Under the pieces are notes generated by a model. That model did no database searches and was not told the origin of the DNA. It saw only the letters and a program-made list of their open reading frames with translations. A stretch of DNA of 64,000 nucleotides, from the NCBI GenBank assembly GCA_002067795.1, contig MVQI01000082.1, positions 62,001-126,000 of the forward strand, given 5' to 3'. Within the stretch, counting starts at the first letter, position 1, and the number at the start of each line of letters is the position of its first letter. A program made the position numbers and the translations under genes. This DNA comes from Methanosaeta sp. PtaB.Bin039. GTDB taxonomy: Archaea > Halobacteriota > Methanosarcinia > Methanotrichales > Methanotrichaceae. Below, piece after piece: positions 1 to 64,000 of the stretch.

Positions 1-424
1 TTATCAGGTCTGCCCGGTTCTTCACCTGGCCAAGAGTGGCCCCTGCCAGGCCTTTCTCCTCGATTCCCAGGATAGAGGGGCCGTGGCAGACGGTGGCTGT
101 GGTGTCCATCACCCCGCCCACCTCCTCGGCCAGAAGAATGCCTTTCCTGTCAGCCTCGCAGGATGTTGAGGCCCAGCCGTAAAGCACAGGGCGCTTGGCC
201 TCCAGCAGGATCTGAGCTGCCCTCGCGCAAGCCTGATCGTAGGTGGCCTCTCTCAGCACCCCATCTTCCCGGATCATCGGGGTCTTGATGCGGTCGTGTC
301 CCATTATCTTGGAGGCCCCGAGCCGACAGGCTCCACGCACCTTCTGAACCCGTCCGTCAGCCACCTCTACTCTGAGATCGTCGCAAAGGCAGCCGCAAAA
401 TGTGCACAGTACGTCTTCGGTCAT
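1..424 (-). CDS. fwdB: Formylmethanofuran dehydrogenase subunit B (partial, C-terminus outside window)
   Basis: Catalytic subunit of formylmethanofuran dehydrogenase, which interconverts CO2 and formylmethanofuran at the start (or, in aceticlastic methanogens, the oxidative end) of the C1 pathway. I translated the minus strand from the ATG at 424; the frame stays open to base 1, so only about 141 N-terminal residues are present. The N-terminus shows the [4Fe-4S] cysteines C7, C10, C14 and C33 (LCTFCGCLCDD). YGWASTSCEA follows near residue 82, then TVCHGPS, whose Cys113 matches the family's molybdenum/tungsten-ligating cysteine. A cysteine codon, not TGA, is used there, so this is not a selenoprotein. 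The gene starts 4 nt after the fwdD stop, so it is co-transcribed with fwdD. Confidence 0.93.
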   Translation of the reverse strand, partial: MTEDVLCTFCGCLCDDLRVEVADGRVQKVRGACRLGASKIMGHDRIKTPMIREDGVLREATYDQACARAAQILLEAKRPVLYGWASTSCEADRKGILLAEEVGGVMDTTATVCHGPSILGIEEKGLAGATLGQVKNRADLI

Positions 425-428
425 GCTC

Positions 429-806
429 TCAGATCCTCTGCAGCGCAGCGAAGAGCTCCCGAATATTCTTCACCGGCTCCTTGGTTGGGGTGACCTCGAC
501 CTCCACGCCTTTATAGTTGGGCATGCCGCAGCCGTATGTGTCAGGACCAACCAGGGAGTTTGCCCAGGGGCCCATGGGTATGAATACCATGCCACTGGGC
601 AGACCCTTGTCGGCCCGTATGCGAAGCACTTCCCGGCCAAATGGGCTGGCTATCAGGACGTTGCCTCCTCCGGAGAGGCCCATGACACTTAGGTCGTCCT
701 CGCTCAGCGCACAGGTGGAGGTCTCCTCACCAAATGCAAGCCCCATCTTTGCCTCAGTTGACGCCCCCTGGTTCAGGGTTCTACCGGATATCATGATCGC
801 CCTCAA
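429..806 (-). CDS. fwdD: Formylmethanofuran dehydrogenase subunit D
   Basis: Small molybdopterin-dinucleotide-binding subunit of formylmethanofuran dehydrogenase; it corresponds to the C-terminal beta-barrel domain of larger molybdopterin oxidoreductases. The 125-residue product has the family features GRTLNQG near the N-terminus, an acidic middle, IRADKGLPSGMVFIPMGPWAN and a conserved YGCGMPNYKG near the C-terminus. Two starts are possible: TTG at 806, preceded by GGTGGT, and ATG at 794, preceded by GAGGG. The longer form gives a more typical distance to GRT. It lies immediately upstream of fwdB on the same strand, making an fwdDB operon transcribed out of the window. The 200-nt gap to leuD is a divergent promoter region. 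Confidence 0.93.
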   Translation of the reverse strand: MRAIMISGRTLNQGASTEAKMGLAFGEETSTCALSEDDLSVMGLSGGGNVLIASPFGREVLRIRADKGLPSGMVFIPMGPWANSLVGPDTYGCGMPNYKGVEVEVTPTKEPVKNIRELFAALQRI

Positions 807-1007
807 ATTGCACCACCAACCGTATTGCTGCCCAAATCAGTCCAACTGGCCCTTCGCAATTTCCCGGCTAAAAAGTGAGCGGTCACCTCGCGGCCAGACT
901 GTAGCCGACTGAGATGCCCCTCCATCGAATGCCGCTTCCGACATCCCACAGTTTCTTTTCTATGCGGATTCCTGCCGCAGGATGCGGTATCGGCACCGGG
1001 CCATCAG

Positions 1008-1016
1008 TTTATATAT
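1008..1016 (+). promoter_or_regulatory. TATA box of the leuD-leuB operon
   Basis: The sequence tttatatat is followed by about 45 nt to the chosen TTG start. Transcription would begin near 1037, leaving a short leader that carries a GGAG Shine-Dalgarno motif at 1048-1051. Confidence 0.6.
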
Positions 1017-1060
1017 CTCTTTGTTATTCCTAAATACTCCACCGGTTGGAGTTGGGTATA

Positions 1061-1546
1061 TTGGCAAGAGCTTGGAAGTTCGGGGACGATATCGACACTG
1101 ACGTCATAATTCCGGGCCGCTACCTGGTCATCAATGACCCGGGGGAGCTGGCCCACCACATCTTCGAGGGCATACGCCCCGAGTTTGCTCGCGATGTTCG
1201 GCCCGGAGATCTGGTGGTTGGCGGATCCAACTTCGGCTGCGGGTCGTCACGGGAGCACGCCCCGCTCGCCATCCGGGGCGCCGGAGTAGCTGCGGTTGTG
1301 GCGAGGTCATTCGCCCGCATTTTCTTCCGAAACGCCGTCAATATAGGCCTCACGGTGCTGGTCTGCGCCGAGGTGGACCGGATATCCGATGGCGATAGCC
1401 TGGAGCTGGACCTGGGGGCTGGCATCATTCGCAATCTGACCAGTGGCGAGGCATACCAGACCACACCGCTTCCGCCATTTCTGCGGGAGATCGTGGAGGT
1501 CGGAGGCCTGGTCAACTATACCAAAAAGCAGGTGGGAACGGCATGA
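1061..1546 (+). CDS. leuD: 3-isopropylmalate dehydratase small subunit (LeuD-type)
   Basis: Small swivel-domain subunit of the aconitase-family isopropylmalate isomerase of leucine synthesis; the large subunit is not in this window. The product begins [20 protein letters not shown] and contains [15 protein letters not shown], the family signature. The loop that separates isopropylmalate isomerases from methanogen homoaconitases (YLRT in the latter) reads YLVI here, which favours leucine synthesis. I prefer the TTG at 1061, nine bases after GGAG at 1048-1051 and directly before the conserved RAWKFGD. An upstream TTG at 1046 would add five residues and sit very close to the predicted transcript start. 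It overlaps leuB by 4 nt (ATGA), so the pair is translationally coupled. Confidence 0.9.
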
Positions 1547-2667
1547 ACTACAAGATACCGGTGATTCCTGGAGACGGCATAGGTCCAGAGATCGTGGCGG
1601 AGGGCCAGAAGGTTCTGCAGGCCGCTGCTGAAAGGCATGGATTCGGCCTGGAGTGGATACCTTTCGACCTGGGTGCGGAGCATTACCTCAGGACCGGTGA
1701 GCTGGTGAGCGAGGAGACGCTGAAGGAACTCTCAGGCTACCGGGCCATCTATCTTGGGGCCATCGGCGATCCAAGGGTCCGCCCAGGCGTCTTGGAGAAA
1801 GGCGTTCTCTTAGCCATGCGCTTCTACTTCGATCAGTACATCAACCTGCGTCCGGTCAAACTCCTTGAAGGCGTGTGGACCCCTCTGAAGGATAAGGGTC
1901 CTAAGGATATCGATTTCGTAGTGGTACGGGAGAACACCGAGGACTTCTATGTAGGTCAGGGTGGGCGGGCCAGGCGAGGCAAGAGCCATGCCCATCTCGA
2001 GGTTCTGCGCAGCATCTACCAGGTAAAGTTCGGCCTGGATATCGAGAGCGACAGCGAGGAGATCGGGTATCAGATAGGCATGGTATCAAAAGAAGGCTGC
2101 CGCCGCGTGATATCTTACGCCTTCCAGATGGCGGCCAGCCGCGAAAACCACGTCTCAAGCGTTGACAAGGCCAACGTGCTCAGCGATATCTATGGATTTT
2201 GGCGAGAGGTCTTCGAGGATGTGGCGGCTGGCTATCCCGGGGTCAAGACCGACTTCAACTTCGTGGACGCAATTACCATGTGGTTCGTGAAGAACCCGGA
2301 GTGGTTCGATGTAGTCGTGGCCCCGAACATGTTCGGAGACATAATAACCGATCTCGGAGCCATGATACAGGGAGGCCTGGGATTGGCGCCGGGCGCAAAC
2401 CTCAACCCTGAGGGCACGAGCATGTTCGAGCCCATCCATGGCTCCGCACCCAAGTACAAGGGTCAGAACAAGATCAATCCAATCGCGACGATCTGGGCTG
2501 GAGCACTTCTGCTGGAGCATCTGGGGCAGAAGGATGCGGCAGATGATATAATACGGGCCATAGAGGTCAACCTGCGGCAGGGCAAAGTCAAGACCTATGA
2601 CCTTGGCGGCAGTTCCACAACATCCGAGGTGGGAGACGAGATCTCCCGCCTCATCAGGAGCGGATGA
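1543..2667 (+). CDS. leuB: 3-isopropylmalate dehydrogenase (isocitrate/isopropylmalate dehydrogenase family)
   Basis: NAD-dependent oxidative decarboxylase acting after LeuD in leucine synthesis. The 374-residue protein has the whole family pattern: [10 protein letters not shown] at the N-terminus, the substrate loop with [24 protein letters not shown] in the middle, the metal-binding [12 protein letters not shown] and the cofactor loop [18 protein letters not shown]. Some archaeal members also act on malate or related beta-hydroxyacids, so tartrate/malate-type activity cannot be excluded. Pairing with leuD through a 4-nt overlap supports the leucine assignment. The stop codon lies inside a strong hairpin that probably ends the operon. 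Confidence 0.92.
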
Positions 2668-2690
2668 GCTTCTCTTGGCTCATCCCCCTT
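2662..2690 (+). terminator. Hairpin at the end of the leu operon
   Basis: A perfect 8-bp stem pairs GGATGAGC (2662-2669) with GCTCATCC (2678-2685) around an 8-nt loop and includes the leuB stop codon. A short C/T-rich tail follows. It fits a terminator or 3'-end stabiliser before the tRNA-Lys/rpo unit. Confidence 0.6.
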
Positions 2691-2700
2691 TGGAAGGGAA

Positions 2701-2715
2701 AAAGCTTTATGCCTG
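2701..2715 (+). promoter_or_regulatory. TATA-type promoter before tRNA-Lys and the rpo operon
   Basis: The block aaagctttatgcctg closely matches another at 48292-48306 (aaaggtttatgcctg), upstream of the CoA-transferase gene, suggesting a strong shared promoter style. It lies about 75 nt before the tRNA. A weaker TATA-like site near 2747 is better spaced for the tRNA itself. Confidence 0.45.
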
Positions 2716-2778
2716 ATGCTTTCATCTTGCCGACAGTGCACATCAGTATGCTTAGGGCCTGGGCTCTTAGGCTCAAGT

Positions 2779-2869
2779 GGGCTCGTAGCTCAGTTAGGCA
2801 GAGCGCCTGGCTTTTAAATTTTCGGATGAAGATACCAGGTGGCCGAGGGTTCAAATCCCCCCGAGCCCG
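2779..2869 (+). tRNA. tRNA-Lys (TTT) with a 17-nt intron
   Basis: Acceptor strands GGGCTCG/CGAGCCC pair fully and are followed by discriminator G. The D-arm is GCTC/GAGC. The anticodon stem CCTGG/CCAGG encloses a loop reading CTTTTAA after splicing, with anticodon TTT at 2813-2815. The 17-nt intron at 2817-2833 sits at the canonical archaeal position 37/38. The T-arm has the TTCAAAT loop with one A-C mismatch in its stem. No CCA is encoded. It lies 36 nt before rpoH and may share its transcript. Confidence 0.92.
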
Positions 2870-2905
2870 TTTGTAGAGCTACTTTTGTAAGCAAAGAGAG
2901 GTCGC

Positions 2906-3142
2906 ATGAAGAAATTTGCCGTGCAGGATCATGATTTGGTACCGCCCCATATCCTTCTCTCCCCGGAGGAGGCAGAACAGGTGCTTCAGCAGTACGGGGT
3001 GGAGGCGCGCCAGCTGCCCAAGATCCACGTGTCTGATCCTGTGGCCAAGGAGATCGGGGCAAAGGTAGGGGACGTGATCAAGGTTCTCCGGATCAGCCCC
3101 ACTGCCAGACAGGCGGTCTTCTATAGACTTGTGATCGATTGA
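2906..3142 (+). CDS. rpoH: DNA-directed RNA polymerase subunit H (RPB5 C-terminal domain homologue)
   Basis: A 78-residue subunit equivalent to the C-terminal domain of eukaryotic RPB5. Typical archaeal features are HDLVPPHILLSPEEA, LPKIHVSDPVAKEIGAKVGDVI and the terminal QAVFYRLVID. The ATG is preceded by GAGAGGT. It is the first gene of the classic archaeal rpoH-B''-B'-A'-A'' operon and lies 13 nt before rpoB''. Confidence 0.96.
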   Translation: MKKFAVQDHDLVPPHILLSPEEAEQVLQQYGVEARQLPKIHVSDPVAKEIGAKVGDVIKVLRISPTARQAVFYRLVID

Positions 3143-3155
3143 TGGGGGTGGAATT

Positions 3156-4637
3156 TTGTTCGAAGAGGGCATTCTTTACAGGGCCTATTTTACCAAGGAT
3201 AAACTGGTGCATCATCACATAAATTCGTTCAACGATTTCATCGACAGGGGGCTGCAAAAGGTCATCGATGAAGTGGGCATCATCGAGACGAACATCGAGA
3301 ATACCTACGTCAAGCTCGGCAAGATCAGGGTAGAGCGCCCAATGGTGGTGGAAGCCGATGGCTCTCAGGAGCGACTCTATCCAAATGACGCTCGTCTGCG
3401 CAACCTCACCTACAATTCTCCCATCAAGCTGGAGATGACCATCGTAGAAGGGGAGGTGGAGAAGGAGCCGGTGGAGGCCATGATAGGCATGCTGCCAGTG
3501 ATGATCATGTCCAAGATCTGCAACCTCTCCGGGATGTCCGAGGACGAGATGATCGGCTTTGGCGAGGATCCAATGGACCCCGGCGGCTACTTCGTGGTCA
3601 ACGGATCCGAGCGGGTGATAATGACTCTTGAGGATCTTGCGCCCAACAAGATCCTCGTGGAGTACAACCAGAGGTACGACGAGTTCATCGAGGTGGCAAA
3701 GGTCTTCTCACAGCGTCAGGGTTACCGTTCTCTGGTGATCGTCGAGCGCGGCAAGAAGTCGATACTTGAGGTATCCTTCCCGTCAGTAGCCGGGCGGATA
3801 AACTTCGTGACCCTGATAAGGGCCCTTGGTCTGGAGACCGATATGGACATAGTCCGGGCAGTATCGGACAACCCTGAGATCATAAAGTTCATGCTTGAGA
3901 ACCTGGAGGAGGCGGAGGTCTCATCCATGGAGGAGGCTTTGGAGAAGATCGGTGTCCGGGTGGCGGCCGGGCAGGCCAAGGAATACCAGAAGAAACGGGC
4001 AGCCTATGTCCTCGACCGCTATCTGCTTCCCCATATCGGCGTGGATGAAAAGGACCGATATGCAAAAGCCCTGTTCCTGTCCAGGATGGCCGAGGCCTGC
4101 TTCGAGCTGGCCCTGGGCAAGAGGGGCGAGGACGATAAGGACCACTACTCCAACAAGCGTCTCAAGCTATCCGGCGACCTGATGGAGGATCTATTCCGGG
4201 TTGCCTTCAACCGGCTTACCAGGGATATCAAGTACCAGCTGGAGCGGGCCAGCATGAGGAACCGCGATCTGAATGTCGTGACCACCGTGCGGGCAGATGT
4301 GCTGACCGAGAGGATGATCCACCCCCTTGCCACCGGCAACTGGGTTGGCGGCAGGACCGGGGTGTCCCAGCTGCTGGATCGCACCGATTACATGGCTTCT
4401 TTGAGCCACCTGCGCAGGGTGATCTCACCGCTATCCAGGTCGCAGCCCCACTTCGAGGCCAGGGATCTGCATGCCACCCAGTGGGGGCGCATATGCCCAA
4501 GCGAGACCCCGGAAGGGCCGAACTGCGGCCTGGTGAAGAACTTCGCTCAGGCAGTTGAGCTCTCCAAAGGGGTAGAGGAGTATGAGAACATCAAGAAGAC
4601 GCTTATCGACCTGGGTGTTGCTCCGGTAGGTGGTTGA
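3156..4637 (+). CDS. rpoB2: DNA-directed RNA polymerase subunit B''
   Basis: N-terminal half of the split second-largest polymerase subunit (RPB2/bacterial beta homologue). The 493-residue chain includes the lobe and protrusion regions, with [22 protein letters not shown], and ends after the conserved [16 protein letters not shown]. The split with B' is normal for many methanogens and not a frameshift. The start is TTG at 3156, preceded by a G-rich Shine-Dalgarno sequence. The stop TGA (4635-4637) lies just before the ATG of rpoB', so the two halves are made in tandem. Confidence 0.97.
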
Positions 4638-4638
4638 G

Positions 4639-6453
4639 ATGGTTGAAGCCAGGGTATTCGTAAACGGTGAGATCATCGGTCACCACGACCGTCCGGACGA
4701 GCTTGTGGCGGAGATCCGCCAGATGCGCCGGAGCGGCCAGATCAGCAACCAGATCAACGTGGCCTATTTCGAGAGAACCGGGGAGATCCTGATCAACACC
4801 GACTCTGGACGGGCCCGACGTCCAGTTATCGTGGTGAAGGACGGCAGCCCGTTGGTGAGCCAGGAGGATCTGGAGCGGCTCAGCCGAAAGGAGCTCTCCT
4901 TCGACGACCTGGTGTCCCAGGGCAAGGTGGAGTATCTGGACGCAGAGGAGGAGGAGAACAGCCTGGTGGCGGTATGGGCATCTCAGTTGACATCAGATCA
5001 CACCCATCTTGAGCTTGATCCCTCACTGATACTGGGCATATGCACGGCCCTCGTCCCTTACCCGGAGCACAACGCCAGCCCCAGGAACACCATGGGAGCA
5101 GGCATGATCAAGCAGTGCCTTGGGATGTCCATGGCCAACATGAGGCTGCGGCCGGATACCCGAGGCCACTACCTGCATTATACTCAGCAGGGAATAGTTG
5201 CCAGCCGGACAGCGGCCGCTATTGGTTTTGACCGACGGCCTGCCGGACAGAATTTCGTCGTGGCTGTGCTCGCCTACGAGGGGTACAACATTGAAGACGC
5301 CCTCATCATGAACAAGAGCGCGGTACAGCGTGGTCTAGCACGATCTCATTTCTTCCGGGTCTCGGAGGCAGAGGAGCGGAAGTATCCTGGAGGTCAGGAG
5401 GACAAGTTCGAGATCCCGGATCTTGAGGTGCGCGGAGCCCGCGGATCGGAGACCTACGGGCAGCTTGATGTGGACGGCCTGGTCAATCCCAATGCCGATG
5501 TGGGGCCAAACGACGTCCTCATAGGCAAGACCAGCCCGCCACGATTCCTGGAGGAGCCCACCGAGTTCGGCATAACCCCCCAGCAGCGGCGAGAGACATC
5601 GGTCACGATGCGCTCCAATGAGAAGGGCGTGGTGGACATGGTGATACTGACCGAGTCGCAGAACGGCAACCGTCTGGCAAAGGTGAAGACCAGGGACCAG
5701 AGGATTCCCGAGCTCGGGGACAAGTTCGCTTCGCGACATGGCCAAAAAGGCGTTGTTGGGCTTCTCTTGGCTCAAGAGGACATGCCGTTTACCGAGAGCG
5801 GCATGGTGCCAGACCTCCTTCTCAATCCCCACGCCATCCCTTCACGGATGACCGTCGGCCACGTGCTGGAGATGATCGGTGGAAAGGTCGGCTCTTTGGA
5901 GGGGCGGTTTGTCAATGCCACAGCCTTCCTGGGCGAGACCGAGACCGATCTGCGCTCCGCGCTTACCAAGTTCGGCTTCGCTCATACCGGCAGGGAGATC
6001 CTCTATAACGGCGCTACAGGCGAGCAGATCATGGCAGACCTGTTCGTAGGGGTCATCCTGTACCAGAAGCTCTACCATATGGTCACCGGAAAGATGCACG
6101 CACGTTCGCGCGGCCCGGTGCAGGTGCTCACCAGGCAGCCGACTGAAGGGCGGGCCAGGGAAGGAGGCCTGCGGTTCGGTGAGATGGAACGCGACGTTCT
6201 CATCGCTCACGGTGCTGCCCTGGCTCTAAAGGAACGGCTGGTAGAGGAATCCGACAAGGTCGTGGAGCTTGTATGCAGCCGCTGCGGAGTCATCGCCATC
6301 CACGACAAGAGGCGCAATGCCGACTTCTGTCCGGTCTGCGGCGGAGATACCGAGATATATCCGGTGGAGATGAGCTACGCATTCAAGCTCCTGCTGGACG
6401 AGATTAAATCCCTGGGTGTGGCCCCCCGGCTGATCCTGGAGGATGCGGTTTAG
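4639..6453 (+). CDS. rpoB1: DNA-directed RNA polymerase subunit B'
   Basis: C-terminal half of the second-largest polymerase subunit, holding the wall, hybrid-binding and clamp regions. Seen are [33 protein letters not shown] (part of the catalytic-centre lining), [24 protein letters not shown] split over the switch region, and a zinc site CSRC...CPVC at about residues 545-570. I chose ATG 4639, five bases after GGTGG; a GTG at 4630 would overlap the B'' stop. The product is about 604 residues. It is followed 8 nt later by rpoA'. Confidence 0.97.
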
Positions 6454-6461
6454 GTGGTAAA

Positions 6462-10540
<4,079 letters not shown>

Positions 10541-10548
<8 letters not shown>

Positions 10549-10972
10549 GTTCAAGCTCACCACCGAAGGAATACGATATATCGCATTATTTGAGAGCCTC
10601 ACCGGCGGCATGGCCAGGGACTGCGTAGTGGATCAGGACAACGATCGAATCATCTTCGTGATCAAGAAAGGCGATATGGGCGCTGCCATCGGCCGGAAAG
10701 GAAGCAACATAAACCGGGTTAAGAAGTCGGTTGGCAAGCAGATCGAGATCGTTGAGTACAGCGAGAACGTAAAGGAGTTCCTCGAGAACCTCTTCCAGCC
10801 CGCTGCCATCAAGAGCGTCATGGTGGTCAACAAGAATAACAAGCGATTGGCTTATGTAGAGGTAGCAAATAAGGACAAGGGCATCGCCATTGGGCGGGAC
10901 GGCCGCAATATACTGAAGGCCAAGATGCTGGCACAGCGGCATCATGGCGTGGACGATATAATCATACAATGA
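10541..10972 (+). CDS. nusA: NusA-like KH-domain transcription elongation factor
   Basis: Archaeal NusA homologue of 143 residues consisting only of two KH domains, without the bacterial N-terminal polymerase-binding or acidic domains. GXXG loops are visible as GAAIGRKGSNI (first KH) and GIAIGRDGRNI (second KH). A TTG at 10532 gives three extra residues; ATG 10541 begins the conserved SEFKLTTEGIRYI and is preferred. It sits between L30e and S12 as in most Euryarchaeota. Confidence 0.95.
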
Positions 10973-11064
10973 AATACAAAGCGGCCAATAGAGTAGGCCC
11001 GGGGCGCCACTCTTCGCGGCAGAGATGGGGCCCAATTCGGCGGATCATATCATACGGTGATTAG

Positions 11065-11493
11065 ATGGGAAAGGGAATTTACGCAGCCAGGAAACTGGAG
11101 CGTGATTGGAAGATCCTGAGGTGGAGCGATCCTCATTACATCAGGCGAGCCTCGGGAATGAAGATAAAGGCCGATCCCCTGGGCGGGGCACCCCGGGCCA
11201 GAGGAATCGTGCTGGAAAAGGTAGGTGTGGAGGCTAAACAGCCCAACTCCGCCATCCGGAAGTGTGTGCGCATCCAGCTCATCAAGAACGGCAGGCAGGT
11301 TACTGCGTTTTGTCCGGGCGATGGGGCCATCGGATTCATAGACGAGCACGACGAAGTTGTTGTGGAGCGGATCGGCGGCCGGATGGGCAGGTCCATGGGA
11401 GACATCCCAGGAGTCCGTTTCAAGGTGGTAGGAGTCAACAACGTCTCCCTTCTGGAGATGGTCTCGGGACGGAAGGAGAAGCCGGTGAGGTGA
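11065..11493 (+). CDS. rps12: Ribosomal protein S12
   Basis: Decoding-centre protein of the small subunit, 142 residues in the archaeal/eukaryotic (S23) form. The universally conserved [15 protein letters not shown] is present around residue 58, as is the C-terminal [21 protein letters not shown] 92-nt gap separates it from nusA. S7 follows 6 nt downstream. Confidence 0.97.
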
Positions 11494-11499
11494 AGAGCG

Positions 11500-12057
11500 A
11501 TGAAGGTCTTCAATAAGTGGGATCCAGCGGAGGCCGAGGTGGCCGACCTCAGCATCAAGGGCTACATGAACCTGCAGCCCAGAGCAGTTATGCACTCCGG
11601 CGGAAAGCACGCTCGCCAGCAGTTCCGCAAGTCCGATATGCATGTCGTTGAGCGGCTGATCAACAAGATGATGCGCAAAGAGAAGAACACCGGGCAGAAG
11701 CAGACCGCTTACCGCATCGTGGAAGGGGCTTTCGACATAATCCACGAGCGGACCAAGGAGAACCCGCTGACGATCCTGGCCCGAGCTATATCCAACTCCG
11801 GGCCCAGGGAAGAGGTTGTCAGGCTCAAGTACGGTGGCATCACCGTGCCCAAGGCAGTGGATACCGCACCCCAGCGCCGGGTGGACAGCGCCCTTATGCT
11901 GCTTTCCCAGGGGGCCTGGAAAGCGTCCTTCAAGAGCAAGCGCTCCATCCAGAGCTGCCTGGCAGACGAGATAATAGCGGCGTCAAACGCCGATCCCAAG
12001 AGCTTCGCAGTCAACAAGAGGGACAGCGCGGAGCGCGTGGCCAAGGCGGCCCGTTAA
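11500..12057 (+). CDS. rps7: Ribosomal protein S7
   Basis: Primary 16S rRNA-binding protein of the head domain, 185 residues in the archaeal (S5-eukaryotic) form. Features include [32 protein letters not shown], the conserved [23 protein letters not shown] split over the core, and [11 protein letters not shown]. It is the last gene of the rpo-ribosomal operon here; the elongation factor genes that often follow in archaea are absent and a terminator lies just downstream. Confidence 0.97.
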
Positions 12058-12067
12058 GGAAAGACAG

Positions 12068-12116
12068 GCGCAAAGATGGAGATCTCTGCGCCCAATTCAT
12101 TCTTTTTCTTTTCAAG
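12068..12116 (+). terminator. Hairpin plus T-rich terminator of the rpo/ribosomal operon
   Basis: GGCGCA (12068-12073) pairs with TGCGCC (12088-12093), and AGAT (12075-12078) with ATCT (12083-12086), giving a 10-bp stem with one internal mismatch and a GGAG loop. A run rich in T (ttctttttcttttc) follows at 12101-12114. It resembles a bacterial intrinsic terminator and starts 11 bases after the rps7 stop. Confidence 0.75.
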
Positions 12117-12182
12117 ATAGCAGGACTTCGCCTTTTTCCGTACGCGAATCTTTAAGCAGAACTCAATAGCGCAAGCCAAGTC

Positions 12183-12509
12183 ATGGGCTCTCACCTGGGT
12201 CGCCATCGCGGCGGCTTCAACCATGCCGGGCCTGGGCACGACCACGATTGGCCCGGCTGGCCCAATCCCTTCTGCTGCGGATTCCAACTTCTTGACCGCA
12301 GCAGCCCAGGTCCGGAAATGATCTCCGACTCAGTCGACGAGATGCCCAAAATGGCCGCAGCGAAAAAAAGGACGAAAGAAATTGGGTCCTGCGTCAATGT
12401 CGGCTGCGGACATGGCCTTCTTGGAAAAATCATGGTATTTCCGTCCCGGTTCGGGAGAAGGCATTCATCTCGCCGTCTCCTGCGGGGGGCGTTTGGACTT
12501 TTACCTTGA
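12183..12509 (+). CDS. Uncertain small His/Gly-rich ORF
   Basis: An open frame of 108 codons with no recognised family. A TATA-like ctttaagc at 12148-12155 lies about 30 nt upstream, which would give a nearly leaderless mRNA. The first third is rich in His, Gly, Trp and Pro (for example NHAGPGHDHDWPGWPNP), a composition seen in small methanogen proteins. Against it, the last part overlaps the 3' end of the ndh-like gene and a poly-A run that looks like the terminator of that gene on the other strand. No clear ribosome binding site is seen. Treat as doubtful. Confidence 0.25.
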   Translation: MGSHLGRHRGGFNHAGPGHDHDWPGWPNPFCCGFQLLDRSSPGPEMISDSVDEMPKMAAAKKRTKEIGSCVNVGCGHGLLGKIMVFPSRFGRRHSSRRLLRGAFGLLP

Positions 12510-13634
12510 ATGCCGGCCAGCGGGTGCGACCTCAGCGGCCGGCCTCTTGGGCTTGCATTTGTACCTCTTGACTATGGACTTGTCTATCCAGCTCTTGAGC
12601 GAGTGGATCAGCCATGATGGCATTGATACGCACAGCCCGCCGTATACGCCCACTGCCTGGCCGCAGCCGGTGGATATCAGGGCCATGGGGTTGTCGGTGG
12701 ATGCCAGCACCGAGTAGGGTACAAGTGGGTGGTGGCGGACCATCCGGGAGAGGTTATCGGCCATATGCTTGGCCTGACGTTCCGCCTCTATTCCGGTCTT
12801 GGTTGCAAGCTTGTCCTCAACCCGTATCCAGGCACAGTCGCCCAGCGCGAATATCTCGTCTTTGGCTCGCAGATAGGGGTCGACGAGGATCCAGCCCCTC
12901 TCCTTTGGCAGGTCCAGCCCTTCGACCAGGGCAGGTGGCTTGATGCCGGTGGTCCATATGGCCATGTCGCAGTCAAGGGAGGAGCCGTCCCCAAAGACTA
13001 TGCTATCCGGCCTGACCTCCTTGACCGCAGTGCCGGTGAGCATGTTGACCCCCCTCTCATAGAGTATCTTCTCCACAAGAGCGGATGTGCTCTGTGGAAA
13101 GGCCGGAAGCAGCCGGTCCATCATCTCGACGACGTATATGCTGGCGTCCAGGCTCTCTGCCAGCACCGATGCCGCTTCGATTCCGGTCAGTCCTGAGCCG
13201 ACTATCATGATGCGGTCCGGGCTCCTGTCCTCGATGAACTCCCGGGCTTTAAGCGTGCCTTCCAGGGTGTTTATGGAGAACGTGTGCTCAGCGCCGGGAA
13301 TGCCGAAGTAGTTCTGCTCCGCGCCGACGCAGACCACAACGACATCGCACTCAACCTCCTCATCTTCGCAGATCACCCGTCCGGAATTCACCGCCACCGC
13401 CCGCTCCCTCACCAGACGGGCGCCCATGCGATTGCAAAATGGCTGCAGTGGGGCGGATAAATCCTCCAGCCTGACCAGCCCTCCAAGATAATCGGGATAA
13501 AGCGCCTGGCACTCGATCTGGCGCTTGGGCTCTACCAGGGTTATCTCCAGGCCGCTGGTCTTGGCGCTGAGGCGGATCAGCTCGGCACCGGCTATGCCGC
13601 CGCCGATAACGCAAACACGAAGGGGATCGGGCAT
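12501..13634 (-). CDS. NDH-2-type FAD-dependent NAD(P)H/quinone-like oxidoreductase
   Basis: Two-dinucleotide-fold flavoprotein of 377 residues. The FAD-binding VCVIGGGIAGAELIRL starts at residue 5, the NAD(P)H fold is IMIVGSGLTGIEAA near residue 130, and a second FAD motif with FALGDCAW lies near residue 265. The C-terminus carries an amphipathic/hydrophobic stretch (SWLIHSLKSWIDKSIVKRYK) like the membrane-anchoring tail of type II NADH dehydrogenases. In a methanogen the electron acceptor might be methanophenazine, but that is an inference. The start ATG 13634 is chosen because a TATA-like ccttaaaag lies about 27 nt upstream, implying a leaderless or very short-leader mRNA; longer N-terminal extensions lack similarity. 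Confidence 0.8.
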   Translation of the reverse strand: MPDPLRVCVIGGGIAGAELIRLSAKTSGLEITLVEPKRQIECQALYPDYLGGLVRLEDLSAPLQPFCNRMGARLVRERAVAVNSGRVICEDEEVECDVVVVCVGAEQNYFGIPGAEHTFSINTLEGTLKAREFIEDRSPDRIMIVGSGLTGIEAASVLAESLDASIYVVEMMDRLLPAFPQSTSALVEKILYERGVNMLTGTAVKEVRPDSIVFGDGSSLDCDMAIWTTGIKPPALVEGLDLPKERGWILVDPYLRAKDEIFALGDCAWIRVEDKLATKTGIEAERQAKHMADNLSRMVRHHPLVPYSVLASTDNPMALISTGCGQAVGVYGGLCVSMPSWLIHSLKSWIDKSIVKRYKCKPKRPAAEVAPAGRHSR

Positions 13635-13790
13635 CGCCCCTAGATAAGTGGCTTGGGCTTTTAAGGATATTCTAGGGGAGGCGTGCCATTCTTTGCGGCA
13701 CAGCCCGTCTCTCCTGCGGCCTCTGCCTTTATCTACCACTCCGTCGTATCACGCCATCGATTCCGCAATTTCGGCTGGTGATGGCTGTCC

Positions 13791-15542
13791 ATGATGTTCT
13801 TTCGAGAATACGAGCGGATCTACCTATATCTGCTATCGGTGCTGGTCGGCGTGGGCGGCGGACTGGGTGCGGTGGTCTTCCGAGCGCTGACTGAGGCCGT
13901 TGGCGGCTTCTTCTTCACCGATCTTCTCTCCCGGGCCCCAAGCCCTCTGTTCGTGGTCCTTCTTCCAGTCCTAGGCGGGCTGATTGTCGGGCCGCTCTCT
14001 CATCTCCTGGCGCCGGAGACCCGGGGGGATGGCATAGTCCGGGTCATGGAAGCCATTCACCGTTCGGGTGGCAGCATCCGCACCCGGGCCGGGCTGGTCC
14101 TCATCTGCACCTCGGCCATAACCCTGGGCAGCGGCGGAAGCGCTGGGCGTGAGGGTCCCATCGCCCTTATCGGGGCCTCCCTCGCCTCCACCATCGGCCG
14201 CCTGCTTTCGGTAGATCCGCTTGGAAGACGCACACTTGTATTGAGCGGCCTGGCTGCGGGAATTGCCGGCACCTTCAACGCTCCAATGGGCGGGGCCATA
14301 TTCGCCCTGGAGGTGGTCTCCAGGCGGATATCCACGTCAGAGGCAGTACCGATACTGCTTGCTGCTGTGGTGGGAAAGGCTGTGGCATCATCTCTGATCG
14401 ATCCGGTGCCTGAGTTCGTCAATCCCAGTTTCATATTCACGCCTTTCGATATAGTCTTCTGCTTCCTCATGGGCCCGATCTTCGGCTGCCTGGCATTCCT
14501 GTGGGTGCGCTCATACCAGGTGATCGACGACTGGTTCGCTGCCCTTCCCATTTCCCCGGCCATCAAGCCCGCTCTGGGAGGGATTGTGGCCGGTGCTTGC
14601 GGCCTCTTCCTCTACGGATACGGCATAATGGGAGTAGGATACGGCGGCATCAATACCGTATTTGAGATGGCCCATTCCTCGCCTACAGATCAGCTGATCC
14701 TGCTGGTCCTGGTTCTCGCAATTGCTAAGGCTGTGGCTACAGGATGCACAGTCGGCTCAGGGGGAAGCGGAGGGCTCTTTGCCCCCACCCTCTATATCGG
14801 CACCATGCTTGGCCTCTCGTTCGGCATAATGACAGACCGCATATTTCCCGGGCTCGTCGCCAATCCACCCGACTATGGCCTATTGGGGATGGGGGCTTTC
14901 TTTGCCGGTGCCGCCTCGGCTCCTCTGACCTGCATATTCATGATAACGGAGATGACCGGCAGCTACGCCGCCCTGCCTGCCCTGATAATATCCTGCATCC
15001 TGAGCTATTCAGCAGCCGACCATCTGCTCGGCGGCGGTTCCATGTACACGGTAAAACTGGACCGCCAGGGCATATCCGTCGGCAGGCCGGCGGCGGTGCT
15101 GGAGGGGGTGACGGTTGATGAGATCATGGCCCGACGTCTTGTCGTAATCTCGCCGGAGACGACCATTCGAAAGGTTCGGGACCTGATCTTCGAGCACAAC
15201 GTCTCCGGATTTCCTGTTGTGGAAAAGGGCAGGCTTGTCGGAATCATCGCCTTCGACGATATCAGGATGGTTCCGCAAGACAAGCTGGATGTCCTTACAG
15301 CCTCTGACCTGGCTACCAGGGATGTGGTGACCGTGACCCCTGACAGATCTGCCAAGCAGGCAATGGATCTTCTTTACGCCAACCGTGTGGGCAGGTTGCC
15401 GGTGGTCAGCCCCGACGATCCGGGCCGTATAATGGGGATTTTGACAAGAAGCGATATCATAAGGGGATACGAAACCAGGGTGGCAGGCAAGCCACCTGGG
15501 AATGCGTCAGTTGGCCATCCGCCGTTTTACCCGCCACCCTAA
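13791..15542 (+). CDS. ClC-family chloride channel/antiporter with C-terminal CBS pair
   Basis: Membrane protein of 583 residues. The ClC core (about residues 1-425) shows GSGGSAGREGPIALIGA, with the gating glutamate of the GREGP motif, and the later selectivity segment GSGGSGGLFAPTLYIG. The conserved glutamate suggests a proton-coupled antiporter or a gated channel. Two CBS domains follow: VDEIMARRLVVISPETTIRK... at about 441-495 and TRDVVTVTPDRSAKQAMDLL... at about 508-560. They probably bind adenine nucleotides to regulate transport. The 3' end overlaps the convergent prs gene by 4 nt. Confidence 0.92.
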   Translation: MMFFREYERIYLYLLSVLVGVGGGLGAVVFRALTEAVGGFFFTDLLSRAPSPLFVVLLPVLGGLIVGPLSHLLAPETRGDGIVRVMEAIHRSGGSIRTRAGLVLICTSAITLGSGGSAGREGPIALIGASLASTIGRLLSVDPLGRRTLVLSGLAAGIAGTFNAPMGGAIFALEVVSRRISTSEAVPILLAAVVGKAVASSLIDPVPEFVNPSFIFTPFDIVFCFLMGPIFGCLAFLWVRSYQVIDDWFAALPISPAIKPALGGIVAGACGLFLYGYGIMGVGYGGINTVFEMAHSSPTDQLILLVLVLAIAKAVATGCTVGSGGSGGLFAPTLYIGTMLGLSFGIMTDRIFPGLVANPPDYGLLGMGAFFAGAASAPLTCIFMITEMTGSYAALPALIISCILSYSAADHLLGGGSMYTVKLDRQGISVGRPAAVLEGVTVDEIMARRLVVISPETTIRKVRDLIFEHNVSGFPVVEKGRLVGIIAFDDIRMVPQDKLDVLTASDLATRDVVTVTPDRSAKQAMDLLYANRVGRLPVVSPDDPGRIMGILTRSDIIRGYETRVAGKPPGNASVGHPPFYPPP

Positions 15543-16393
15543 TCCCGTCTGGTGGCGTCGGCGATCAGGGGGGCCACCGAGACCGAGCTTACCCCCCGAT
15601 CAAGGGTGTCGGTAGCAATAATCGCCTCTACGCCAGCCCGGCAGAGCTTGAGTATGGCCGAGCCGGTCAGAACAGCGTGAACTGCAGCCAGATAAACCCT
15701 CCTCGCTCCCTGCCGGCGCAGGAGCGAAATCGCGGTGGCCATGGTCCCGCCTGTGGCGATCATGTCGTCGGTGATAACTATATCCCTTCCTTTGACCGCG
15801 ATCTCCCGTGGTGCCATGGATACCTCCGTCCCGCTGTGTCTCGTCTTCTCCAGATGATCAAACGGGCAGCCTACCAGCGAAGCGGCACGAGATGCCATTG
15901 TCACAGCTCCTTTGTCCGGCGATATTATCACCGGGTCAGCGAGGTCCAGGGACTTTATCCTCTCAGCCAGTAGCGGTGTTGCATCCAGGTTCTGGGCCTG
16001 GCAGCTGAAGTGGCCTAGGATTGTGGGCGCATGTATGTTTATCGTGAATGCACGATCCCCTTGCAGGAAGGGATTCAATGCGGTTGCCAGGGCCCGGGCG
16101 GTCATGGGCTCACCAGGCTGAAAGACCTTGTCCTGGCGGGCGTATCCGAAGTAGGGTATCACCAGGGATAGTCGTCTGCCCCGCAGCACGTCCAGCAGCT
16201 GCAGCAGGTAGATAAAATCCCTATCTGTAGGCGTGCTCTGGATCAGCAGCAGGGGCTCTGCCAGTTCAGACTGTATCTGAGCATAGGCCTCGCCGTCCGG
16301 AAAGTTCCGAAAATCGCATATGGCCAGCTCCTCACCCCGCAGGGCAGCCACCCTGCCAGCCAGGAGCTGGGATGATGGTCCTCCGATTATCAT
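15539..16393 (-). CDS. prs: Ribose-phosphate pyrophosphokinase
   Basis: Makes PRPP from ribose 5-phosphate and ATP for nucleotide, histidine and, in methanogens, methanopterin synthesis. The 284-residue protein has the archaeal length. Motifs are DFRNFPDGEAY at the N-terminus, the ATP-binding PYFGYARQDKVF near residue 80 (consensus Y-R-Q-D), NIHAPTILGHF, and the PRPP loop VITDDMIATGGT near residue 205. It lies 35 nt downstream of the PmbA-like gene on the same strand, at the end of the long minus-strand run. Confidence 0.95.
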   Translation of the reverse strand: MIIGGPSSQLLAGRVAALRGEELAICDFRNFPDGEAYAQIQSELAEPLLLIQSTPTDRDFIYLLQLLDVLRGRRLSLVIPYFGYARQDKVFQPGEPMTARALATALNPFLQGDRAFTINIHAPTILGHFSCQAQNLDATPLLAERIKSLDLADPVIISPDKGAVTMASRAASLVGCPFDHLEKTRHSGTEVSMAPREIAVKGRDIVITDDMIATGGTMATAISLLRRQGARRVYLAAVHAVLTGSAILKLCRAGVEAIIATDTLDRGVSSVSVAPLIADATRRD

Positions 16394-16428
16394 TCGATTC
16401 GCCTCAAATCTCCCAAGATATGATCATC

Positions 16429-17753
16429 TCAGCCGACGACCTTGAGCGGCGCTCTGACCGTCGGGGTCACTATGCCGCCAACCGCTCGCGAGTCTTTGCC
16501 CGCCTTCAGCTCGCTCATGATCTGAAATATATTTCCGGCCAGCATGGCAGACCTGACCGGCTCTGCCAGCTCTCCGTCCTTCACAAGGAACGCGTTTCTG
16601 GCCTCGACTGAGAAGTCCCCAGATATCGGATTTCCGGTATGGGCTCCGATCAGGCTGCTGGCGTAGAGCCCCTCTTTAAGGTCTGCTAATATGTCGACTG
16701 GCTCTTCGGACAGTATCAGCAGGTTGCGCAAACCGACTTTGGGCAGGTCAAAGTAGCCGCCGCGCACAGAATTGCCGGTGCTGTGCAGGCCTTCTTTGCC
16801 GGCGCAGTAGCTGTCGTAGAGGAAGCCCTTCATGACTCCAGAGTCCACCAGCACGGTCCTCTGGGAAGACACCCCTTCGGCATCGGTGGATGAGGTGCCC
16901 ATTCCACCAGGCAGAAGGCCGTCGTCCACCAGGCTCAAATGCGGGTCTGCAACGATCTGGCCGATCTTGTCCGCGAGCCTGGACCGGCCTTTCTGCACGC
17001 TCTCGGCTGAGAGCGCCGGGACAAACGTGTTTCCCAACAGGTCGGCAAAGGCCACCGGGCTTAGCACCACCTGGAAAGTGCCTGTGGGTGCAGCCACACC
17101 TCCCCGAGATGATGCCGCCATCTGCGCAGCCTTCCTTCCGACTGCAACCATGTCCAGCCCGTGGCTGCGGGACATGTCGAACTCGCTGCCTGTAGCCACG
17201 GTATCGCCATGGGATACAGCCTCCAGAGATCCATGGCAGGCGGTGCCGATCTCCCGGAGGTCCATTCCTGCAGAGCTTGCGATCACCTCAACGCCGCAAG
17301 AGAGGCCGACTCCGCCTGATAGTGGCTGGGCAAAAGAGACGCTGGCGCACCCCTCCAAGAGCTGCATAGCCATCTGTATCACCTCTTCGGGCTCCATCTG
17401 GGCCAGGACCGGGTCGTATGTTCCCTGGACAGTCATCGCGACGTCCGGCCGCGCAAGCCCCCTCCAGTCCGGGTCTCCCCCTCTCACTCTGGCAGCGCGG
17501 ACTGCAGCCTCCGCAGTCGCCGGGAGGCGGGAGAAATCGCTTGTGCTGGAAAATCCCTGGGCTCCGTTGACTGCGACTCGCAGGCCCAGGCCGCACACCC
17601 GGCTCTGGCTGGCCGTCTCTATGGCAGCTTTCCTGAGGGAGACACGAAAAGAGCGAGCCGATGTCCCGAAAACCTCGGCTTCGTCTGCCCCTTTCCGGAT
17701 GGCCAGTTCCAGTAGATGATAGGCATTCTCGGTCAGGGCAGCTGTCGGCTCAT
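16429..17753 (-). CDS. PmbA/TldD-family metallopeptidase-like protein with disrupted or unusual start
   Basis: Homologue of PmbA (TldE), one half of the TldD/TldE protease. The C-terminal part has the typical APTGTFQVVLSP, DDGLLPGGMGTSSTDAEG, GNPISGDFSVEARNAFLVKDGE and terminal GGIVTPTVRAPLKVVG. No HExxxH zinc motif is seen, as expected for the PmbA rather than the TldD partner. The conserved frame begins near LTENAYHLLELAIRKGADEAEVF but contains no ATG, GTG or TTG before it unless it runs 120 nt into the PAC2 gene. An ATG at 17753, in a perfect ATGA overlap with the PAC2 stop, is in a different frame and meets TGA at 17735-17733. One extra base in the CCC at 17738-17736 would join them (MSRQLPLTENAYHLLELA). 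The alternative is a CTG start at 17736. Confidence 0.75.
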
Positions 17754-18517
17754 CCGATGTACCGGAGATCCTCCTCGCCTCCGCCCTCGTAGGGCATCTG
17801 GGCCCGTTCCATCTCCTGAAGCTTTCCCACGATCCGCTCCATCTCCTTGGCCCGGTCCTCCAGGGCCTGCATGCCAACCTCGATCTGAAGGGCCTGGCTG
17901 AGCACCTTCAGCACGGCATGGGCGGACTTTGGATCTACAAGGTAGCCGCTTGTGGTTCCCATGAGGCAGACTGCCTCGATATCCCGAAGGCCTCCAAGCC
18001 CCAGCAAGAGCCCGCTGACACCGATTATTCCGCCACCCGGCTCCTCTTCGTGGAAGAGGACGCCGTTTTGCTTCATCTGCTCCACGAGGTCGGGCCTGTT
18101 TGTGGCTCCCAAGACCTGCGGCTCAACAAACTGGCCTGTGCCGAATCCTCCAAGGGTGTATATCCGGCTGACCCCCATCTCCTCGGCCAGGTCCAGGAAT
18201 ATTCCTGTCAGCTCGTAGTGGCCTTCGTTGGTGGCGCTCTGATAATCCCCAACGAGTATCAGCAGATCGGGGGTCTTGCCGTGGCCCTGATATGCATAGA
18301 TCTCGTTTCTGACCTGACGGACCGTCCCGTCCTTTCTGACCAGCACCTGCGGCGGGAAGTGTGGCGAGTATATTTCCATGATCAGCTCGGCCGAGAGCTC
18401 ATCGATCAGGTGCTCTGCCACCAGCTTTCCCACATGGCCCACTCCAGGAAGCCCCTCCACCATAACAGGGCTTTGCAGATGGACCTCCTTAATCCTGCGA
18501 ACCAGGGTCTCGATCAT
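17750..18517 (-). CDS. PAC2 (proteasome assembly chaperone)-family protein
   Basis: A 255-residue member of the archaeal PAC2 family, homologues of eukaryotic proteasome assembly chaperone 2. It is often next to nop10 and aif2a, as here. The core runs from VMVEGLPGVGHVGKLVAEHL to YTLGGFGTGQ and GGGIIGVSGLLLGLGG. The C-terminal 45 residues look like a charged coiled coil (ALEDRAKEMERIVGKLQEME). ATG 18517 overlaps the nop10 stop (ATGA) and starts the conserved MIETLVRRIKEV. Biochemical function in archaea is not established. Confidence 0.88.
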   Translation of the reverse strand: MIETLVRRIKEVHLQSPVMVEGLPGVGHVGKLVAEHLIDELSAELIMEIYSPHFPPQVLVRKDGTVRQVRNEIYAYQGHGKTPDLLILVGDYQSATNEGHYELTGIFLDLAEEMGVSRIYTLGGFGTGQFVEPQVLGATNRPDLVEQMKQNGVLFHEEEPGGGIIGVSGLLLGLGGLRDIEAVCLMGTTSGYLVDPKSAHAVLKVLSQALQIEVGMQALEDRAKEMERIVGKLQEMERAQMPYEGGGEEDLRYIG

Positions 18518-18675
18518 GAAGTCTCCTGGGCCAAAGCCCGACGGTACTTGCCGTAGCGATCCTCCGGGGAGAACCGGGCCGGACGGGTACCGCGAGTGGC
18601 AGTCCCGCAGTTGGGACAAATCTCTTTGAGCGTATAGCTATCGCATGCCGGGCAGCGTAGGATCTTCGATCTCAT
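18514..18675 (-). CDS. nop10: H/ACA RNA-protein component Nop10
   Basis: A 53-residue gene read directly from the minus strand. Nop10 scaffolds archaeal H/ACA ribonucleoproteins that make pseudouridine in rRNA together with Cbf5, Gar1 and L7Ae. The zinc ribbon is formed by C8-x2-C11 and C20-x2-C23 (LRCPACDSYTLKEICPNCG), and the C-terminal helix has the invariant RFSPEDRYGKYRR. Both ends overlap the neighbours by 4 nt: aIF2-alpha upstream and PAC2 downstream. This is the usual archaeal gene order. Confidence 0.96.
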   Translation of the reverse strand: MRSKILRCPACDSYTLKEICPNCGTATRGTRPARFSPEDRYGKYRRALAQETS

Positions 18676-19445
18676 GCCTCTCTCAAGAACGCGCCCTCGC
18701 CGCCGTGCTGCTCTATATACTTTATCACGGCCTGTGCCGACTTTTTGAGGGTTGCCTCAGCATGCTTATAATCGGGGGCAGAAACCTTTATCCTGTACCT
18801 GGGGGCTCCGACATACTTGACCTCCAGGGCCACTTCCTTGTCCCTGATCTTCTTGGCCTGCTTCAGGGCCTTGCGGATGACCTCTATGCCGTCGGGATCG
18901 GGTGAGGTTATATCCACATACCCCGAGATCTCCACCGATGGTATCTTGACGTTTTGCTGGGCCATCTGGTAGATGATCTTGATGTCATCCTGGGTTAGGC
19001 CGCTCTCGATCAGGGCCTCCTCACCGCTAACCGCAGCTTCCTCCAGGGCGCCATAGAGGCTGTGATACGATTTTAGAAGTGTACTATGGACCCTCGTCAG
19101 GTCGTCTTCCCTGCCTTCGTAGGCCATCTGAAGCCATTTCCAGGCCTTCAGATCTGCTTTCCACTCCTGGATCTTCTCCCTCCTCTGGTGCTCGTTGACA
19201 TCCTTTAGGGAGAGATCGATATGATGCCTGTTCCGGTCCACGCTCAGAACCTTGCAGACGATCTTCTGGCCCTCTCGCACATGGTCACGGATATACTTGA
19301 TCCAGCCGCTGGCCACCTCAGATATATGGATCAATCCCTTCTTGCCAGCGTACTCATCCATCGTTACGAAAGCGCCGAAGTCCACCACCTGCTCCACCGT
19401 ACATACGACCAGATCTCCTGGTTCTGGCCAACCTTCCCTAAGCAT
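18672..19445 (-). CDS. eif2a: Translation initiation factor aIF2 alpha subunit
   Basis: Alpha subunit of the heterotrimer that delivers initiator tRNA to the small ribosomal subunit. Of 257 residues, the N-terminal S1/OB domain is clear: GDLVVCTVEQVVDFGAFVTM, KGLIHISEVASGWIKYIRDHV, VDRNRHHIDLSLKDV. The helical middle domain and the alpha/beta C-terminal domain (VDITSPDPDGIEVIRKAL...YRIKVSAPDYKHAE) follow. The start ATG 19445 has GAGGT six bases upstream. It is 14 nt after rps27e and overlaps nop10 by 4 nt. Confidence 0.96.
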   Translation of the reverse strand: MLREGWPEPGDLVVCTVEQVVDFGAFVTMDEYAGKKGLIHISEVASGWIKYIRDHVREGQKIVCKVLSVDRNRHHIDLSLKDVNEHQRREKIQEWKADLKAWKWLQMAYEGREDDLTRVHSTLLKSYHSLYGALEEAAVSGEEALIESGLTQDDIKIIYQMAQQNVKIPSVEISGYVDITSPDPDGIEVIRKALKQAKKIRDKEVALEVKYVGAPRYRIKVSAPDYKHAEATLKKSAQAVIKYIEQHGGEGAFLREA

Positions 19446-19459
19446 CTGGGTTACCTCGG

Positions 19460-19624
19460 TTATTCCATGACTTCCACTATCTGGGTCTTGATCTCGGCCT
19501 TTCCACCCCTGGGCTCGGCCAGGGTGCGGCCGCAAACCAGGCATTTCACTTGAGTGGATGCGTTGCCGAATATGATCTGCTCGTTCTCGCAATCATTGCA
19601 CTTTACCTTCAGGAATTTAGCCAG
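19460..19624 (-). CDS. rps27e: Ribosomal protein S27e, apparently starting at CTG
   Basis: A 54-residue zinc-ribbon ribosomal protein read directly from the sequence. The cysteines are C9-x2-C12 and C28-x2-C31 ([10 protein letters not shown] and [10 protein letters not shown]), and the end is KTQIVEVME. The conserved N-terminus AKFLKVKC must follow the start directly, yet the codon before it is CTG (19624-19622). The in-frame codon two positions upstream is the L44e stop TGA, so no ATG, GTG or TTG is available. GGAGG lies 8 nt before the CTG, inside the end of rpl44e, an ideal spacing. I therefore infer CTG initiation. Confidence 0.9.
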
Positions 19625-19627
19625 AGC

Positions 19628-19909
19628 TCATCCCTCCACTAGATCGAATTTTCCCAGACGAATCCCCTTTCGGGCATGGGCTTTCTTGCATACGTTGCAG
19701 CGGTAGCGGAGGTTCAGCCTCTTGGTTGGTTTATCCCCACCAGGGACCTTGGAGAACTTGCCTTGATTGCCCGTACCGTTCGCTCTGGCCTTCTGCCTGA
19801 CAATATGGGTCATGGTGCGGGCCTGTCCCCTCCTCACCCTCTCCACTGTGTGCGTGGTGTGCTTCTTGCAGAAGGGGCAATGAGCTTCAAACTGCTTTGG
19901 CATCTTCAT
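19628..19909 (-). CDS. rpl44e: Ribosomal protein L44e
   Basis: Zinc-ribbon protein of the large subunit E-site region, 93 residues. It has [20 protein letters not shown] with the first CxxC, a basic middle with [17 protein letters not shown], and the second CxxC in [15 protein letters not shown] 19909 has GAGGT eight bases upstream; ATG 19903 is the alternative. The stop is followed one codon later, in the same frame, by the inferred CTG start of S27e. Confidence 0.95.
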
Positions 19910-19915
19910 ACCAGA

Positions 19916-20494
19916 TTACCTCATACTGATTTCCTGAGCTAGACCCCGGCTACATAGGTTCCTCGCATGTATGGCCGGCAGCATGACCACATCATCCCTG
20001 GATAAGAGATAACGCCGGCCATCTACACCTATAAACATAGGAACGCTGTCTAGCAGTCTTACTGTGGTATATTCCTGGCCTATATCCCTCTTGCCCGTTA
20101 AAGGTCTTTCGGTGCCTTTTCCGGCCAAGGTGTCCATTATACGCTGTCTTCCCCGGCTGGCGGCAGATAGAAGGCTCTCGTAAATCTCGGCCTCCTCCTG
20201 GGTAAGCCCGGACCGGTCATCTCCCTGCTGGCTTGAGCTGGCCCGGCGCAGCGCTCGCTTGGTCAGCTTCTTCATCCGTATGTCCATGAGCTTAGACGCG
20301 CTCTTTCTGGACGATTTCAGCTCGTCTTCAACTATCTGAGCTTCCACCCCGAAATGGTCCTCCAGCCGGGAGAGGTCGTCCTCCAGCGCCGATATATGCT
20401 CTGCCACCTGCCGGTAGAAGTCCAGGTCCAGTGGCTGAAGCTCGGCCTTCTTTCGCTCCTCTCTGAGTACATTTGCCAGGTTAAGCTCAGCCAC
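19916..20494 (-). CDS. gins51: GINS complex subunit Gins51 (Sld5/Psf1-like)
   Basis: Component of the archaeal replicative helicase complex with MCM and Cdc45/GAN. The 192-residue protein starts with the helical A-domain (ELQPLDLDFYRQVAEHISALEDDL, then RMKKLTKRALRRAS) and ends in a small beta-rich B-domain (VPMFIGVDGRRYLLSRDDVVMLP...LCSRG). That is the A-then-B domain order of Sld5/Psf1-type subunits. It sits between priS and L44e, a frequent archaeal linkage of GINS with primase. Confidence 0.88.
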   Translation of the reverse strand: MAELNLANVLREERKKAELQPLDLDFYRQVAEHISALEDDLSRLEDHFGVEAQIVEDELKSSRKSASKLMDIRMKKLTKRALRRASSSQQGDDRSGLTQEEAEIYESLLSAASRGRQRIMDTLAGKGTERPLTGKRDIGQEYTTVRLLDSVPMFIGVDGRRYLLSRDDVVMLPAIHARNLCSRGLAQEISMR

Positions 20495-20588
20495 TAACGC
20501 TCCCTCCCCCCTAAAATTCCCGCCCCTTGCACACAGGCAAACCGCCCGGGATTGGAATCATCCGTCCTGGGAAGTTGTTATGGTGCAA

Positions 20589-21797
20589 TCATCCTCTATA
20601 ATCTTTGTCCAGCTCCGCTGCCCCTCGAGCCATCACGAATATAGCTGCATATCCCGGCAGCCTGGCTGGCCCTGTTTCCAGATCGAACCTCTCACCCTTC
20701 ATCTCAAGAACGGTGGGTTTCTCCACCAAAACCTGGACCGGGCGTCGATCGAAGACCACAGCGTCACGAAGGGGCTGAAAAGACTGGAGGGCGTCGGCCG
20801 GCAGAGCGGTGACCCTCAGGCCGGTACCGCCGTGAAGGCTCTCCGGAAAGCGGATAAGCCGCCGGATATCAGCCGTAACCGGCTCGTCTGTCTCTCCCCT
20901 CATCTCGTCGATGAAAGGTCCCATGCTTATCCCTTCCTCTGCCAGGTAGGGAAGGAGAAGCCCCCACAGGCCGGAGCTGCCACGGAAGAAGTCAAGGTTG
21001 CCTGCGGAGATCTTTTCTGCAGTGCCCTCCTTTGCGATCTCGCGGTAGAACCTCTTAGCGGTCTTTCTGCCCACTCCTTTAACGCCTGCCAGCGTCTTTA
21101 CCGCCTCATCCTCTCCCAGCGCCTGCAGGTATCTGACGAAGGATTGGACCGCCCGATTGATCCTGCCGCCCCAGCCGGCGGCGCGGGCAGAAGGGATTCG
21201 CAGTGACTCCGCCCTCTCCCTGCCGGCGTCTCCGGAGACTTGGACCGTGCTTATGAACCTATCAAGGTCCAGCCCCCTGCCGGTCAGGTAATCCACTATC
21301 TCCCGGCGAGCCTCGCTTGGAAGTGGCCGCACCCGTGGGTCCCTCACGTGGATATGATATCCTCTTCCGCCTGAGAAGACCACCGAGACCTGGTCCTGGT
21401 CAAGCCCGAAGTCATCCATCAGGAACTCGAGCAGCTTGGCAGTCTCCTTCTTGACCAGATCCAGCATCTCCCCGTACGATTTCGGAGACCTTCGCAGGTG
21501 ATCGGCATCCAGGTCGAAGATCAGGTCTGCGCCCTGCCATAGCTTCTCCTTCATCGTGGGCGCTCCTGGATGGATGTAGTATGCTGCTGAGTGATATACA
21601 TGAGCGGGTACGGTGGCCCTGATGAAGTCCACCAGTTCCATCCGGCTAAAGAACGCTCGGTGCCTGCGCATGCCTGGCTGGTCGAAGAAGAGAAATCCCC
21701 ATTCCCTGGCCGGCAGGTCGGGGGGTGCTTCCATGGAGGCCATCAGGTAATATTCCCGAAAACGGGACCGCAGGTACTGCGCGGTGAGCTGGTTCAT
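20589..21797 (-). CDS. priS: DNA primase small (catalytic) subunit PriS
   Basis: Catalytic subunit of archaeal/eukaryotic-type primase; the large subunit is not in the window. The 402-residue product begins MNQLTAQYLRSRFREYYL. It shows the catalytic DxD in ADLIFDLDADHL and the nucleotide-binding SGGRGYHIHVRDPRVR. The C-terminal region has REIVDYLTGRGLDLDRF. An ATG at 21857 would add 20 residues right after the nitrilase stop but has no clear ribosome binding site; I prefer 21797, which begins the family's conserved N-terminus. A 94-nt gap separates it from gins51 downstream. Confidence 0.93.
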   Translation of the reverse strand: MNQLTAQYLRSRFREYYLMASMEAPPDLPAREWGFLFFDQPGMRRHRAFFSRMELVDFIRATVPAHVYHSAAYYIHPGAPTMKEKLWQGADLIFDLDADHLRRSPKSYGEMLDLVKKETAKLLEFLMDDFGLDQDQVSVVFSGGRGYHIHVRDPRVRPLPSEARREIVDYLTGRGLDLDRFISTVQVSGDAGRERAESLRIPSARAAGWGGRINRAVQSFVRYLQALGEDEAVKTLAGVKGVGRKTAKRFYREIAKEGTAEKISAGNLDFFRGSSGLWGLLLPYLAEEGISMGPFIDEMRGETDEPVTADIRRLIRFPESLHGGTGLRVTALPADALQSFQPLRDAVVFDRRPVQVLVEKPTVLEMKGERFDLETGPARLPGYAAIFVMARGAAELDKDYRG

Positions 21798-21859
21798 CCC
21801 GGATGACAACTCCGATGCCTTCGATGATATTCTTGCCGGCGGCTTCGCAACCCGCATCT

Positions 21860-22600
21860 CTAGTAGAGTTCGGGCCGTCTGTCTGCCCAGCAGGTCAGGG
21901 CAGCTCTGGCCTGCTCCTGCAAATCCGGATCGATCCTTGCGCAGATCACGGTCTGTCCGGGCCTTGCCTCGGCCAGCACCCGGCCCAGCGGGTCCACGAT
22001 AATGCTGCCGCCCCCAGCCGCCCAGTTGCAGGCGATGTGACATATCTGGTTCTCGATTGCGCGTGCTATTGACAGGGCCCTCCAGTGTTCTATTCTCTCT
22101 GCTGGAAACTCGCCCACAGTTACCAGGAGATCGGCTCCACTTGAGCATAGCCGCCTGGCCACCTCGGGAAAGCGCAGGTCGTAGCAGATCTGAAGTCCGA
22201 TCTTGCCCCGGCTGGTGAGGATGGGTTCGATACGGTCGGCACCGATGAAATGGGATTTCTCCGGCCCGAAGGGATGGACCTTATCCTGGCAGCCGAGCTG
22301 GAGGCCATCGAGGCAGAATCCTGTGTTAAGGCGGCCCCTCATCGAGGCGGTCATGATCGAGCCGATTATCATGGTTCCCGTCCGGGAGGCGAGTTCTCTG
22401 AAAGGCTGCAGGGATGGATACGGACTCTCCTCTGGCCGTGCCGAATAATCAAATCCGGTCAGAAAGAGCTCTGGAAGAATTACCAGATCCGCACCGCTCC
22501 GGCATGCCCAGCCAACCATCTCCAGCGCTCTCTGGCAGTTGCCTTCCTGCTCTGCAGGCATGACATCAAGCTGCACAGCAGCAGCAAGCAGCGATCTCAA
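21860..22600 (-). CDS. Nitrilase-superfamily carbon-nitrogen hydrolase
   Basis: A 246-residue CN-hydrolase. The catalytic triad is visible: Glu in VILPELFLTGFDY, Lys in CQDKVHPFGPEK and Cys in GLQICYDLRFPEV. Substrate is unknown; members hydrolyse amides such as omega-amides, beta-ureidopropionate or aliphatic amides. The TTG start at 22600 overlaps the stop of the ABC ATPase (TTGA), so the two are translationally coupled. It lies directly before priS. Confidence 0.87.
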   Translation of the reverse strand: MRSLLAAAVQLDVMPAEQEGNCQRALEMVGWACRSGADLVILPELFLTGFDYSARPEESPYPSLQPFRELASRTGTMIIGSIMTASMRGRLNTGFCLDGLQLGCQDKVHPFGPEKSHFIGADRIEPILTSRGKIGLQICYDLRFPEVARRLCSSGADLLVTVGEFPAERIEHWRALSIARAIENQICHIACNWAAGGGSIIVDPLGRVLAEARPGQTVICARIDPDLQEQARAALTCWADRRPELY

Positions 22601-23391
22601 TGTTTAAGCCCTCCATCTTCGAGATGATTACATGCATCGCTCTGGCTCCAGCCATCCTGCTGTCTGCGCAGCTCGCAGACCAGCTGCCCGTCGACTATGC
22701 GGAGTATGCGGTCGGTCTTCTCAGCCATATCCATGTCGTGGGTGACCAGTATGAAAGTCTGGTTTATCTGCTTGTTCAGGTCACGCAGAAGGTCGTAGAT
22801 GAGGCGGGATGTCTTAGAATCAAGGTTGCCCGTCAGCTCGTCGCCTATAACGATTGAAGGGCTGTTGGCAAGGGCACGGGCCACGGCCACCCGCTGGTTC
22901 TGGCCGCCGCTCAGCTGGCTCGGGCGGTTGTGGAGGCGGTCGGCCAGCCCAACGTCGGAGAGGAGCTTGTGCGCTCGCTCTGATGCCTGGGCTTTGTCCA
23001 TTCCGGCTATGAGCATGGGCATCATGACGTTTTCCAAAGCTGAGAACTCGGGGAGCAGGTGATGGTACTGAAAGACGAATCCAAGCTCCCGGTTGCGCAG
23101 ATTTGCTCGCTGGTTTGGGCTGGCCGAGGTAACGTCCACCCCTTTGAGGATTATGCTCCCGCTGGTTGGGGTGTCCAGCAGTCCGATCATGTTGAGGAGT
23201 GTGGACTTGCCGGAGCCGCTGGGCCCCACTATGGCCAAGAACTCGCCCTCCTTTATGGTCAGGCTGATGCGGTTGAGCGCTATCACCTCCACGCCATCGC
23301 CGAATACCTTGGTCAGGTCCTTTATCTCGATGATATTGCGGCTGTTCTTGCGGTCGATGACGGGTTCAAGCCCGCTTTCACTCACTGGCAA
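22597..23391 (-). CDS. ABC transporter ATP-binding protein (LolD/MacB type)
   Basis: ATPase of a type VII (mechanotransmission) ABC transporter, 264 residues. Walker A is GPSGSGKST, the Q-loop is FVFQYHHLLPEFSALENVMMP (typical of LolD/MacB), the signature is QLSGGQNQRVAVARAL, and the H-loop is LVTHDMDMAE. Walker B reads VIGDELTGNLD where the family normally has ADEPTGNLD, an uncommon change that keeps the catalytic Glu. The start is TTG 23391 or GTG 23385; the GTG has better spacing from GGAGG. Its likely permeases lie 4-7 kb away (27570-29985), with two exported repeat-protein genes between. Confidence 0.93.
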   Translation of the reverse strand: MPVSESGLEPVIDRKNSRNIIEIKDLTKVFGDGVEVIALNRISLTIKEGEFLAIVGPSGSGKSTLLNMIGLLDTPTSGSIILKGVDVTSASPNQRANLRNRELGFVFQYHHLLPEFSALENVMMPMLIAGMDKAQASERAHKLLSDVGLADRLHNRPSQLSGGQNQRVAVARALANSPSIVIGDELTGNLDSKTSRLIYDLLRDLNKQINQTFILVTHDMDMAEKTDRILRIVDGQLVCELRRQQDGWSQSDACNHLEDGGLKH

Positions 23392-23995
23392 TCGCCTCCA
23401 GGTGGTCGAGCTTTGGGGCAGTGCAGGCCGGACGGATGTCTCCCCATCCCATATCTGGCACCAGTGGGAACGATTGAGCTAATGTCGGCAGTTCGGGATA
23501 AATGGTGGACTTTGGCCTGGCCATTTCCAATTCCGGAAGTGCGGACATAGGCGGAGACTGCCCAGGCTCGCAAGCTGCTCAGCGCTGCATCCGGGAGCAT
23601 CCAGGCAGGCTCTGGCGCCAGGAATATCCATTCGGTTTGGACCGCCAGCTGGCGCCCGTGGCCATGATTGTGACCATCTCTGGTCCGGCTGCTGGTTATC
23701 ATCATCGTAGTTTTGGCTGTCATAGAGGCCTAGATAAGGTAATCATGGAATAGATGATCAGGTTTATCCTTGGTTGGGTGCCCACTGAGATACTGGCGTG
23801 GATGTTCGTGCAAGAGCCATTCTCCACGGTGTTGATGATCTCCGTTTCGCACGCCCCTTTGGTCAGATCAGTTAAGATCACTCACCAGGAAGCGATAGCG
23901 GTAATCGTTACCTGCGGCTAAACAAAAGATATATTAAAAATAAAAAAAATTAGATTTGGCGTAATGCAATTGTACCGCGCTTCGATGACATCCAG
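23392..23995 (-). other. Intergenic region with T-rich terminator and a doubtful short frame
   Basis: About 600 nt without a convincing gene. At 23925-23955 the plus strand reads as A-rich (taaaaataaaaaaaattaga), which on the minus strand is a T-run just after the 23996-25114 gene and probably its terminator. A 53-codon minus-strand frame at 23720-23881 (GTG start; contains ACETEIINTVENGSCTNIHA) has protein-like composition but no family and could be a gene remnant. The remainder shows nothing I can name. Confidence 0.45.
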
Positions 23996-25114
23996 CTAGG
24001 GTTCTGCCACCTCCACGCTTGCAGTCGGTGCGAACGTTCTGGATATATCCACACTGCTGCAGGCTTGCGCGTACTCGTTGGAGTTGACGCATGCGCCATT
24101 GGTCCAGCTACCCATACCCAGGGTTCCCGGTATATGCAGGATGAGTTTGGCAGTAGCCGAGCCGCCGCTTGGGATGTCTGCGAGCGACAGGGTGAGGGGT
24201 CCGTCTCCATTGTCCTGCCATGGGTCAGCATTGATGGCCGGGAAGAAATTGGCACCGGCTGGCATGGTGTCTATCAGCTGCACTCCGGTGGCTGTCACGT
24301 TTTCCTGATTGGTTATGGTAAAGCTGTATAGCACATAATCCTGAGCCGGGTCGTTCCACTCGGCGGTCTTCTCAATTGCAAGCCCGCTGACAGGCCCGCC
24401 GTTCTCGCAGGTTTTCTTGATCAGATCCTCCAACTTTGCGAGCAGATCAGCATGATATCTGATGAGGTCCTCGAATGTGGATATTGCCTTGATTATGTCC
24501 TGGGTCTCGACAGCTGGATCGAGGTTCTTCGTTAGGTAGTAGTAATCGTGCAGCAGGCTCTCCTGCCTGCTCAGCAGATCCTCAAAGCTGTATATGAACT
24601 CCTCATGGGTGCCGATCCCGCAGTTTCCAGGCAGCTCGCTGAATCCTTCCACGCACCAGGTGGCATCGAGCAGGATGTAGAAGCTCTCATAGAGTTCCTT
24701 CTCGCGGAGGAGCAGGTCCCCGAAGCTGGCCAGGAACTCTACCTGTGCGTTGTCAGGATAGATGGGATCCCACTGCTCTTCATCGCCAAGCATGCCTGAG
24801 AAGCTCTCGTGGAGAACCGTCTGCCTGCGCAGCAGGTCTTCAAAGCTGGCCAGGAACATCGCGTTGTCTGCCACGGGGAACTCGTTGCTGTACTGTTTAA
24901 GCAGCTCTTCGAACTGGGTTAGGAGCACCTCTTGGCTCCTCAGCAATTCCTCGAAGCTGCCAACTGCATTGGTCTGGGTCCACCTGCCGTCCTCCGTTGG
25001 AGGGCAGTACGGCTCCAGGGGTGGAACCTGTGCAGCAGATATTCCCACAAATATGCTTGCGATCAACAAAATCAGCCAAGCTGATGATGTACGTGGTCCT
25101 GTCTTGATGGACAT
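23996..25114 (-). CDS. Exported protein with five SFEDLLRRQ-type helical repeats and a C-terminal DUF11/CARDB-like domain
   Basis: Probable surface protein of about 372 residues. A signal peptide (AWLILLIASIFVGISAA, cleavage near residue 29) is followed by repeats spaced about 40 residues apart. The cores are SFEELLRSQEVLLTQFEELL, SFEDLLRRQTVLHESFSGML, SFGDLLLREKELYESFYILL, SFEDLLSRQESLLHDYYYLT and TFEDLIRYHADLLAKLEDLI. The heptad-like pattern suggests helical hairpins. The last 130 residues (AIEKTAEWNDP...YSFTITNQENVTATGVQLIDTMP) resemble a DUF11/CARDB-type beta-sandwich stalk. Start ATG 25114 follows GGGGGA. A TATA-like atttaaaaat lies near 25190. It is a paralogue of 26064-27146; the function is unknown. 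Confidence 0.8.
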   Translation of the reverse strand: MSIKTGPRTSSAWLILLIASIFVGISAAQVPPLEPYCPPTEDGRWTQTNAVGSFEELLRSQEVLLTQFEELLKQYSNEFPVADNAMFLASFEDLLRRQTVLHESFSGMLGDEEQWDPIYPDNAQVEFLASFGDLLLREKELYESFYILLDATWCVEGFSELPGNCGIGTHEEFIYSFEDLLSRQESLLHDYYYLTKNLDPAVETQDIIKAISTFEDLIRYHADLLAKLEDLIKKTCENGGPVSGLAIEKTAEWNDPAQDYVLYSFTITNQENVTATGVQLIDTMPAGANFFPAINADPWQDNGDGPLTLSLADIPSGGSATAKLILHIPGTLGMGSWTNGACVNSNEYAQACSSVDISRTFAPTASVEVAEP

Positions 25115-25424
25115 CTTTTCCCCCTTCAATCAATATATTAATAGTTCATCCAGATTTAATCGTATATTAATTTTTCTACAGATTTTTAAATAATCTTCTT
25201 ACCTGGATATACTTGCAATAGTATTCTATCAATATATTGGCAAATCCATGCCTGATTGTATTCATATATGCTATTTTTGTTATGCGGTAAAACCGATCCT
25301 GGGATGAACAGGATTGTATGTAGCCTCGAGGCTCAGCCCAAGAATCGAGTCTGCGAAGCCCGGGTGTTTCCTTGAGGGTGGGGGGGTCAAAAAGAGAACT
25401 CATCATAGTCATGATCTGTGGGAT

Positions 25425-25527
25425 AAGGTCGTGATAACTGGTATGATGTTGATTTTGGAGAAGGCTGCGGCTGGGGGATATCCGATGCTCTGTCAGGGCA
25501 AGATCGTGATAACCGGTTTGACGTTGA
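25425..25527. repeat. Pair of 28-nt direct repeats
   Basis: Copies at 25425-25452 and 25500-25527 match at 24 of 28 positions, with core tcgtgataac. The spacing is 75 nt start to start. No function is assigned; they could be remnants of a mobile or regulatory element. Confidence 0.5.
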
Positions 25528-25940
25528 GGGGATTTGCGCAAACAATCTTGCAGGTATTTTATATTAATTACTAAAACATTATAATCATTTTTAGTATCAT
25601 TATTATTTTAACTTTTAAAGATTAATTCTCCTCAATTATCCTGATATTTATCTGCTTAAACATCGCAGGATCTTCCTTTTGCAGCCTCGAACATAATCTC
25701 CTTGATCGAGGTCCCGGATTCGGACAGGAATGAAAACTCTCATGCCCGGATTTATTCCTCGATTCCGGTGCCAAAATCCAAAAGACGTCACCGTGATTCG
25801 TCGGGATTTCGACGAACCGCCGTGTGTTGATCTGTTCTAATATCAAACGATATCAAACCAAATATCAGACGATTCTCTGATGCGTATATAATATTGAACA
25901 TAACATGCAAAATAATATCTGTTCGCGAGGCAGTTTTTCC

Positions 25941-25963
25941 GGCCCCCCCTTTTTGGGGGGGCC
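25941..25963 (-). terminator. Perfect GC hairpin downstream of the 26064-27146 gene
   Basis: GGCCCCCCC (25941-25949) and GGGGGGGCC (25955-25963) form a 9-bp stem around five T (A on the minus strand). It lies 100 nt after the stop codon of the minus-strand gene, so a 3'-end/terminator role is likely. The homopolymer runs are also prone to indel errors. Confidence 0.55.
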
Positions 25964-25988
25964 AGAAACGCACAGTGCCGAGACAGGC

Positions 25989-26039
25989 CTCTGTATGGGT
26001 GCCTCGCTCTGTATGGGTGCTCGTACTCTGTATGGGTGC
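25989..26039. repeat. Three copies of a 14-nt direct repeat
   Basis: CTCTGTATGGGTGC occurs exactly at 25989-26002, 26007-26020 and 26026-26039, with a period of 18-19 nt. A near match (ctcgtatgggtgc) occurs inside the adjacent gene at about 26428-26440. The origin is unknown. Confidence 0.75.
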
Positions 26040-26063
26040 ATCGTATTATCTTCGTTTGAATCC

Positions 26064-27146
26064 TTATCTCTGTTCGGTCTGGATCTTTATCTGGTTCTTG
26101 GATCTCCCTGTGCTGTATCCGCTTGCATGCTGATCGCCGATATTTATGTTCTCCATGTTGGTCAGCATGGTGCCGGCAACCCTTGGCGATGTCTGCGTCT
26201 TCTTTATATCTATTATGTTCGTGGCCTCAGGCGGATCGCCTCCTACGGCCGCAGACGTTTGATTTCCTACCTTCAGTGTGTTGATGTTATAGCTCTTGAT
26301 GATCACCTGGACACAGACGCGGGTGCTCTCATCTGTCTTCTGCGTGCCGGAGGGATCTGTCCAGGAGACTATGGCAGTGTTGCAGGTGGACCCGCTTATC
26401 TTCACGGTCTTGGCGAACTTCTTGGACTCGTATGGGTGCAGCGTTACGTCGCCTGCAATGGCTCCCAGGTTGCTGTCCTCGACGGTTACATTCTCTACGG
26501 TCTTGTTATACCAGCTCTTGACCGAATAGTGGTAGGTAACCTCGTCCCCCTTAAACGCCTCGAACTTATCGGCCCATTTCGTGATGGTGAGGCCTCCATA
26601 GGTCATCTTATAGAGGTCCTCATAGCTGGCCTCCAGGTCTGCCTGGCGCCTTATCAGATCCTCAAAGCTGGCAAGAAGCCTGGTCTGGTTGGCTGGTGGT
26701 ATGTCCTCCCAGCTCTGGTTGATCTTGTCGTGAAACACGGCGATCTGGGTCATCTCTCTATTGACCAGATCCTGAAAGCTGCAAAGGAAGGTAAGCTGGC
26801 GGTCTGCTGACATATCGTACCAGACGTCTTTGAGCATGTCCTCGAAATTGCTGACCAGTATGGCCTGCCTTCTCAGAAGGTCCTCAAAGCTGTCGAAGAA
26901 CAGCACCTTCTCCTCCGTTGTGGTCGGGGTGCTCGATAGGAGGTCGTCGAAGTTGTCCAGGAGGTCGGACTGGCTCCTGAGCAGCGCCTCCAGATTTGCC
27001 AACGGATCGAAATCCTCGGGGCATTCATAGTCAGTCCCCATTGTGCTCTGGCACAAGGCCAATTGCACAACCGATCCCTGGACCAGGGACAAGGCTATAG
27101 CGACCGCTACTGATATTCTGCCAAATGAAGATAATAACTTCACCAT
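26064..27146 (-). CDS. Exported protein with four SFEDLLRRQ-type helical repeats, paralogue of 23996-25114
   Basis: A 360-residue exported protein. The N-terminal signal (ISVAVAIALSLVQGSVVQLA) is followed by an acidic linker and four repeats. The cores are NLEALLRSQSDLLDNFDDLL, SFEDLLRRQAILVSNFEDML, SFQDLVNREMTQIAVFHDKI and SFEDLIRRQADLEASYEDLY. A beta-rich segment follows (LTITKWADKFEAFKGDEVTYHYSVKS split over residues 190-240), comparable to the C-terminal domain of the paralogue. The C-terminal tail is basic and polar with no membrane anchor. A TATA-like cttttaaag at about 27213-27221 lies upstream. The role is unknown; surface adhesion or envelope structure is plausible. Confidence 0.8.
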   Translation of the reverse strand: MVKLLSSFGRISVAVAIALSLVQGSVVQLALCQSTMGTDYECPEDFDPLANLEALLRSQSDLLDNFDDLLSSTPTTTEEKVLFFDSFEDLLRRQAILVSNFEDMLKDVWYDMSADRQLTFLCSFQDLVNREMTQIAVFHDKINQSWEDIPPANQTRLLASFEDLIRRQADLEASYEDLYKMTYGGLTITKWADKFEAFKGDEVTYHYSVKSWYNKTVENVTVEDSNLGAIAGDVTLHPYESKKFAKTVKISGSTCNTAIVSWTDPSGTQKTDESTRVCVQVIIKSYNINTLKVGNQTSAAVGGDPPEATNIIDIKKTQTSPRVAGTMLTNMENINIGDQHASGYSTGRSKNQIKIQTEQR

Positions 27147-27569
27147 TCATACCATCCCTTCATGAATAAAGCTGACTACTACCCTTATCATAGTGGTATT
27201 ATTCTAAGTCTTTAAAAGTTTCGATTTATCGTAATTAATATCGATATTGATAAACCATCGATCTTAATCTTACTGTTTTATAATTTATTATTGATTTTAG
27301 CGGGCTCCGAGTACCTGATGTTGAGTGCCCGAATAGCTCTGCCGGCATGCTGTACGCCCAAATCTCGGACGGTCCTTTCCGCACCATTTGCCCTGCTCGT
27401 GTGCGGTCCAGCAGAGGCCTGAAAGATCGCCTGTCTTGGGCGATCAGGCGAATCGCATCCGCAGGACATCAACTCTTCTTGCATCTTTCAGAAGCCCGCT
27501 TTAAAAAAATAACAGATCGACCCCCGATGAATCGGATCGATACGTTGCCGATGGCAAATGAGTGCCGAT
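27147..27569. other. Intergenic region with promoter, hairpin and T-run
   Basis: The AT-rich half (27180-27300) carries the promoter of the 26064-27146 gene. GATCGCC (27425-27431) and GGCGATC (27439-27445) form a 7-bp hairpin. A T-run on the minus strand at 27503-27509 lies about 60 nt after the permease stop at 27570 and probably ends that transcript. I see no gene. Confidence 0.5.
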
Positions 27570-28730
27570 TCAAACCTTGGCTATGGCCTCCACCGGGTCC
27601 ATGCGGGAGGCCTTCCAGGCCGGGTAGATGCCGGCCATCAGGTTTACAGCTATCGAGAACAGCACAGCGTAGATATAGTGCTCTGGCTTGATCTCGACGG
27701 TCATCCTGGAGACCATATAGATCTCGCTTGGGACCTCGATCTGATAGCTCATGATGAGCTGGGCTGTGAGGTATCCAACCAGACAGCCAATCAAGGCTGA
27801 CGGCGGTGCCAGGATAACGCTCTCTATTATGAATATCTTCATGATAGCCAGCCGCCTGGCCCCCATAGCCATCATTATCCCTATCTCCTTGGTGCGGCGG
27901 GTGATGATCATTATCATGGTATTGGCGATGCCAAAGCCGGCTATGATGAATATCAGCACGTAGAACACAAGGGCGAACCAGGACTGGGTCTCTATCAGCT
28001 TGAACAGATCCCGGTTGGCATCCTCCCAGCTCTTGGTGACGTAGCGAGTGCGGGCGTTGAAGTCCGCAGCTATGTACTGTGCCTGTCCGAAGTCGCTTAG
28101 CCTGGCAGCCACCTCGCTTACCACGTCCCCCTTGCCCATCAGGTCCTGGCATGTCTGGAGGGGAAGGTACACCAGGCTCTTGTCCAGTGATGTGCCCGTC
28201 TTTAGGATGCCGGCCACCCTGACCTTCACAGAGCGGTTCTGCCTAATGAGCGTCATCTCCTCTCCACTCGTCAGGTTCATCTCTTCCGCCAGGGCCGATC
28301 CTATGAAAGCGGAGTTTCTGCGGAACTTGAGATCCAGGAAGTCTCCGCTCACGGTGTCTTCGCCCACCCGCATCAGGCCCTCTTCGTCCTCGGGATTCAC
28401 GCCTAATATGTCCACTCCCTGCACCTTGTCCCGGTGCTTGGCAGCGGCCTTTCCTTTGAGCCTGGCAGAGACCGCCTCAACTGCAGGATATTGCCGAAGG
28501 GCCTGCTCGATTGTTCTATAGAGTTGGATCTCTTTCTCATCCTCTTTCGGCTCCACCACCAGGTGCGGATTGTTCTCAAGGGTGTTCCTGATGACCTCCT
28601 CCTTGAAGCCCCCCATCAGCCCCATCATGACCACGATGATGGCCACTGCCAGGGCCACCGATAGGACGGTGAAAAAAGCCATCCTCGGATTGCCAAGGAT
28701 GTGCTTGGAGGCCACGGTCAGCTCAAACAC
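27570..28730 (-). CDS. ABC transporter permease, FtsX/LolCE/MacB type (second of pair)
   Basis: A 386-residue membrane protein. One N-terminal membrane helix (MAFFTVLSVALAVAIIVVMM) is followed by a roughly 200-residue extracytoplasmic domain (about 40-250), then three C-terminal helices. These include FGIANTMIMIITRRTKEIGI, the FtsX-family coupling motif, and AVNLMAGIYPAWKASRMDPVEA at the end. Such permeases do not move substrate through the membrane but transmit force to surface substrates or lipoproteins. A GTG start is used. It lies 91 nt after the paralogous permease. The likely ATPase is 22597-23391. Confidence 0.9.
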   Translation of the reverse strand: MFELTVASKHILGNPRMAFFTVLSVALAVAIIVVMMGLMGGFKEEVIRNTLENNPHLVVEPKEDEKEIQLYRTIEQALRQYPAVEAVSARLKGKAAAKHRDKVQGVDILGVNPEDEEGLMRVGEDTVSGDFLDLKFRRNSAFIGSALAEEMNLTSGEEMTLIRQNRSVKVRVAGILKTGTSLDKSLVYLPLQTCQDLMGKGDVVSEVAARLSDFGQAQYIAADFNARTRYVTKSWEDANRDLFKLIETQSWFALVFYVLIFIIAGFGIANTMIMIITRRTKEIGIMMAMGARRLAIMKIFIIESVILAPPSALIGCLVGYLTAQLIMSYQIEVPSEIYMVSRMTVEIKPEHYIYAVLFSIAVNLMAGIYPAWKASRMDPVEAIAKV

Positions 28731-28821
28731 TGGCTCGCCCCCGGCCAGATTCTTCCGGCCCAGCAGGTCAAGGGATTTTGCCGGTCTTGGTCCGACTCAA
28801 TGGGGCTTGCATGCCGCCGGC

Positions 28822-29985
28822 TCATGAGTGAAGCGCCTCCACCGGATGCAGTGATGAGGCCTTTTTAGCTGGATAGGCCCCTGCCAGTACAGAGAGAAAT
28901 ACTGCCGTCAGAAGAATGATTAGTATGTCGGAGAGTCGGATTATGACGGGCAGGGTCAGCTCCTGGCCGCCTGGAGCTTCCATCCTGATCTCCAGGCTCT
29001 TCAGCCATAATGAGAATACGAGGCCAACGAGCACGCCGGCCAGGCCGCCCAGGAATCCCAGCATGGCGCTCTCGATCAGGAATATGGTCCTGATCTGGCC
29101 GGGGCTGGCACCGGTCGCCATCAGCATCCCGATCTCCGCCGTCTTCTCGAGGACCAGCATATACATGACGCTGGCTATGCCGAAGGCGGCGATGATCATG
29201 ATCAGCAGCATCACTATGATGTTTTGGAAATTCTCTATAGCGAGTGTGCGAAGTATCTCCGGGTAGAGCTGCTGCCAGCTGTCGACGCGGTAACCGGTCT
29301 TCCTGAGCTCCCTTGCAATTGAGTCGGCGGAATAGACGTCATAGAGCTTGATATCAATGGCGTTGACAACGTCGCCCTCGCCCAGGAATCGCTGAGCTGT
29401 TGTCAAGGAGACAAAGGTCATGCCTTCCGGAAAACCCTGTGGCGGCTCGAATATCCCGGTTATGAGGAGGCTGGCTGGCCGGGCATCCGGAAAGCTTGCC
29501 TCAAGCCTGTCTCCCAGCTTTGCCTCCAGCTTATCCGCCAGCTGCTTTCCAATCACGATCTTGTTGTCCTGCTGGATGGATAGCAGGTCGCCCTGGACCA
29601 TGCCCTGGGCGATGCTTGGGTAGATCCGCCCCATCTCCCATGGATAGGCACCTATCAACTCCACGTTCTCAACATTGTCTTTGTGGGATAGGGATGCCGA
29701 TGTGCCCAGGAATGGGGAGACGGCGCTCACTCCTTCCAGGGACCAGATCCTATCAATGAGGGTGCGATAGAGGTAGATGTAATCCTCCTTCTCTTTTGGG
29801 GTGACCGATACGTGTGATAGGTCTTTTACTATTATGTCGAAGAGGAGGTCCTGAAAGCCGTTTTGCAGGGAGACCGAGGTCAGGGATATGGCCACGGCCA
29901 GGCCGATGGCCAGTATGGAAAGGGCGGTCTGCCTCTTGCGGGATCTGATGTGTCTTTTAGCCACCATGGTCTCGAACAAGCCCAA
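28822..29985 (-). CDS. ABC transporter permease, FtsX/LolCE/MacB type (first of pair)
   Basis: A 387-residue paralogue of the next gene, with the same layout: an N-terminal helix (TALSILAIGLAVAISLTSVS), an extracytoplasmic domain with SHVSVTPKEKEDYIYLYRTL, and three C-terminal helices with FGIASVMYMLVLEKTAEIGM and GAYPAKKASSLHPVEAL. Two different permeases suggest a LolC/LolE-like heterodimer. The TTG start at 29985 follows GGTG; an ATG at 29967 is possible. A TATA box at 30017-30022 gives a very short leader. It is divergent from the exported protein at 30324. Confidence 0.9.
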   Translation of the reverse strand: MGLFETMVAKRHIRSRKRQTALSILAIGLAVAISLTSVSLQNGFQDLLFDIIVKDLSHVSVTPKEKEDYIYLYRTLIDRIWSLEGVSAVSPFLGTSASLSHKDNVENVELIGAYPWEMGRIYPSIAQGMVQGDLLSIQQDNKIVIGKQLADKLEAKLGDRLEASFPDARPASLLITGIFEPPQGFPEGMTFVSLTTAQRFLGEGDVVNAIDIKLYDVYSADSIARELRKTGYRVDSWQQLYPEILRTLAIENFQNIIVMLLIMIIAAFGIASVMYMLVLEKTAEIGMLMATGASPGQIRTIFLIESAMLGFLGGLAGVLVGLVFSLWLKSLEIRMEAPGGQELTLPVIIRLSDILIILLTAVFLSVLAGAYPAKKASSLHPVEALHS

Positions 29986-30006
29986 AGCACCCTTGCCGGT
30001 GAGTGG

Positions 30007-30031
30007 CTCCCCATCGTATATATCCTGGGAG
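30007..30031 (-). promoter_or_regulatory. Permease-operon promoter flanked by an inverted repeat
   Basis: TATATA (30017-30022) lies between CTCCCCA (30007-30013) and TGGGAG (30026-30031), which are inverted with one bulged base. The spacing to the TTG at 29985 suits an archaeal promoter. The flanking repeat could be an operator. Confidence 0.45.
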
Positions 30032-30323
30032 GATAGGCAATGCAGCTAATAGGGATAATCCATTCCCCGGCCTGATGTGGCATCGATACCCGCCTCTCAT
30101 AGCATCAGGCAGCATCAGGCTCCAGCTCTCTGAACTGATCCCGAGATCTCTTTCGCGTGCGTCCATCTCCCCAGCGGCACCGTCTCTCGGCCCGGGCTCA
30201 ACACCATGTCGGACATTGTCTGCCCCCATCCTGGCAGCGAAGCATCCACCAATAACTTTTTGTTCGAAGGGTGATCTGGTTGGGCAGGGGCATTTTCTGC
30301 TCTGCACTCAAAAAGGCGGTCGC

Positions 30324-31367
30324 ATGAGACATCTTGCATTGGTCTATCTGCTGTCGCTCCAGCTCTTAGCCGGGACGGCTCTCTGCCAGGAGGTAGTTGA
30401 GGTCTTCTCAAGTGTGGAGTCATGTGACATAGCCATTGCCGGCGATGTTGGCAACTGCACCCTTCGGGCTGACATGTACTTCCAGGGCCGCGAGCTGCAG
30501 AGCAAGAGCATATCGGTGGACGGCCCGGGGACCTGGATATTATCGTGGGGCGTATCCGATCCCAGGGAAGGCTCTTATCAGGTTTGTGCCAGCCTTCTCA
30601 TCGACCAGGATGTCGTGTCCAGCCGATGCCACGATTTTTCTTATGGGGGGCGGGTTCCCGTGCGCTTCGATGTGCGGGACTTCCTGGCCGATTCAAGGGG
30701 CATGCATCTGAGCATGCTGGCCACAGATCCCACGATCGTTGATATCTATTACATGTTGATACAGGGCGAAAAGGCCCTTTATATCAGCCGGGATAAGGGG
30801 GTCAGGATCGGCGGAGGTCGAATAGTGTCCGACCTCCAGTGGGTATGGCCCCAGATTCTGGAGGATGGGGAAGCATATTCCGGGCGGGTCAAGATCGTGG
30901 AGCTGAACCACGGCCAGACCCGGGCCTTCATGAACAGTTTCGTCGCGAAAGAGGATGCCAGGATAACTGAGACCTATGAGGACGAGATGGGTGCATCGGC
31001 GACTGTGCTGGGCGACTCTCGCGTTCCTTTCCAGGGCAGCCTCCTCTTTGAGCTGAGCCAAAACGGAAGCATCATGGCATCCATAGAGAAGAGTACGCCC
31101 ATATTGCTGGCCGGAGATGACGAGACTGTGGAGATATCCTGGAATCAGACGCTTTCACCCGGGATCTACCGGCTAAGGGTGCAGCTGCTTGGCCGGGATA
31201 GGGCCGTCCAGGACCTCCGGGAGAGCATCATAGAGGCAGAGCCAATTGCCAGAGAGGTCCAGTCGGAGGACGCGTCTCCGGAGAAGAGCCCATCTTTGCC
31301 AGCGGTGTTGGCTGTATCTCTCGTCCTGGCATCCTGGGCTGCTCTCAGGCCAAAGAAGCGCTCCTGA
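30324..31367 (+). CDS. Exported, membrane-anchored protein of unknown function
   Basis: A 347-residue protein with an N-terminal signal (HLALVYLLSLQLLAGTALC), a beta-rich extracellular part and a C-terminal membrane helix with basic end (LPAVLAVSLVLASWAALRPKKRS). This is a type I topology with the bulk outside. Cys residues in VESCDIAIAGDVGNCTL and VCASLL...SSRCHDF could form disulphides. The segment TVEISWNQTLSPGIYRLRVQLL looks like an Ig/Fn3-type strand pattern. ATG 30324 is the first in-frame Met directly before the signal sequence; the longer frame upstream is unlikely. It is divergent from the LolC/E-like permeases, so it may be a partner of that transporter. Confidence 0.7.
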   Translation: MRHLALVYLLSLQLLAGTALCQEVVEVFSSVESCDIAIAGDVGNCTLRADMYFQGRELQSKSISVDGPGTWILSWGVSDPREGSYQVCASLLIDQDVVSSRCHDFSYGGRVPVRFDVRDFLADSRGMHLSMLATDPTIVDIYYMLIQGEKALYISRDKGVRIGGGRIVSDLQWVWPQILEDGEAYSGRVKIVELNHGQTRAFMNSFVAKEDARITETYEDEMGASATVLGDSRVPFQGSLLFELSQNGSIMASIEKSTPILLAGDDETVEISWNQTLSPGIYRLRVQLLGRDRAVQDLRESIIEAEPIAREVQSEDASPEKSPSLPAVLAVSLVLASWAALRPKKRS

Positions 31368-31444
31368 ATCAGGCACGCAAACGTGCTAAATCCTTTTTCA
31401 GACCTGGCGAAAATGATATCCCTCAGTGGGTCGCAGGGCTGGGT

Positions 31445-32008
31445 ATGAAGTTGTGCATGGCCCTTGTGCTGCTGGCAGTGACTGCGTTGCTGCTTGCTGA
31501 CTCGGCATGTGCTGGGTGCGGGCGCTGGGTGGTCAGGGAGACCACAGATTATCTGGACGATCCTGCCTTCGATGCTCTTGCAAAGTCTGCACAGGTCGAG
31601 GACTCTGCCGTCGGCCAAAACCAGAGCGAGGGTCAGTCGCCGGCCGAGCCGTCCGCAAGAGACGAACCGCCAATTGTGCCTGATCCAGATCCTTCCGGCA
31701 AATGGTCGTTGCAATTAAACGGCACCTCCGCAGCCTCGATCGAGCTGATACTCATGAATACCGACGGCCGTGTCGGCGGCTACGGCAACCTCACCGAAGG
31801 CGGCAGCTCTGCCACGGCGATGGTCTCGGGCACCATGTCAGCCGGTTCACTGTCTCTTCAGGTAAGGACAAATGGCAGTCGTCCTCAGCGAATCTACCAG
31901 CTCGATCTGCAGATGGAAGGCGATTCCTTAACCGGCTCGTACGTTCTAACTGTCGGCGGAATCGAAGCCGGGCGAGGCGGAGCTCTGGGAGGAAGATCGG
32001 CCAGCTAG
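31445..32008 (+). CDS. Small exported beta-rich protein
   Basis: A 187-residue protein with a signal peptide (CMALVLLAVTALLLADSACA) and mature start GCGRWVVRETTDY. An acidic, Ser/Pro-rich linker (about 45-85) precedes a C-terminal domain of about 90 residues with regular beta strands: GKWSLQLNGTSAASIELILM, GRVGGYGNLTEGG, SLSLQVRTN and LTGSYVLTVGG. The alternation suggests a small lipocalin-like or jelly-roll barrel, by eye only. Family not recognised. The ATG is preceded by GGGCTGGGT. Same strand and compartment as the neighbouring exported proteins. Confidence 0.65.
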   Translation: MKLCMALVLLAVTALLLADSACAGCGRWVVRETTDYLDDPAFDALAKSAQVEDSAVGQNQSEGQSPAEPSARDEPPIVPDPDPSGKWSLQLNGTSAASIELILMNTDGRVGGYGNLTEGGSSATAMVSGTMSAGSLSLQVRTNGSRPQRIYQLDLQMEGDSLTGSYVLTVGGIEAGRGGALGGRSAS

Positions 32009-32102
32009 CGAGTCCTCCCGATGCGGGGGTCTTAGCCGGGCCGGACCCTCCGGTCAGCCGCGGTTCTAGAGTGGCCGGCGGACTTCCGGATGAGCCTCTA
32101 CG

Positions 32103-32112
32103 AAAATTTATA
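32103..32112 (+). promoter_or_regulatory. TATA box of the KPTY-repeat protein gene
   Basis: aaatttatat lies about 40 nt before ATG 32151, which has GGAGG at 32139-32143. Confidence 0.55.
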
Positions 32113-32150
32113 TGTTGATGGATCATGTGGAGGTCCATGGAGGATCCCAG

Positions 32151-32549
32151 ATGAGAATAGTTAAGTACTGCCTAGTGGTCCTTTCGCTTCTGGGCATGAG
32201 CCTGGTTCTGCCGGCTCTGGCTCAGGATGGGTCGAACCAGGACCAGGTTTATTCTGTTGATAAATACTTCAATCAGAAGCCCACTTACAACATCCTGGAT
32301 AGCGTTAAGGTCAAGCCGACCTATGATGTTGGTTCGTACTTCACCGTCAAGCCAACCTATGACGTCCGCTCTTATGTCCGCACCAGGCCCACTTATGACA
32401 TCCAATCCTATGTCCGCACGAAGCCCACCTACGACATTGAGTCCTATGTGCGGGTCCGCCCGACCTACGATGTTAGATCTTATGGTAAGGCCAAGCCCAC
32501 TTATAATGTGCAGGATTACGTCAAGGTCAAGCCCACTTATGTAATCTGA
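32151..32549 (+). CDS. Exported 12-residue (K/R)PTY tandem-repeat protein
   Basis: A 132-residue protein. A signal peptide (YCLVVLSLLGMSLVLPALA) is followed by QDGSNQDQ and then almost only repeats. The unit is 12 residues, (K/R)PTY(D/N)(V/I)xSYV(R/K)x. Seven full copies (for example KPTYDVRSYVRT, RPTYDIQSYVRT) follow a degenerate first unit, and a half unit KPTYVI ends the protein. Strictly alternating polar/hydrophobic residues suggest a short beta strand per unit, so a beta-solenoid or stacked amyloid-like fibril is conceivable. There is no membrane anchor. ATG 32151 is seven bases after GGAGG; an upstream ATG at 32112 lacks support. No family is recognised. The repeats make it rich in Tyr and basic (pI probably high). 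Confidence 0.85.
   Translation: MRIVKYCLVVLSLLGMSLVLPALAQDGSNQDQVYSVDKYFNQKPTYNILDSVKVKPTYDVGSYFTVKPTYDVRSYVRTRPTYDIQSYVRTKPTYDIESYVRVRPTYDVRSYGKAKPTYNVQDYVKVKPTYVI
32277..32546 (+). repeat. 36-nt tandem repeat array coding for KPTY units
   Basis: Seven and a half 36-nt units with conserved third positions in parts (aagcccacttatgac-like cores). The DNA identity between neighbours suggests recent duplication or gene conversion. Confidence 0.8.
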
Positions 32550-33099
32550 AATTTGGATTTGCTAAATATAATCTATATAATATTTTGCACCTATCTCAGG
32601 TGCTTTTATTCTCTTGTCCTCTGACATTATCCTACGGCTTCATATCCAATGATCGAATGCCCAATGCTCCAATAATGCGCAGTCGTATTATACAAATATA
32701 TGCTATAATATAAGCTATAATACATATACATACACACACATATGTATGTATATGTATGCACATATGCTATAATATTAATACAACTTTTTCCGGGCACGAA
32801 TCGTAACCACAGTGCTGCCCCCCTCCAGTTTAATGTAGTGTTATTTAAAAATTTAATTGAAACTTATTTGGGCGAACGCGAGGCGTCGAGCCCAGTATAT
32901 ATTTATTTAATATAGTTGTTATGCTATTATTCTGGTATTGTCATTTGGACTGATTGGTGCGGCTCTCCATAAGACTGCTATATCTCCGCACTGACCCTTG
33001 ATATCATCTCATTAGTCATGGATAATTCACAATAATGTATATATATAAGATAGAGATCAGAATATTACTATAATTTCAAAGATGAAGGGATGGATAGCA
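32550..33099. other. AT-rich spacer with TA/TG simple sequence
   Basis: About 550 nt, much more AT-rich than its surroundings. At 32716-32770 it is a run of alternating purine-pyrimidine (acacacacatatgtatgta), able to form cruciform or Z-DNA. A TATA stretch at 33035-33046 is the probable promoter of the next gene. No frame looks coding. Confidence 0.6.
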
Positions 33100-34089
33100 A
33101 TGAAGATCTACCTTGACCGGAGCGTGTGGTCTCTCGACAGGATTTTATTCAAATCGATATTTATTTTATCGATAGTTGCGGCCGGATCAGCCATGGCGTT
33201 AGCGGCTGATAATTCGACCCTGGACGAGGAAATTCCAGCGCTCTCCGCTGAGATCTCCCATGGGGGGATATTCTCTCCCCAGCCTTCGGTGTGGATATCA
33301 CCTCCAGACGGAACGACCTTTTCCGACCCGGTGACTCTGACGACTTTTGTGATACTCCCCCCCGAATGCTGCGAGATCGAGAATGTCGAATATAGCATAG
33401 ACAACGATACCAGCTGGACGGAGATTCGAGGTATAAGGCTTACTGGTAACGATATATGGATCGGCTCGGGTTGGTCTCTTGATGGCATATGGGATTCGCT
33501 GTCCAATTCGCTGCATACGATCTACTTCAGGGTGGACATGTCGAAGTCTCCCTATTGCGATAACACTAACTGCGGTCTATATGACAACACTAACTGCGAT
33601 CTCTACTACTTCGACTGGCAGTTCTTCAAGGACACATCTCCGACTCCTGAACCATCCGGGCTTGAGATCCTACAACCAAACGGCGGAGAGGTACTGACCA
33701 GGGCGCCTTTCGATATAATGTGGTCTCTTGCCAATCCAAACGACGTAAAACTGATACTGCTGGAGTATTCCAGGGATGGCGGCAGGAGCTATCAATTGAT
33801 AGACAAGATATTCGGCCCTGCCACGAGATACATATGGAGCTCGCCCCCAATCCAGACCAGCGAGGCCAGGATCAGGGTGACTGCAAAATACGACGACGGG
33901 GAGATCCTCTCCGATGAGAGCGACGAGGACTTCACCATCAAGAGGTACTCCTTCATAGCTGGGCCCCGTCCGGGTTATAGCACCGGTTCCGGATCACGGC
34001 TTGGCTACAGCTTCAAGGCTGGACCCAGGCCGGGATACAGCTTTAAGGCAGGGACCAGACCAGGATACAGTTTCAGGACAGGGCGTTAG
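33100..34089 (+). CDS. Exported Ig-like protein ending in 11-residue RPGYSFKAG tandem repeats
   Basis: About 329 residues. A signal segment (FKSIFILSIVAAGSAMALA) is followed by a first beta-rich domain (PSVWISPPDGTTFSDPVTLT...). A Cys-rich loop with repeated DNTNC comes next, then a second Ig-like domain starting LEILQPNGGEVLTRAPFDIMW, a pattern common in secreted archaeal and bacterial beta-sandwich repeats. The last 47 residues are tandem units, (G)PRPGYSFKAG: AGPRPGYSTGSGSRLGYSFK, AGPRPGYSFKAG, TRPGYSFRTGR. The RP-G-Y core recalls the KPTY repeat of the preceding gene. ATG 33100 has GGGATGG upstream; ATG 33082 is possible. Function unknown; probably a cell-surface or sheath component. Confidence 0.75.
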   Translation: MKIYLDRSVWSLDRILFKSIFILSIVAAGSAMALAADNSTLDEEIPALSAEISHGGIFSPQPSVWISPPDGTTFSDPVTLTTFVILPPECCEIENVEYSIDNDTSWTEIRGIRLTGNDIWIGSGWSLDGIWDSLSNSLHTIYFRVDMSKSPYCDNTNCGLYDNTNCDLYYFDWQFFKDTSPTPEPSGLEILQPNGGEVLTRAPFDIMWSLANPNDVKLILLEYSRDGGRSYQLIDKIFGPATRYIWSSPPIQTSEARIRVTAKYDDGEILSDESDEDFTIKRYSFIAGPRPGYSTGSGSRLGYSFKAGPRPGYSFKAGTRPGYSFRTGR

Positions 34090-34118
34090 GGGAATTTATT
34101 TCCCCTGCACATTTTTTG
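34089..34118 (+). terminator. Hairpin and T-run after the RPGY-repeat gene
   Basis: GGGGAA (34089-34094) pairs with TTCCCC (34100-34105), followed by tgcacattttttgtt. It begins within the last base of the stop codon and fits an intrinsic-type terminator. Confidence 0.7.
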
Positions 34119-34140
34119 TTCTTCCCATCTCAATTCAGGT

Positions 34141-34185
34141 TTCTCAATTGTGAGAATCCCGGGCTTCCAGCCCGCTGGCGGGATT
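34141..34185. promoter_or_regulatory. Two adjacent inverted repeats upstream of the TPR protein gene
   Basis: TTCTCA (34141-34146) pairs with TGAGAA (34151-34156). AATCCCG (34155-34161) pairs with CGGGATT (34179-34185), enclosing an inner hairpin GGGCT/AGCCC. A TATA-like attatatatt follows at about 34200-34209. They may be operators or a bidirectional terminator. Confidence 0.4.
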
Positions 34186-34272
34186 TGGCGAATATGGCAA
34201 ATTATATATTCCTGATCAGTAAATACTTAATTAGTATTGTATTAATGAATATGTAAAGCTGGTGGGATATAC

Positions 34273-35667
34273 TTGGTCCAGGAGAGCACGTCCACTTCGC
34301 GACGGAGATTTGCGGTGCTCGTACTCGCCGCTCTTCTAACATTCGGCTCATTGAGCATGACGGAAACCTCAATGGCACTTGACATAAGAGGTTCCGCAGG
34401 TGCAGCTTGCGAGAGGATATCCGCCCTTGCTGATGATCTCAATGCATCCGACAAGCTGAACCTATTCGGTCGCGAGAGCCGAGTCTCCGAGGAGCTGAGA
34501 AGCATCTTCGATGGTCTCGATTTCAGAGTGGGCCTCGGCTTTCTGAACCCGAATGGATACGAGCTGCCCTTCGCGGGCCTTCTAGATAGGCAATCCGGCG
34601 CGAATCAGTCAGGATGGCAGGAGGGCTACGATCAGGGAAGGAAATCCGGCAGGGATCACGCGGCAACCGATGAGACTGCCGATAGAGGCCGCGAGTACAG
34701 TGAAGGTTTCTTGGCAGGGTACCTGGAGGGTTACCATGCCGAGAAGGGCATCTTTGCCGATCTTTCTGCGAGCGTAGATAAGGCGCCCGACGATCCCGCA
34801 TTTGAGATCCTCCTCACATTGAAGGCATCAAGGTCGGACGGCGCCCCGCTGCCTGAGGCAGACGTCCGGATCACGGCAGCCTGCCAGCAAGGCCAGGTTA
34901 TACCAAGCAGCCAGACCGGACGGACAACCTCGGCCGGAGAGTTCGAGACCATATGGAGGTATACGCTACACGACGGCGTTTCTCTTAGCAACGTCTATGT
35001 CGATTTCTCGGCAAGCGTCAGCATTTCTGGAAAGCAGGCCGAGAAGTCGATATCGGTTAATGTGATCCAGACGGCATCTTCTTCGGAGCGAGCCGGCATG
35101 CAGCAGATGCAATTGTACCAGGTGCCGACGGCGGTCGCTCCGGCATCATCTGATATCATAGAGGTCGATGTATCTACCGCGAGCAGAAAGCCGGAGGCGG
35201 GCGTTGGCGGTTTGGATTCGAGCGTTGCCGGTTCAGCCAGCCTCGACGCAAAATCCGTCAGCAGCTGGTACGAACTTGGCCAGGATGCTTCGGCGCGGGA
35301 GAGCTATCAAGAGGCCATCGGATACTTCGAGAAAGCCATAGTGCAGGATCCCGCATCTGCCATTGCCTGGGAGGGCAAGGGCACGGCGTTGAGCTCGCTT
35401 GGGGACTATCAAGGGGCAATCGATTCGTATCAGATGGCTGCTGAGCTGGATCCCAGGTGGGCTATGCCATGGGGACTCATGGGCGACGCTCTATTTGCCA
35501 TGGAGAGATACGAGGAGGCAGTATCCTCTTACGATAAGGCGATAGCCCTGGAGCCTGACTGGGCGGTTGTTTGGGAGGGCAAGGGATTCGCGCTCGAGGC
35601 TTTGGGGAGGTACGATGAGTCCAAGGTGGCTTTATCGCGGGCATGGGAGCTGGGAGGCAGCCAGTAG
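34273..35667 (+). CDS. Exported TPR-repeat protein
   Basis: A 464-residue protein. An N-terminal basic stretch with SRRRFAVLVLAALLTFGSLS is a signal peptide. Residues about 110-155 hold a Gly/Tyr pattern (GWQEGYDQGRKSGRDHA...EGFLAGYLEGYHAE) of the kind seen in YxxGxxxG helical repeats. A middle beta-rich domain (ADVRITAACQQGQVIPSSQT...FSASVSISGKQAEKSISV) follows. The C-terminal 130 residues are four TPR motifs, for example AWEGKGTALSSLGDYQGAID, PWGLMGDALFAMERYEEAVS and VWEGKGFALEALGRYDESKV. The TTG start at 34273 follows GGTGG by 7-8 bases. A protein-interaction role at the cell surface is likely; partners are unknown. Confidence 0.8.
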   Translation: MVQESTSTSRRRFAVLVLAALLTFGSLSMTETSMALDIRGSAGAACERISALADDLNASDKLNLFGRESRVSEELRSIFDGLDFRVGLGFLNPNGYELPFAGLLDRQSGANQSGWQEGYDQGRKSGRDHAATDETADRGREYSEGFLAGYLEGYHAEKGIFADLSASVDKAPDDPAFEILLTLKASRSDGAPLPEADVRITAACQQGQVIPSSQTGRTTSAGEFETIWRYTLHDGVSLSNVYVDFSASVSISGKQAEKSISVNVIQTASSSERAGMQQMQLYQVPTAVAPASSDIIEVDVSTASRKPEAGVGGLDSSVAGSASLDAKSVSSWYELGQDASARESYQEAIGYFEKAIVQDPASAIAWEGKGTALSSLGDYQGAIDSYQMAAELDPRWAMPWGLMGDALFAMERYEEAVSSYDKAIALEPDWAVVWEGKGFALEALGRYDESKVALSRAWELGGSQ

Positions 35668-35880
35668 CTCCCATCGATCTTTTCCATCGCGTAAGAGTGC
35701 GGGCGTTTTCAAGCATGCCTGCTAAACATCAGGCGCAGATATGATTGCCGATTGTTGGCAGAAAAGGAGCCCGGCATCCCTGAAAAAAAATGCTCCGGCC
35801 GAGGTGGCTCAGCCCCTGGATCCCCCAGATTCGCTGTTCTTTAAAGCCGGCGGCGCCATCTCTTCAAAGGCAGATATTTT

Positions 35881-36288
35881 TCATAGGAACCGCTTGAGCT
35901 GGCTCATCAGGGACGCCTTGGGATAGGCCCCCACCAGGCGGTCGACAGCCCGACCATTTTGGAATACCAGCAATGTGGGAATGGCAGTTATGCCGTACTT
36001 GCGGGAAGTGAGTGGGTTTTTGTCCACATTCAGCTTGCCAAAGACGGCTTTGCCCTTCAGCTCCCGGGCCATATCCTCTATCACCGGTGCAATGGAGCGG
36101 CAGGGTCCACACCACTCGGCCCAACAGTCAACCACAAGCAAGGGGTACTGTCTTATCGCAGCCTCTATGGTGGCATCGCTTATCTCGACCGGCTTGTCCG
36201 GCAGCTCCAGCACAGGGACCTCCGGCTCGCTCAACTGCCTCTTAAGCTGCTCCATCTTCTTCTTTCTTATCTCATCAAGCTCGTCCAT
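35881..36288 (-). CDS. trxA: Thioredoxin with an N-terminal charged extension
   Basis: Thiol-disulphide oxidoreductase of 135 residues. The active site is WAEWCGPCRSIAPV, with the cis-Pro in GITAIPTLLVFQNG. The first 30 residues (MDELDEIRKKKMEQLKRQLS) form a charged helix absent from standard thioredoxins. It resembles the N-terminus of archaeal PDCD5-type proteins and may mediate dimerisation or nucleic-acid binding. It is the last gene of a minus-strand group with DUF1638 and the alanine dehydrogenase-like gene, 5 nt after DUF1638. Confidence 0.93.
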   Translation of the reverse strand: MDELDEIRKKKMEQLKRQLSEPEVPVLELPDKPVEISDATIEAAIRQYPLLVVDCWAEWCGPCRSIAPVIEDMARELKGKAVFGKLNVDKNPLTSRKYGITAIPTLLVFQNGRAVDRLVGAYPKASLMSQLKRFL

Positions 36289-36293
36289 CCTTC

Positions 36294-36863
36294 TCAGCCT
36301 CCAAGACTCCTGGCCGCCTGCCTGATCAGGGAGCTGAAATGCTCCAGGTTGCCTGGCACGACCTCGTATGTCAGCAGGGTGAAATCCAGGAAGTTCAGCA
36401 GGTCGTCCTCGTACTTTGCTGCATTGCCCAGGGTATCGATGAATACCGCTCCCTTGAAGCAGCCCATCTCCAGCCTGGCCTCATCCTGCCCCCATCCGAG
36501 CTGGCGGAAGATATCAGGCCACACCTCTATCCAGCCTGGTGACAGGTAGAAGTATAGGCCACGGGCAGCCCGCCGTTCCACCTCTTCCCTGGTGATGAAG
36601 GCATCTACGCAGTTCTGGCAGTCCAGCAGGGCAGCCCCGTACTCAGCCAGCATCTCCTCCATACGGGGGTGGCAGGCTCCAAAGGCCACAATGGTCCGCT
36701 TTGCCCGGCAGGCTTCCAGGGCATCTCTCAACTTGGACTCCAGGGCATCGAAGCTCACGTGCAGTCCGGGGTCCAGGTAGTGGACCTCCGTGGGAAATCC
36801 CAATGTACCTGCAAGATGTTCGATCTCCGGGCGGAATACGCCGCACGCTATCAGCGCGTACAT
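36294..36863 (-). CDS. DUF1638 family protein
   Basis: A 189-residue protein of the DUF1638 family, common in methanogens and anaerobic bacteria with corrinoid methyl metabolism. Conserved parts seen are ALIACGVFRPEIE, the DPGLHV segment, FGACHPRMEEM with a Cys-His pair, DCQNCVDAF and the LSPGWIEVWP stretch. The cysteines and histidine (C7, CHP, CQNC) could bind a metal, but no activity is established. It sits between the alanine dehydrogenase-like gene and thioredoxin on one strand. Confidence 0.82.
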   Translation of the reverse strand: MYALIACGVFRPEIEHLAGTLGFPTEVHYLDPGLHVSFDALESKLRDALEACRAKRTIVAFGACHPRMEEMLAEYGAALLDCQNCVDAFITREEVERRAARGLYFYLSPGWIEVWPDIFRQLGWGQDEARLEMGCFKGAVFIDTLGNAAKYEDDLLNFLDFTLLTYEVVPGNLEHFSSLIRQAARSLGG

Positions 36864-36898
36864 GCCGCTTTCTCCTGGTCGCTGCCTGTTATTAACGG

Positions 36899-37915
36899 TT
36901 ATCCGATACCTGCCAAGAATGGCATATTCTGGCCAAGTCCCCTCTGCACGGCCCTCTGCAGGACCAGGGAGGCTGCCGCTATGTCAAGGATGGCCAGCCC
37001 GGTGGAATCGAAGATGGTGATCTCCTCCCTGCTTTGTCTTCCGCTCTTCTTCTTGGTCACGATCTCCCCAAGCTCGGCATGGATATCTTCGGGCAGGTAC
37101 TGACCCTTAGATATCGGAACATTGACCTCTCCCGAGTGAATGGCCTGGACCATGTCGTCAACGACCACCCGCGCCTTTCTGAGGATTGCCGGCTCCAGCT
37201 CTTCCTTTCCTTTAGCATCTGCACCGATTGCGTTGATGTGGGTTCCTGGCAAAATCCAGGCTTCCCTCACAACAGGCGTGCGCGATGGTGTGGCCGTGAC
37301 CAGAATATCGCAATCGCAGGCCTCCTCTGCGCTCCGACACTCAACGATCCTGGCCTTCAGAAGATCTCTGGCCTCAGAAGCAAGGGCCCGGCATCTCTCC
37401 GGCGATATGTCGTAAGCCCGCACCTCCTCAAGAGCAAAGAGGCGCGCCAGGGCAGCCATCTGGGTTCGGGCCTGGGCCCCCGCCCCGATTATTCCAAGGC
37501 GCCGGGAATCGGGGCGGGCCATGTACTTGGCAGCGATGCCCCCTGCCGCACCTGTGCGTACTGCGGTCAGGTGGGTCGCTCCCATGACAGCCAGAGGCGC
37601 TCCGGTCTGGACGGAGTTGAGCACGACCAGAGCCATGACGGTCGGCAGACCCTTCTCTGGATTTTTGGGGTGAACATTGACTATCTTTACGCCGGTTGCC
37701 TGATTAAGGAAGGCTGGCATGGTCCGCAGGTCACCTTCGGGATAGTATAGATAGCTCTTTGGCGGCATCTGGGTCCTGCCCATCCCGTGCTCCCGAAAGG
37801 CCTTCTCCACCACGTCCAGGGCTTCGGGCATGGTCAGGGCCGACTTTACCGCCTGCTCGGAGAGCCAGAGCACCTCTATCGGGCCCTTGCCTGGCGCATC
37901 TGCATCTATGCTCAT
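36899..37915 (-). CDS. ala: Alanine dehydrogenase / ornithine cyclodeaminase family protein
   Basis: A 338-residue NAD(P)-binding enzyme of the mu-crystallin/ornithine cyclodeaminase fold. Archaeal members include NAD-dependent alanine dehydrogenase. It has LTMPEALDVVEKAFREH, GVKIVNVHPKNPEKGLPTV, HLTAVRTGAAGGIAAKYMAR, the Rossmann motif LGIIGAGAQARTQ near residue 140, and GADAKGKEELEP. Substrate (alanine, ornithine or another amino acid) cannot be fixed from sequence. It is divergent from the reductase gene at 38011 and heads the DUF1638-trx group. Confidence 0.85.
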   Translation of the reverse strand: MSIDADAPGKGPIEVLWLSEQAVKSALTMPEALDVVEKAFREHGMGRTQMPPKSYLYYPEGDLRTMPAFLNQATGVKIVNVHPKNPEKGLPTVMALVVLNSVQTGAPLAVMGATHLTAVRTGAAGGIAAKYMARPDSRRLGIIGAGAQARTQMAALARLFALEEVRAYDISPERCRALASEARDLLKARIVECRSAEEACDCDILVTATPSRTPVVREAWILPGTHINAIGADAKGKEELEPAILRKARVVVDDMVQAIHSGEVNVPISKGQYLPEDIHAELGEIVTKKKSGRQSREEITIFDSTGLAILDIAAASLVLQRAVQRGLGQNMPFLAGIG

Positions 37916-38010
37916 CTGTCAACGCCTCCTCCACGATATTTCTCCTGTGAGGAGATAGGGTTTTGGCTCAGAAAGGAATATCTCCTGGCCTGTATCCATC
38001 CTGCTCTGTT

Positions 38011-39177
38011 ATGCGCTGCGACGTGGCGGTAATTGGTGCAGGTCCGGCCGGTTCGATGGCTGCAAAGCACGCGGCCAGGACCGGAGCGGAGACTGTCCTG
38101 ATTGAGGAGCATCCGTCCATAGGCCACCCCGTCCAGTGCGCCGGCCTGCTGGGAGTGCAGGCTGTGGAGGCCTCGGAGATCCCCCTGGGCTCGGCGGCCC
38201 TGCATCCGGTGTGCGGCGCTGCGGTCTGGTCTCCAGGAGGAAGGATCCTGCGCTTCAACGCTTCCAGGGTCCGGGCCTGGGTTGTCGATCGCCGTCTCTT
38301 CGACCGGGCTTTGGCTGTGGAGGCGGTGCGGGCCGGAGCCATTCTGCAGGTGCGCTCCCCCGTCCGCCGGATCAGGTCGCAGGGCGATCGCATGGTTCTC
38401 GACATCACTGGCGGCAGAAGCATCTCGGCCCGCGTCGTCGTAACTGCAGAGGGTGTCATGGCCCGTATCGCCAGGCAGGCGGGGATAGGTCCGAGCCATG
38501 TCGTCCTCTCCGGGGCTCAGGCCGATGTCCCCTTTCAGGTGGAGGATGCCGGGCGTGTGGAGGTTCATCTGGGCGTCTCGCCGGGGCTCTTCGCCTGGGT
38601 GATACCCACCGGGCCAGCCTCGGCCAGGGTAGGGCTGTGCGCGGAGGCTTCTGCCTGCCAACACCTTCGCAGGTTTCTCTCCTCGCCCCCAATCTCCAGC
38701 CGACTTCTGGGCTCTCCACTGGGGCTGGTGTTTGGAGGACTGCCCATGGGGCCGCCGGATAGAACCTGGGCGCACGGCGCGATCGCAGTTGGAGATGCGG
38801 CCGGCCAGGTGAAGCCCACTTCAGGGGGCGGGATCTATCCCGGCCTGGTCTCAGCCCGGATAGCCGGCCGGGTGGCGGCAGAGGCTGCCCTGGCTGGCGA
38901 TAATTCTGCAAGCAGGCTTTCTGAGTACGACCGGCTCTGGCGGGAGGAGGTCGGCCGGGAACTGGTTGTAGGTATGCGGCTTTACCGCCTGATGCAGGGA
39001 TTGTCCGCCCGGGAGACTGATCAGCTTTTAGAGCTTCTCTCCCGGCCAAAGGTGGTGAGGGCTATAGAGGAGCACGGCGATATCGACCGTCCCAGCCGTC
39101 TGGTGGCAAGAATGCTGCCGGCTCTGGGTTGGAGCAGCCTCGAGCTGGTCGGATTGCTCCGCCTGGCGCTGCGATGA
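38011..39177 (+). CDS. Geranylgeranyl reductase-family FAD-dependent oxidoreductase
   Basis: A 388-residue flavoprotein. The FAD fold is MRCDVAVIGAGPAGSMAAKH, the family's PxxCxG-like motif appears as GHPVQCAGLLG, and the second FAD motif is AIAVGDAAGQVKPTSGGGIYPGL. Related archaeal enzymes saturate isoprenoid chains of ether lipids or of methanophenazine/menaquinone-type carriers. The overall length and C-terminus fit digeranylgeranylglycerophospholipid-reductase relatives, but the substrate is not certain. ATG 38011 immediately precedes the Rossmann fold; a TTG at 37963 adds an unrelated N-terminus. Convergent with rad50 (7 nt apart). Confidence 0.85.
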   Translation: MRCDVAVIGAGPAGSMAAKHAARTGAETVLIEEHPSIGHPVQCAGLLGVQAVEASEIPLGSAALHPVCGAAVWSPGGRILRFNASRVRAWVVDRRLFDRALAVEAVRAGAILQVRSPVRRIRSQGDRMVLDITGGRSISARVVVTAEGVMARIARQAGIGPSHVVLSGAQADVPFQVEDAGRVEVHLGVSPGLFAWVIPTGPASARVGLCAEASACQHLRRFLSSPPISSRLLGSPLGLVFGGLPMGPPDRTWAHGAIAVGDAAGQVKPTSGGGIYPGLVSARIAGRVAAEAALAGDNSASRLSEYDRLWREEVGRELVVGMRLYRLMQGLSARETDQLLELLSRPKVVRAIEEHGDIDRPSRLVARMLPALGWSSLELVGLLRLALR

Positions 39178-39184
39178 ATCCAGC

Positions 39185-42100
39185 TTACTGGACCTCTACG
39201 ATGCTGTTGCCTGACCCGTCCTCCATCACGTTTATGCTGTTGTCGAACTGGCCCTGAACATCCCCTATGTGGCTTATGGCGAAGATCTGGGGGAAGCGGC
39301 CCTCTAGGCGGCGGAGCATGTTGATCATCCTCTCCCGGTGCTCCAGGTCCTGTGAGCCGAATATCTCGTCAAGCACCAGGAATGAGTAGCTGTCGGTTCT
39401 GCCTCCGAAGCGCATCAGATACTCGCTTATGGCGATGCGTACCGAGACGGCTATCATATCTATCTCGCCGCCTGAGAAACGGCTGATCGGGTAGTACTCG
39501 CCACCGTCCTCCACCATTATCTCGAAGTTCTCGTCGATCCTTACCAGGCTGTAGCGGTCCGAGACCTCTTCGAGGATCTGGCCAGCTATCGATGCCACCT
39601 CATCGCGAACAACGACCAGCAGCCTGTCCAGGAATCGGATCATCAATTCCCTTGCCGTCTCCAGGATCTGCATCCTCATCTCCAGCTTCTCCTCCTCTGC
39701 ATGCAGGTCTCTTTGGCGAGCACTGTCCTGCTCGAGGCGCATCTGCTGGTTATGAAGCACATTTTGGTCTATCCTGGCCAGCTCAACCGCTTTCCTGGAA
39801 TCGGCCTGGGCAGCGGCAGCCGCCTGGACCGATGCAGCCAGGAAAGCGTATCTCTCCTCCCGGAAGTCCAGTTCGGCCAGTTGAGTCTGTCGAGACTGCA
39901 TCTCCATCATCAGGGCAGACTGGCTTGCCAGTGACTCTTCCAGCCTGAACTTTGCCTCCACCTCCCCGGCCACCAAGATGCGGAGCTTACTGGCCTGGGC
40001 CTCCAGGTGGGTCATGGATCGAGCCTCTGCTGCCATCCGGTCGTGCTGCTCTGGATCGAATGCCAGGGCGGATACGGATAGACTTAGCTTCTCCTCCTCC
40101 GCCAGACGGCTGGCAAGCTCATCCTCCATCTCTTGCAGCCGGTGCGAAAGATCCGGGATGTCAGATGTCCGTTCCCTCAGCGCCCTGTACTTCTCGTGCA
40201 CCGGCCACAGATCTCCAAGGCGGCGCTTGATTGCCTGGTATGCTTCTTCGGAGAAGCCCAAATCTCCGATCTCCTTATCCAGGCTGGCCAGGGCCTGAGC
40301 TGCCGCAGACATCTCCTGCTCCAGGCTTTCCCTCTCTTTGGCCAGGGCTGGCATCGCCTGGACCTGTGAAACCAGCTTGCCGAACTCCTCTGCATCATGG
40401 GCAAGTTGCGATGCCTGATCTGAAAGGAGTCTTTTCTCCAGCGGGTCGAACCTTGCCGGGCCAAGCCCGGAGATGGCTTCCTCGGTCTGGGCTAGTTCGC
40501 GATCGGCTTCCTTTTCCTGCTCGAATAGCTGCCTGTCCTCTGCAAGCATGGCCTCCCTCTCCGCCCTGTTCCTCGATATCCGGTCGAAGGCCTCTCTCAG
40601 AGAGGAGCGGGTCTTTGCTGCTGCCTCCATTTGGCTCTGGATATCATCCGACATCGCCTTGATATTTGAGGCGGTGCTGGAGGCGTTCTGGCAGTCTTCT
40701 CGGTATCTCTTGAGCAGGACCTGCCGATGCTCCCCCAATGGGCGCTGGCATGTCGGGCAGACGCTGCTGCTTCCCAGATCCTCTATCTTCTGGGATGCGT
40801 CCCTGGCCTCAGCCAGCCTGGACGCTGCCAGCCCGTACTGGCTGCGCAGCTCGGCGAGGCGGTCGCTTTGCTCCCTGATGAGGCCATCGAGCAGGCGGTC
40901 CTGCTCCTGCAGCAGCCTCTCCTCCTCTTCAAGGTCGCCGAGTTCGGACAGAGCCGATCCGATCCGTGCGCGCCTTTCCGAAATGCGGCCCCGGCGGGCA
41001 GTAACGGCATTAGCCCTCTCCTTCAGAAGCTGGCGCCGCTTCTCTACCTCCTCATCCAGCTTCATATCCTCCAGCTGCTGCAGGATCTCCTTATGGCGGG
41101 CGGCAACGGGAGCCAGCTGTGCAGCACGGTCCTGTATGAGGACAAGCTCCTGCCAGGCTGCCTGAACCCTGGCCAGGCCGGAGCCGGCCGCACTTTGTCT
41201 GGCAGCCTGATGACCCCTCTTTGTCAGCAATATCTGGTGGCGGTCCCGCTTCTCTTCCTGCTCCTTTTGGCAAAGGCCAAGTCTGTTGAACTCCTCCTCT
41301 CCTTCGGCAAGCTGCTCCATATCCTCACGCTCTGCCAAAAGATAGGCCAGCCTCTTCTGCCCTTCCTGTAAAGACCGCCGGGCTGCCCCCGTCTCGGCCT
41401 TGGACACAGATAATTGCCGCAGCAGCTCCTCAAACCTCCTGCGCAGCGGCTCCATCTCAAGGAGGGCTTCTCTGATCTGCTCCAGACGGCCCAGATCTCC
41501 AGTCAGTCGCCCTAGCTCCTCCTTAGCAGCAGCTATGCGGGCCTGGGCCTCCATCTCTCGCTTCACAGCAGCCTCCTTCTCCAGGGCTGAGTTCCGAAGG
41601 CCGGCCAGCATATCCTCAAGCAGGTTATGCGTTCGGCGTCTTTCAGCCTCCCTCTCCAGCTCCAGGCTTTGCCTCTCCATCTCCGCATCAGCAGCACGCT
41701 TTGTCTCCTCGGCGCTGGCAAGCGTCTGGCAAGCGCGTTTCATCTGCTCCCTGACGCTGATCAGATCTGCCCCGACCCCATCAAGCTCGGCAAGCGCGCC
41801 GGCTACCTGGTTGTGGCGGTCTAATACGGCTCTCTGGTCGTTGCGGATCCGTTCCAGCACCAATTCCCGAACTTGATCCAGCCCAAGAAGCTTGAGGAGG
41901 TATTCCCTCTTGCCGCTTCCACCCTCCCGCAGCAGGTTGTCGAGGTCCTTTTGGCGGGCGTAATAGGTCTTCATGAAATCAGGAAAGCTGATCCGGATCA
42001 TCCTCTCAAGCTGAGAGTCGACCTCCCGGGACCCCCTGGCAACCACCTGGCCGTCCAGACGGAGGTGGGCATCTGGGACCATGCCCTTCCCCTTCATTGC

Positions 42101-42364
42101 CCTGTAGACCACCAGCTCCTGCCCGCCGAGTCCCAGAGTTAGCTGCACCTCAACCGGTTCGGTCTGCTGGGCATGGACGTTCTTCAGGAAGTCCCTCTTG
42201 ATCGTCGAGGCCCGGCTGCCGTACAGGGCCCAGGCGATCGCCTCCACAATCGTGCTCTTGCCGGCACCGTTGCCTCCCAGGATGCCGGTCAGGCCGTCCT
42301 GAAAACGGATATCGGCACGGCGGTACTTCTTGAAGTTCCGCAGAACCAGCTTAGAGAGGCGCAT
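39185..42364 (-). CDS. rad50: DNA double-strand break repair ATPase Rad50
   Basis: SMC-like ATPase of the Mre11-Rad50 complex, 1059 residues. The N-terminal Walker A is LGGNGAGKSTIVEAIAWALYG. A long coiled coil is interrupted at mid-length by the zinc hook CPTC (SSSVCPTCQRPLGEH). The C-terminal signature is ISRFSGGEIDMIAVSVRIA, with Walker B SFLVLDEIFGSQDLEHRERM. It starts with ATG 42364, which overlaps mre11 by 14 nt; extended frames upstream lie inside mre11. It is the last gene of the nurA-herA-mre11-rad50 set. Confidence 0.97.
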   Translation of the reverse strand: MRLSKLVLRNFKKYRRADIRFQDGLTGILGGNGAGKSTIVEAIAWALYGSRASTIKRDFLKNVHAQQTEPVEVQLTLGLGGQELVVYRAMKGKGMVPDAHLRLDGQVVARGSREVDSQLERMIRISFPDFMKTYYARQKDLDNLLREGGSGKREYLLKLLGLDQVRELVLERIRNDQRAVLDRHNQVAGALAELDGVGADLISVREQMKRACQTLASAEETKRAADAEMERQSLELEREAERRRTHNLLEDMLAGLRNSALEKEAAVKREMEAQARIAAAKEELGRLTGDLGRLEQIREALLEMEPLRRRFEELLRQLSVSKAETGAARRSLQEGQKRLAYLLAEREDMEQLAEGEEEFNRLGLCQKEQEEKRDRHQILLTKRGHQAARQSAAGSGLARVQAAWQELVLIQDRAAQLAPVAARHKEILQQLEDMKLDEEVEKRRQLLKERANAVTARRGRISERRARIGSALSELGDLEEEERLLQEQDRLLDGLIREQSDRLAELRSQYGLAASRLAEARDASQKIEDLGSSSVCPTCQRPLGEHRQVLLKRYREDCQNASSTASNIKAMSDDIQSQMEAAAKTRSSLREAFDRISRNRAEREAMLAEDRQLFEQEKEADRELAQTEEAISGLGPARFDPLEKRLLSDQASQLAHDAEEFGKLVSQVQAMPALAKERESLEQEMSAAAQALASLDKEIGDLGFSEEAYQAIKRRLGDLWPVHEKYRALRERTSDIPDLSHRLQEMEDELASRLAEEEKLSLSVSALAFDPEQHDRMAAEARSMTHLEAQASKLRILVAGEVEAKFRLEESLASQSALMMEMQSRQTQLAELDFREERYAFLAASVQAAAAAQADSRKAVELARIDQNVLHNQQMRLEQDSARQRDLHAEEEKLEMRMQILETARELMIRFLDRLLVVVRDEVASIAGQILEEVSDRYSLVRIDENFEIMVEDGGEYYPISRFSGGEIDMIAVSVRIAISEYLMRFGGRTDSYSFLVLDEIFGSQDLEHRERMINMLRRLEGRFPQIFAISHIGDVQGQFDNSINVMEDGSGNSIVEVQ

Positions 42365-43478
42365 TGATCCCCTCCGTACGGCGGGCCTCCTCCGCCTCCT
42401 TGAGAAGTCCGCGGCCGTAAGACCTGACTTCTTCAAACAGCCCGGTCCTAACCTGCTCACCCTGAAGAAACCGCTCGAACTCCTCCTCAAGGCCGAGCAT
42501 ATCGACTCCCTCCCTGGCTGGAGCTGGCTGGTCCGGGAACTCCGGTCGCACCTTCATGTATACCGCAGATGCAGCAATCCGGTTTAAGCGGGACTGGTTC
42601 AGACCCCGGAAGACGGGCCTGGATATATCCCGCAGAGTGATGCGGATGATCTTTCCGTCGATCTCCCCGGCAAGGCCTTCTATTTCCTCCATCACCTCGG
42701 CGGAGGAGAGGCCGGAGCATGAGATGGGCTGGCAGTCCACCATATAGCCTGGCCTGACCTCTATTCTCTCAACCGACATTCTGCCCAAATCAACCAGGAG
42801 AAATCCCTTGCGATCGTTCGCTTCCCCGAAGTTAAGGTAGTCCAGGGAGCCGCTGTACCAGGCGTTCCCGGCTATCTGGACCTGATTGTGATAGTGGCCG
42901 AGCGCGATGTAATCCAGATCTGATTTGAGCAGGCAATCGCCGATCTCGTGCTCTCCGACCGTGCGAAGACGCTTTGCCCGAAGGGACTCCACAAGTCCGT
43001 GCATGACCAGCAGGTCCGAGCCCGTCCTCTCCAGGCGATCCAACTCCCTGGGGTACTGATCAGCAGTCAGACAGAATGGGATGCAGTGGATGCGGAACTC
43101 GTCGAGGTCGAAGAACTTGTAGCGGTACTCATGCGCGATGTATACTTCCGGCTGTCCCTCATAGATATAGAACGGGCTAATGGAGGCGTATCCCTTGGGT
43201 GCATCGTGGTTTCCGCTGATCATCACCACTGGTATCCCGGCATCGGTCAGCCTGTCCAGGGCCTGCTTGAACTCGTAAAGGGGCCTAATGCGAGGGCGGA
43301 CATGGTGAAATACGTCCCCCGCATGGATCACAAGGTCTGGATTCAGCTCCAGGATTTTGTCGACAGCCATGCGGAAGCCCTGGTAGACCATCTCCTCCAT
43401 CACGTTCCTGCCCTGCCGGTCCACCCGGCTAAATGCCTGGTATCCCAGGTGAGTGTCGGCCAGGTGTGCTATCCTCAT
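42351..43478 (-). CDS. mre11: DNA double-strand break repair nuclease Mre11
   Basis: Manganese-dependent nuclease that processes DNA ends with Rad50, 375 residues. All phosphoesterase motifs are present: HLADTHLG, IHAGDVFHH, MISGNHDAPKG, LVMHGLVES and ALGHYHNQVQI. The start ATG 43478 overlaps the herA stop (ATGA) and begins with the conserved MRIAHLADTH. The C-terminal tail would provide the Rad50-binding segment. Confidence 0.97.
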   Translation of the reverse strand: MRIAHLADTHLGYQAFSRVDRQGRNVMEEMVYQGFRMAVDKILELNPDLVIHAGDVFHHVRPRIRPLYEFKQALDRLTDAGIPVVMISGNHDAPKGYASISPFYIYEGQPEVYIAHEYRYKFFDLDEFRIHCIPFCLTADQYPRELDRLERTGSDLLVMHGLVESLRAKRLRTVGEHEIGDCLLKSDLDYIALGHYHNQVQIAGNAWYSGSLDYLNFGEANDRKGFLLVDLGRMSVERIEVRPGYMVDCQPISCSGLSSAEVMEEIEGLAGEIDGKIIRITLRDISRPVFRGLNQSRLNRIAASAVYMKVRPEFPDQPAPAREGVDMLGLEEEFERFLQGEQVRTGLFEEVRSYGRGLLKEAEEARRTEGINAPL

Positions 43479-45091
43479 CTCTGCCTCATCCGAAATGACG
43501 GGCAAAAATCGCCCACGTCTCCAAGGTCCGCCTCCCTCTTCTCGGACTGCAGCCTGGCCATGTATTCCTCGTAGCGATGGATGCGGGCCGGAACCGGGAA
43601 GGGTATCTTGAGGGTGCTGATGATGGCCTCGCCCTTCTCCATTGTCTGTATCTCGATGTCGAGGGAGGTCAGGTCCTGTTTTGCCGATTCAGCAAGCCGG
43701 GCCCGGTCGTTCCGATCGGAGAGGCCCAGCACAACAAGGGTGTTGAACTGGGACAAAAGCTGCTGGTCGATAAGCTTGGGCTGCTGGGTGATGGCGCACA
43801 GCCCCACCCCGAACTTGCGCCCCTCCCGGGCTATTGTCTCGAAGCGGGCTATGCCGCTTCCTCCAAGCACCCGTTGGGCTTCCTCTATGGTTATGAGGCA
43901 GTTCTTTCGCCCCTCCTCCGGCTCCCGGTAGGCCTCCATGATGCAGCGGGAGAGCACGGAGAGTAGGAAGAGCTCAGCCCTGTCGCTCATTCGGGGGATG
44001 TCCACAAGGACAACCTTTCCCTCCTTGAGGTTGCGGATGATGTTCGGTATGCTTGAACGCTTTCCCAGGTACCTGTTCTTGTCCAGCACTATGCGGATAC
44101 GCCTTGAGAGCACCCTCACCGTGGACTCGTTGAATCCTTCCTGGACCATCCGGGCTATCCCGTCTTCCGTCTGGATCTGTTCCATCCATGCTCCGCCATC
44201 AAGCACCCGGCCAACGGCCTCAAGGGCGTCGTGCTGGGCTTGGCTCCATTGATAAAGCAGGGAGACGTCCTGCGGATTGACCTCGCTTGCGGCAACTGTG
44301 AGCTCCTCTACCTCCGGTATTCCGCAGTTGGACCTGTCGGTGGAGTAGCAGGCAAGGCCTGACCGGTAGTTCTTGAGGTGCATCAGTCCCTTTGTCGCTC
44401 CGGTGCTGCTCTTGGCCCCCATCAGGTACTCCCCGTGGGGGTCAACAACCATCAGACCGAACCTGGACTCGCCTCTGGCCGACAGCCGCATGCACGATGC
44501 GCAGAAGACCTTCATGAAATTGGACTTTCCCATGCCTGTGGTGGCGAATACGCCCATATGGTGGTCCATGGCCTCGCTGTGCAGGGCAACGGAGATCTCC
44601 TCCACGCTCTGTCCGCCATTTCGCAGACAACCCACCTCAATGTCGCCCATCACCTGGCGGAGGAAGGAGAACTCCTTTCCAAGGGTTCGGTGAACTTGGG
44701 AGAACTTGGTGGGGATGGTCCGTGACTGGCGGAACCTTCCCGTCTCCACACATCCCAGGGGCTCGGCGATGACCCGGTTGAATATCTGGTCGCCATCGTA
44801 GAAATCCATCCCCCGAATAGTGGTGTCCCACCGACCGGAGTAGTTGGAGTCGTGCTCTATGTCCCGGACCCTGGCGAGGAACTGCAGATCGCCGCGGCGG
44901 TCGTCTATTGAGAATATCTCCCCCACCTCGGCACGGTCGGTGTAAGGGATCACGAACTGGTACTCTCGGACGCTCTTCGATATTATCCTGTAGGTGGTAT
45001 CGTTCCTCTCAATTGCGACCGGGTGAAGCAGCGCTCGGTCTTCCCCGACCGGCTCCGGACCATCCGGTGCTCTCTCCTTGTCCCCTCTCAT
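43475..45091 (-). CDS. herA: HerA DNA translocase/helicase
   Basis: Hexameric FtsK/HerA ATPase that works with NurA to resect DNA ends. The 538-residue protein has an N-terminal HAS-barrel (about residues 25-110), Walker A FATTGMGKSN near 182-191, Walker B NCLITIEEAQ near residue 395, and the sensor region GLCAITQQPKLIDQQLLSQ with the arginine finger region following. The ATG is preceded by GAGGAG. It is 136 nt after nurA and overlaps mre11. Confidence 0.95.
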   Translation of the reverse strand: MRGDKERAPDGPEPVGEDRALLHPVAIERNDTTYRIISKSVREYQFVIPYTDRAEVGEIFSIDDRRGDLQFLARVRDIEHDSNYSGRWDTTIRGMDFYDGDQIFNRVIAEPLGCVETGRFRQSRTIPTKFSQVHRTLGKEFSFLRQVMGDIEVGCLRNGGQSVEEISVALHSEAMDHHMGVFATTGMGKSNFMKVFCASCMRLSARGESRFGLMVVDPHGEYLMGAKSSTGATKGLMHLKNYRSGLACYSTDRSNCGIPEVEELTVAASEVNPQDVSLLYQWSQAQHDALEAVGRVLDGGAWMEQIQTEDGIARMVQEGFNESTVRVLSRRIRIVLDKNRYLGKRSSIPNIIRNLKEGKVVLVDIPRMSDRAELFLLSVLSRCIMEAYREPEEGRKNCLITIEEAQRVLGGSGIARFETIAREGRKFGVGLCAITQQPKLIDQQLLSQFNTLVVLGLSDRNDRARLAESAKQDLTSLDIEIQTMEKGEAIISTLKIPFPVPARIHRYEEYMARLQSEKREADLGDVGDFCPSFRMRQR

Positions 45092-45227
45092 CGAATCTCC
45101 TCAGGTGATTGAAATCCCCGGCTGCCAGAGGTCGGGGCTGCCAGCGGTCCTGGCGATCGAGCTTCCCCGCATCTATCCGCTCGCTGCACGATAGATGCCG
45201 GCAACCCTGGCTCAGAATGGTAATCCA

Positions 45228-46253
45228 TTAGCGCCGCCCCTTCTCCAGCGTCTCGTGGTAGTCCATGGACCGCCTGACCTCTCTCTCGCCAAGTCCCGTC
45301 GCTCCCAGGGCGTCCAGCAGGCGCAGCCTCATCTGCTCCGTCTCGCTGCGGCTGATCTTCATCTCGTGATGGGCCCGGAACAGGGCATGGGGATAGCCGG
45401 CGCTCTCGGCTGAGCCCGAGAACGCTGAGATGTTGGCCATGACATCATCAATCCTGGGGTGGAGGTACTCCGGGGCGTCCACTCGAAACGCCCTGTCTGC
45501 GGCTGGGGAGAACCTGGCCAGGTAGATTCGCCCGTTCCATCGTCCCTCTTCGGGATTGGGCTCCACCTTCTTTCCGGTGAGGTCCATGTACCATGGCAGG
45601 CCTGGCCAGGTCCTATCGCCAAGGCGGGCGGCGTGCTGGACAAAGGGCCTGGATATATCGTCTCCCCAGGACATGGAACTGGACTTGCTTATCCCAACCA
45701 TGTCCACATCGCGGTCCCGGGCCAGATTGAACAGGTATTCCAGCACCGGGCCGAAAGGTCGGCCCTTCCATAGCGCGAATCCCCCGTCGTAGAGCAGCAG
45801 GTCGCCGGCTTCGGACTCGTTCAGGGCTGCCCAGAGTGCGGCATACTCCTGCAGCTCACGGAAGTAGGTGGTGAGCCTGTCCAGCTCAGTCTCGCTGAGT
45901 GTGAAATGCCTCTGCCCGAAGATGCCCTTCAGATAGCGAAGGAACTCTGATGTGTAGCTCTTTCGGTCTGCCAGGAACAGGGAATCGAAGGTGACCACCG
46001 TCCTTTGCCAGTCCCTCCCACGGTAGACCACATAGCCGGCCCGGATGTGGTTTGCCTGGACAACCGTCCAGTCGCACACCAGGGAATTGGACCCGTCGAC
46101 CGCAAAGGTCCTCTTTGAGAACTCCTTCATCGGCAGGGGCAGAAAGTCCTCGGCCTTCACACAGGTAGCCTCGGAGAACTCCTCAAAGGTCTGCATGGAG
46201 ATGCGCTGTCTGATGTGTGCTGCCACCTCTTCCAGCCTGCCCCGCTCTGTCAT
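45228..46253 (-). CDS. nurA: NurA 5'-3' nuclease
   Basis: Toroidal dimeric nuclease partner of HerA. In 341 residues the first catalytic aspartate is in TFAVDGSNSLV, and a second acidic site is in LLLYDGGFALWKGRP; the C-terminal HPRIDDVMANISAFS matches the family end. A TATA-like agtaaatacc lies about 30 nt upstream of ATG 46253, so the mRNA is probably leaderless or nearly so. Gene order nurA-herA-mre11-rad50 is one of the standard archaeal arrangements. Confidence 0.93.
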   Translation of the reverse strand: MTERGRLEEVAAHIRQRISMQTFEEFSEATCVKAEDFLPLPMKEFSKRTFAVDGSNSLVCDWTVVQANHIRAGYVVYRGRDWQRTVVTFDSLFLADRKSYTSEFLRYLKGIFGQRHFTLSETELDRLTTYFRELQEYAALWAALNESEAGDLLLYDGGFALWKGRPFGPVLEYLFNLARDRDVDMVGISKSSSMSWGDDISRPFVQHAARLGDRTWPGLPWYMDLTGKKVEPNPEEGRWNGRIYLARFSPAADRAFRVDAPEYLHPRIDDVMANISAFSGSAESAGYPHALFRAHHEMKISRSETEQMRLRLLDALGATGLGEREVRRSMDYHETLEKGRR

Positions 46254-46640
46254 CGGTTAAATGGAGGTCGCATCCGGTATTTACTGCTTGTGCGCAGCCT
46301 GAAAGTGACCGAAAAGGGAACAGCTCACCCTCAGGCCCAAGCGTTCTCCAGGAAAAAGATCACGTTTTTTTGGAGAGATGAGACTGAAAAAGAGATCGCT
46401 TTATTGCCGTCGCGCTGTGAGATCAGCTGCTGTTGCCTGGCCACATTCGCTGTTCCCTGGCAACATTCTTCGACAATGGTGGTCAAATCCGATCCTCTTG
46501 CCCCCGAGTTGGACCTTGGGCGGTAGGGGCTGCGGGATTCGTAGTTTACGAGGCGGCGGATTTCAGATGGCTACGCTGCCATTCGTATGCGGCAACGTTA
46601 AGGATTATACATCCCGACCGCCAATTCTAAATAGTTTTAG
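46254..46640. other. Intergenic region without recognised genes
   Basis: Apart from the nurA promoter (46279-46289) and a TATA-like element for the RNA candidate at 46624-46634 (attctaaatag), I see no conserved frame or repeat. Confidence 0.5.
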
Positions 46641-46874
46641 GTGAAAGTAGGTTATGGCAACGGGATAAGGCCCTCATCCATCGAGGTGGCGGTCCCTGTG
46701 AAAGGGGCGCTGTGGTAAAAGTCCAGTGCTGTCCCGTTGGCCATCTGATCGACGGGGCGGTGAGTGCAGGCTCCCGGCGAATCCGCCGGCCGGTCCCAAG
46801 TGGGCGCTGCGTGATTAGGCAGTGCTGCCTCACCACAACCTTCGACATGCCTTTTCTGTGATCTTCTAAAAGGC
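46641..46874 (+). ncRNA. Candidate structured non-coding RNA
   Basis: GC-rich, strongly foldable segment in a gene-free stretch, with a TATA-like site just upstream. Pairings on the plus strand: an end-closing helix 46649-46655/46835-46841 (one mismatch); 46658-46665/46732-46739 (8 bp); hairpin 46672-46675/46683-46686; hairpin 46693-46697/46703-46707, extended outward; a competing stem 46707-46711/46725-46729 around GGUAAAAGUCC; 46759-46764/46829-46834 (6 bp); 46766-46769/46807-46810; hairpin 46774-46779/46784-46789 with an AATC loop; hairpins at 46795-46804 and 46818-46829. A last 7-bp hairpin GCCTTTT/AAAAGGC (46849-46874) could be a terminator. The internal GGUAAAAGUCC...CUGUCCCG resembles the cobalamin-riboswitch core, but no gene lies downstream on this strand. 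It does not match RNase P or SRP RNA motifs that I know. Confidence 0.5.
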
Positions 46875-46886
46875 GGGCCTCAGGCT

Positions 46887-47831
46887 TCATTTCTCCAGCC
46901 CGACAACCTGGCGTATCAAGGCCTGGCTCTCGTCCGGGCTGCCAGTTGTGTTCACGGAGTATACATTAGCTCCCCGCAGTACGGCGGAGAAGAAATCCCT
47001 CCGAATCCCGTCCTTGAAGCCGTCTCTAACCAGTAGATGGGGATTGTAGTAACCGTTATCCTGCAGGATATGCAGGGCCTCCTTCGGGCCAAGCTTTGCG
47101 AGCGTCTCAAGGTCACCTGGGTCTCTCTTGAGGATTATGACCGTTCGCAGCGTGGTGAGCGGAAGCATCCGTCCCTTGCCGATTGCCGAGCGCAGATCGA
47201 TCACTCCACGCCCCTGCTTGTCCAGCCATGCCCCATTTACCAGGCCTGAAAACTCCTTCCAGACGGAAGAGAGCTCTGAACGGATGTAGAAGTTCTTCTC
47301 CGATCCATATGCCAGCACCACCTCGCCGAAGATCCGGCCGAAGAACCAGTCGTCTGATACCGCCCGCACCTGAGGATGGCGCAGCAGGCCGTAGGTGTGG
47401 GTGGTTTTGCCAGCCCCGGACCCGCCGAGGATCGCAACTCCACGCCCATCCACATCCAGGCAGGCACCGTGGCAGGAGTGGATGGTATGCTGGTCCTCCA
47501 GCAGGTCCCCGGCCAGGCTTAAGCCCAGCGATTTGATCCAGCCGTAGTAATCGAAGTTGAGCAGGAATGCCGTCTTGGAGCTGTGATCGTAGAGCACGGA
47601 GTCCGCCGGCTGGTTCGGATCGCTCAGGACATAGAGGCGCCCATGGGACCTCACGCTCTGGGACATGTTGTAGAAACTCTGTTCCCAGCGGTCCTTGACC
47701 TCCTCGTCGCCTGTCAAGAGCTTGATGCAGCAGCCGTATATCTCGGATTTGACCTCGAACTGCACACAGCTGGCGTAGCGTCTCTCCAGGTCGGCCTTCT
47801 GCTTTATATCGATCATCTGCACCCTGTACAT
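46887..47831 (-). CDS. HPr kinase/PEPCK-fold P-loop protein (HprK-like)
   Basis: A 314-residue protein. The P-loop AILGGSGAGKTTHTYGLL near residue 135 is preceded by IHSCHGACLDVDGRG and followed by RAVSDDWFFG. This is the pattern of HPr kinase/phosphorylase-type and related small-molecule kinases (HprK-like SerK/PqqD-associated groups). The N-terminal 100 residues resemble no family known to me. No HPr or PTS genes are seen here, so the target is unlikely to be HPr. GGGGAT precedes ATG 47831; ATG 47816 is a close alternative. It stands alone, convergent with the RNA candidate. Confidence 0.65.
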   Translation of the reverse strand: MYRVQMIDIKQKADLERRYASCVQFEVKSEIYGCCIKLLTGDEEVKDRWEQSFYNMSQSVRSHGRLYVLSDPNQPADSVLYDHSSKTAFLLNFDYYGWIKSLGLSLAGDLLEDQHTIHSCHGACLDVDGRGVAILGGSGAGKTTHTYGLLRHPQVRAVSDDWFFGRIFGEVVLAYGSEKNFYIRSELSSVWKEFSGLVNGAWLDKQGRGVIDLRSAIGKGRMLPLTTLRTVIILKRDPGDLETLAKLGPKEALHILQDNGYYNPHLLVRDGFKDGIRRDFFSAVLRGANVYSVNTTGSPDESQALIRQVVGLEK

Positions 47832-48134
47832 GGTATCCCCAGCAAAGCGAACGACGCCATGGCCTTTATGCTTTTTCGCATGTCTTCAAATCAGCTGCCC
47901 TGCCTTTAGAATGCCAGCTTAGAATGTCAGACTCGGGCTGGGAATTTTCACCAATCGTCGAACATACCGATCGATGATGTCAACGAACAGGGATCATCTA
48001 TTCGACTGACCTGGCCACCTCGGCCACCTCTCGCGCGAAATCCCATCCTGCGGCAATGCCGGGCATCCGATGGTTCTGGGAAATCTCTTCTTCCTGTCGG
48101 TACGCGCGAAGCTTTTTCGCCCGTGTAAATGGTC

Positions 48135-48207
48135 GGCGATCCGATCCGATTATCGCCAGAAATCTCTCGTCAATCGACTTAGCCGAAAAGCTTATATTCG
48201 TCGATTG
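48135..48207 (+). promoter_or_regulatory. Distal promoter with two inverted repeats
   Basis: GGCGAT/ATCGCC (48135-48140/48152-48157) and CAATCGAC/GTCGATTG (48171-48178/48200-48207). The second pair is perfect and brackets the TATA box CTTATATTC (48191-48199). The right half shares ATATTCGTCGA with the promoter of the DUF1699 gene (minus strand, near 55003-55013). Confidence 0.45.
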
Positions 48208-48291
48208 CCTATATGGGATTTGAGCAAAAGTCGGATCGTTCCCACCTCCTCCTTATAGCCGATTTTTGCCTCCTCCTATCTTTTCCCGTCC

Positions 48292-48306
48292 AAAGGTTTA
48301 TGCCTG
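48292..48306 (+). promoter_or_regulatory. Proximal TATA-type promoter of the CoA-transferase gene
   Basis: aaaggtttatgcctg, nearly the same block as at 2701-2715. It implies a 5' leader of about 150 nt. In this leader GGGCTT (48326-48331) can pair with AAGCCC (48348-48353), or GCAAG (48343-48347) with CTTGC (48353-48357); the two hairpins exclude each other. Confidence 0.45.
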
Positions 48307-48474
48307 CTCGAATTCTATGACACGTGGGCTTTGATATCTCCGGCAAGAAGCCCTTGCGAATGCCCGCCGTAAAGACCACAGGGTCCATTCGCGCCTATAC
48401 TGATGGTTATCGTCGCAATGCTCGTCGCTTTGCTGGCTGGGGATTCAAGGTTTTTCGGGCTTTCGGGGGATTGC

Positions 48475-50364
48475 ATGGAGGACTTCGACCTGGATGCTAG
48501 GATGGAGGGGATGAGGGGGGCCCATCCTGAGAAGTTCGCGACCGAGGATTTGGCCTTCGGCCATATCCACGCCGGCGACCGCATCTTCATCGGCACCGGC
48601 TGTGGAGAGCCCCAGCACCTGGTGAACTCCCTGGCCGATTACGTGAAGCGGCATCCCAAGGCCTTCTTCGATGCGGAGGTGCTCCATGTCTGGACCTTGG
48701 GCGCAGCTCCATATACCGACGTCAAGTTCAAGGACAACTTCCGGCTCAACACGTTCTTCATAGGCCGCAGCACCAGAGAGGCGGTGAATAAGGAGATGGC
48801 CGACTACTCTCCCATATTCTTCTCGGCCATCCCAGACCTATTTTCCAGGGAACGAATACCCATAGACGTGGCCCTCATCCAGACGACGCCGCCCGACCGC
48901 CACGGCTATCTGAACCTGGGAATCAGCGTGGACATCGCCAAGTCAGCCGTCGAGAAGGCAAGGCTTGTTATCGCTCAGGTCAATTCCCATATGCCCAGGG
49001 TTCAGGGCGACGGATTCATCCACCTTGATGATGTGGATTTCGTCATCCGCCATGACCAGCCCCTGCTGGAATACCTGGAGGCCATCTCCTCCGATATCGC
49101 CAACAAGATCGGCAGCTACGTGGCCCATATAGTGGAGGATGGGGCCACAATCGAGGCAGGCTACGGCGTTATCCCCAATGCAGTCCTGGCCAACCTCGTG
49201 GACCGCAGAAATCTGGGCGTACACACCTCTCTGCTCACCGATGGATTCGTCGACCTGATGAGGCAAGGCGTCATCGACAATTCGAGGAAGAGCATCGATC
49301 GGGGCAAGACCGTCGCATCGTTTTGCATGGGAAAGAAGGAGACATACGAATTCCTGCACGACAACCCCACCATTGAGTTCAAGACCATCGACTACACCAA
49401 TAACCTGCTGACCATATCCAAGCACCGTGGCATGACCTCGATCAATAGCGCTATGGAGGTGGACCTGACCGGCCAGGCCACTGCAGAGTCGCTTGGCCCC
49501 ATCTTTCACAGCGGGATCGGCGGTCAGGCCGACTTCATGCGAGGCGCTGTCATCGCGCCTGGCGGCAAGGCAATCCTGGCCCTGCCCTCCACAGCCGAGG
49601 ACGGCCGCATCTCTCGCATAGTCCCGCTTCTTCCGGAGGGGGCCGGGGTCACCCTTACCAGGGGCGATATACATTATGTGGTCACCGAGTACGGCATAGC
49701 CTACCTTCACGGCAAGAACATCAGGGAGCGGGCAATGGACCTGATCGCACTTGCTCACCCCAAGTTCCGGCCATGGCTCTTGGGGGAGGCCAAGCGACTC
49801 TCCATGATCTATTCCGACCAGGCATTCATCCCGGGGGCACGCGGCGAGTACCCTGTCCGGATGGAGACCCGCCGGACAACCAAGAGCGGGCTCTCCCTGC
49901 TGCTCCGGCCGGTCAAGATCAGCGACGAGCCGCTGGTAAAGGACCTGTTCTATTCCTTATCCGACGAGAGCCTGTACTACAGGTTCATATCTGCCCGTCG
50001 GGACATGCCCCACCAGCTCCTCCAGGAGTTCGTGATAATAGACTACACACAGGAGATGGTGATACTGGCCGTGGTGGAGGACCAGGAGAAGGAGACGCTT
50101 GTCGGCCTTGGCCAGTACAGCATAGACGAGAGGAACCATACCGCCGAGGTCGCCATAGTGATCAGGGACGAATACCAGAACAGGGGCGTGGGGACAGAGC
50201 TGCTCTCTTACCTGACCTACCTTGCCAAGAAGCAGGGCCTCCTGGGATTCACGGCCGAGGTGCTGGTGGACAACCGCCCCATGATCCGGCTATTTGAGAA
50301 GATGAGGTTCAACATCAAGAAGACCAGGGATTCCGGGGTCTACGAGCTCAAGATGGCCTTCTGA
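48475..50364 (+). CDS. Acetyl-CoA hydrolase/CoA-transferase fused to a GNAT acetyltransferase domain
   Basis: A 629-residue two-domain protein. Residues about 30-440 are an acetyl-CoA hydrolase/4-hydroxybutyrate CoA-transferase-type enzyme. Seen are GCGEPQHLVN, the domain junction GYGVIPNAVL, the segment HSGIGGQADFMRGA and the catalytic glutamate in YVVTEYGIAYLHGKNIRERA. Residues about 480-629 are a GNAT domain with LRPVKISDEPLVKDLFY and the acetyl-CoA loop RDEYQNRGVGTELLSYL. The two halves may couple acyl-CoA handling with protein or small-molecule acetylation. In an acetate-using methanogen the natural substrate may be acetyl-CoA, but this is inferred. ATG 48475 has GGGGGA five bases upstream. 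Confidence 0.88.
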   Translation: MEDFDLDARMEGMRGAHPEKFATEDLAFGHIHAGDRIFIGTGCGEPQHLVNSLADYVKRHPKAFFDAEVLHVWTLGAAPYTDVKFKDNFRLNTFFIGRSTREAVNKEMADYSPIFFSAIPDLFSRERIPIDVALIQTTPPDRHGYLNLGISVDIAKSAVEKARLVIAQVNSHMPRVQGDGFIHLDDVDFVIRHDQPLLEYLEAISSDIANKIGSYVAHIVEDGATIEAGYGVIPNAVLANLVDRRNLGVHTSLLTDGFVDLMRQGVIDNSRKSIDRGKTVASFCMGKKETYEFLHDNPTIEFKTIDYTNNLLTISKHRGMTSINSAMEVDLTGQATAESLGPIFHSGIGGQADFMRGAVIAPGGKAILALPSTAEDGRISRIVPLLPEGAGVTLTRGDIHYVVTEYGIAYLHGKNIRERAMDLIALAHPKFRPWLLGEAKRLSMIYSDQAFIPGARGEYPVRMETRRTTKSGLSLLLRPVKISDEPLVKDLFYSLSDESLYYRFISARRDMPHQLLQEFVIIDYTQEMVILAVVEDQEKETLVGLGQYSIDERNHTAEVAIVIRDEYQNRGVGTELLSYLTYLAKKQGLLGFTAEVLVDNRPMIRLFEKMRFNIKKTRDSGVYELKMAF

Positions 50365-50393
50365 TGTTTATGCGCGTGGCCCGTGCCTGCACA

Positions 50394-51290
50394 TCAGCCC
50401 TCCAGGACCTCCATGGCCTCCTCAAGCGAGCGGTTCTCAACGGTGATCGAGTAGATCGCGTTGCACATGCGTACAGCTTCCTCCAGGCTTTTCTGGTGGA
50501 TGTTTCGGCCAGTGGCGTTCCCAGCCGCCCCGGAGATGTGGATCTGGTCGTGCAGCCTGCTGAGAAAGGCATGAGGAGAGTCGCTGGACCCGCCGGCACA
50601 GACCACGCCTGTCCTGCCTGCAGCCAGCACGGCCTCACGAAAGTCCGACGCCGCCTGCGGCCCCCTCGGGTAGTTCACCTTCACGAAGTCGCTTCCCAAG
50701 GCTGCGGCCACGCCGCAGGCACCGGCAATGAGGTGAGGATCTCGTTCGTCCCTGACAGCCCGTCCCCGGGGGTACATCCAGAGAACCGTCAGCAGCCCTT
50801 CCCGGTGAGCACAAGTCACGATCTGGGCAGCCTGGGCAAGCATGCTTGATTCCTCCTCCGATCCAAGGTAAACGGTGTAGCCCACCCCCAGTATGTTCAG
50901 GCCGCTCTCCTCTGCAATCTCCTGAACCTGGGAGACCTCCATCCACTGGGCGCTATAGGGATCGGCCTGCTGTGTCTCGACCAGGTTTGTCTTAGAGTTG
51001 AGCTTGACCAGATAGGGCACGTCCGGATAATCCATGCCATAACGGGAGATCAGTCCCATCTGGGCGGCGAATACCCCGATCCTGCCATGCGACGCGATCC
51101 GGAACAGGTGTTCTGGGTCCGCGTCCTGAGCAGAGATGCCTGTGCCGAAGAAATCCTGGTTCAGGTGCTCTACCTTCTGATCTCCGGCAAATAGCATCAG
51201 CCTGCCTGTTCCCGCTGTCAGCGCCTGATATCTCCGGCGGTACCTCTCCCTGGACCTGGCAGGCACATCCATAGGTACGGAGAGATTCAT
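50394..51290 (-). CDS. Class I (DhnA-like) aldolase
   Basis: A TIM-barrel aldolase of 298 residues related to archaeal class I fructose-bisphosphate aldolase and ADH synthase. Seen are RLMLFAGDQKVEHLN at the N-terminus, PYLVKLNSKTNLVE, the Schiff-base lysine region GSDFVKVNYPRG, and the phosphate-binding end VVCAGGSSDSPHAF...ISGAAGNATGRNIHQ. Coupled by an ATGA overlap to a PfkB sugar kinase, it probably cleaves the kinase's product (fructose 1,6-bisphosphate or a 1-phosphate). ATG 51290 is chosen for this overlap. Confidence 0.8.
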   Translation of the reverse strand: MNLSVPMDVPARSRERYRRRYQALTAGTGRLMLFAGDQKVEHLNQDFFGTGISAQDADPEHLFRIASHGRIGVFAAQMGLISRYGMDYPDVPYLVKLNSKTNLVETQQADPYSAQWMEVSQVQEIAEESGLNILGVGYTVYLGSEEESSMLAQAAQIVTCAHREGLLTVLWMYPRGRAVRDERDPHLIAGACGVAAALGSDFVKVNYPRGPQAASDFREAVLAAGRTGVVCAGGSSDSPHAFLSRLHDQIHISGAAGNATGRNIHQKSLEEAVRMCNAIYSITVENRSLEEAMEVLEG

Positions 51291-52249
51291 GTCCCCACCC
51301 GCCCGGCTGAGAGCTCTGTCAGGCTGACCTGGGGCACCAGCCTGTTGAAGTCGTCCAGGCTGGCCAGGGCTGTCCCTTCCTTGAGCGTGGTGGCAGTCCC
51401 GGCTGCAGCGGCATAGGTCAGGCACTCTGACAGGTCCCGTGCCTGGGCCAGGCCATACATGAAACCAGCAACAGACGAGTCACCCGCCCCTATGGTGTTC
51501 TTTACCTCCACGCCCGGGGGCTCTGCAATCCATTCTCCTTCCGAGGACACCAGCAGGATGCCCCTCGGCCCCATGGAGACCAGGACCGTGTCCACCCCCT
51601 TTCGGCGGATGTCCCGGGCCGCTGCTCTGACCTCATCCACCTCTCGCAGCTCCCTGCCAACCAGCTGGCTGAGCTCATGGATATTGGGCTTTATGACGTC
51701 TGGCCGCGCCTCGATGCCAACGCGCAGCGATTCGCCATCCACATCCAAGATCACCTTGGACTGGCAGGTTCCATAGTGGCAGCGTTTGGCCAGATTGATG
51801 ATCTTTCTGTAGATCTCGGCGCTAAGACCTCTGGGCAGGCTGCCGCCGATTGAGACCATCTGTGGCTCTGGCAGCTCCTGGATCTTATCGATCATCTGGA
51901 TCAGCTCATGAGGGCGGACCTCAGGGCCTCTGGCATTGAAGGCCAGCTGTCTTCCAGTGCCTATCTCGTGTATCACTATATTGGTCCTGGTCTCGCCAGA
52001 TACCCGCACGAAGTCCGTCTGTATGCCGTCATTCAGCAGCCTTCCCTCAAGCTCCATCCCGGCAAATCCGCCCACGAACCCCAGGGCTGTGTTATCCACC
52101 CCCAGGTTCTTGAGGACCTTTGAGACGTCGATGCTCTTTCCTCCGGCGTAGTTGTCCTCCCTGACGATGCGGTTGGATACATCGTCGCGTATCCTGTCCA
52201 CCCAGATTGTGCGGTCCAATGCGGGGTTGAGCGTTATGGTGTAGATCAT
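51287..52249 (-). CDS. PfkB-family sugar kinase (1-phosphofructokinase-like)
   Basis: Ribokinase-superfamily kinase of 320 residues. The first signature is MIYTITLNPALDRTIWV, typical of 1-phosphofructokinase/tagatose-6-phosphate kinase, followed by NYAGGKSIDVSKVLKNLG. The catalytic second signature VKNTIGAGDSSVAGFMYGL holds the base Asp. In methanogens a PfkB kinase could phosphorylate fructose 6-phosphate with ATP or another donor. Its coupling to an aldolase supports a two-step hexose-phosphate cleavage module. A TATA-like sequence lies in the 250-nt region upstream that also holds a large inverted repeat. Confidence 0.88.
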   Translation of the reverse strand: MIYTITLNPALDRTIWVDRIRDDVSNRIVREDNYAGGKSIDVSKVLKNLGVDNTALGFVGGFAGMELEGRLLNDGIQTDFVRVSGETRTNIVIHEIGTGRQLAFNARGPEVRPHELIQMIDKIQELPEPQMVSIGGSLPRGLSAEIYRKIINLAKRCHYGTCQSKVILDVDGESLRVGIEARPDVIKPNIHELSQLVGRELREVDEVRAAARDIRRKGVDTVLVSMGPRGILLVSSEGEWIAEPPGVEVKNTIGAGDSSVAGFMYGLAQARDLSECLTYAAAAGTATTLKEGTALASLDDFNRLVPQVSLTELSAGRVGT

Positions 52250-52399
52250 GATGGACTTGTCCCCGATGATGCCATTTCATTTTCCGAAGTAGCATTTATG
52301 ACTGTGTGCAGATATCTGATGAATGTAGTTCATTCGAAGGCCCAGTGATCATGGCCCTCTTGGCCTGGCAATGGACTGATCGGCCGGCCAGAAGGCGTC

Positions 52400-52450
52400 T
52401 CCTGGCAGGATCGGTGCCGATAATCATCTTAGGTCGCGGCCCTGCCAGGA
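52400..52450. repeat. 10-bp perfect inverted repeat with internal hairpin
   Basis: TCCTGGCAGG (52400-52409) and CCTGCCAGGA (52441-52450) are perfect inverses. The spacer begins with a second hairpin ATCGG-TG-CCGAT (52410-52421). It lies between the sod stop and the pfkB start and may end the sod transcript or regulate pfkB. Confidence 0.6.
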
Positions 52451-52503
52451 GGCTCTTCCTGATGCGGATGCCTGTGGTACGATTATGCTGGCGATCTCGC
52501 CTT

Positions 52504-53121
52504 CTACTTGGCCAAGGCTTCGAAGCGCCTTTCGGCTTCCGCCCAGTTGACCACATTCCAGAAGGCTTCCACGAACTTCGCCCGCTCGTTCTTGTAGTCC
52601 AGGTAATAGGCGTGCTCCCAGACGTCCAAGACCAGCATTATCCGCAACGTCGGATATACATTGAAGTTGTGCTTCTCCACCTGCATGATGATGGGTCGTC
52701 TGGTCTGTCCGCAGATGGCCAGGGCAGCCCAGCCAGATCCTTCAACGCCCACGGCAGCGGCGCTGAACTCCTTCTTGAACCGCTCGAAGGAGCCGAACTC
52801 CTTCTCTATCTCTTTGGCCAGAGCGCCAACCGGCTTTCCCCCCCCGCCTTTTTCGGCTGGGGCCATGTTGGCCCAGAAGAGGCTGTGCAGTATGTGGCCT
52901 CCGATGTGAAAGGATAGCTCTTTTAGCGTTGCCTTCTGGTCGAAGTCGGTTTTGGCCTCCCTAGCCCGGTCCATCCTCTCCAATATGCCATTGGCACCGT
53001 TTACATATGCCAGGTGGTGCTTGTCATGATGGAGCTTGAGCTGGGTTTCTGAGATGTGGGGCTCCAGGTCTTTGCTGCCGTAGGGCAGTTCGGGAAGGAC
53101 ATAAAACTTCTTATCTTCCAT
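52504..53121 (-). CDS. sod: Superoxide dismutase (Fe/Mn family)
   Basis: Cytoplasmic Fe/Mn superoxide dismutase, 205 residues. Metal ligands are visible as His in [15 protein letters not shown], His in [12 protein letters not shown], and Asp/His in [21 protein letters not shown]. The N-terminus [18 protein letters not shown] is typical. Which metal is used cannot be told safely. ATG 53121 is preceded by GGGAG. A TATA stretch aatcatatatc lies just upstream near 53136-53146, supporting this start over a longer frame. Confidence 0.95.
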
Positions 53122-53308
53122 TCTCTTAGCTCCCAATGATATATGATTTGTTCTCCGGTGTATGTCACTATATCCTATTAAATGCTCTGCTGGTGAAAAA
53201 TGGCGATCTGAGAAAGCCATGACCGCAAGATGGCCACAGATCGGGACGGCTCAACACCGTTCCAGGCCGTCCCCCCTTACTGGGCCGGCCCTTGGCCATA
53301 ACGTCGCA

Positions 53309-53884
53309 TTAGATTCTCTTCTGGTCTCGAGCTCCGTCTTGGTCGGACTGTTCCCTGGCCTTGCTCAAGGCCATTGCATGCCAGGCCAGCTCCTCCAGCA
53401 TCTTGCGGGCATGAATGACGTAAGACTCCTTCTTTATCGTCCCGTCCTCGGTAAACAGATCCTGTACCTTTGAGAAATATACAGCATCCTCCAGTGGCAG
53501 CATGTGAAGCGCGATGAGGACTGTCTTGAGCTGCTGCATCATCCTGGCACCTCCGTAGACGCCGCTTGACACGCCGCATATGGCCACGGGCTTGCGGGCG
53601 TACTGGCGGAAGAGCAGGTCGAGCATCATCTTCAGCTCTCCTGGGTAGCCACGGTTGTATTCCGGGGACACTATGATGAATCCATCGGCGCGGAGCACCG
53701 CCTCCTCCCACCGCCTGGCCTTCTCTGTGGTCTCGGTGTTGTCGGTTGCCTCCAGCCGAAAGTCGCGGACATCTAAAATCTCGCTCTCCAGTCCGAAACT
53801 GAGCGCCTGAGCAAGCATGAAGGCTGCGGCCTTCTCAGACTGCCTGCCCAGCCTTGCAGTGCCAAGGATCACCGGGATGTACAT
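53309..53884 (-). CDS. NADPH-dependent FMN reductase-family flavoprotein
   Basis: Flavodoxin-like fold, 191 residues. The phosphate-binding N-terminus is PVILGTARLGRQSEKAA, and the flavin-contact motif FIIVSPEYNRGYPGELKMMLD is typical of the FMN_red family (NAD(P)H:FMN/quinone or azo reductases). Lying next to superoxide dismutase on the same strand suggests a role in oxidative stress, for example two-electron quinone reduction, but this is context only. The 188 nt between them has no other gene. Confidence 0.88.
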   Translation of the reverse strand: MYIPVILGTARLGRQSEKAAAFMLAQALSFGLESEILDVRDFRLEATDNTETTEKARRWEEAVLRADGFIIVSPEYNRGYPGELKMMLDLLFRQYARKPVAICGVSSGVYGGARMMQQLKTVLIALHMLPLEDAVYFSKVQDLFTEDGTIKKESYVIHARKMLEELAWHAMALSKAREQSDQDGARDQKRI

Positions 53885-53908
53885 GCACCCACCTCTTCTG
53901 CCCAGACT

Positions 53909-54349
53909 CTACGGCCACCAGTCCAGCGGATCGAACTCGTTCTCGGGACGGTCATGCACCACAGCCAGCCCGGCGTCCACCAGCATTCGGTTGTAGGGCA
54001 CCGGGTTTATCGTCCCGTTTCCATCTGCCAGATAGGCGACGGCGATCGTGCAACCCTTTGGGCAGCTGGATTTCTTATCGTCCAGGTCCAGGTAGATCCT
54101 CTTATGGAGGAGGTGAATCTGGGTGAAATGCTTTGCCTCCGTCCCCTTCTGGGTGGGGATCTGGTAGGCGTCGATATCCGCCAGCCTGACCCAGCCTATG
54201 CCTGTGACGAATATGGAATCTCCGTCTATTACCTGGGTAACGTTGCCGGTGAATTCCGAAGGACCTCCCTGGCCGAGCTGAACCAGAAGCAACAGCGATA
54301 TGGCCGATAGAGCGCCCATCCACCAGGCTGGTTTTCCTATCATGTCCAT
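53909..54349 (-). CDS. Exported SNase-fold protein lacking catalytic residues
   Basis: A 146-residue protein with an N-terminal membrane/signal segment (WWMGALSAISLLLLVQLG) and a staphylococcal-nuclease-like OB fold: FTGNVTQVIDGDSIFVTGIG, VRLADIDAYQIPTQKGTEAKHF and YNRMLVDAGLAVVHDRPENE. Active nucleases have Arg, Asp, Glu and a second Arg. Here the Glu of DxPE is Gln (IDAYQ), and the region of the second Arg reads CPKGCTIAVAYLADG without it. Two Cys there could form a disulphide. Nuclease activity is therefore doubtful; a binding role is more likely. Confidence 0.75.
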   Translation of the reverse strand: MDMIGKPAWWMGALSAISLLLLVQLGQGGPSEFTGNVTQVIDGDSIFVTGIGWVRLADIDAYQIPTQKGTEAKHFTQIHLLHKRIYLDLDDKKSSCPKGCTIAVAYLADGNGTINPVPYNRMLVDAGLAVVHDRPENEFDPLDWWP

Positions 54350-54552
54350 CTCTAGCTCGATGAAGCTATAAAGATTCTGTGCAGATTATCTTATAAAAAT
54401 CGGCAGTTAAAGATTGAGCGCAAAGCTTCTGCTCAGAGTCATTGGTCTGGCTCCGTTTAGAGCCCCTCCGGCACGAAAATGCGCTTTCTTGGCTGCCATA
54501 TTGATGGCTATTGCAGTTGCACTGGATTGTTCACAGGCCTCTGGCGCCGGCA

Positions 54553-54960
54553 TCAGGCCGACGCCATGGTTCGTGCGATGTATTTGATCAGCTCCGGGGC
54601 CAGCTTGGCGGTCTTTTGCACCTCTGCTGCCATCACTTCCGGAGGCATACCGCGACCGACCATACCCCTGATATCCTCAACGGTCTGGTCGTGGACCGTA
54701 AAGTACGCATCCAGGTCCTTGCGGTGGCCCCAGACGTCTCCTTCCACCACTTCGACGCCCTGCATATCGAGGAAGACGCTGATGGCGCTGGACATAGTCC
54801 TCTTGTAGGAGGGTGGGACCTGTATCAGCTTGAGCCTGGGGCATCTCTGGAGCAGTGCCAGCAGATCCACGTTTGACGGCCGGAAGGCCAGGTGTACCAT
54901 CTTCTCATCAGGTTTCAGCGACCTGATCTCGTTCTTTGAGCTAACCACTCTTATCTTCAT
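54553..54960 (-). CDS. DUF1699 family protein
   Basis: A 135-residue cytoplasmic protein of the DUF1699 family, to my knowledge limited mainly to methanogens of the Methanosarcinales/Methanotrichales group. Conserved parts are MKIRVVSSKNEI, HLAFRPSNVDLLALL, CPRLKLIQVPPSYKRTMS and the C-terminal KLAPELIKYIARTM. GGTGAT precedes the ATG by three bases. The promoter gctttatattcg lies near 55008-55019 on the minus strand and resembles the distal promoter at 48191. Function unknown. Confidence 0.82.
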   Translation of the reverse strand: MKIRVVSSKNEIRSLKPDEKMVHLAFRPSNVDLLALLQRCPRLKLIQVPPSYKRTMSSAISVFLDMQGVEVVEGDVWGHRKDLDAYFTVHDQTVEDIRGMVGRGMPPEVMAAEVQKTAKLAPELIKYIARTMASA

Positions 54961-55504
54961 TTGATCACCTTTTCACGATATTCAAACCATTAACTACGTC
55001 ATTCGACGAATATAAAGCTTTCTATTTCACGTCTTTAAACGATATTGCTGCCTGCTGCCCGGATCGATGCATAATGGAAGAATGGGCAAAAGTCGCGGGA
55101 TGTTGGAGGGAGGATAGGAGGGAGTGTCGACAAGAACACGTAATTCGACCTTTGCCGACTACTACAACGACTTTTGACGATAAATACTTTTCGGTGGTGC
55201 CGGCCTCTCGGCCTTGGGCCAAACGCCGCCAGACACATGAATTGGGGCGTCTGGCCAGGCGCGGACCTCAACGCACTGTTTTTCCTATTGGAGATCTGAG
55301 CGGATGCGGTCAGCAGCAAAATATAAAGAATGATCTCGGGGAGGGCGGCGGCAGCCCGGCCATGCAGCCCTGCGAAAAAATTCACCTACCAAAAAAACAC
55401 TTATTTTGCAGGAATCATGTCGCATGTCTGCCATTTTCATGCTTCGCGTGGGCGAGAACAGCAGATTTTTCAGCAGGGTTTTTATTGGAAGTGCGCGCAG
55501 CAGG
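54961..55504. other. Intergenic region without recognised gene
   Basis: Contains the DUF1699 promoter (55003-55020), a small GGCC hairpin near 55202-55213 and A/T runs near 55374-55400 that may end the CDP-alcohol phosphotransferase transcript. Short frames on both strands look like noise. Confidence 0.5.
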
Positions 55505-56161
55505 TCATTTGCCATTTCCCTGACCGGTTCGGGCCAATCCTTCAGCGTATCTCACGGCGGTTAGAATCCGCTGAAGGGCTGTGGCGTTGGAGAGCAGAGC
55601 TGTGGCTGCAACCGCTGCCAGGAGCGCTTCCCTGGAGTACATCCCTGCTGCAATTCCAGCGTAGAGGAGGATGAGGCGCTCTCCTCGCTCCAGGAGGCCT
55701 CCCATTCGATTCAGATCTGCCTCGTCTTTCACCAGGTCCCGGTGGTCTGCATAAGCACGCACAAAGCTGGTCATGAGCGAGCCAAAGACGAGCAGCAAAT
55801 ACCAGATCATAAGGGGCAATCCCAGGAAGTCCCCTTCACCCAGGTGCAGGGCCAGTCCAAGGATCAGAAGGACCTCTACATATCGGTCCAGAACCCCATC
55901 CAGAAACGCTCCCAGAGCGGTGGACTGGCCTGTTGAACGGGCAACGGCTCCATCTATCATGTCCACAGCACCGCTCAGCAGAAACAGAGCCAGACCCATT
56001 GACATGTTGTGGTAGGCAAGTGCAGCGAGGCCGCCGGCTGCCAGTGGCAGGGAGAGCAGCGTCCAAGCTATTGGGTGGAGCCCAAGATGGGAAAAGGCCG
56101 CAAGCAGGCGGTCGCTTCTCTCCTTATCAAGTATGCGAGACCTGATCAAGTGGGCTGTCAT
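55505..56161 (-). CDS. CDP-alcohol phosphatidyltransferase family (archaeal phospholipid head-group synthase)
   Basis: Integral membrane enzyme of 218 residues with about six hydrophobic segments. The family motif DGxxARxxxxxxxxGxxxDxxxD is complete in MIDGAVARSTGQS followed by ALGAFLDGVLDRYVE. It transfers CDP-archaeol to an alcohol such as inositol phosphate, serine or glycerol phosphate. Similar archaeal genes are annotated as archaetidylinositol phosphate synthase. The substrate is not decided by sequence. It is 6 nt after the aminotransferase on the same strand, though a functional link is not obvious. Confidence 0.88.
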   Translation of the reverse strand: MTAHLIRSRILDKERSDRLLAAFSHLGLHPIAWTLLSLPLAAGGLAALAYHNMSMGLALFLLSGAVDMIDGAVARSTGQSTALGAFLDGVLDRYVEVLLILGLALHLGEGDFLGLPLMIWYLLLVFGSLMTSFVRAYADHRDLVKDEADLNRMGGLLERGERLILLYAGIAAGMYSREALLAAVAATALLSNATALQRILTAVRYAEGLARTGQGNGK

Positions 56162-56167
56162 CTCCTC

Positions 56168-57370
56168 TTAGGGCAAGCTGAGCCCGTCCAGGAAGATCTC
56201 TATCCGGTCCAGCGCCTCGATCAGCTCCTCCCGGGATGTGGCATAAGAGCAGCGAAGGAATCCTTCACCGCTACTTCCGAAAACGCTTCCTGGAACTGCA
56301 GCCACCTTTTGATCTTTCAGAAGCGCCTCAGCGAACTCCTCTGAGGTCAAGCCGGTCGCCTGGATGGACGGAAACGCATAAAACGCCCCCTCAGGCTCAA
56401 AGCAGTTCAGGCCTATCCGGTTCAATCCGGCAACGAAGAGGCGGCGGCGGAGGTTGTACTCGTGCTTCATCTTGAGCATCTCCTCCTCTCCCCTCTGAAG
56501 CGCCTCCACTGCTGCTACCTGGGCCATTATAGGCGCGCAGAGCATGGTGTACTGGTGGACCTTGGTCATGGCGCCCACGACCTGAGGGTCGCCCAGGGCG
56601 TAACCGATCCGCCATCCTGTCATGGCATGGGACTTTGAGAATCCGCCCAGGATCAGTGTGCGCTCAGCCATCCCCTCCAGCTGGGCGAAGCTGCAGTGGC
56701 ATCCGGAGTAGGTGAGGTCGCCGTATACCTCATCGGACACAACCAGAAGATCGTGCTCCACCACGAGGTCGGCCAGCTCCTCCAGATCCTCACGGTTCAT
56801 GATCGCACCTGTGGGATTGTTGGGATAGCTGAGAAGGAGTGCCCGGGTCTTCGCAGTCAATGCCTTCTGAACCGACTCGGGTCGCAGCTTGAATCGATCC
56901 TCCGGCCTGGTCTGCACCACAACTGCCCTGCCCCCTGCCAGCATAACATCAGGAACATAAGCCACGTAGCAGGGCTCCGGCACGATGACCTCGTCTCCCT
57001 GGTTGAGGGTGGCGCGAAAGGCCAGATCCACTGCCTCGCTCACCCCGGTGGTCACCAGCGCCTGCTCGTCCGGATCGTATTCCAGGCCGGTCTTGCTGCG
57101 CATGCTCTGACAGATCATCTCCCGCAGCTCAGGCATGCCCTTGTTAGAGGTATACGATGTGAATCCCGACTCAAGGGAGTATATGCAGGCCTCCCTTATG
57201 TGCCATGGTGTGACGAAGTCCGGCTCTCCTACGCCCAGCGATATAGCTCCCTCCATCTCGCTCACAAGATCGAAGAATTTGCGTATTCCGGATGGCGGCA
57301 TCTCATTCACCTGGCTGGAAACGTGAGCCGTTGCGTTCCAGGCAGGCACCTCTTTCATCCTCTGGCTCAT
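56168..57370 (-). CDS. Class I/II aminotransferase (aspartate/aromatic type)
   Basis: PLP-dependent aminotransferase of 400 residues, fold type I. Seen are ISLGVGEPDFVTPWHI, YTSNKGMPELRE, the NPTGAIM loop within LLLSYPNNPTGAI, DEVYGDLTY, the PLP lysine in GGFSKSHAMTGWRIGY, and the C-terminal substrate arginine in FLRCSYATSREELIEAL. It is translationally coupled (ATGA) to the upstream Lrp-type regulator, which probably controls it in response to an amino acid. Confidence 0.93.
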   Translation of the reverse strand: MSQRMKEVPAWNATAHVSSQVNEMPPSGIRKFFDLVSEMEGAISLGVGEPDFVTPWHIREACIYSLESGFTSYTSNKGMPELREMICQSMRSKTGLEYDPDEQALVTTGVSEAVDLAFRATLNQGDEVIVPEPCYVAYVPDVMLAGGRAVVVQTRPEDRFKLRPESVQKALTAKTRALLLSYPNNPTGAIMNREDLEELADLVVEHDLLVVSDEVYGDLTYSGCHCSFAQLEGMAERTLILGGFSKSHAMTGWRIGYALGDPQVVGAMTKVHQYTMLCAPIMAQVAAVEALQRGEEEMLKMKHEYNLRRRLFVAGLNRIGLNCFEPEGAFYAFPSIQATGLTSEEFAEALLKDQKVAAVPGSVFGSSGEGFLRCSYATSREELIEALDRIEIFLDGLSLP

Positions 57371-57846
57371 GCCGTTATCACCAGCCGCTTGGGCTTGGGC
57401 CGGTCTGTCAGGTTCACGCCATGCTCCTTGTAGCTCTTCAGTATGAAATGGGTGCAGGTTGACTGCACTCCTTCGAGGATGGCTATCCTCTCGGCAACGA
57501 AGAACGCCACCTCTCTCATGGATTTGCCCCTTACCGTCACCGATAGGTCGTGATCTCCCGAGATCAGCCTCACCGACTGGACTTCCGAGAACCGGGCTAT
57601 CCTCTCTGCTACAGCGTCATATCCGGTATTTCTCTGCAGTGCTACCTTGAGTTCGATGACGGCGTAGACATAGCCCTCTCCAGCCTTCTCCCAATCAATG
57701 AGAGTCATGTACTTCCTGATGACCCCGGAATCCTCCAGCTCCTTGATCTCCCTGGCCACCACCTCCTCTCTCTGTCCGAGGAGAGCGGCGATCTCGGCTG
57801 GAGTGGCCTTTGAGTTCTCCGAAAGGATCTGCAAAATCTCGTTCAT
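57367..57846 (-). CDS. Lrp/AsnC-family transcriptional regulator
   Basis: A 159-residue regulator. The N-terminal winged helix-turn-helix is ATPAEIAALLGQREEVVARE, then IKELEDSGVIRKYMTLIDWE. The C-terminal RAM domain (VYAVIELKVAL...SGDHDLSVTVRGKSMRE) binds amino-acid effectors. A TATA box gcctataatgg lies near 57876-57884, and the mRNA leader is short. It precedes and overlaps the aminotransferase gene, so local regulation of that operon is likely. Confidence 0.92.
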   Translation of the reverse strand: MNEILQILSENSKATPAEIAALLGQREEVVAREIKELEDSGVIRKYMTLIDWEKAGEGYVYAVIELKVALQRNTGYDAVAERIARFSEVQSVRLISGDHDLSVTVRGKSMREVAFFVAERIAILEGVQSTCTHFILKSYKEHGVNLTDRPKPKRLVITA

Positions 57847-58334
57847 AGAATCCTATAGGAAATGGCGCAGTTCCATTATAGGCTTTGCGCTTCGTGCCGC
57901 TGCTAAGCATGCTGCATGAGCACCGGCGTTTGCGTGTCCTCGGTCCGGCTAAAAAAAAGCTTCTCAGGGTTCGCGGGGCGGATACGACCATCTGCCCAGC
58001 ATAGCTGTGCGAATTTCTCAGGGCCTGCATCGATCCGGGCCCGATAGGCCTTGCAGTGTACATCGGTGGGATCGAGAACGGCCGATCGAGATCTTGGCCA
58101 ATTGGCGCTCTTTTTCTGTCTTCTCGCGGGTTCAACAGGCATCGCCGACCGTCTGCTGCCTGTCCCGTCTTTAGCTGCACATCCCCTGCGAACTAAAATC
58201 TTCTTCTTAATCATAATAACTACCAATTTTCTAAAACTGGGCTTTTATCTTACCCAGTTTCGCCACCCATTGATATTGTCAAATTATTATTTGCAATGGA
58301 AAGTTATTAATACTCTTATTACAACCACGTATAT
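57847..58334. other. Intergenic region with two divergent promoters
   Basis: The Lrp promoter lies at the left end and the zinc-ribbon gene promoter (ttattaata near 58305-58313) at the right. The sequence in between becomes AT-rich after 58200. No gene, repeat or RNA structure is evident. Confidence 0.5.
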
Positions 58335-58451
58335 ATGAAGCAGATGAAGTGCAGCAAGTGTGGCTACAACTGGGAACCCAGGGTGAACAAGCCCAAGGCG
58401 TGTCCTAGATGCAAGACCAGGCTGGACATCAAAAGGAGGAGACGGGCTTAA
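58335..58451 (+). CDS. 38-residue zinc-ribbon protein
   Basis: A very small gene read directly from the sequence. The protein has two CxxC knuckles, C6-x2-C9 (KCSKCGYNWEPR) and C23-x2-C26 (ACPRCKTRL), and ends with a run of basic residues (DIKRRRRA). This is a complete single zinc ribbon and resembles the small archaeal zinc-ribbon proteins often annotated as hypothetical. A TATA box is centred about 27 nt upstream, so the mRNA is probably leaderless from ATG 58335. The basic tail suggests RNA or ribosome binding, by inference. Confidence 0.8.
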   Translation: MKQMKCSKCGYNWEPRVNKPKACPRCKTRLDIKRRRRA

Positions 58452-58478
58452 GGACAGAGCTGCCAAGCCCATCTCGTC

Positions 58479-58847
58479 TCAGCTAATGACATGCCTGATC
58501 CTGTAGACTGGGGTCTGCGAGGTGCTCCAGTTTAGGTACGCCAGCGGTGGTGTACGCCCGGCGTTGAGCAGCCTGTCGAAGTCCATGAACAGGGAGTTGT
58601 TCATTAGGAGATCCGCATAAGGCGGGCTGTAGATGCTCTGGCTCATGTTCAGCGGATTGACGACCTGTCCGTATATGGGCGACCCCGTGGCGTTGATCCT
58701 GGCACCTGAGAATAAGGACTCCAGCTCCTGCAGCTCGGATCCAGAGCGGTCCACTTCCGAGACGGTGGGCGGGCGGGCCGCTGCACCCACGCCGATCAGA
58801 CTGGCAATAAATAGCAGGATCAGGACCGATACAATACTCTTTTCCAG
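58479..58847 (-). CDS. Small exported protein, apparently starting at CTG
   Basis: A 122-residue exported protein of unknown family. The signal peptide is EKSIVSVLILLFIASLIGVG with mature start near ARPPTVSEVDRSGSE. The rest is Asn/Ser-rich (YGQVVNPLNMSQSIYSPPYA) and ends YRIRHVIS. The frame has no ATG, GTG or TTG before the signal except a TTG at 58871, which is the discriminator position of tRNA-Thr. CTG 58847, seven bases after GGGGGAT, would place Met directly before EKS. The gene follows tRNA-Thr by 23 nt and probably shares its transcript. Confidence 0.65.
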   Translation of the reverse strand: MEKSIVSVLILLFIASLIGVGAAARPPTVSEVDRSGSELQELESLFSGARINATGSPIYGQVVNPLNMSQSIYSPPYADLLMNNSLFMDFDRLLNAGRTPPLAYLNWSTSQTPVYRIRHVIS

Positions 58848-58870
58848 CTTACCAATCCCCCACGTTGCCA

Positions 58871-58944
58871 AGCCCCGGGCGTGATTCGAACACGCGACCT
58901 AGTGATTACAAGTCACTCGCTCTGGCCAGCTGAGCTACCGAGGC
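58871..58944 (-). tRNA. tRNA-Thr (TGT)
   Basis: Acceptor GCCTCGG/CCGGGGC with one G-T pair, D-arm GCTC/GAGC, anticodon stem AGTGA/TCACT with loop CTTGTAA (anticodon TGT), and T-arm GCGTG/CACGC with loop TTCGAAT. The discriminator is T. There is no intron and no encoded CCA. Confidence 0.96.
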
Positions 58945-58970
58945 CCAAGCTGACCTGGGTCTATCCAGGC

Positions 58971-59897
58971 TTAAAGTCTTTGCCCCATCCCCATGCCCAA
59001 GCGCTCCAGCAACTGGCAGCTCTGGCAGACCTCCTGTCCGGTCGGCTCTCCGCATCTTCCGCACTGCCTCATCTGAAAGCTTCCCGGCCCGGCCAGATCC
59101 TGGATCTTATCGAAGCCTCGCAAAAGGGCGTATTTTGTTCCAGGATGGCCGGCTTCCAGGCGGTTGAGGATCTCCTTGATCTCCAGGCGCATCGCCCAGG
59201 GGACATATGGACAGGACCCGTGGCCTTGGGGGTAGATGCCGTGCAGGTGGGCGTAGATTGCAAGCTCCCGCTCCGGCACCCTGCGCAGAGGCTTGATCCT
59301 GGGCACCATGCCCTCCTTTGGCGTCCTCGGCACAAGTCGAAATAGACGTTCTACATCCCCTCGCAGGTAGTTCAGGAGCACGGTCTGAGCCTCGTCGTCC
59401 AGGTTGTGGCCGGTGGCCAGCGCAGTTGCCCCCATCTCCCTGGCAGCCCTGTTGAGCAGGTTCTTGCGCAGAACGCCGCAGTAGGTGCAGGGCGCCTCAG
59501 CCCGGGTCCTGGCAGCCATACTATCAGTGCTGGTGGCGAACTCCTGGGAAAAGTGCAGGGTGCGGTGTGGGATCTTTAGCCTGTCAGCCAGAGACCGGGC
59601 AGATAGAAGCGTCTGCTCCCGATATCCATCGATTCCCTCGTCCACCAGAACAGCGACAAGCTGTATGTCTCTGCGTGGGGAGAAGATCTTTTTCAGCATG
59701 TAGAGCAGAGCAGAGCTGTCCTTTCCCCCGCTCATGGCCACGGCGACAAGCCCGCCCCTGCCAAAGAGGCGGTAGGTGCGCAGCGTCTCTCGGACCTTGC
59801 GCTCCACATCGGCAGTGAAGTGGTCCGGGCAGAGGTGCAGGCCGGAGTATCTCTGGTGGACGGCGGAGGGCAGAGAGCAGCGATCGCAGCGTATCAT
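58971..59897 (-). CDS. ncsA: tRNA 2-thiolation protein (NcsA/TtuA/Ncs6 family)
   Basis: ATP-dependent tRNA thiolase of 308 residues. The N-terminal zinc site is CDRCSLP...HLCPDHF, the PP-loop is VAMSGGKDSSALLY, and the catalytic/Fe-S cysteines include CTYCGVLRK and a third Cys in GHGSCPYVPWAMR. A C-terminal zinc ribbon is QCGRCGEPTGQEVCQSCQ. It modifies U34 of wobble-uridine tRNAs or U54 of thermophile tRNAs; which one is not decided by sequence. It lies 32 nt after pelota on the same strand. Confidence 0.92.
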   Translation of the reverse strand: MIRCDRCSLPSAVHQRYSGLHLCPDHFTADVERKVRETLRTYRLFGRGGLVAVAMSGGKDSSALLYMLKKIFSPRRDIQLVAVLVDEGIDGYREQTLLSARSLADRLKIPHRTLHFSQEFATSTDSMAARTRAEAPCTYCGVLRKNLLNRAAREMGATALATGHNLDDEAQTVLLNYLRGDVERLFRLVPRTPKEGMVPRIKPLRRVPERELAIYAHLHGIYPQGHGSCPYVPWAMRLEIKEILNRLEAGHPGTKYALLRGFDKIQDLAGPGSFQMRQCGRCGEPTGQEVCQSCQLLERLGMGMGQRL

Positions 59898-59929
59898 CGG
59901 CCAAGGTGTGGCCAGGTGGCGATAAAAAG

Positions 59930-60979
59930 CTATGCAGGATCGATCTTGAACCGCAGCAGGGCTGCCACCCCGCCAAGGGACTCCAGCCGCTGGCCTGGCT
60001 CAAACTCCGAGCTGAATATGACCGCCCGTCCACGTCCATTGATGGCTCTCTCTATCAGCTCTTCGACCTCCCTTCTCTTCGCCAGCTCGTCGAGTACAAG
60101 CAAGGTTTCCACTGCACCGAAGTCAGCTGCCCGCCCAACTTCCCTTATCCCATAGGTAGCCCTGCCATCGGTTGCCACCTCTTCAAGCAGCCTCTCTATC
60201 AGGCAGGCCTCCCGGGCGATCCGGCTGTTCTGAGCGATCCTCTCCACAGCGCCTCGCCGTAGAACCTCCTGAAATCCAGACCTGCCGATGGACGAGGCGT
60301 CATCCATGACCACGCGGCTTGCCAGATCCGGGTACTTTGCATCCAGCACCTTTTTCAGATCCTCCTTGGCAAAGCCTGGTCCGGCCACTACCACCTGGGC
60401 ATCGCCAGCGGCTGCCTGGTCTATCTGGGCTGCCACCTGCTCAAAGAACTCCGATCGTCGGTCCTGGCCCGATCCCTTGCCGCTGCCCATGCGAACCTCG
60501 GATAGCGTCTGCACCCCGAACTGACGAAGGGCCCCAAGTGTGGCCTCACCCTCTTCAATCAGTGCCATCACCACCAGCGGGCGGTTGGATTCGGCCACCG
60601 CCTCCTCGATCCTCTGCAGCTGGTCAGCCCTCCAGCGCCTGATTATGGACAGGTCCGAGCCCACCTCGATGTTCAGGGTATGGTAGGAGCCCACGTCCTG
60701 GCCGGCCTTTATGACCCCGTGAATCCTCAGCCAGTTTGAGTGGGTATGAAACTCAACCGACTCCACTCCCACCCCGAGGCGTACTGTCCTCCTCTCGGCC
60801 TTCTCCGGCCGCAGCTTGTCGGTGGCAGAGGAGATCTTCCTCTGGGTCTGGGCGAAGACCAGGTTGCCAGGCGATATCAGGTGCTTGAGGTGCCACAGAT
60901 CGTCCAGGCTCTCCACCCGCAGGGAGATCTCCCCCTCTTCGCCCTTGAGGTCTCTCTTCAGCACGCGCATGGCAGGCAT
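59930..60979 (-). CDS. pelA: Pelota (archaeal Dom34), ribosome rescue factor
   Basis: eRF1 paralogue that, with aEF1A and ABCE1, rescues stalled ribosomes. The 349-residue protein starts MRVLKRDLKGEEGEISLRVE, contains the Sm-like N-terminal domain, a central domain with VVVAGPGFAKEDLKKVL, and the C-terminal L7Ae-like domain ending VIFSSEFEPGQRLESLGGVAALLRF. As in all pelota proteins the GGQ motif of release factors is absent. The start is ATG 60979 or 60970; a TATA-like site near 60995 favours a leaderless mRNA. Confidence 0.95.
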   Translation of the reverse strand: MPAMRVLKRDLKGEEGEISLRVESLDDLWHLKHLISPGNLVFAQTQRKISSATDKLRPEKAERRTVRLGVGVESVEFHTHSNWLRIHGVIKAGQDVGSYHTLNIEVGSDLSIIRRWRADQLQRIEEAVAESNRPLVVMALIEEGEATLGALRQFGVQTLSEVRMGSGKGSGQDRRSEFFEQVAAQIDQAAAGDAQVVVAGPGFAKEDLKKVLDAKYPDLASRVVMDDASSIGRSGFQEVLRRGAVERIAQNSRIAREACLIERLLEEVATDGRATYGIREVGRAADFGAVETLLVLDELAKRREVEELIERAINGRGRAVIFSSEFEPGQRLESLGGVAALLRFKIDPA

Positions 60980-61026
60980 TTTGGATCAAAAGACTTAAAT
61001 GGCTTGTGCGTAGACGAGGGGTCCGA

Positions 61027-61125
61027 GCCGCCATAACTCAGTTGGTAGAGTGTCTGGCTGTTAACGATATGCCCGATGGGCGAGCAGATACCAGAATGTC
61101 ACAGGTTCGAGCCCTGTTGGCGGCG
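61027..61125 (+). tRNA. tRNA-Asn (GTT) with a 26-nt intron
   Basis: Acceptor GCCGCCA/TGGCGGC, D-arm ACTC/GAGT, anticodon stem TCTGG/CCAGA, anticodon GTT at 61060-61062, and T-arm ACAGG/CCTGT with TTCGAGC. The 26-nt intron at 61064-61089 sits at canonical position 37/38 and can form the bulge-helix-bulge with the exon stem (inner hairpin GCCC/GGGC). Discriminator G. Confidence 0.94.
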
Positions 61126-61140
61126 CCTAATAACACTTCT

Positions 61141-61215
61141 GGGCCTGTAGCTTAGTCCGGCCAGAGCGCCCGGCTCATAACCGGGTGGTCGCCGGTTCAA
61201 ATCCGGCCAGGCCCA
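61141..61215 (+). tRNA. tRNA with CAT anticodon (elongator Met or Ile2)
   Basis: Acceptor GGGCCTG/CAGGCCC, D-arm GCTT/GAGC (one G-T pair), anticodon stem CCCGG/CCGGG with loop CTCATAA, and T-arm GCCGG/CCGGC with TTCAAAT. The G1-C72 pair rules out the initiator. The sequence looks like archaeal tRNA-Ile2, whose C34 is agmatidinylated, as much as elongator Met; body sequence comparison is needed to decide. It lies 15 nt after tRNA-Asn. Confidence 0.88.
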
Positions 61216-61216
61216 T

Positions 61217-61685
61217 GCTTTTGACTCGCAGGAGCGGAGGGGCCGGAGCGTGAAGTCCCCGGCCTTCAGGCCGTGGGATGATGCAAGTTTTGGCGATGAA
61301 GCGGCAAACCGCCATTTGGGAATCGGCAGTACACTGGGTGCTCTTATGTCCAAATCAAAGGCCTTTTCGAGGCGGTCTTTCACAATCGTGCCCGCTTATT
61401 TCAGGCAGCCGAAAATGTATTGATTGGGTCCGAACACCGGTTAAGACGAAGCCTCAGAAGGCCAGCTCTGTATCTCTGGAGAGATGCTATCGTCAACGGT
61501 GAAATCCGGCTTGTGATCCAATTCAATGGGCATATTCTCGGTCCGAAAACCGTGCCGGCCAAAACGTCCTCGGATGGCCAATGGAGGAGGCGTTCGATTG
61601 ACCCCAGTTCCAAGGATCTGGGCGCAATTTCGTCCGAGATGAGGGCTGCCTTGACTTCCCGCAAGTCACCTCTCAAAAAGTCCTT
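61217..61685. other. Intergenic region downstream of the tRNA pair
   Basis: Apart from the IS605-like hairpin at 61250-61287 there is no recognisable gene in about 470 nt. Open frames on both strands (longest about 90 codons) lack ribosome binding sites and family features. Confidence 0.5.
61250..61287 (+). mobile_element. Possible solo end of an IS200/IS605-type element
   Basis: gtgaagtccccggccttcag followed by gccgtgggatgatgcaag has the typical form of the 3'-end hairpin of IS605-family elements (a GAAG...CCTTCAGG...GGG-ATGA pattern). The stem has seven pairs and one mismatch around TTCA. No transposase or TnpB frame is beside it, so it would be a relic near a tRNA gene. By eye only. Confidence 0.4.
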
Positions 61686-63944
61686 CTATCCCTGGGTTGC
61701 CTCTGCCTGATCGCCCTGTTGAGAGTGCTTTTCAGCAAGCATGGCTGAGGCGGCCTTCTGCCATGAAAGCATCTTCTTTAAGCTGATGCCGGTCTTCTCA
61801 GCCAGTGCAGAAAGATCGGCTCCTGACAGGTCGGCCAGTTTATTTACACCGGCTGCCTGCAGCTTCTCCCTGCTCTTGGGACCGAGCCCCTCTATCTCTT
61901 CGAGAGACGGCTCGGGTTTCTGGCTGGCCTTCTGCGACTTCCACTGCAGGAAGTTACAGTGGGGACATCCAAGGTCCCATGGCCTCTTGCCCTTGTTGAT
62001 GATGCGAAGGTGGTTCATCTGGTGATCTTCGCATCTCTTATCCACAACCAGTATGGTCCCGAACTTGGGAAGCGGCAGTGTGAAGCGGCAGTCGGGATAT
62101 CCCGAGCAGCCGATGAATCTGCCGCCCCTCCTGCTGCGGCGAATGATAAGATCCGATCCGCATGTCTGGCATCTGCCCACTATCTTGTCGTCACGCAGAC
62201 CCTCTTTCAGGGACTTCTCGATCTCAGACCGGTGGCCGAGAAGGTCGGAGAAGACTGATTCCAGCATCAGTCGGGACTCTTCAATCACTTCGTCCTGCTT
62301 GACCTCGCGGGCTGAGATCCTGGTCATATCCTTCTCCAGCGTCCTTGTCATATCCGGCTTGGTTATCGTGGGAGCATAGCGCTGAAGCGTATCCACAACT
62401 GCATAAGCGGTATTGGTTGGTCTGATGGGATTTCCCTGGACGTATGCCCGGGCGTATAGCTTGCTGATTATGTCGTGGCGGGTTGACTTTGTGCCCAGAC
62501 CAAGCTCGTCCATCAGCTTGACCAGGCGTCCCTGGCCGTAACGGGAGGGGGGTTGTGTCTCCTTTGCAGCCACCTCATGCCCCAGCACGGTCAGCCGATC
62601 GCCCTTGGCCAGTGGCGGAAGGATCCTCTCCTCAGCCTTGCTATACGGATAATACCTGCGCCAGCCCATCTCCACCATCCTGGCCCCATTGGCTTTGAAT
62701 GGCTCAGGTCCAATATCCACTCTGAGGTCAGTGATCTCCCACTGGCATTCCCCGGAAAGCGTGGCGAAGAACCTCCTCACCACCAGCTCGTATATCCTCC
62801 ACTGGTCCTCCTTCAGCTCCTCTTTGGAGGCCAGCGTGGTTGGGTATATGGGCGGGTGGTCGGTGGTGGAGCGCTTGCCCCGGCTGGGGGTCAGGCTTCC
62901 TTTCATCAGCTCCTTTGCATCCTCACCAAATGGGCCTGACAGGAATAGGCTGACAAGCGCCCGCAGATCTATGGATGGGGGATAGACCGTGTTATCAGTA
63001 CGCGGATAGCTGATGAAACCGTTGGTGTACAGGGTTTCGGCAATCCTCATGGCATTGGCTGCTGAAAAGCCTATACCGCTTGCAGCACTGATGAAAGCCG
63101 TGGTATCAAACGGCGATGGTGGTCTGTCTTTGCGGGATTTCTTCTCAAGCGACCTGACGATCGCCATCTCTTCAAGGACGGAGACTATCCGGTCTGCTTC
63201 TTGTCTCTCCCATATGCGGCCGGATGCATGCTGTACCCTGACGGGATCGTCCTTCTTTCCCTTTCGCACGTCAGCATATATCTCCCAGTAAGGGCGTGGG
63301 GTGAAGGCGTTTATCTCCCTCTCCCTATCGACTATCAGGGCGAGGGTGGGCGACTGAACACGCCCTACCGAGAGGAACTCTTTTCCCAGCCTTCCGGAGG
63401 TGAGCGAGATGTAGCGGGTGAGCGCAGCTCCCCACACAAGATCGACCACCTGTCTGGCCTGGCCAGAGGCTGCCAGATCGAAGTCCACCTCCTCGGGATG
63501 GGAGAATGCCTTGGAAATCTCCTCCTTCGTTATGGCGCTGAAGCGGACCCGGTCTGCCTTTAGCCCAGGATTTGCCTCCCTTGCGATATCCAGGGCCTCA
63601 GCTCCGATCAATTCCCCTTCCCGGTCGAAGTCCGTGGCAATGGTGATCCGGTCGGCCTTCTCCCCCAGGCTCTTGAGGGCTGAGATTATCTTCTCCTGCG
63701 TTGCCCTGGTGACAACATCCGCCCTGATGAGGTCTCGGAAGTCCACCTTCTGCCAGTTGTTGTATCCGGACGGGAAATCCACACCCACGATGTGCCCGCT
63801 AAGCCCGATTACCACCTCGTCGCCAAACCGGAATGTCTCCACCCCGCTAACCCGGCTGGATTTCGGTTGGCCGCCGGCCAGTATATGGGCGATCCTCTTG
63901 GCAGCATCGTGCTTCTCGGCAATGATCAGATGCATCTGTTCCAT
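61686..63944 (-). CDS. topA: DNA topoisomerase I (type IA), archaeal
   Basis: Type IA topoisomerase relaxing negative supercoils, 752 residues. The Toprim domain has LIIAEKHDAAKRIAHIL and the acidic TDFDREGELIG near residue 105. The catalytic tyrosine is in GFISYPRTDNTVYPP near residue 320, and GRVQSPTLALIVDRE is typical. A zinc finger follows (GRCQTCGSDLIIR...FIGCSGYPDCRF), with a further CPHC. The C-terminus has a helix-hairpin-helix (SLEEIEGLGPKSREKLQAAG). A TATA box acttatatgg at 63962-63971 gives a start close to ATG 63944 (or 63935). Confidence 0.96.
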   Translation of the reverse strand: MEQMHLIIAEKHDAAKRIAHILAGGQPKSSRVSGVETFRFGDEVVIGLSGHIVGVDFPSGYNNWQKVDFRDLIRADVVTRATQEKIISALKSLGEKADRITIATDFDREGELIGAEALDIAREANPGLKADRVRFSAITKEEISKAFSHPEEVDFDLAASGQARQVVDLVWGAALTRYISLTSGRLGKEFLSVGRVQSPTLALIVDREREINAFTPRPYWEIYADVRKGKKDDPVRVQHASGRIWERQEADRIVSVLEEMAIVRSLEKKSRKDRPPSPFDTTAFISAASGIGFSAANAMRIAETLYTNGFISYPRTDNTVYPPSIDLRALVSLFLSGPFGEDAKELMKGSLTPSRGKRSTTDHPPIYPTTLASKEELKEDQWRIYELVVRRFFATLSGECQWEITDLRVDIGPEPFKANGARMVEMGWRRYYPYSKAEERILPPLAKGDRLTVLGHEVAAKETQPPSRYGQGRLVKLMDELGLGTKSTRHDIISKLYARAYVQGNPIRPTNTAYAVVDTLQRYAPTITKPDMTRTLEKDMTRISAREVKQDEVIEESRLMLESVFSDLLGHRSEIEKSLKEGLRDDKIVGRCQTCGSDLIIRRSRRGGRFIGCSGYPDCRFTLPLPKFGTILVVDKRCEDHQMNHLRIINKGKRPWDLGCPHCNFLQWKSQKASQKPEPSLEEIEGLGPKSREKLQAAGVNKLADLSGADLSALAEKTGISLKKMLSWQKAASAMLAEKHSQQGDQAEATQG

Positions 63945-63961
63945 CGGTCCGCGTCCTGACC

Positions 63962-63971
63962 ATATAAGTAA
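63962..63971 (-). promoter_or_regulatory. TATA box of topA
   Basis: acttatatgg on the minus strand lies about 20-30 nt before the topA start, so the mRNA is leaderless or has a very short leader. Confidence 0.55.
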
Positions 63972-64000
63972 CTATCGACGCAGTCGGCTCGATTGGCCAA

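Follow-up and report, generated by a model that had tools for sequence, protein, structure and literature searches.

The window (the whole stretch of DNA analysed here, 64,000 nucleotides from Methanosaeta sp. PtaB.Bin039) contains a short gene whose product, predicted to be exported, consists almost entirely of a 12-residue tandem repeat. This gene, called here the repeat gene, lies downstream of two divergent permease genes and of two further genes for exported proteins (c5 and c24), and is flanked by its own putative expression signals. The features used in the analysis are as follows.

27570 to 28730, minus strand: second MacB/FtsX-like ABC permease
28822 to 29985, minus strand: MacB/FtsX-like ABC permease, divergent from c5
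30324 to 31367, plus strand: c5, exported protein with three predicted Ig/FN3-like beta-sandwich domains and a C-terminal membrane segment
31445 to 32008, plus strand: c24, exported protein of 187 amino acids, between c5 and the repeat gene
32104 to 32115, plus strand: archaeal TATA-box-like element AAAATTTATATG 5' of the repeat gene (read from the sequence, no statistics)
32139 to 32143, plus strand: Shine-Dalgarno-like GGAGG, 7 nt 5' of the ATG (read from the sequence)
32151 to 32549, plus strand: coding sequence of the repeat protein (open reading frame, orthologues, purifying selection)
32151 to 32225, plus strand: probable cleavable signal peptide, residues 1-25, ending in PALAQ (sequence, by eye)
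32247 to 32276, plus strand: N-terminal partial unit VYSVDKYFNQ (sequence)
32277 to 32528, plus strand: seven complete 12-residue units (sequence)
32529 to 32546, plus strand: C-terminal partial unit KPTYVI (sequence)
32587 to 32607, plus strand: terminator-like hairpin GCACC-TATCTCA-GGTGC followed by TTTT (weak: 1 found, 0.5 expected)
35881 to 36288, minus strand: thioredoxin, conserved neighbour of the repeat gene (locus comparison, Pfam)
36294 to 36863, minus strand: DUF1638 protein, conserved neighbour of the repeat gene (locus comparison, Pfam)

The repeat protein has 132 amino acids, of which about 107 would form the mature chain (about 12.7 kDa, pI about 9.4), with no cysteine and 15% tyrosine. 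Residues 1-25, MRIVKYCLVVLSLLGMSLVLPALAQ, were considered by eye as signal-peptide-like, and the cysteine of a lipobox is absent; besides this segment no domain is predicted, and the protein has no membrane anchor. The original prediction of a signal peptide followed by seven complete 12-residue units, with partial units at both ends, is borne out by translation of the open reading frame. The perfectly regular length that it described is also found, the motif [KR]PTY occurring eight times in the window protein (residues 43, 55, 67, 79, 91, 103, 115 and 127) with a spacing that is always 12. Identity at lag 12 is 0.526, against 0.086 in composition-preserving shuffles (z = 15.5; 0 of 20000 shuffles as high), and identity at lags 24 and 36 almost equals this value. 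The proposed consensus, (K/R)PTY(D/N)(V/I)xSYV(R/K)x, has to be relaxed for unit 1 (KPTYNILDSVKV) and unit 6 (RPTYDVRSYGKA), and the Pro-Thr-Tyr that was held to be invariant is so inside the window protein, but position 3 may be T, L, V or I across orthologues. Between units of the window gene, 56% of identical residues have different codons, which excludes fresh DNA slippage and indicates that it is the amino-acid unit that persists.

Sequence searches of Pfam, NCBIfam, PHROG and PDB gave no usable family for the repeat protein, in agreement with the earlier statement that no named family has this unit. A match to KH_BICC1 (4.5e-6, four members) was judged to be a chance fit to periodic sequence, and a weak match to a function-less PHROG family (1.9e-4, one member) a chance fit to repetitive sequence. 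Searching 100 relatives with a single sequence gave matches mainly in Methanotrichaceae, and two weak matches outside this family were lost when a profile was used. The family profile, built from 16 orthologues, matches 47 of 50 Methanotrichaceae genomes and all 11 genera (11/11), and the repeat gene is present in 33 of the 33 high-quality genomes of the family (completeness 90% or more, contamination 5% or less). When 295 genomes sampled evenly across the phylum were searched with the profile, 11 matches resulted, all of them in Methanotrichaceae, and none in the 284 other genomes. A single-sequence scan of genome contigs found no relative, an alignment of the thermophile group searched against genome contigs matched four named records (three of them Methanothrix sp.), and viral contigs gave no match to the repeat protein. 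The family is real, conserved and lineage-specific, and is undescribed as far as the searched libraries and the literature go. Members of the Methanotrichaceae, the Methanothrix family, are filamentous sheath-formers. The repeat gene is mostly found once per genome, with extra diverged copies in genomes G006 and G003; the second copies at L047 1715-2146 (G006) and L076 8430-9038 (G003) both end in PF(V/M)CNIV, with a cysteine near the C-terminus. The orthologue of genome G016 is at 392286-392765 of contig 1, minus strand.

Across orthologues the unit can be written [KR]-P-[TLVI]-[YF]-[DN]-[VI]-x-x-Y-[FVS]-[RK]-x, and successive motifs lie exactly 12 residues apart in 81 of 110 cases. The unit positions that are kept are K1, P2, Y4, [DN]5, [VI]6, Y9 and [RK]11, the unit search itself having demanded [KR]P and Y, F or N at position 4. 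Subtypes diverge strongly, for instance into KPLYDLQAYSKN repeats or, in one genus, into proteins with an Asn-Thr-rich, sequon-dense N-terminal part. These divergent subtypes share one locus, and the conserved gene order establishes orthology across very different versions: the repeat family is a fast-diverging orthologous family. Purifying selection acts on the mature chain: dN/dS is 0.03-0.11 in the thermophile group (genus g6), and two other genera have values of 0.12-0.38. The signal peptide of g6 orthologues evolves much faster than the repeats, and array length there shifts by 12 or 36 residues (proteins of 112, 148 and 160 residues). Superunits of 36 residues differ in number among close relatives and have lineage-specific substitutions in common (L031, L033, L034, L035), which suggests concerted evolution of the copies; copy number is thus tolerated while the motif is held. 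The N-terminal mature part is rich in N-x-S/T sequons at L040, L041, L049 and L089 (up to 20, versus 6.5 in shuffles), and such a density suggests a putative glycosylated stalk in one genus.

Composition bears on the possibility of an aromatic-rich surface conduit or adhesive, acting in electron uptake or cell contact by analogy with the proposal made for MspA. Some orthologues contain 15-16% tyrosine, and a conductive aromatic sheath protein has been proposed in Methanothrix (PMC10470525); however, tyrosine falls to 3-8% in orthologues of genera g2 and g9, so that high aromatic content is not conserved, and such a role seems very improbable. MspA of Methanosaeta thermophila (ABK14853.1, Mthe_1069) is, like the repeat protein, exported, aromatic-rich and from the Methanothrix lineage, but has 60.9 kDa, two cysteines and few homologues, whereas the repeat protein has about 12.7 kDa, no cysteine and a family-wide distribution (PMC6242892, PMC11576556). 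Cysteines that could form inter-hoop disulphides of the MspA type number zero in the window protein and zero in nearly all orthologues.

The conserved order at the locus is c5, repeat gene, thioredoxin, DUF1638, cyclodeaminase-like, reductase-like and Rad50/Mre11-like genes (Pfam assignments in this neighbourhood were made for thioredoxin and DUF1638). In 29 of 47 genomes and 9 of 11 genera, c5 directly precedes the repeat gene in the same orientation, often within 100 bp, the exceptions being genera g6 and g9 and three g2 genomes. The c5 sequence is strongly conserved, and a model of good confidence gives it three beta-sandwich domains (residues 21-305), followed at the C-terminal end by a hydrophobic segment and then basic residues; the domains resemble FN3/Ig-like modules at the domain level only, full-length TM-scores being low. 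c5 is present in most genomes of two other families of the class, and adjoins a MacB/FtsX-type permease in nine of the nine class-level outgroup loci read. On these comparisons c5 is older than the repeat protein. The repeat gene thus looks like a family-specific addition beside an ancestral envelope module, and c5 does not need the repeat protein, since outgroups carry c5 without it. The pairing of c5 with a MacB/FtsX ABC permease is conserved across the class, in Methanothrix as well as in outgroups (window positions 30324-31367 and 27570-29985; L102-L108, L111, L113).

These adjacencies, of the repeat gene to c5 and of c5 to the MacB/FtsX permease, are both conserved and would agree with a repeat protein that is not structural and serves as an accessory of the c5/MacB-type ABC module, e.g. 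as a secreted ligand or substrate. This role is doubtful, given that the outgroup has c5 and permeases without the repeat protein, and that g6 and g9 have lost the linkage yet keep the repeat gene.

An SH-like profile (A4) was built from three proteins, one of which lies at about 703 kb in genome G016, which we take to be the expected place of Mthe_0667/0668. Profile A4 was considered as representing SH because of this position, its multi-copy presence and its distribution: all 11 sampled Methanotrichaceae genomes contain several copies, and two other families have matches in 8 genomes. The window genome has 7 matches to A4, none of them at the repeat gene; on the contig of that gene, the closest SH-like gene is about 76 kb away. 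Two Methanotrichaceae genomes have an SH-like gene at a distance of about 2-5 kb from the repeat gene (L039 12266-12955 and L040 4861-5658). SH sheath proteins occur throughout the Methanotrichales and in some members of the Methanomicrobiales, ANME-1 and Thermofilales (PMC11576556). Compared with these proteins (Methanospirillum WP_011449234.1 and homologues), the repeat protein is likewise predicted to be exported, and is present in every high-quality Methanotrichaceae genome. The SH core, however, is made of two six-stranded antiparallel beta-sheets, while no strands are predicted in the repeat protein (pTM 0.19); SH proteins have 150-350 amino acids or more and many copies per genome, while the repeat protein has 132 and is usually single-copy; and SH proteins extend to Methanomicrobiales, ANME-1 and Thermofilales, while the repeat protein is limited to one family (PMC11576556). 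Judged by sequence, the repeat protein falls outside the SH family.

A sheath or spacer-plug component had been proposed originally, to be supported by wide presence only in filamentous sheath-formers. The protein is indeed universal in, and confined to, the Methanotrichaceae, but it is missing from other SH-bearing families: two further families that include SH-positive members gave no match in their 51 and 55 genomes, a negative that would be weak without a positive control, although the profile used recovers 33/33 good Methanotrichaceae genomes. The repeat protein therefore tracks the Methanotrichaceae and not sheaths in general. It could still have a minor structural part in the Methanothrix sheath or in the spacer plugs, its repeats assembling among themselves into cross-beta rings or concentric plug layers, or being laminated onto them. 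Confinement to a sheathed, filament-forming family agrees with this, as do the SH-like genes 2-5 kb off in two Methanotrichaceae genomes and the fact that spacer-plug proteins have not yet been assigned (PMC11576556, PMC6242892). Methanosaeta plugs moreover differ from those of Methanospirillum in form and in alkali resistance, withstanding 5 M NaOH (PMC6242892), so that a family-specific plug protein is expected. On the other side stand the two families with SH-positive members that are devoid of the repeat protein, the 76 kb that separate it from the nearest same-contig SH-like gene of the window genome, the absence of cysteine in the repeat protein when hoops are disulphide-linked (PMC11576556), and the absence of strands in the AlphaFold2 model. 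A sheath or plug component is on balance unlikely, although it comes first among the alternatives to the reading that we prefer.

The structure of the repeat protein was predicted by AlphaFold2 from a 32-sequence alignment, with a mean pLDDT of 58, a pTM of 0.19 and a repeat region devoid of strands, a result to be read with the facts that this alignment is shallow and repeat-rich, that it leaves disorder and a self-assembled cross-beta state indistinguishable, and that self-assembling repeats can defeat AlphaFold2. The signal helix (residues 2-26) is the sole confident part. The stacked beta strands or solenoid of the original prediction thus did not appear, the mature chain being predicted without strands and without a fold (pLDDT 58, pTM 0.19). 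By the charge-hydropathy criterion the window protein falls among disordered chains, and many orthologues fall among folded ones. A true cross-beta amyloid fibre, or a beta-solenoid of stacked 12-residue rungs, would agree with the exact 12-residue register, the richness in tyrosine, the hydrophobic/polar alternation at unit positions 4-7 and the functional amyloid known in the lineage (PMC6242892). Besides the AlphaFold2 result (no strand, pTM 0.19), it is opposed by the scarcity of Gly, Asn and Gln, unlike curli-like repeats, by the proline and several charges that every unit contains, and by the failure of the alternation at unit positions 8-10; we consider it as improbable as an accessory of the ABC module.

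Our preferred reading, with a probability of about 0.5, is that the repeat protein, secreted, family-specific and usually single-copy, serves in the Methanotrichaceae cell envelope as a flexible multivalent linker or scaffold. It is probably an undescribed part of the cell envelope, a location that we infer and with which the dense N-x-S/T sequons of one genus, as read from sequence, would fit, since they agree with an extracellular chain. After this linker or scaffold we rank, in decreasing order, a sheath or plug component, then the c5/MacB accessory and the cross-beta fibre on the same level, and last the conductive or adhesive coat; these readings overlap. In the mechanism proposed for the linker, the signal peptide would export a chain that displays, in tandem copies, a single short linear motif, [KR]Px[YF][DN][VI]xxY[FVS][RK]x. 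Each 12-residue unit would be a binding motif, largely unfolded alone, that may become ordered on meeting a partner surface or its own copies. The partner would be another envelope layer, for which the best named candidate is c5 with its MacB/FtsX-type ABC module. This reading is favoured by the signal peptide, the restricted distribution, the shared locus with c5, the retained 12-residue spacing and the purifying selection; the loss of c5 linkage in two genera, the outgroups that have c5 but no repeat protein and the mixed charge-hydropathy result count against it.

Mussel foot protein-1 is a secreted, extended protein with decapeptide repeats rich in Lys, Pro and Tyr. The likeness to the repeat protein is one of working only, both being secreted with short Lys/Pro/Tyr-rich tandem repeats, as the unit is different and there is no homology; Tyr hydroxylation is not known in archaea. 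Bacterial fibronectin-binding adhesins contain tandem beta-zipper regions, i.e. disordered short motifs that become ordered by strand addition, and are comparable in the way they work, with tandem short motifs that in the adhesins order on a beta-rich modular partner (PMC4412574). They have no sequence relation to the repeat protein, which is archaeal and anchorless, and whose partner is only a candidate.

A more specific proposal, which we regard as rather unlikely and somewhat less probable than a sheath or plug component in the broad sense, is that the repeat chain, present family-wide, links the sheath to the S-layer or to c5, the number of units setting the spacing; it would then be the first constituent identified in the spacer plug or inner sheath matrix of Methanothrix. 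In this genus the make-up of the spacer plugs, and the proteins that connect the sheath with the S-layer and the membrane, await assignment (PMC11576556, PMC6242892). A universal, usually single-copy, exported and family-confined protein offers a definite candidate, for which existing sheath proteomes can be examined. It also defines an undescribed repeat family among methane producers that rank with the most abundant.

Two neighbouring genes deserve mention. Downstream of the repeat gene, positions 33082-34089 (plus strand) encode an exported protein with a C-terminal array of RPGYSFKAG, about 10 residues per unit, whose homologues in other Methanothrix-family genomes (about 545-565 amino acids) have a common tail such as YSFRAWLKPPYSFRAG. 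This tail was tried as a common envelope-binding motif and rejected, as the tail profile matched essentially only the protein's own family. c24 was found elsewhere only in G006 among the loci compared. The small exported proteins at 31445-32008 in the window and at L032 8719-9291, from two genera, have an identical segment, AGCGRWVVRETTDYLDDP, the rest being divergent.
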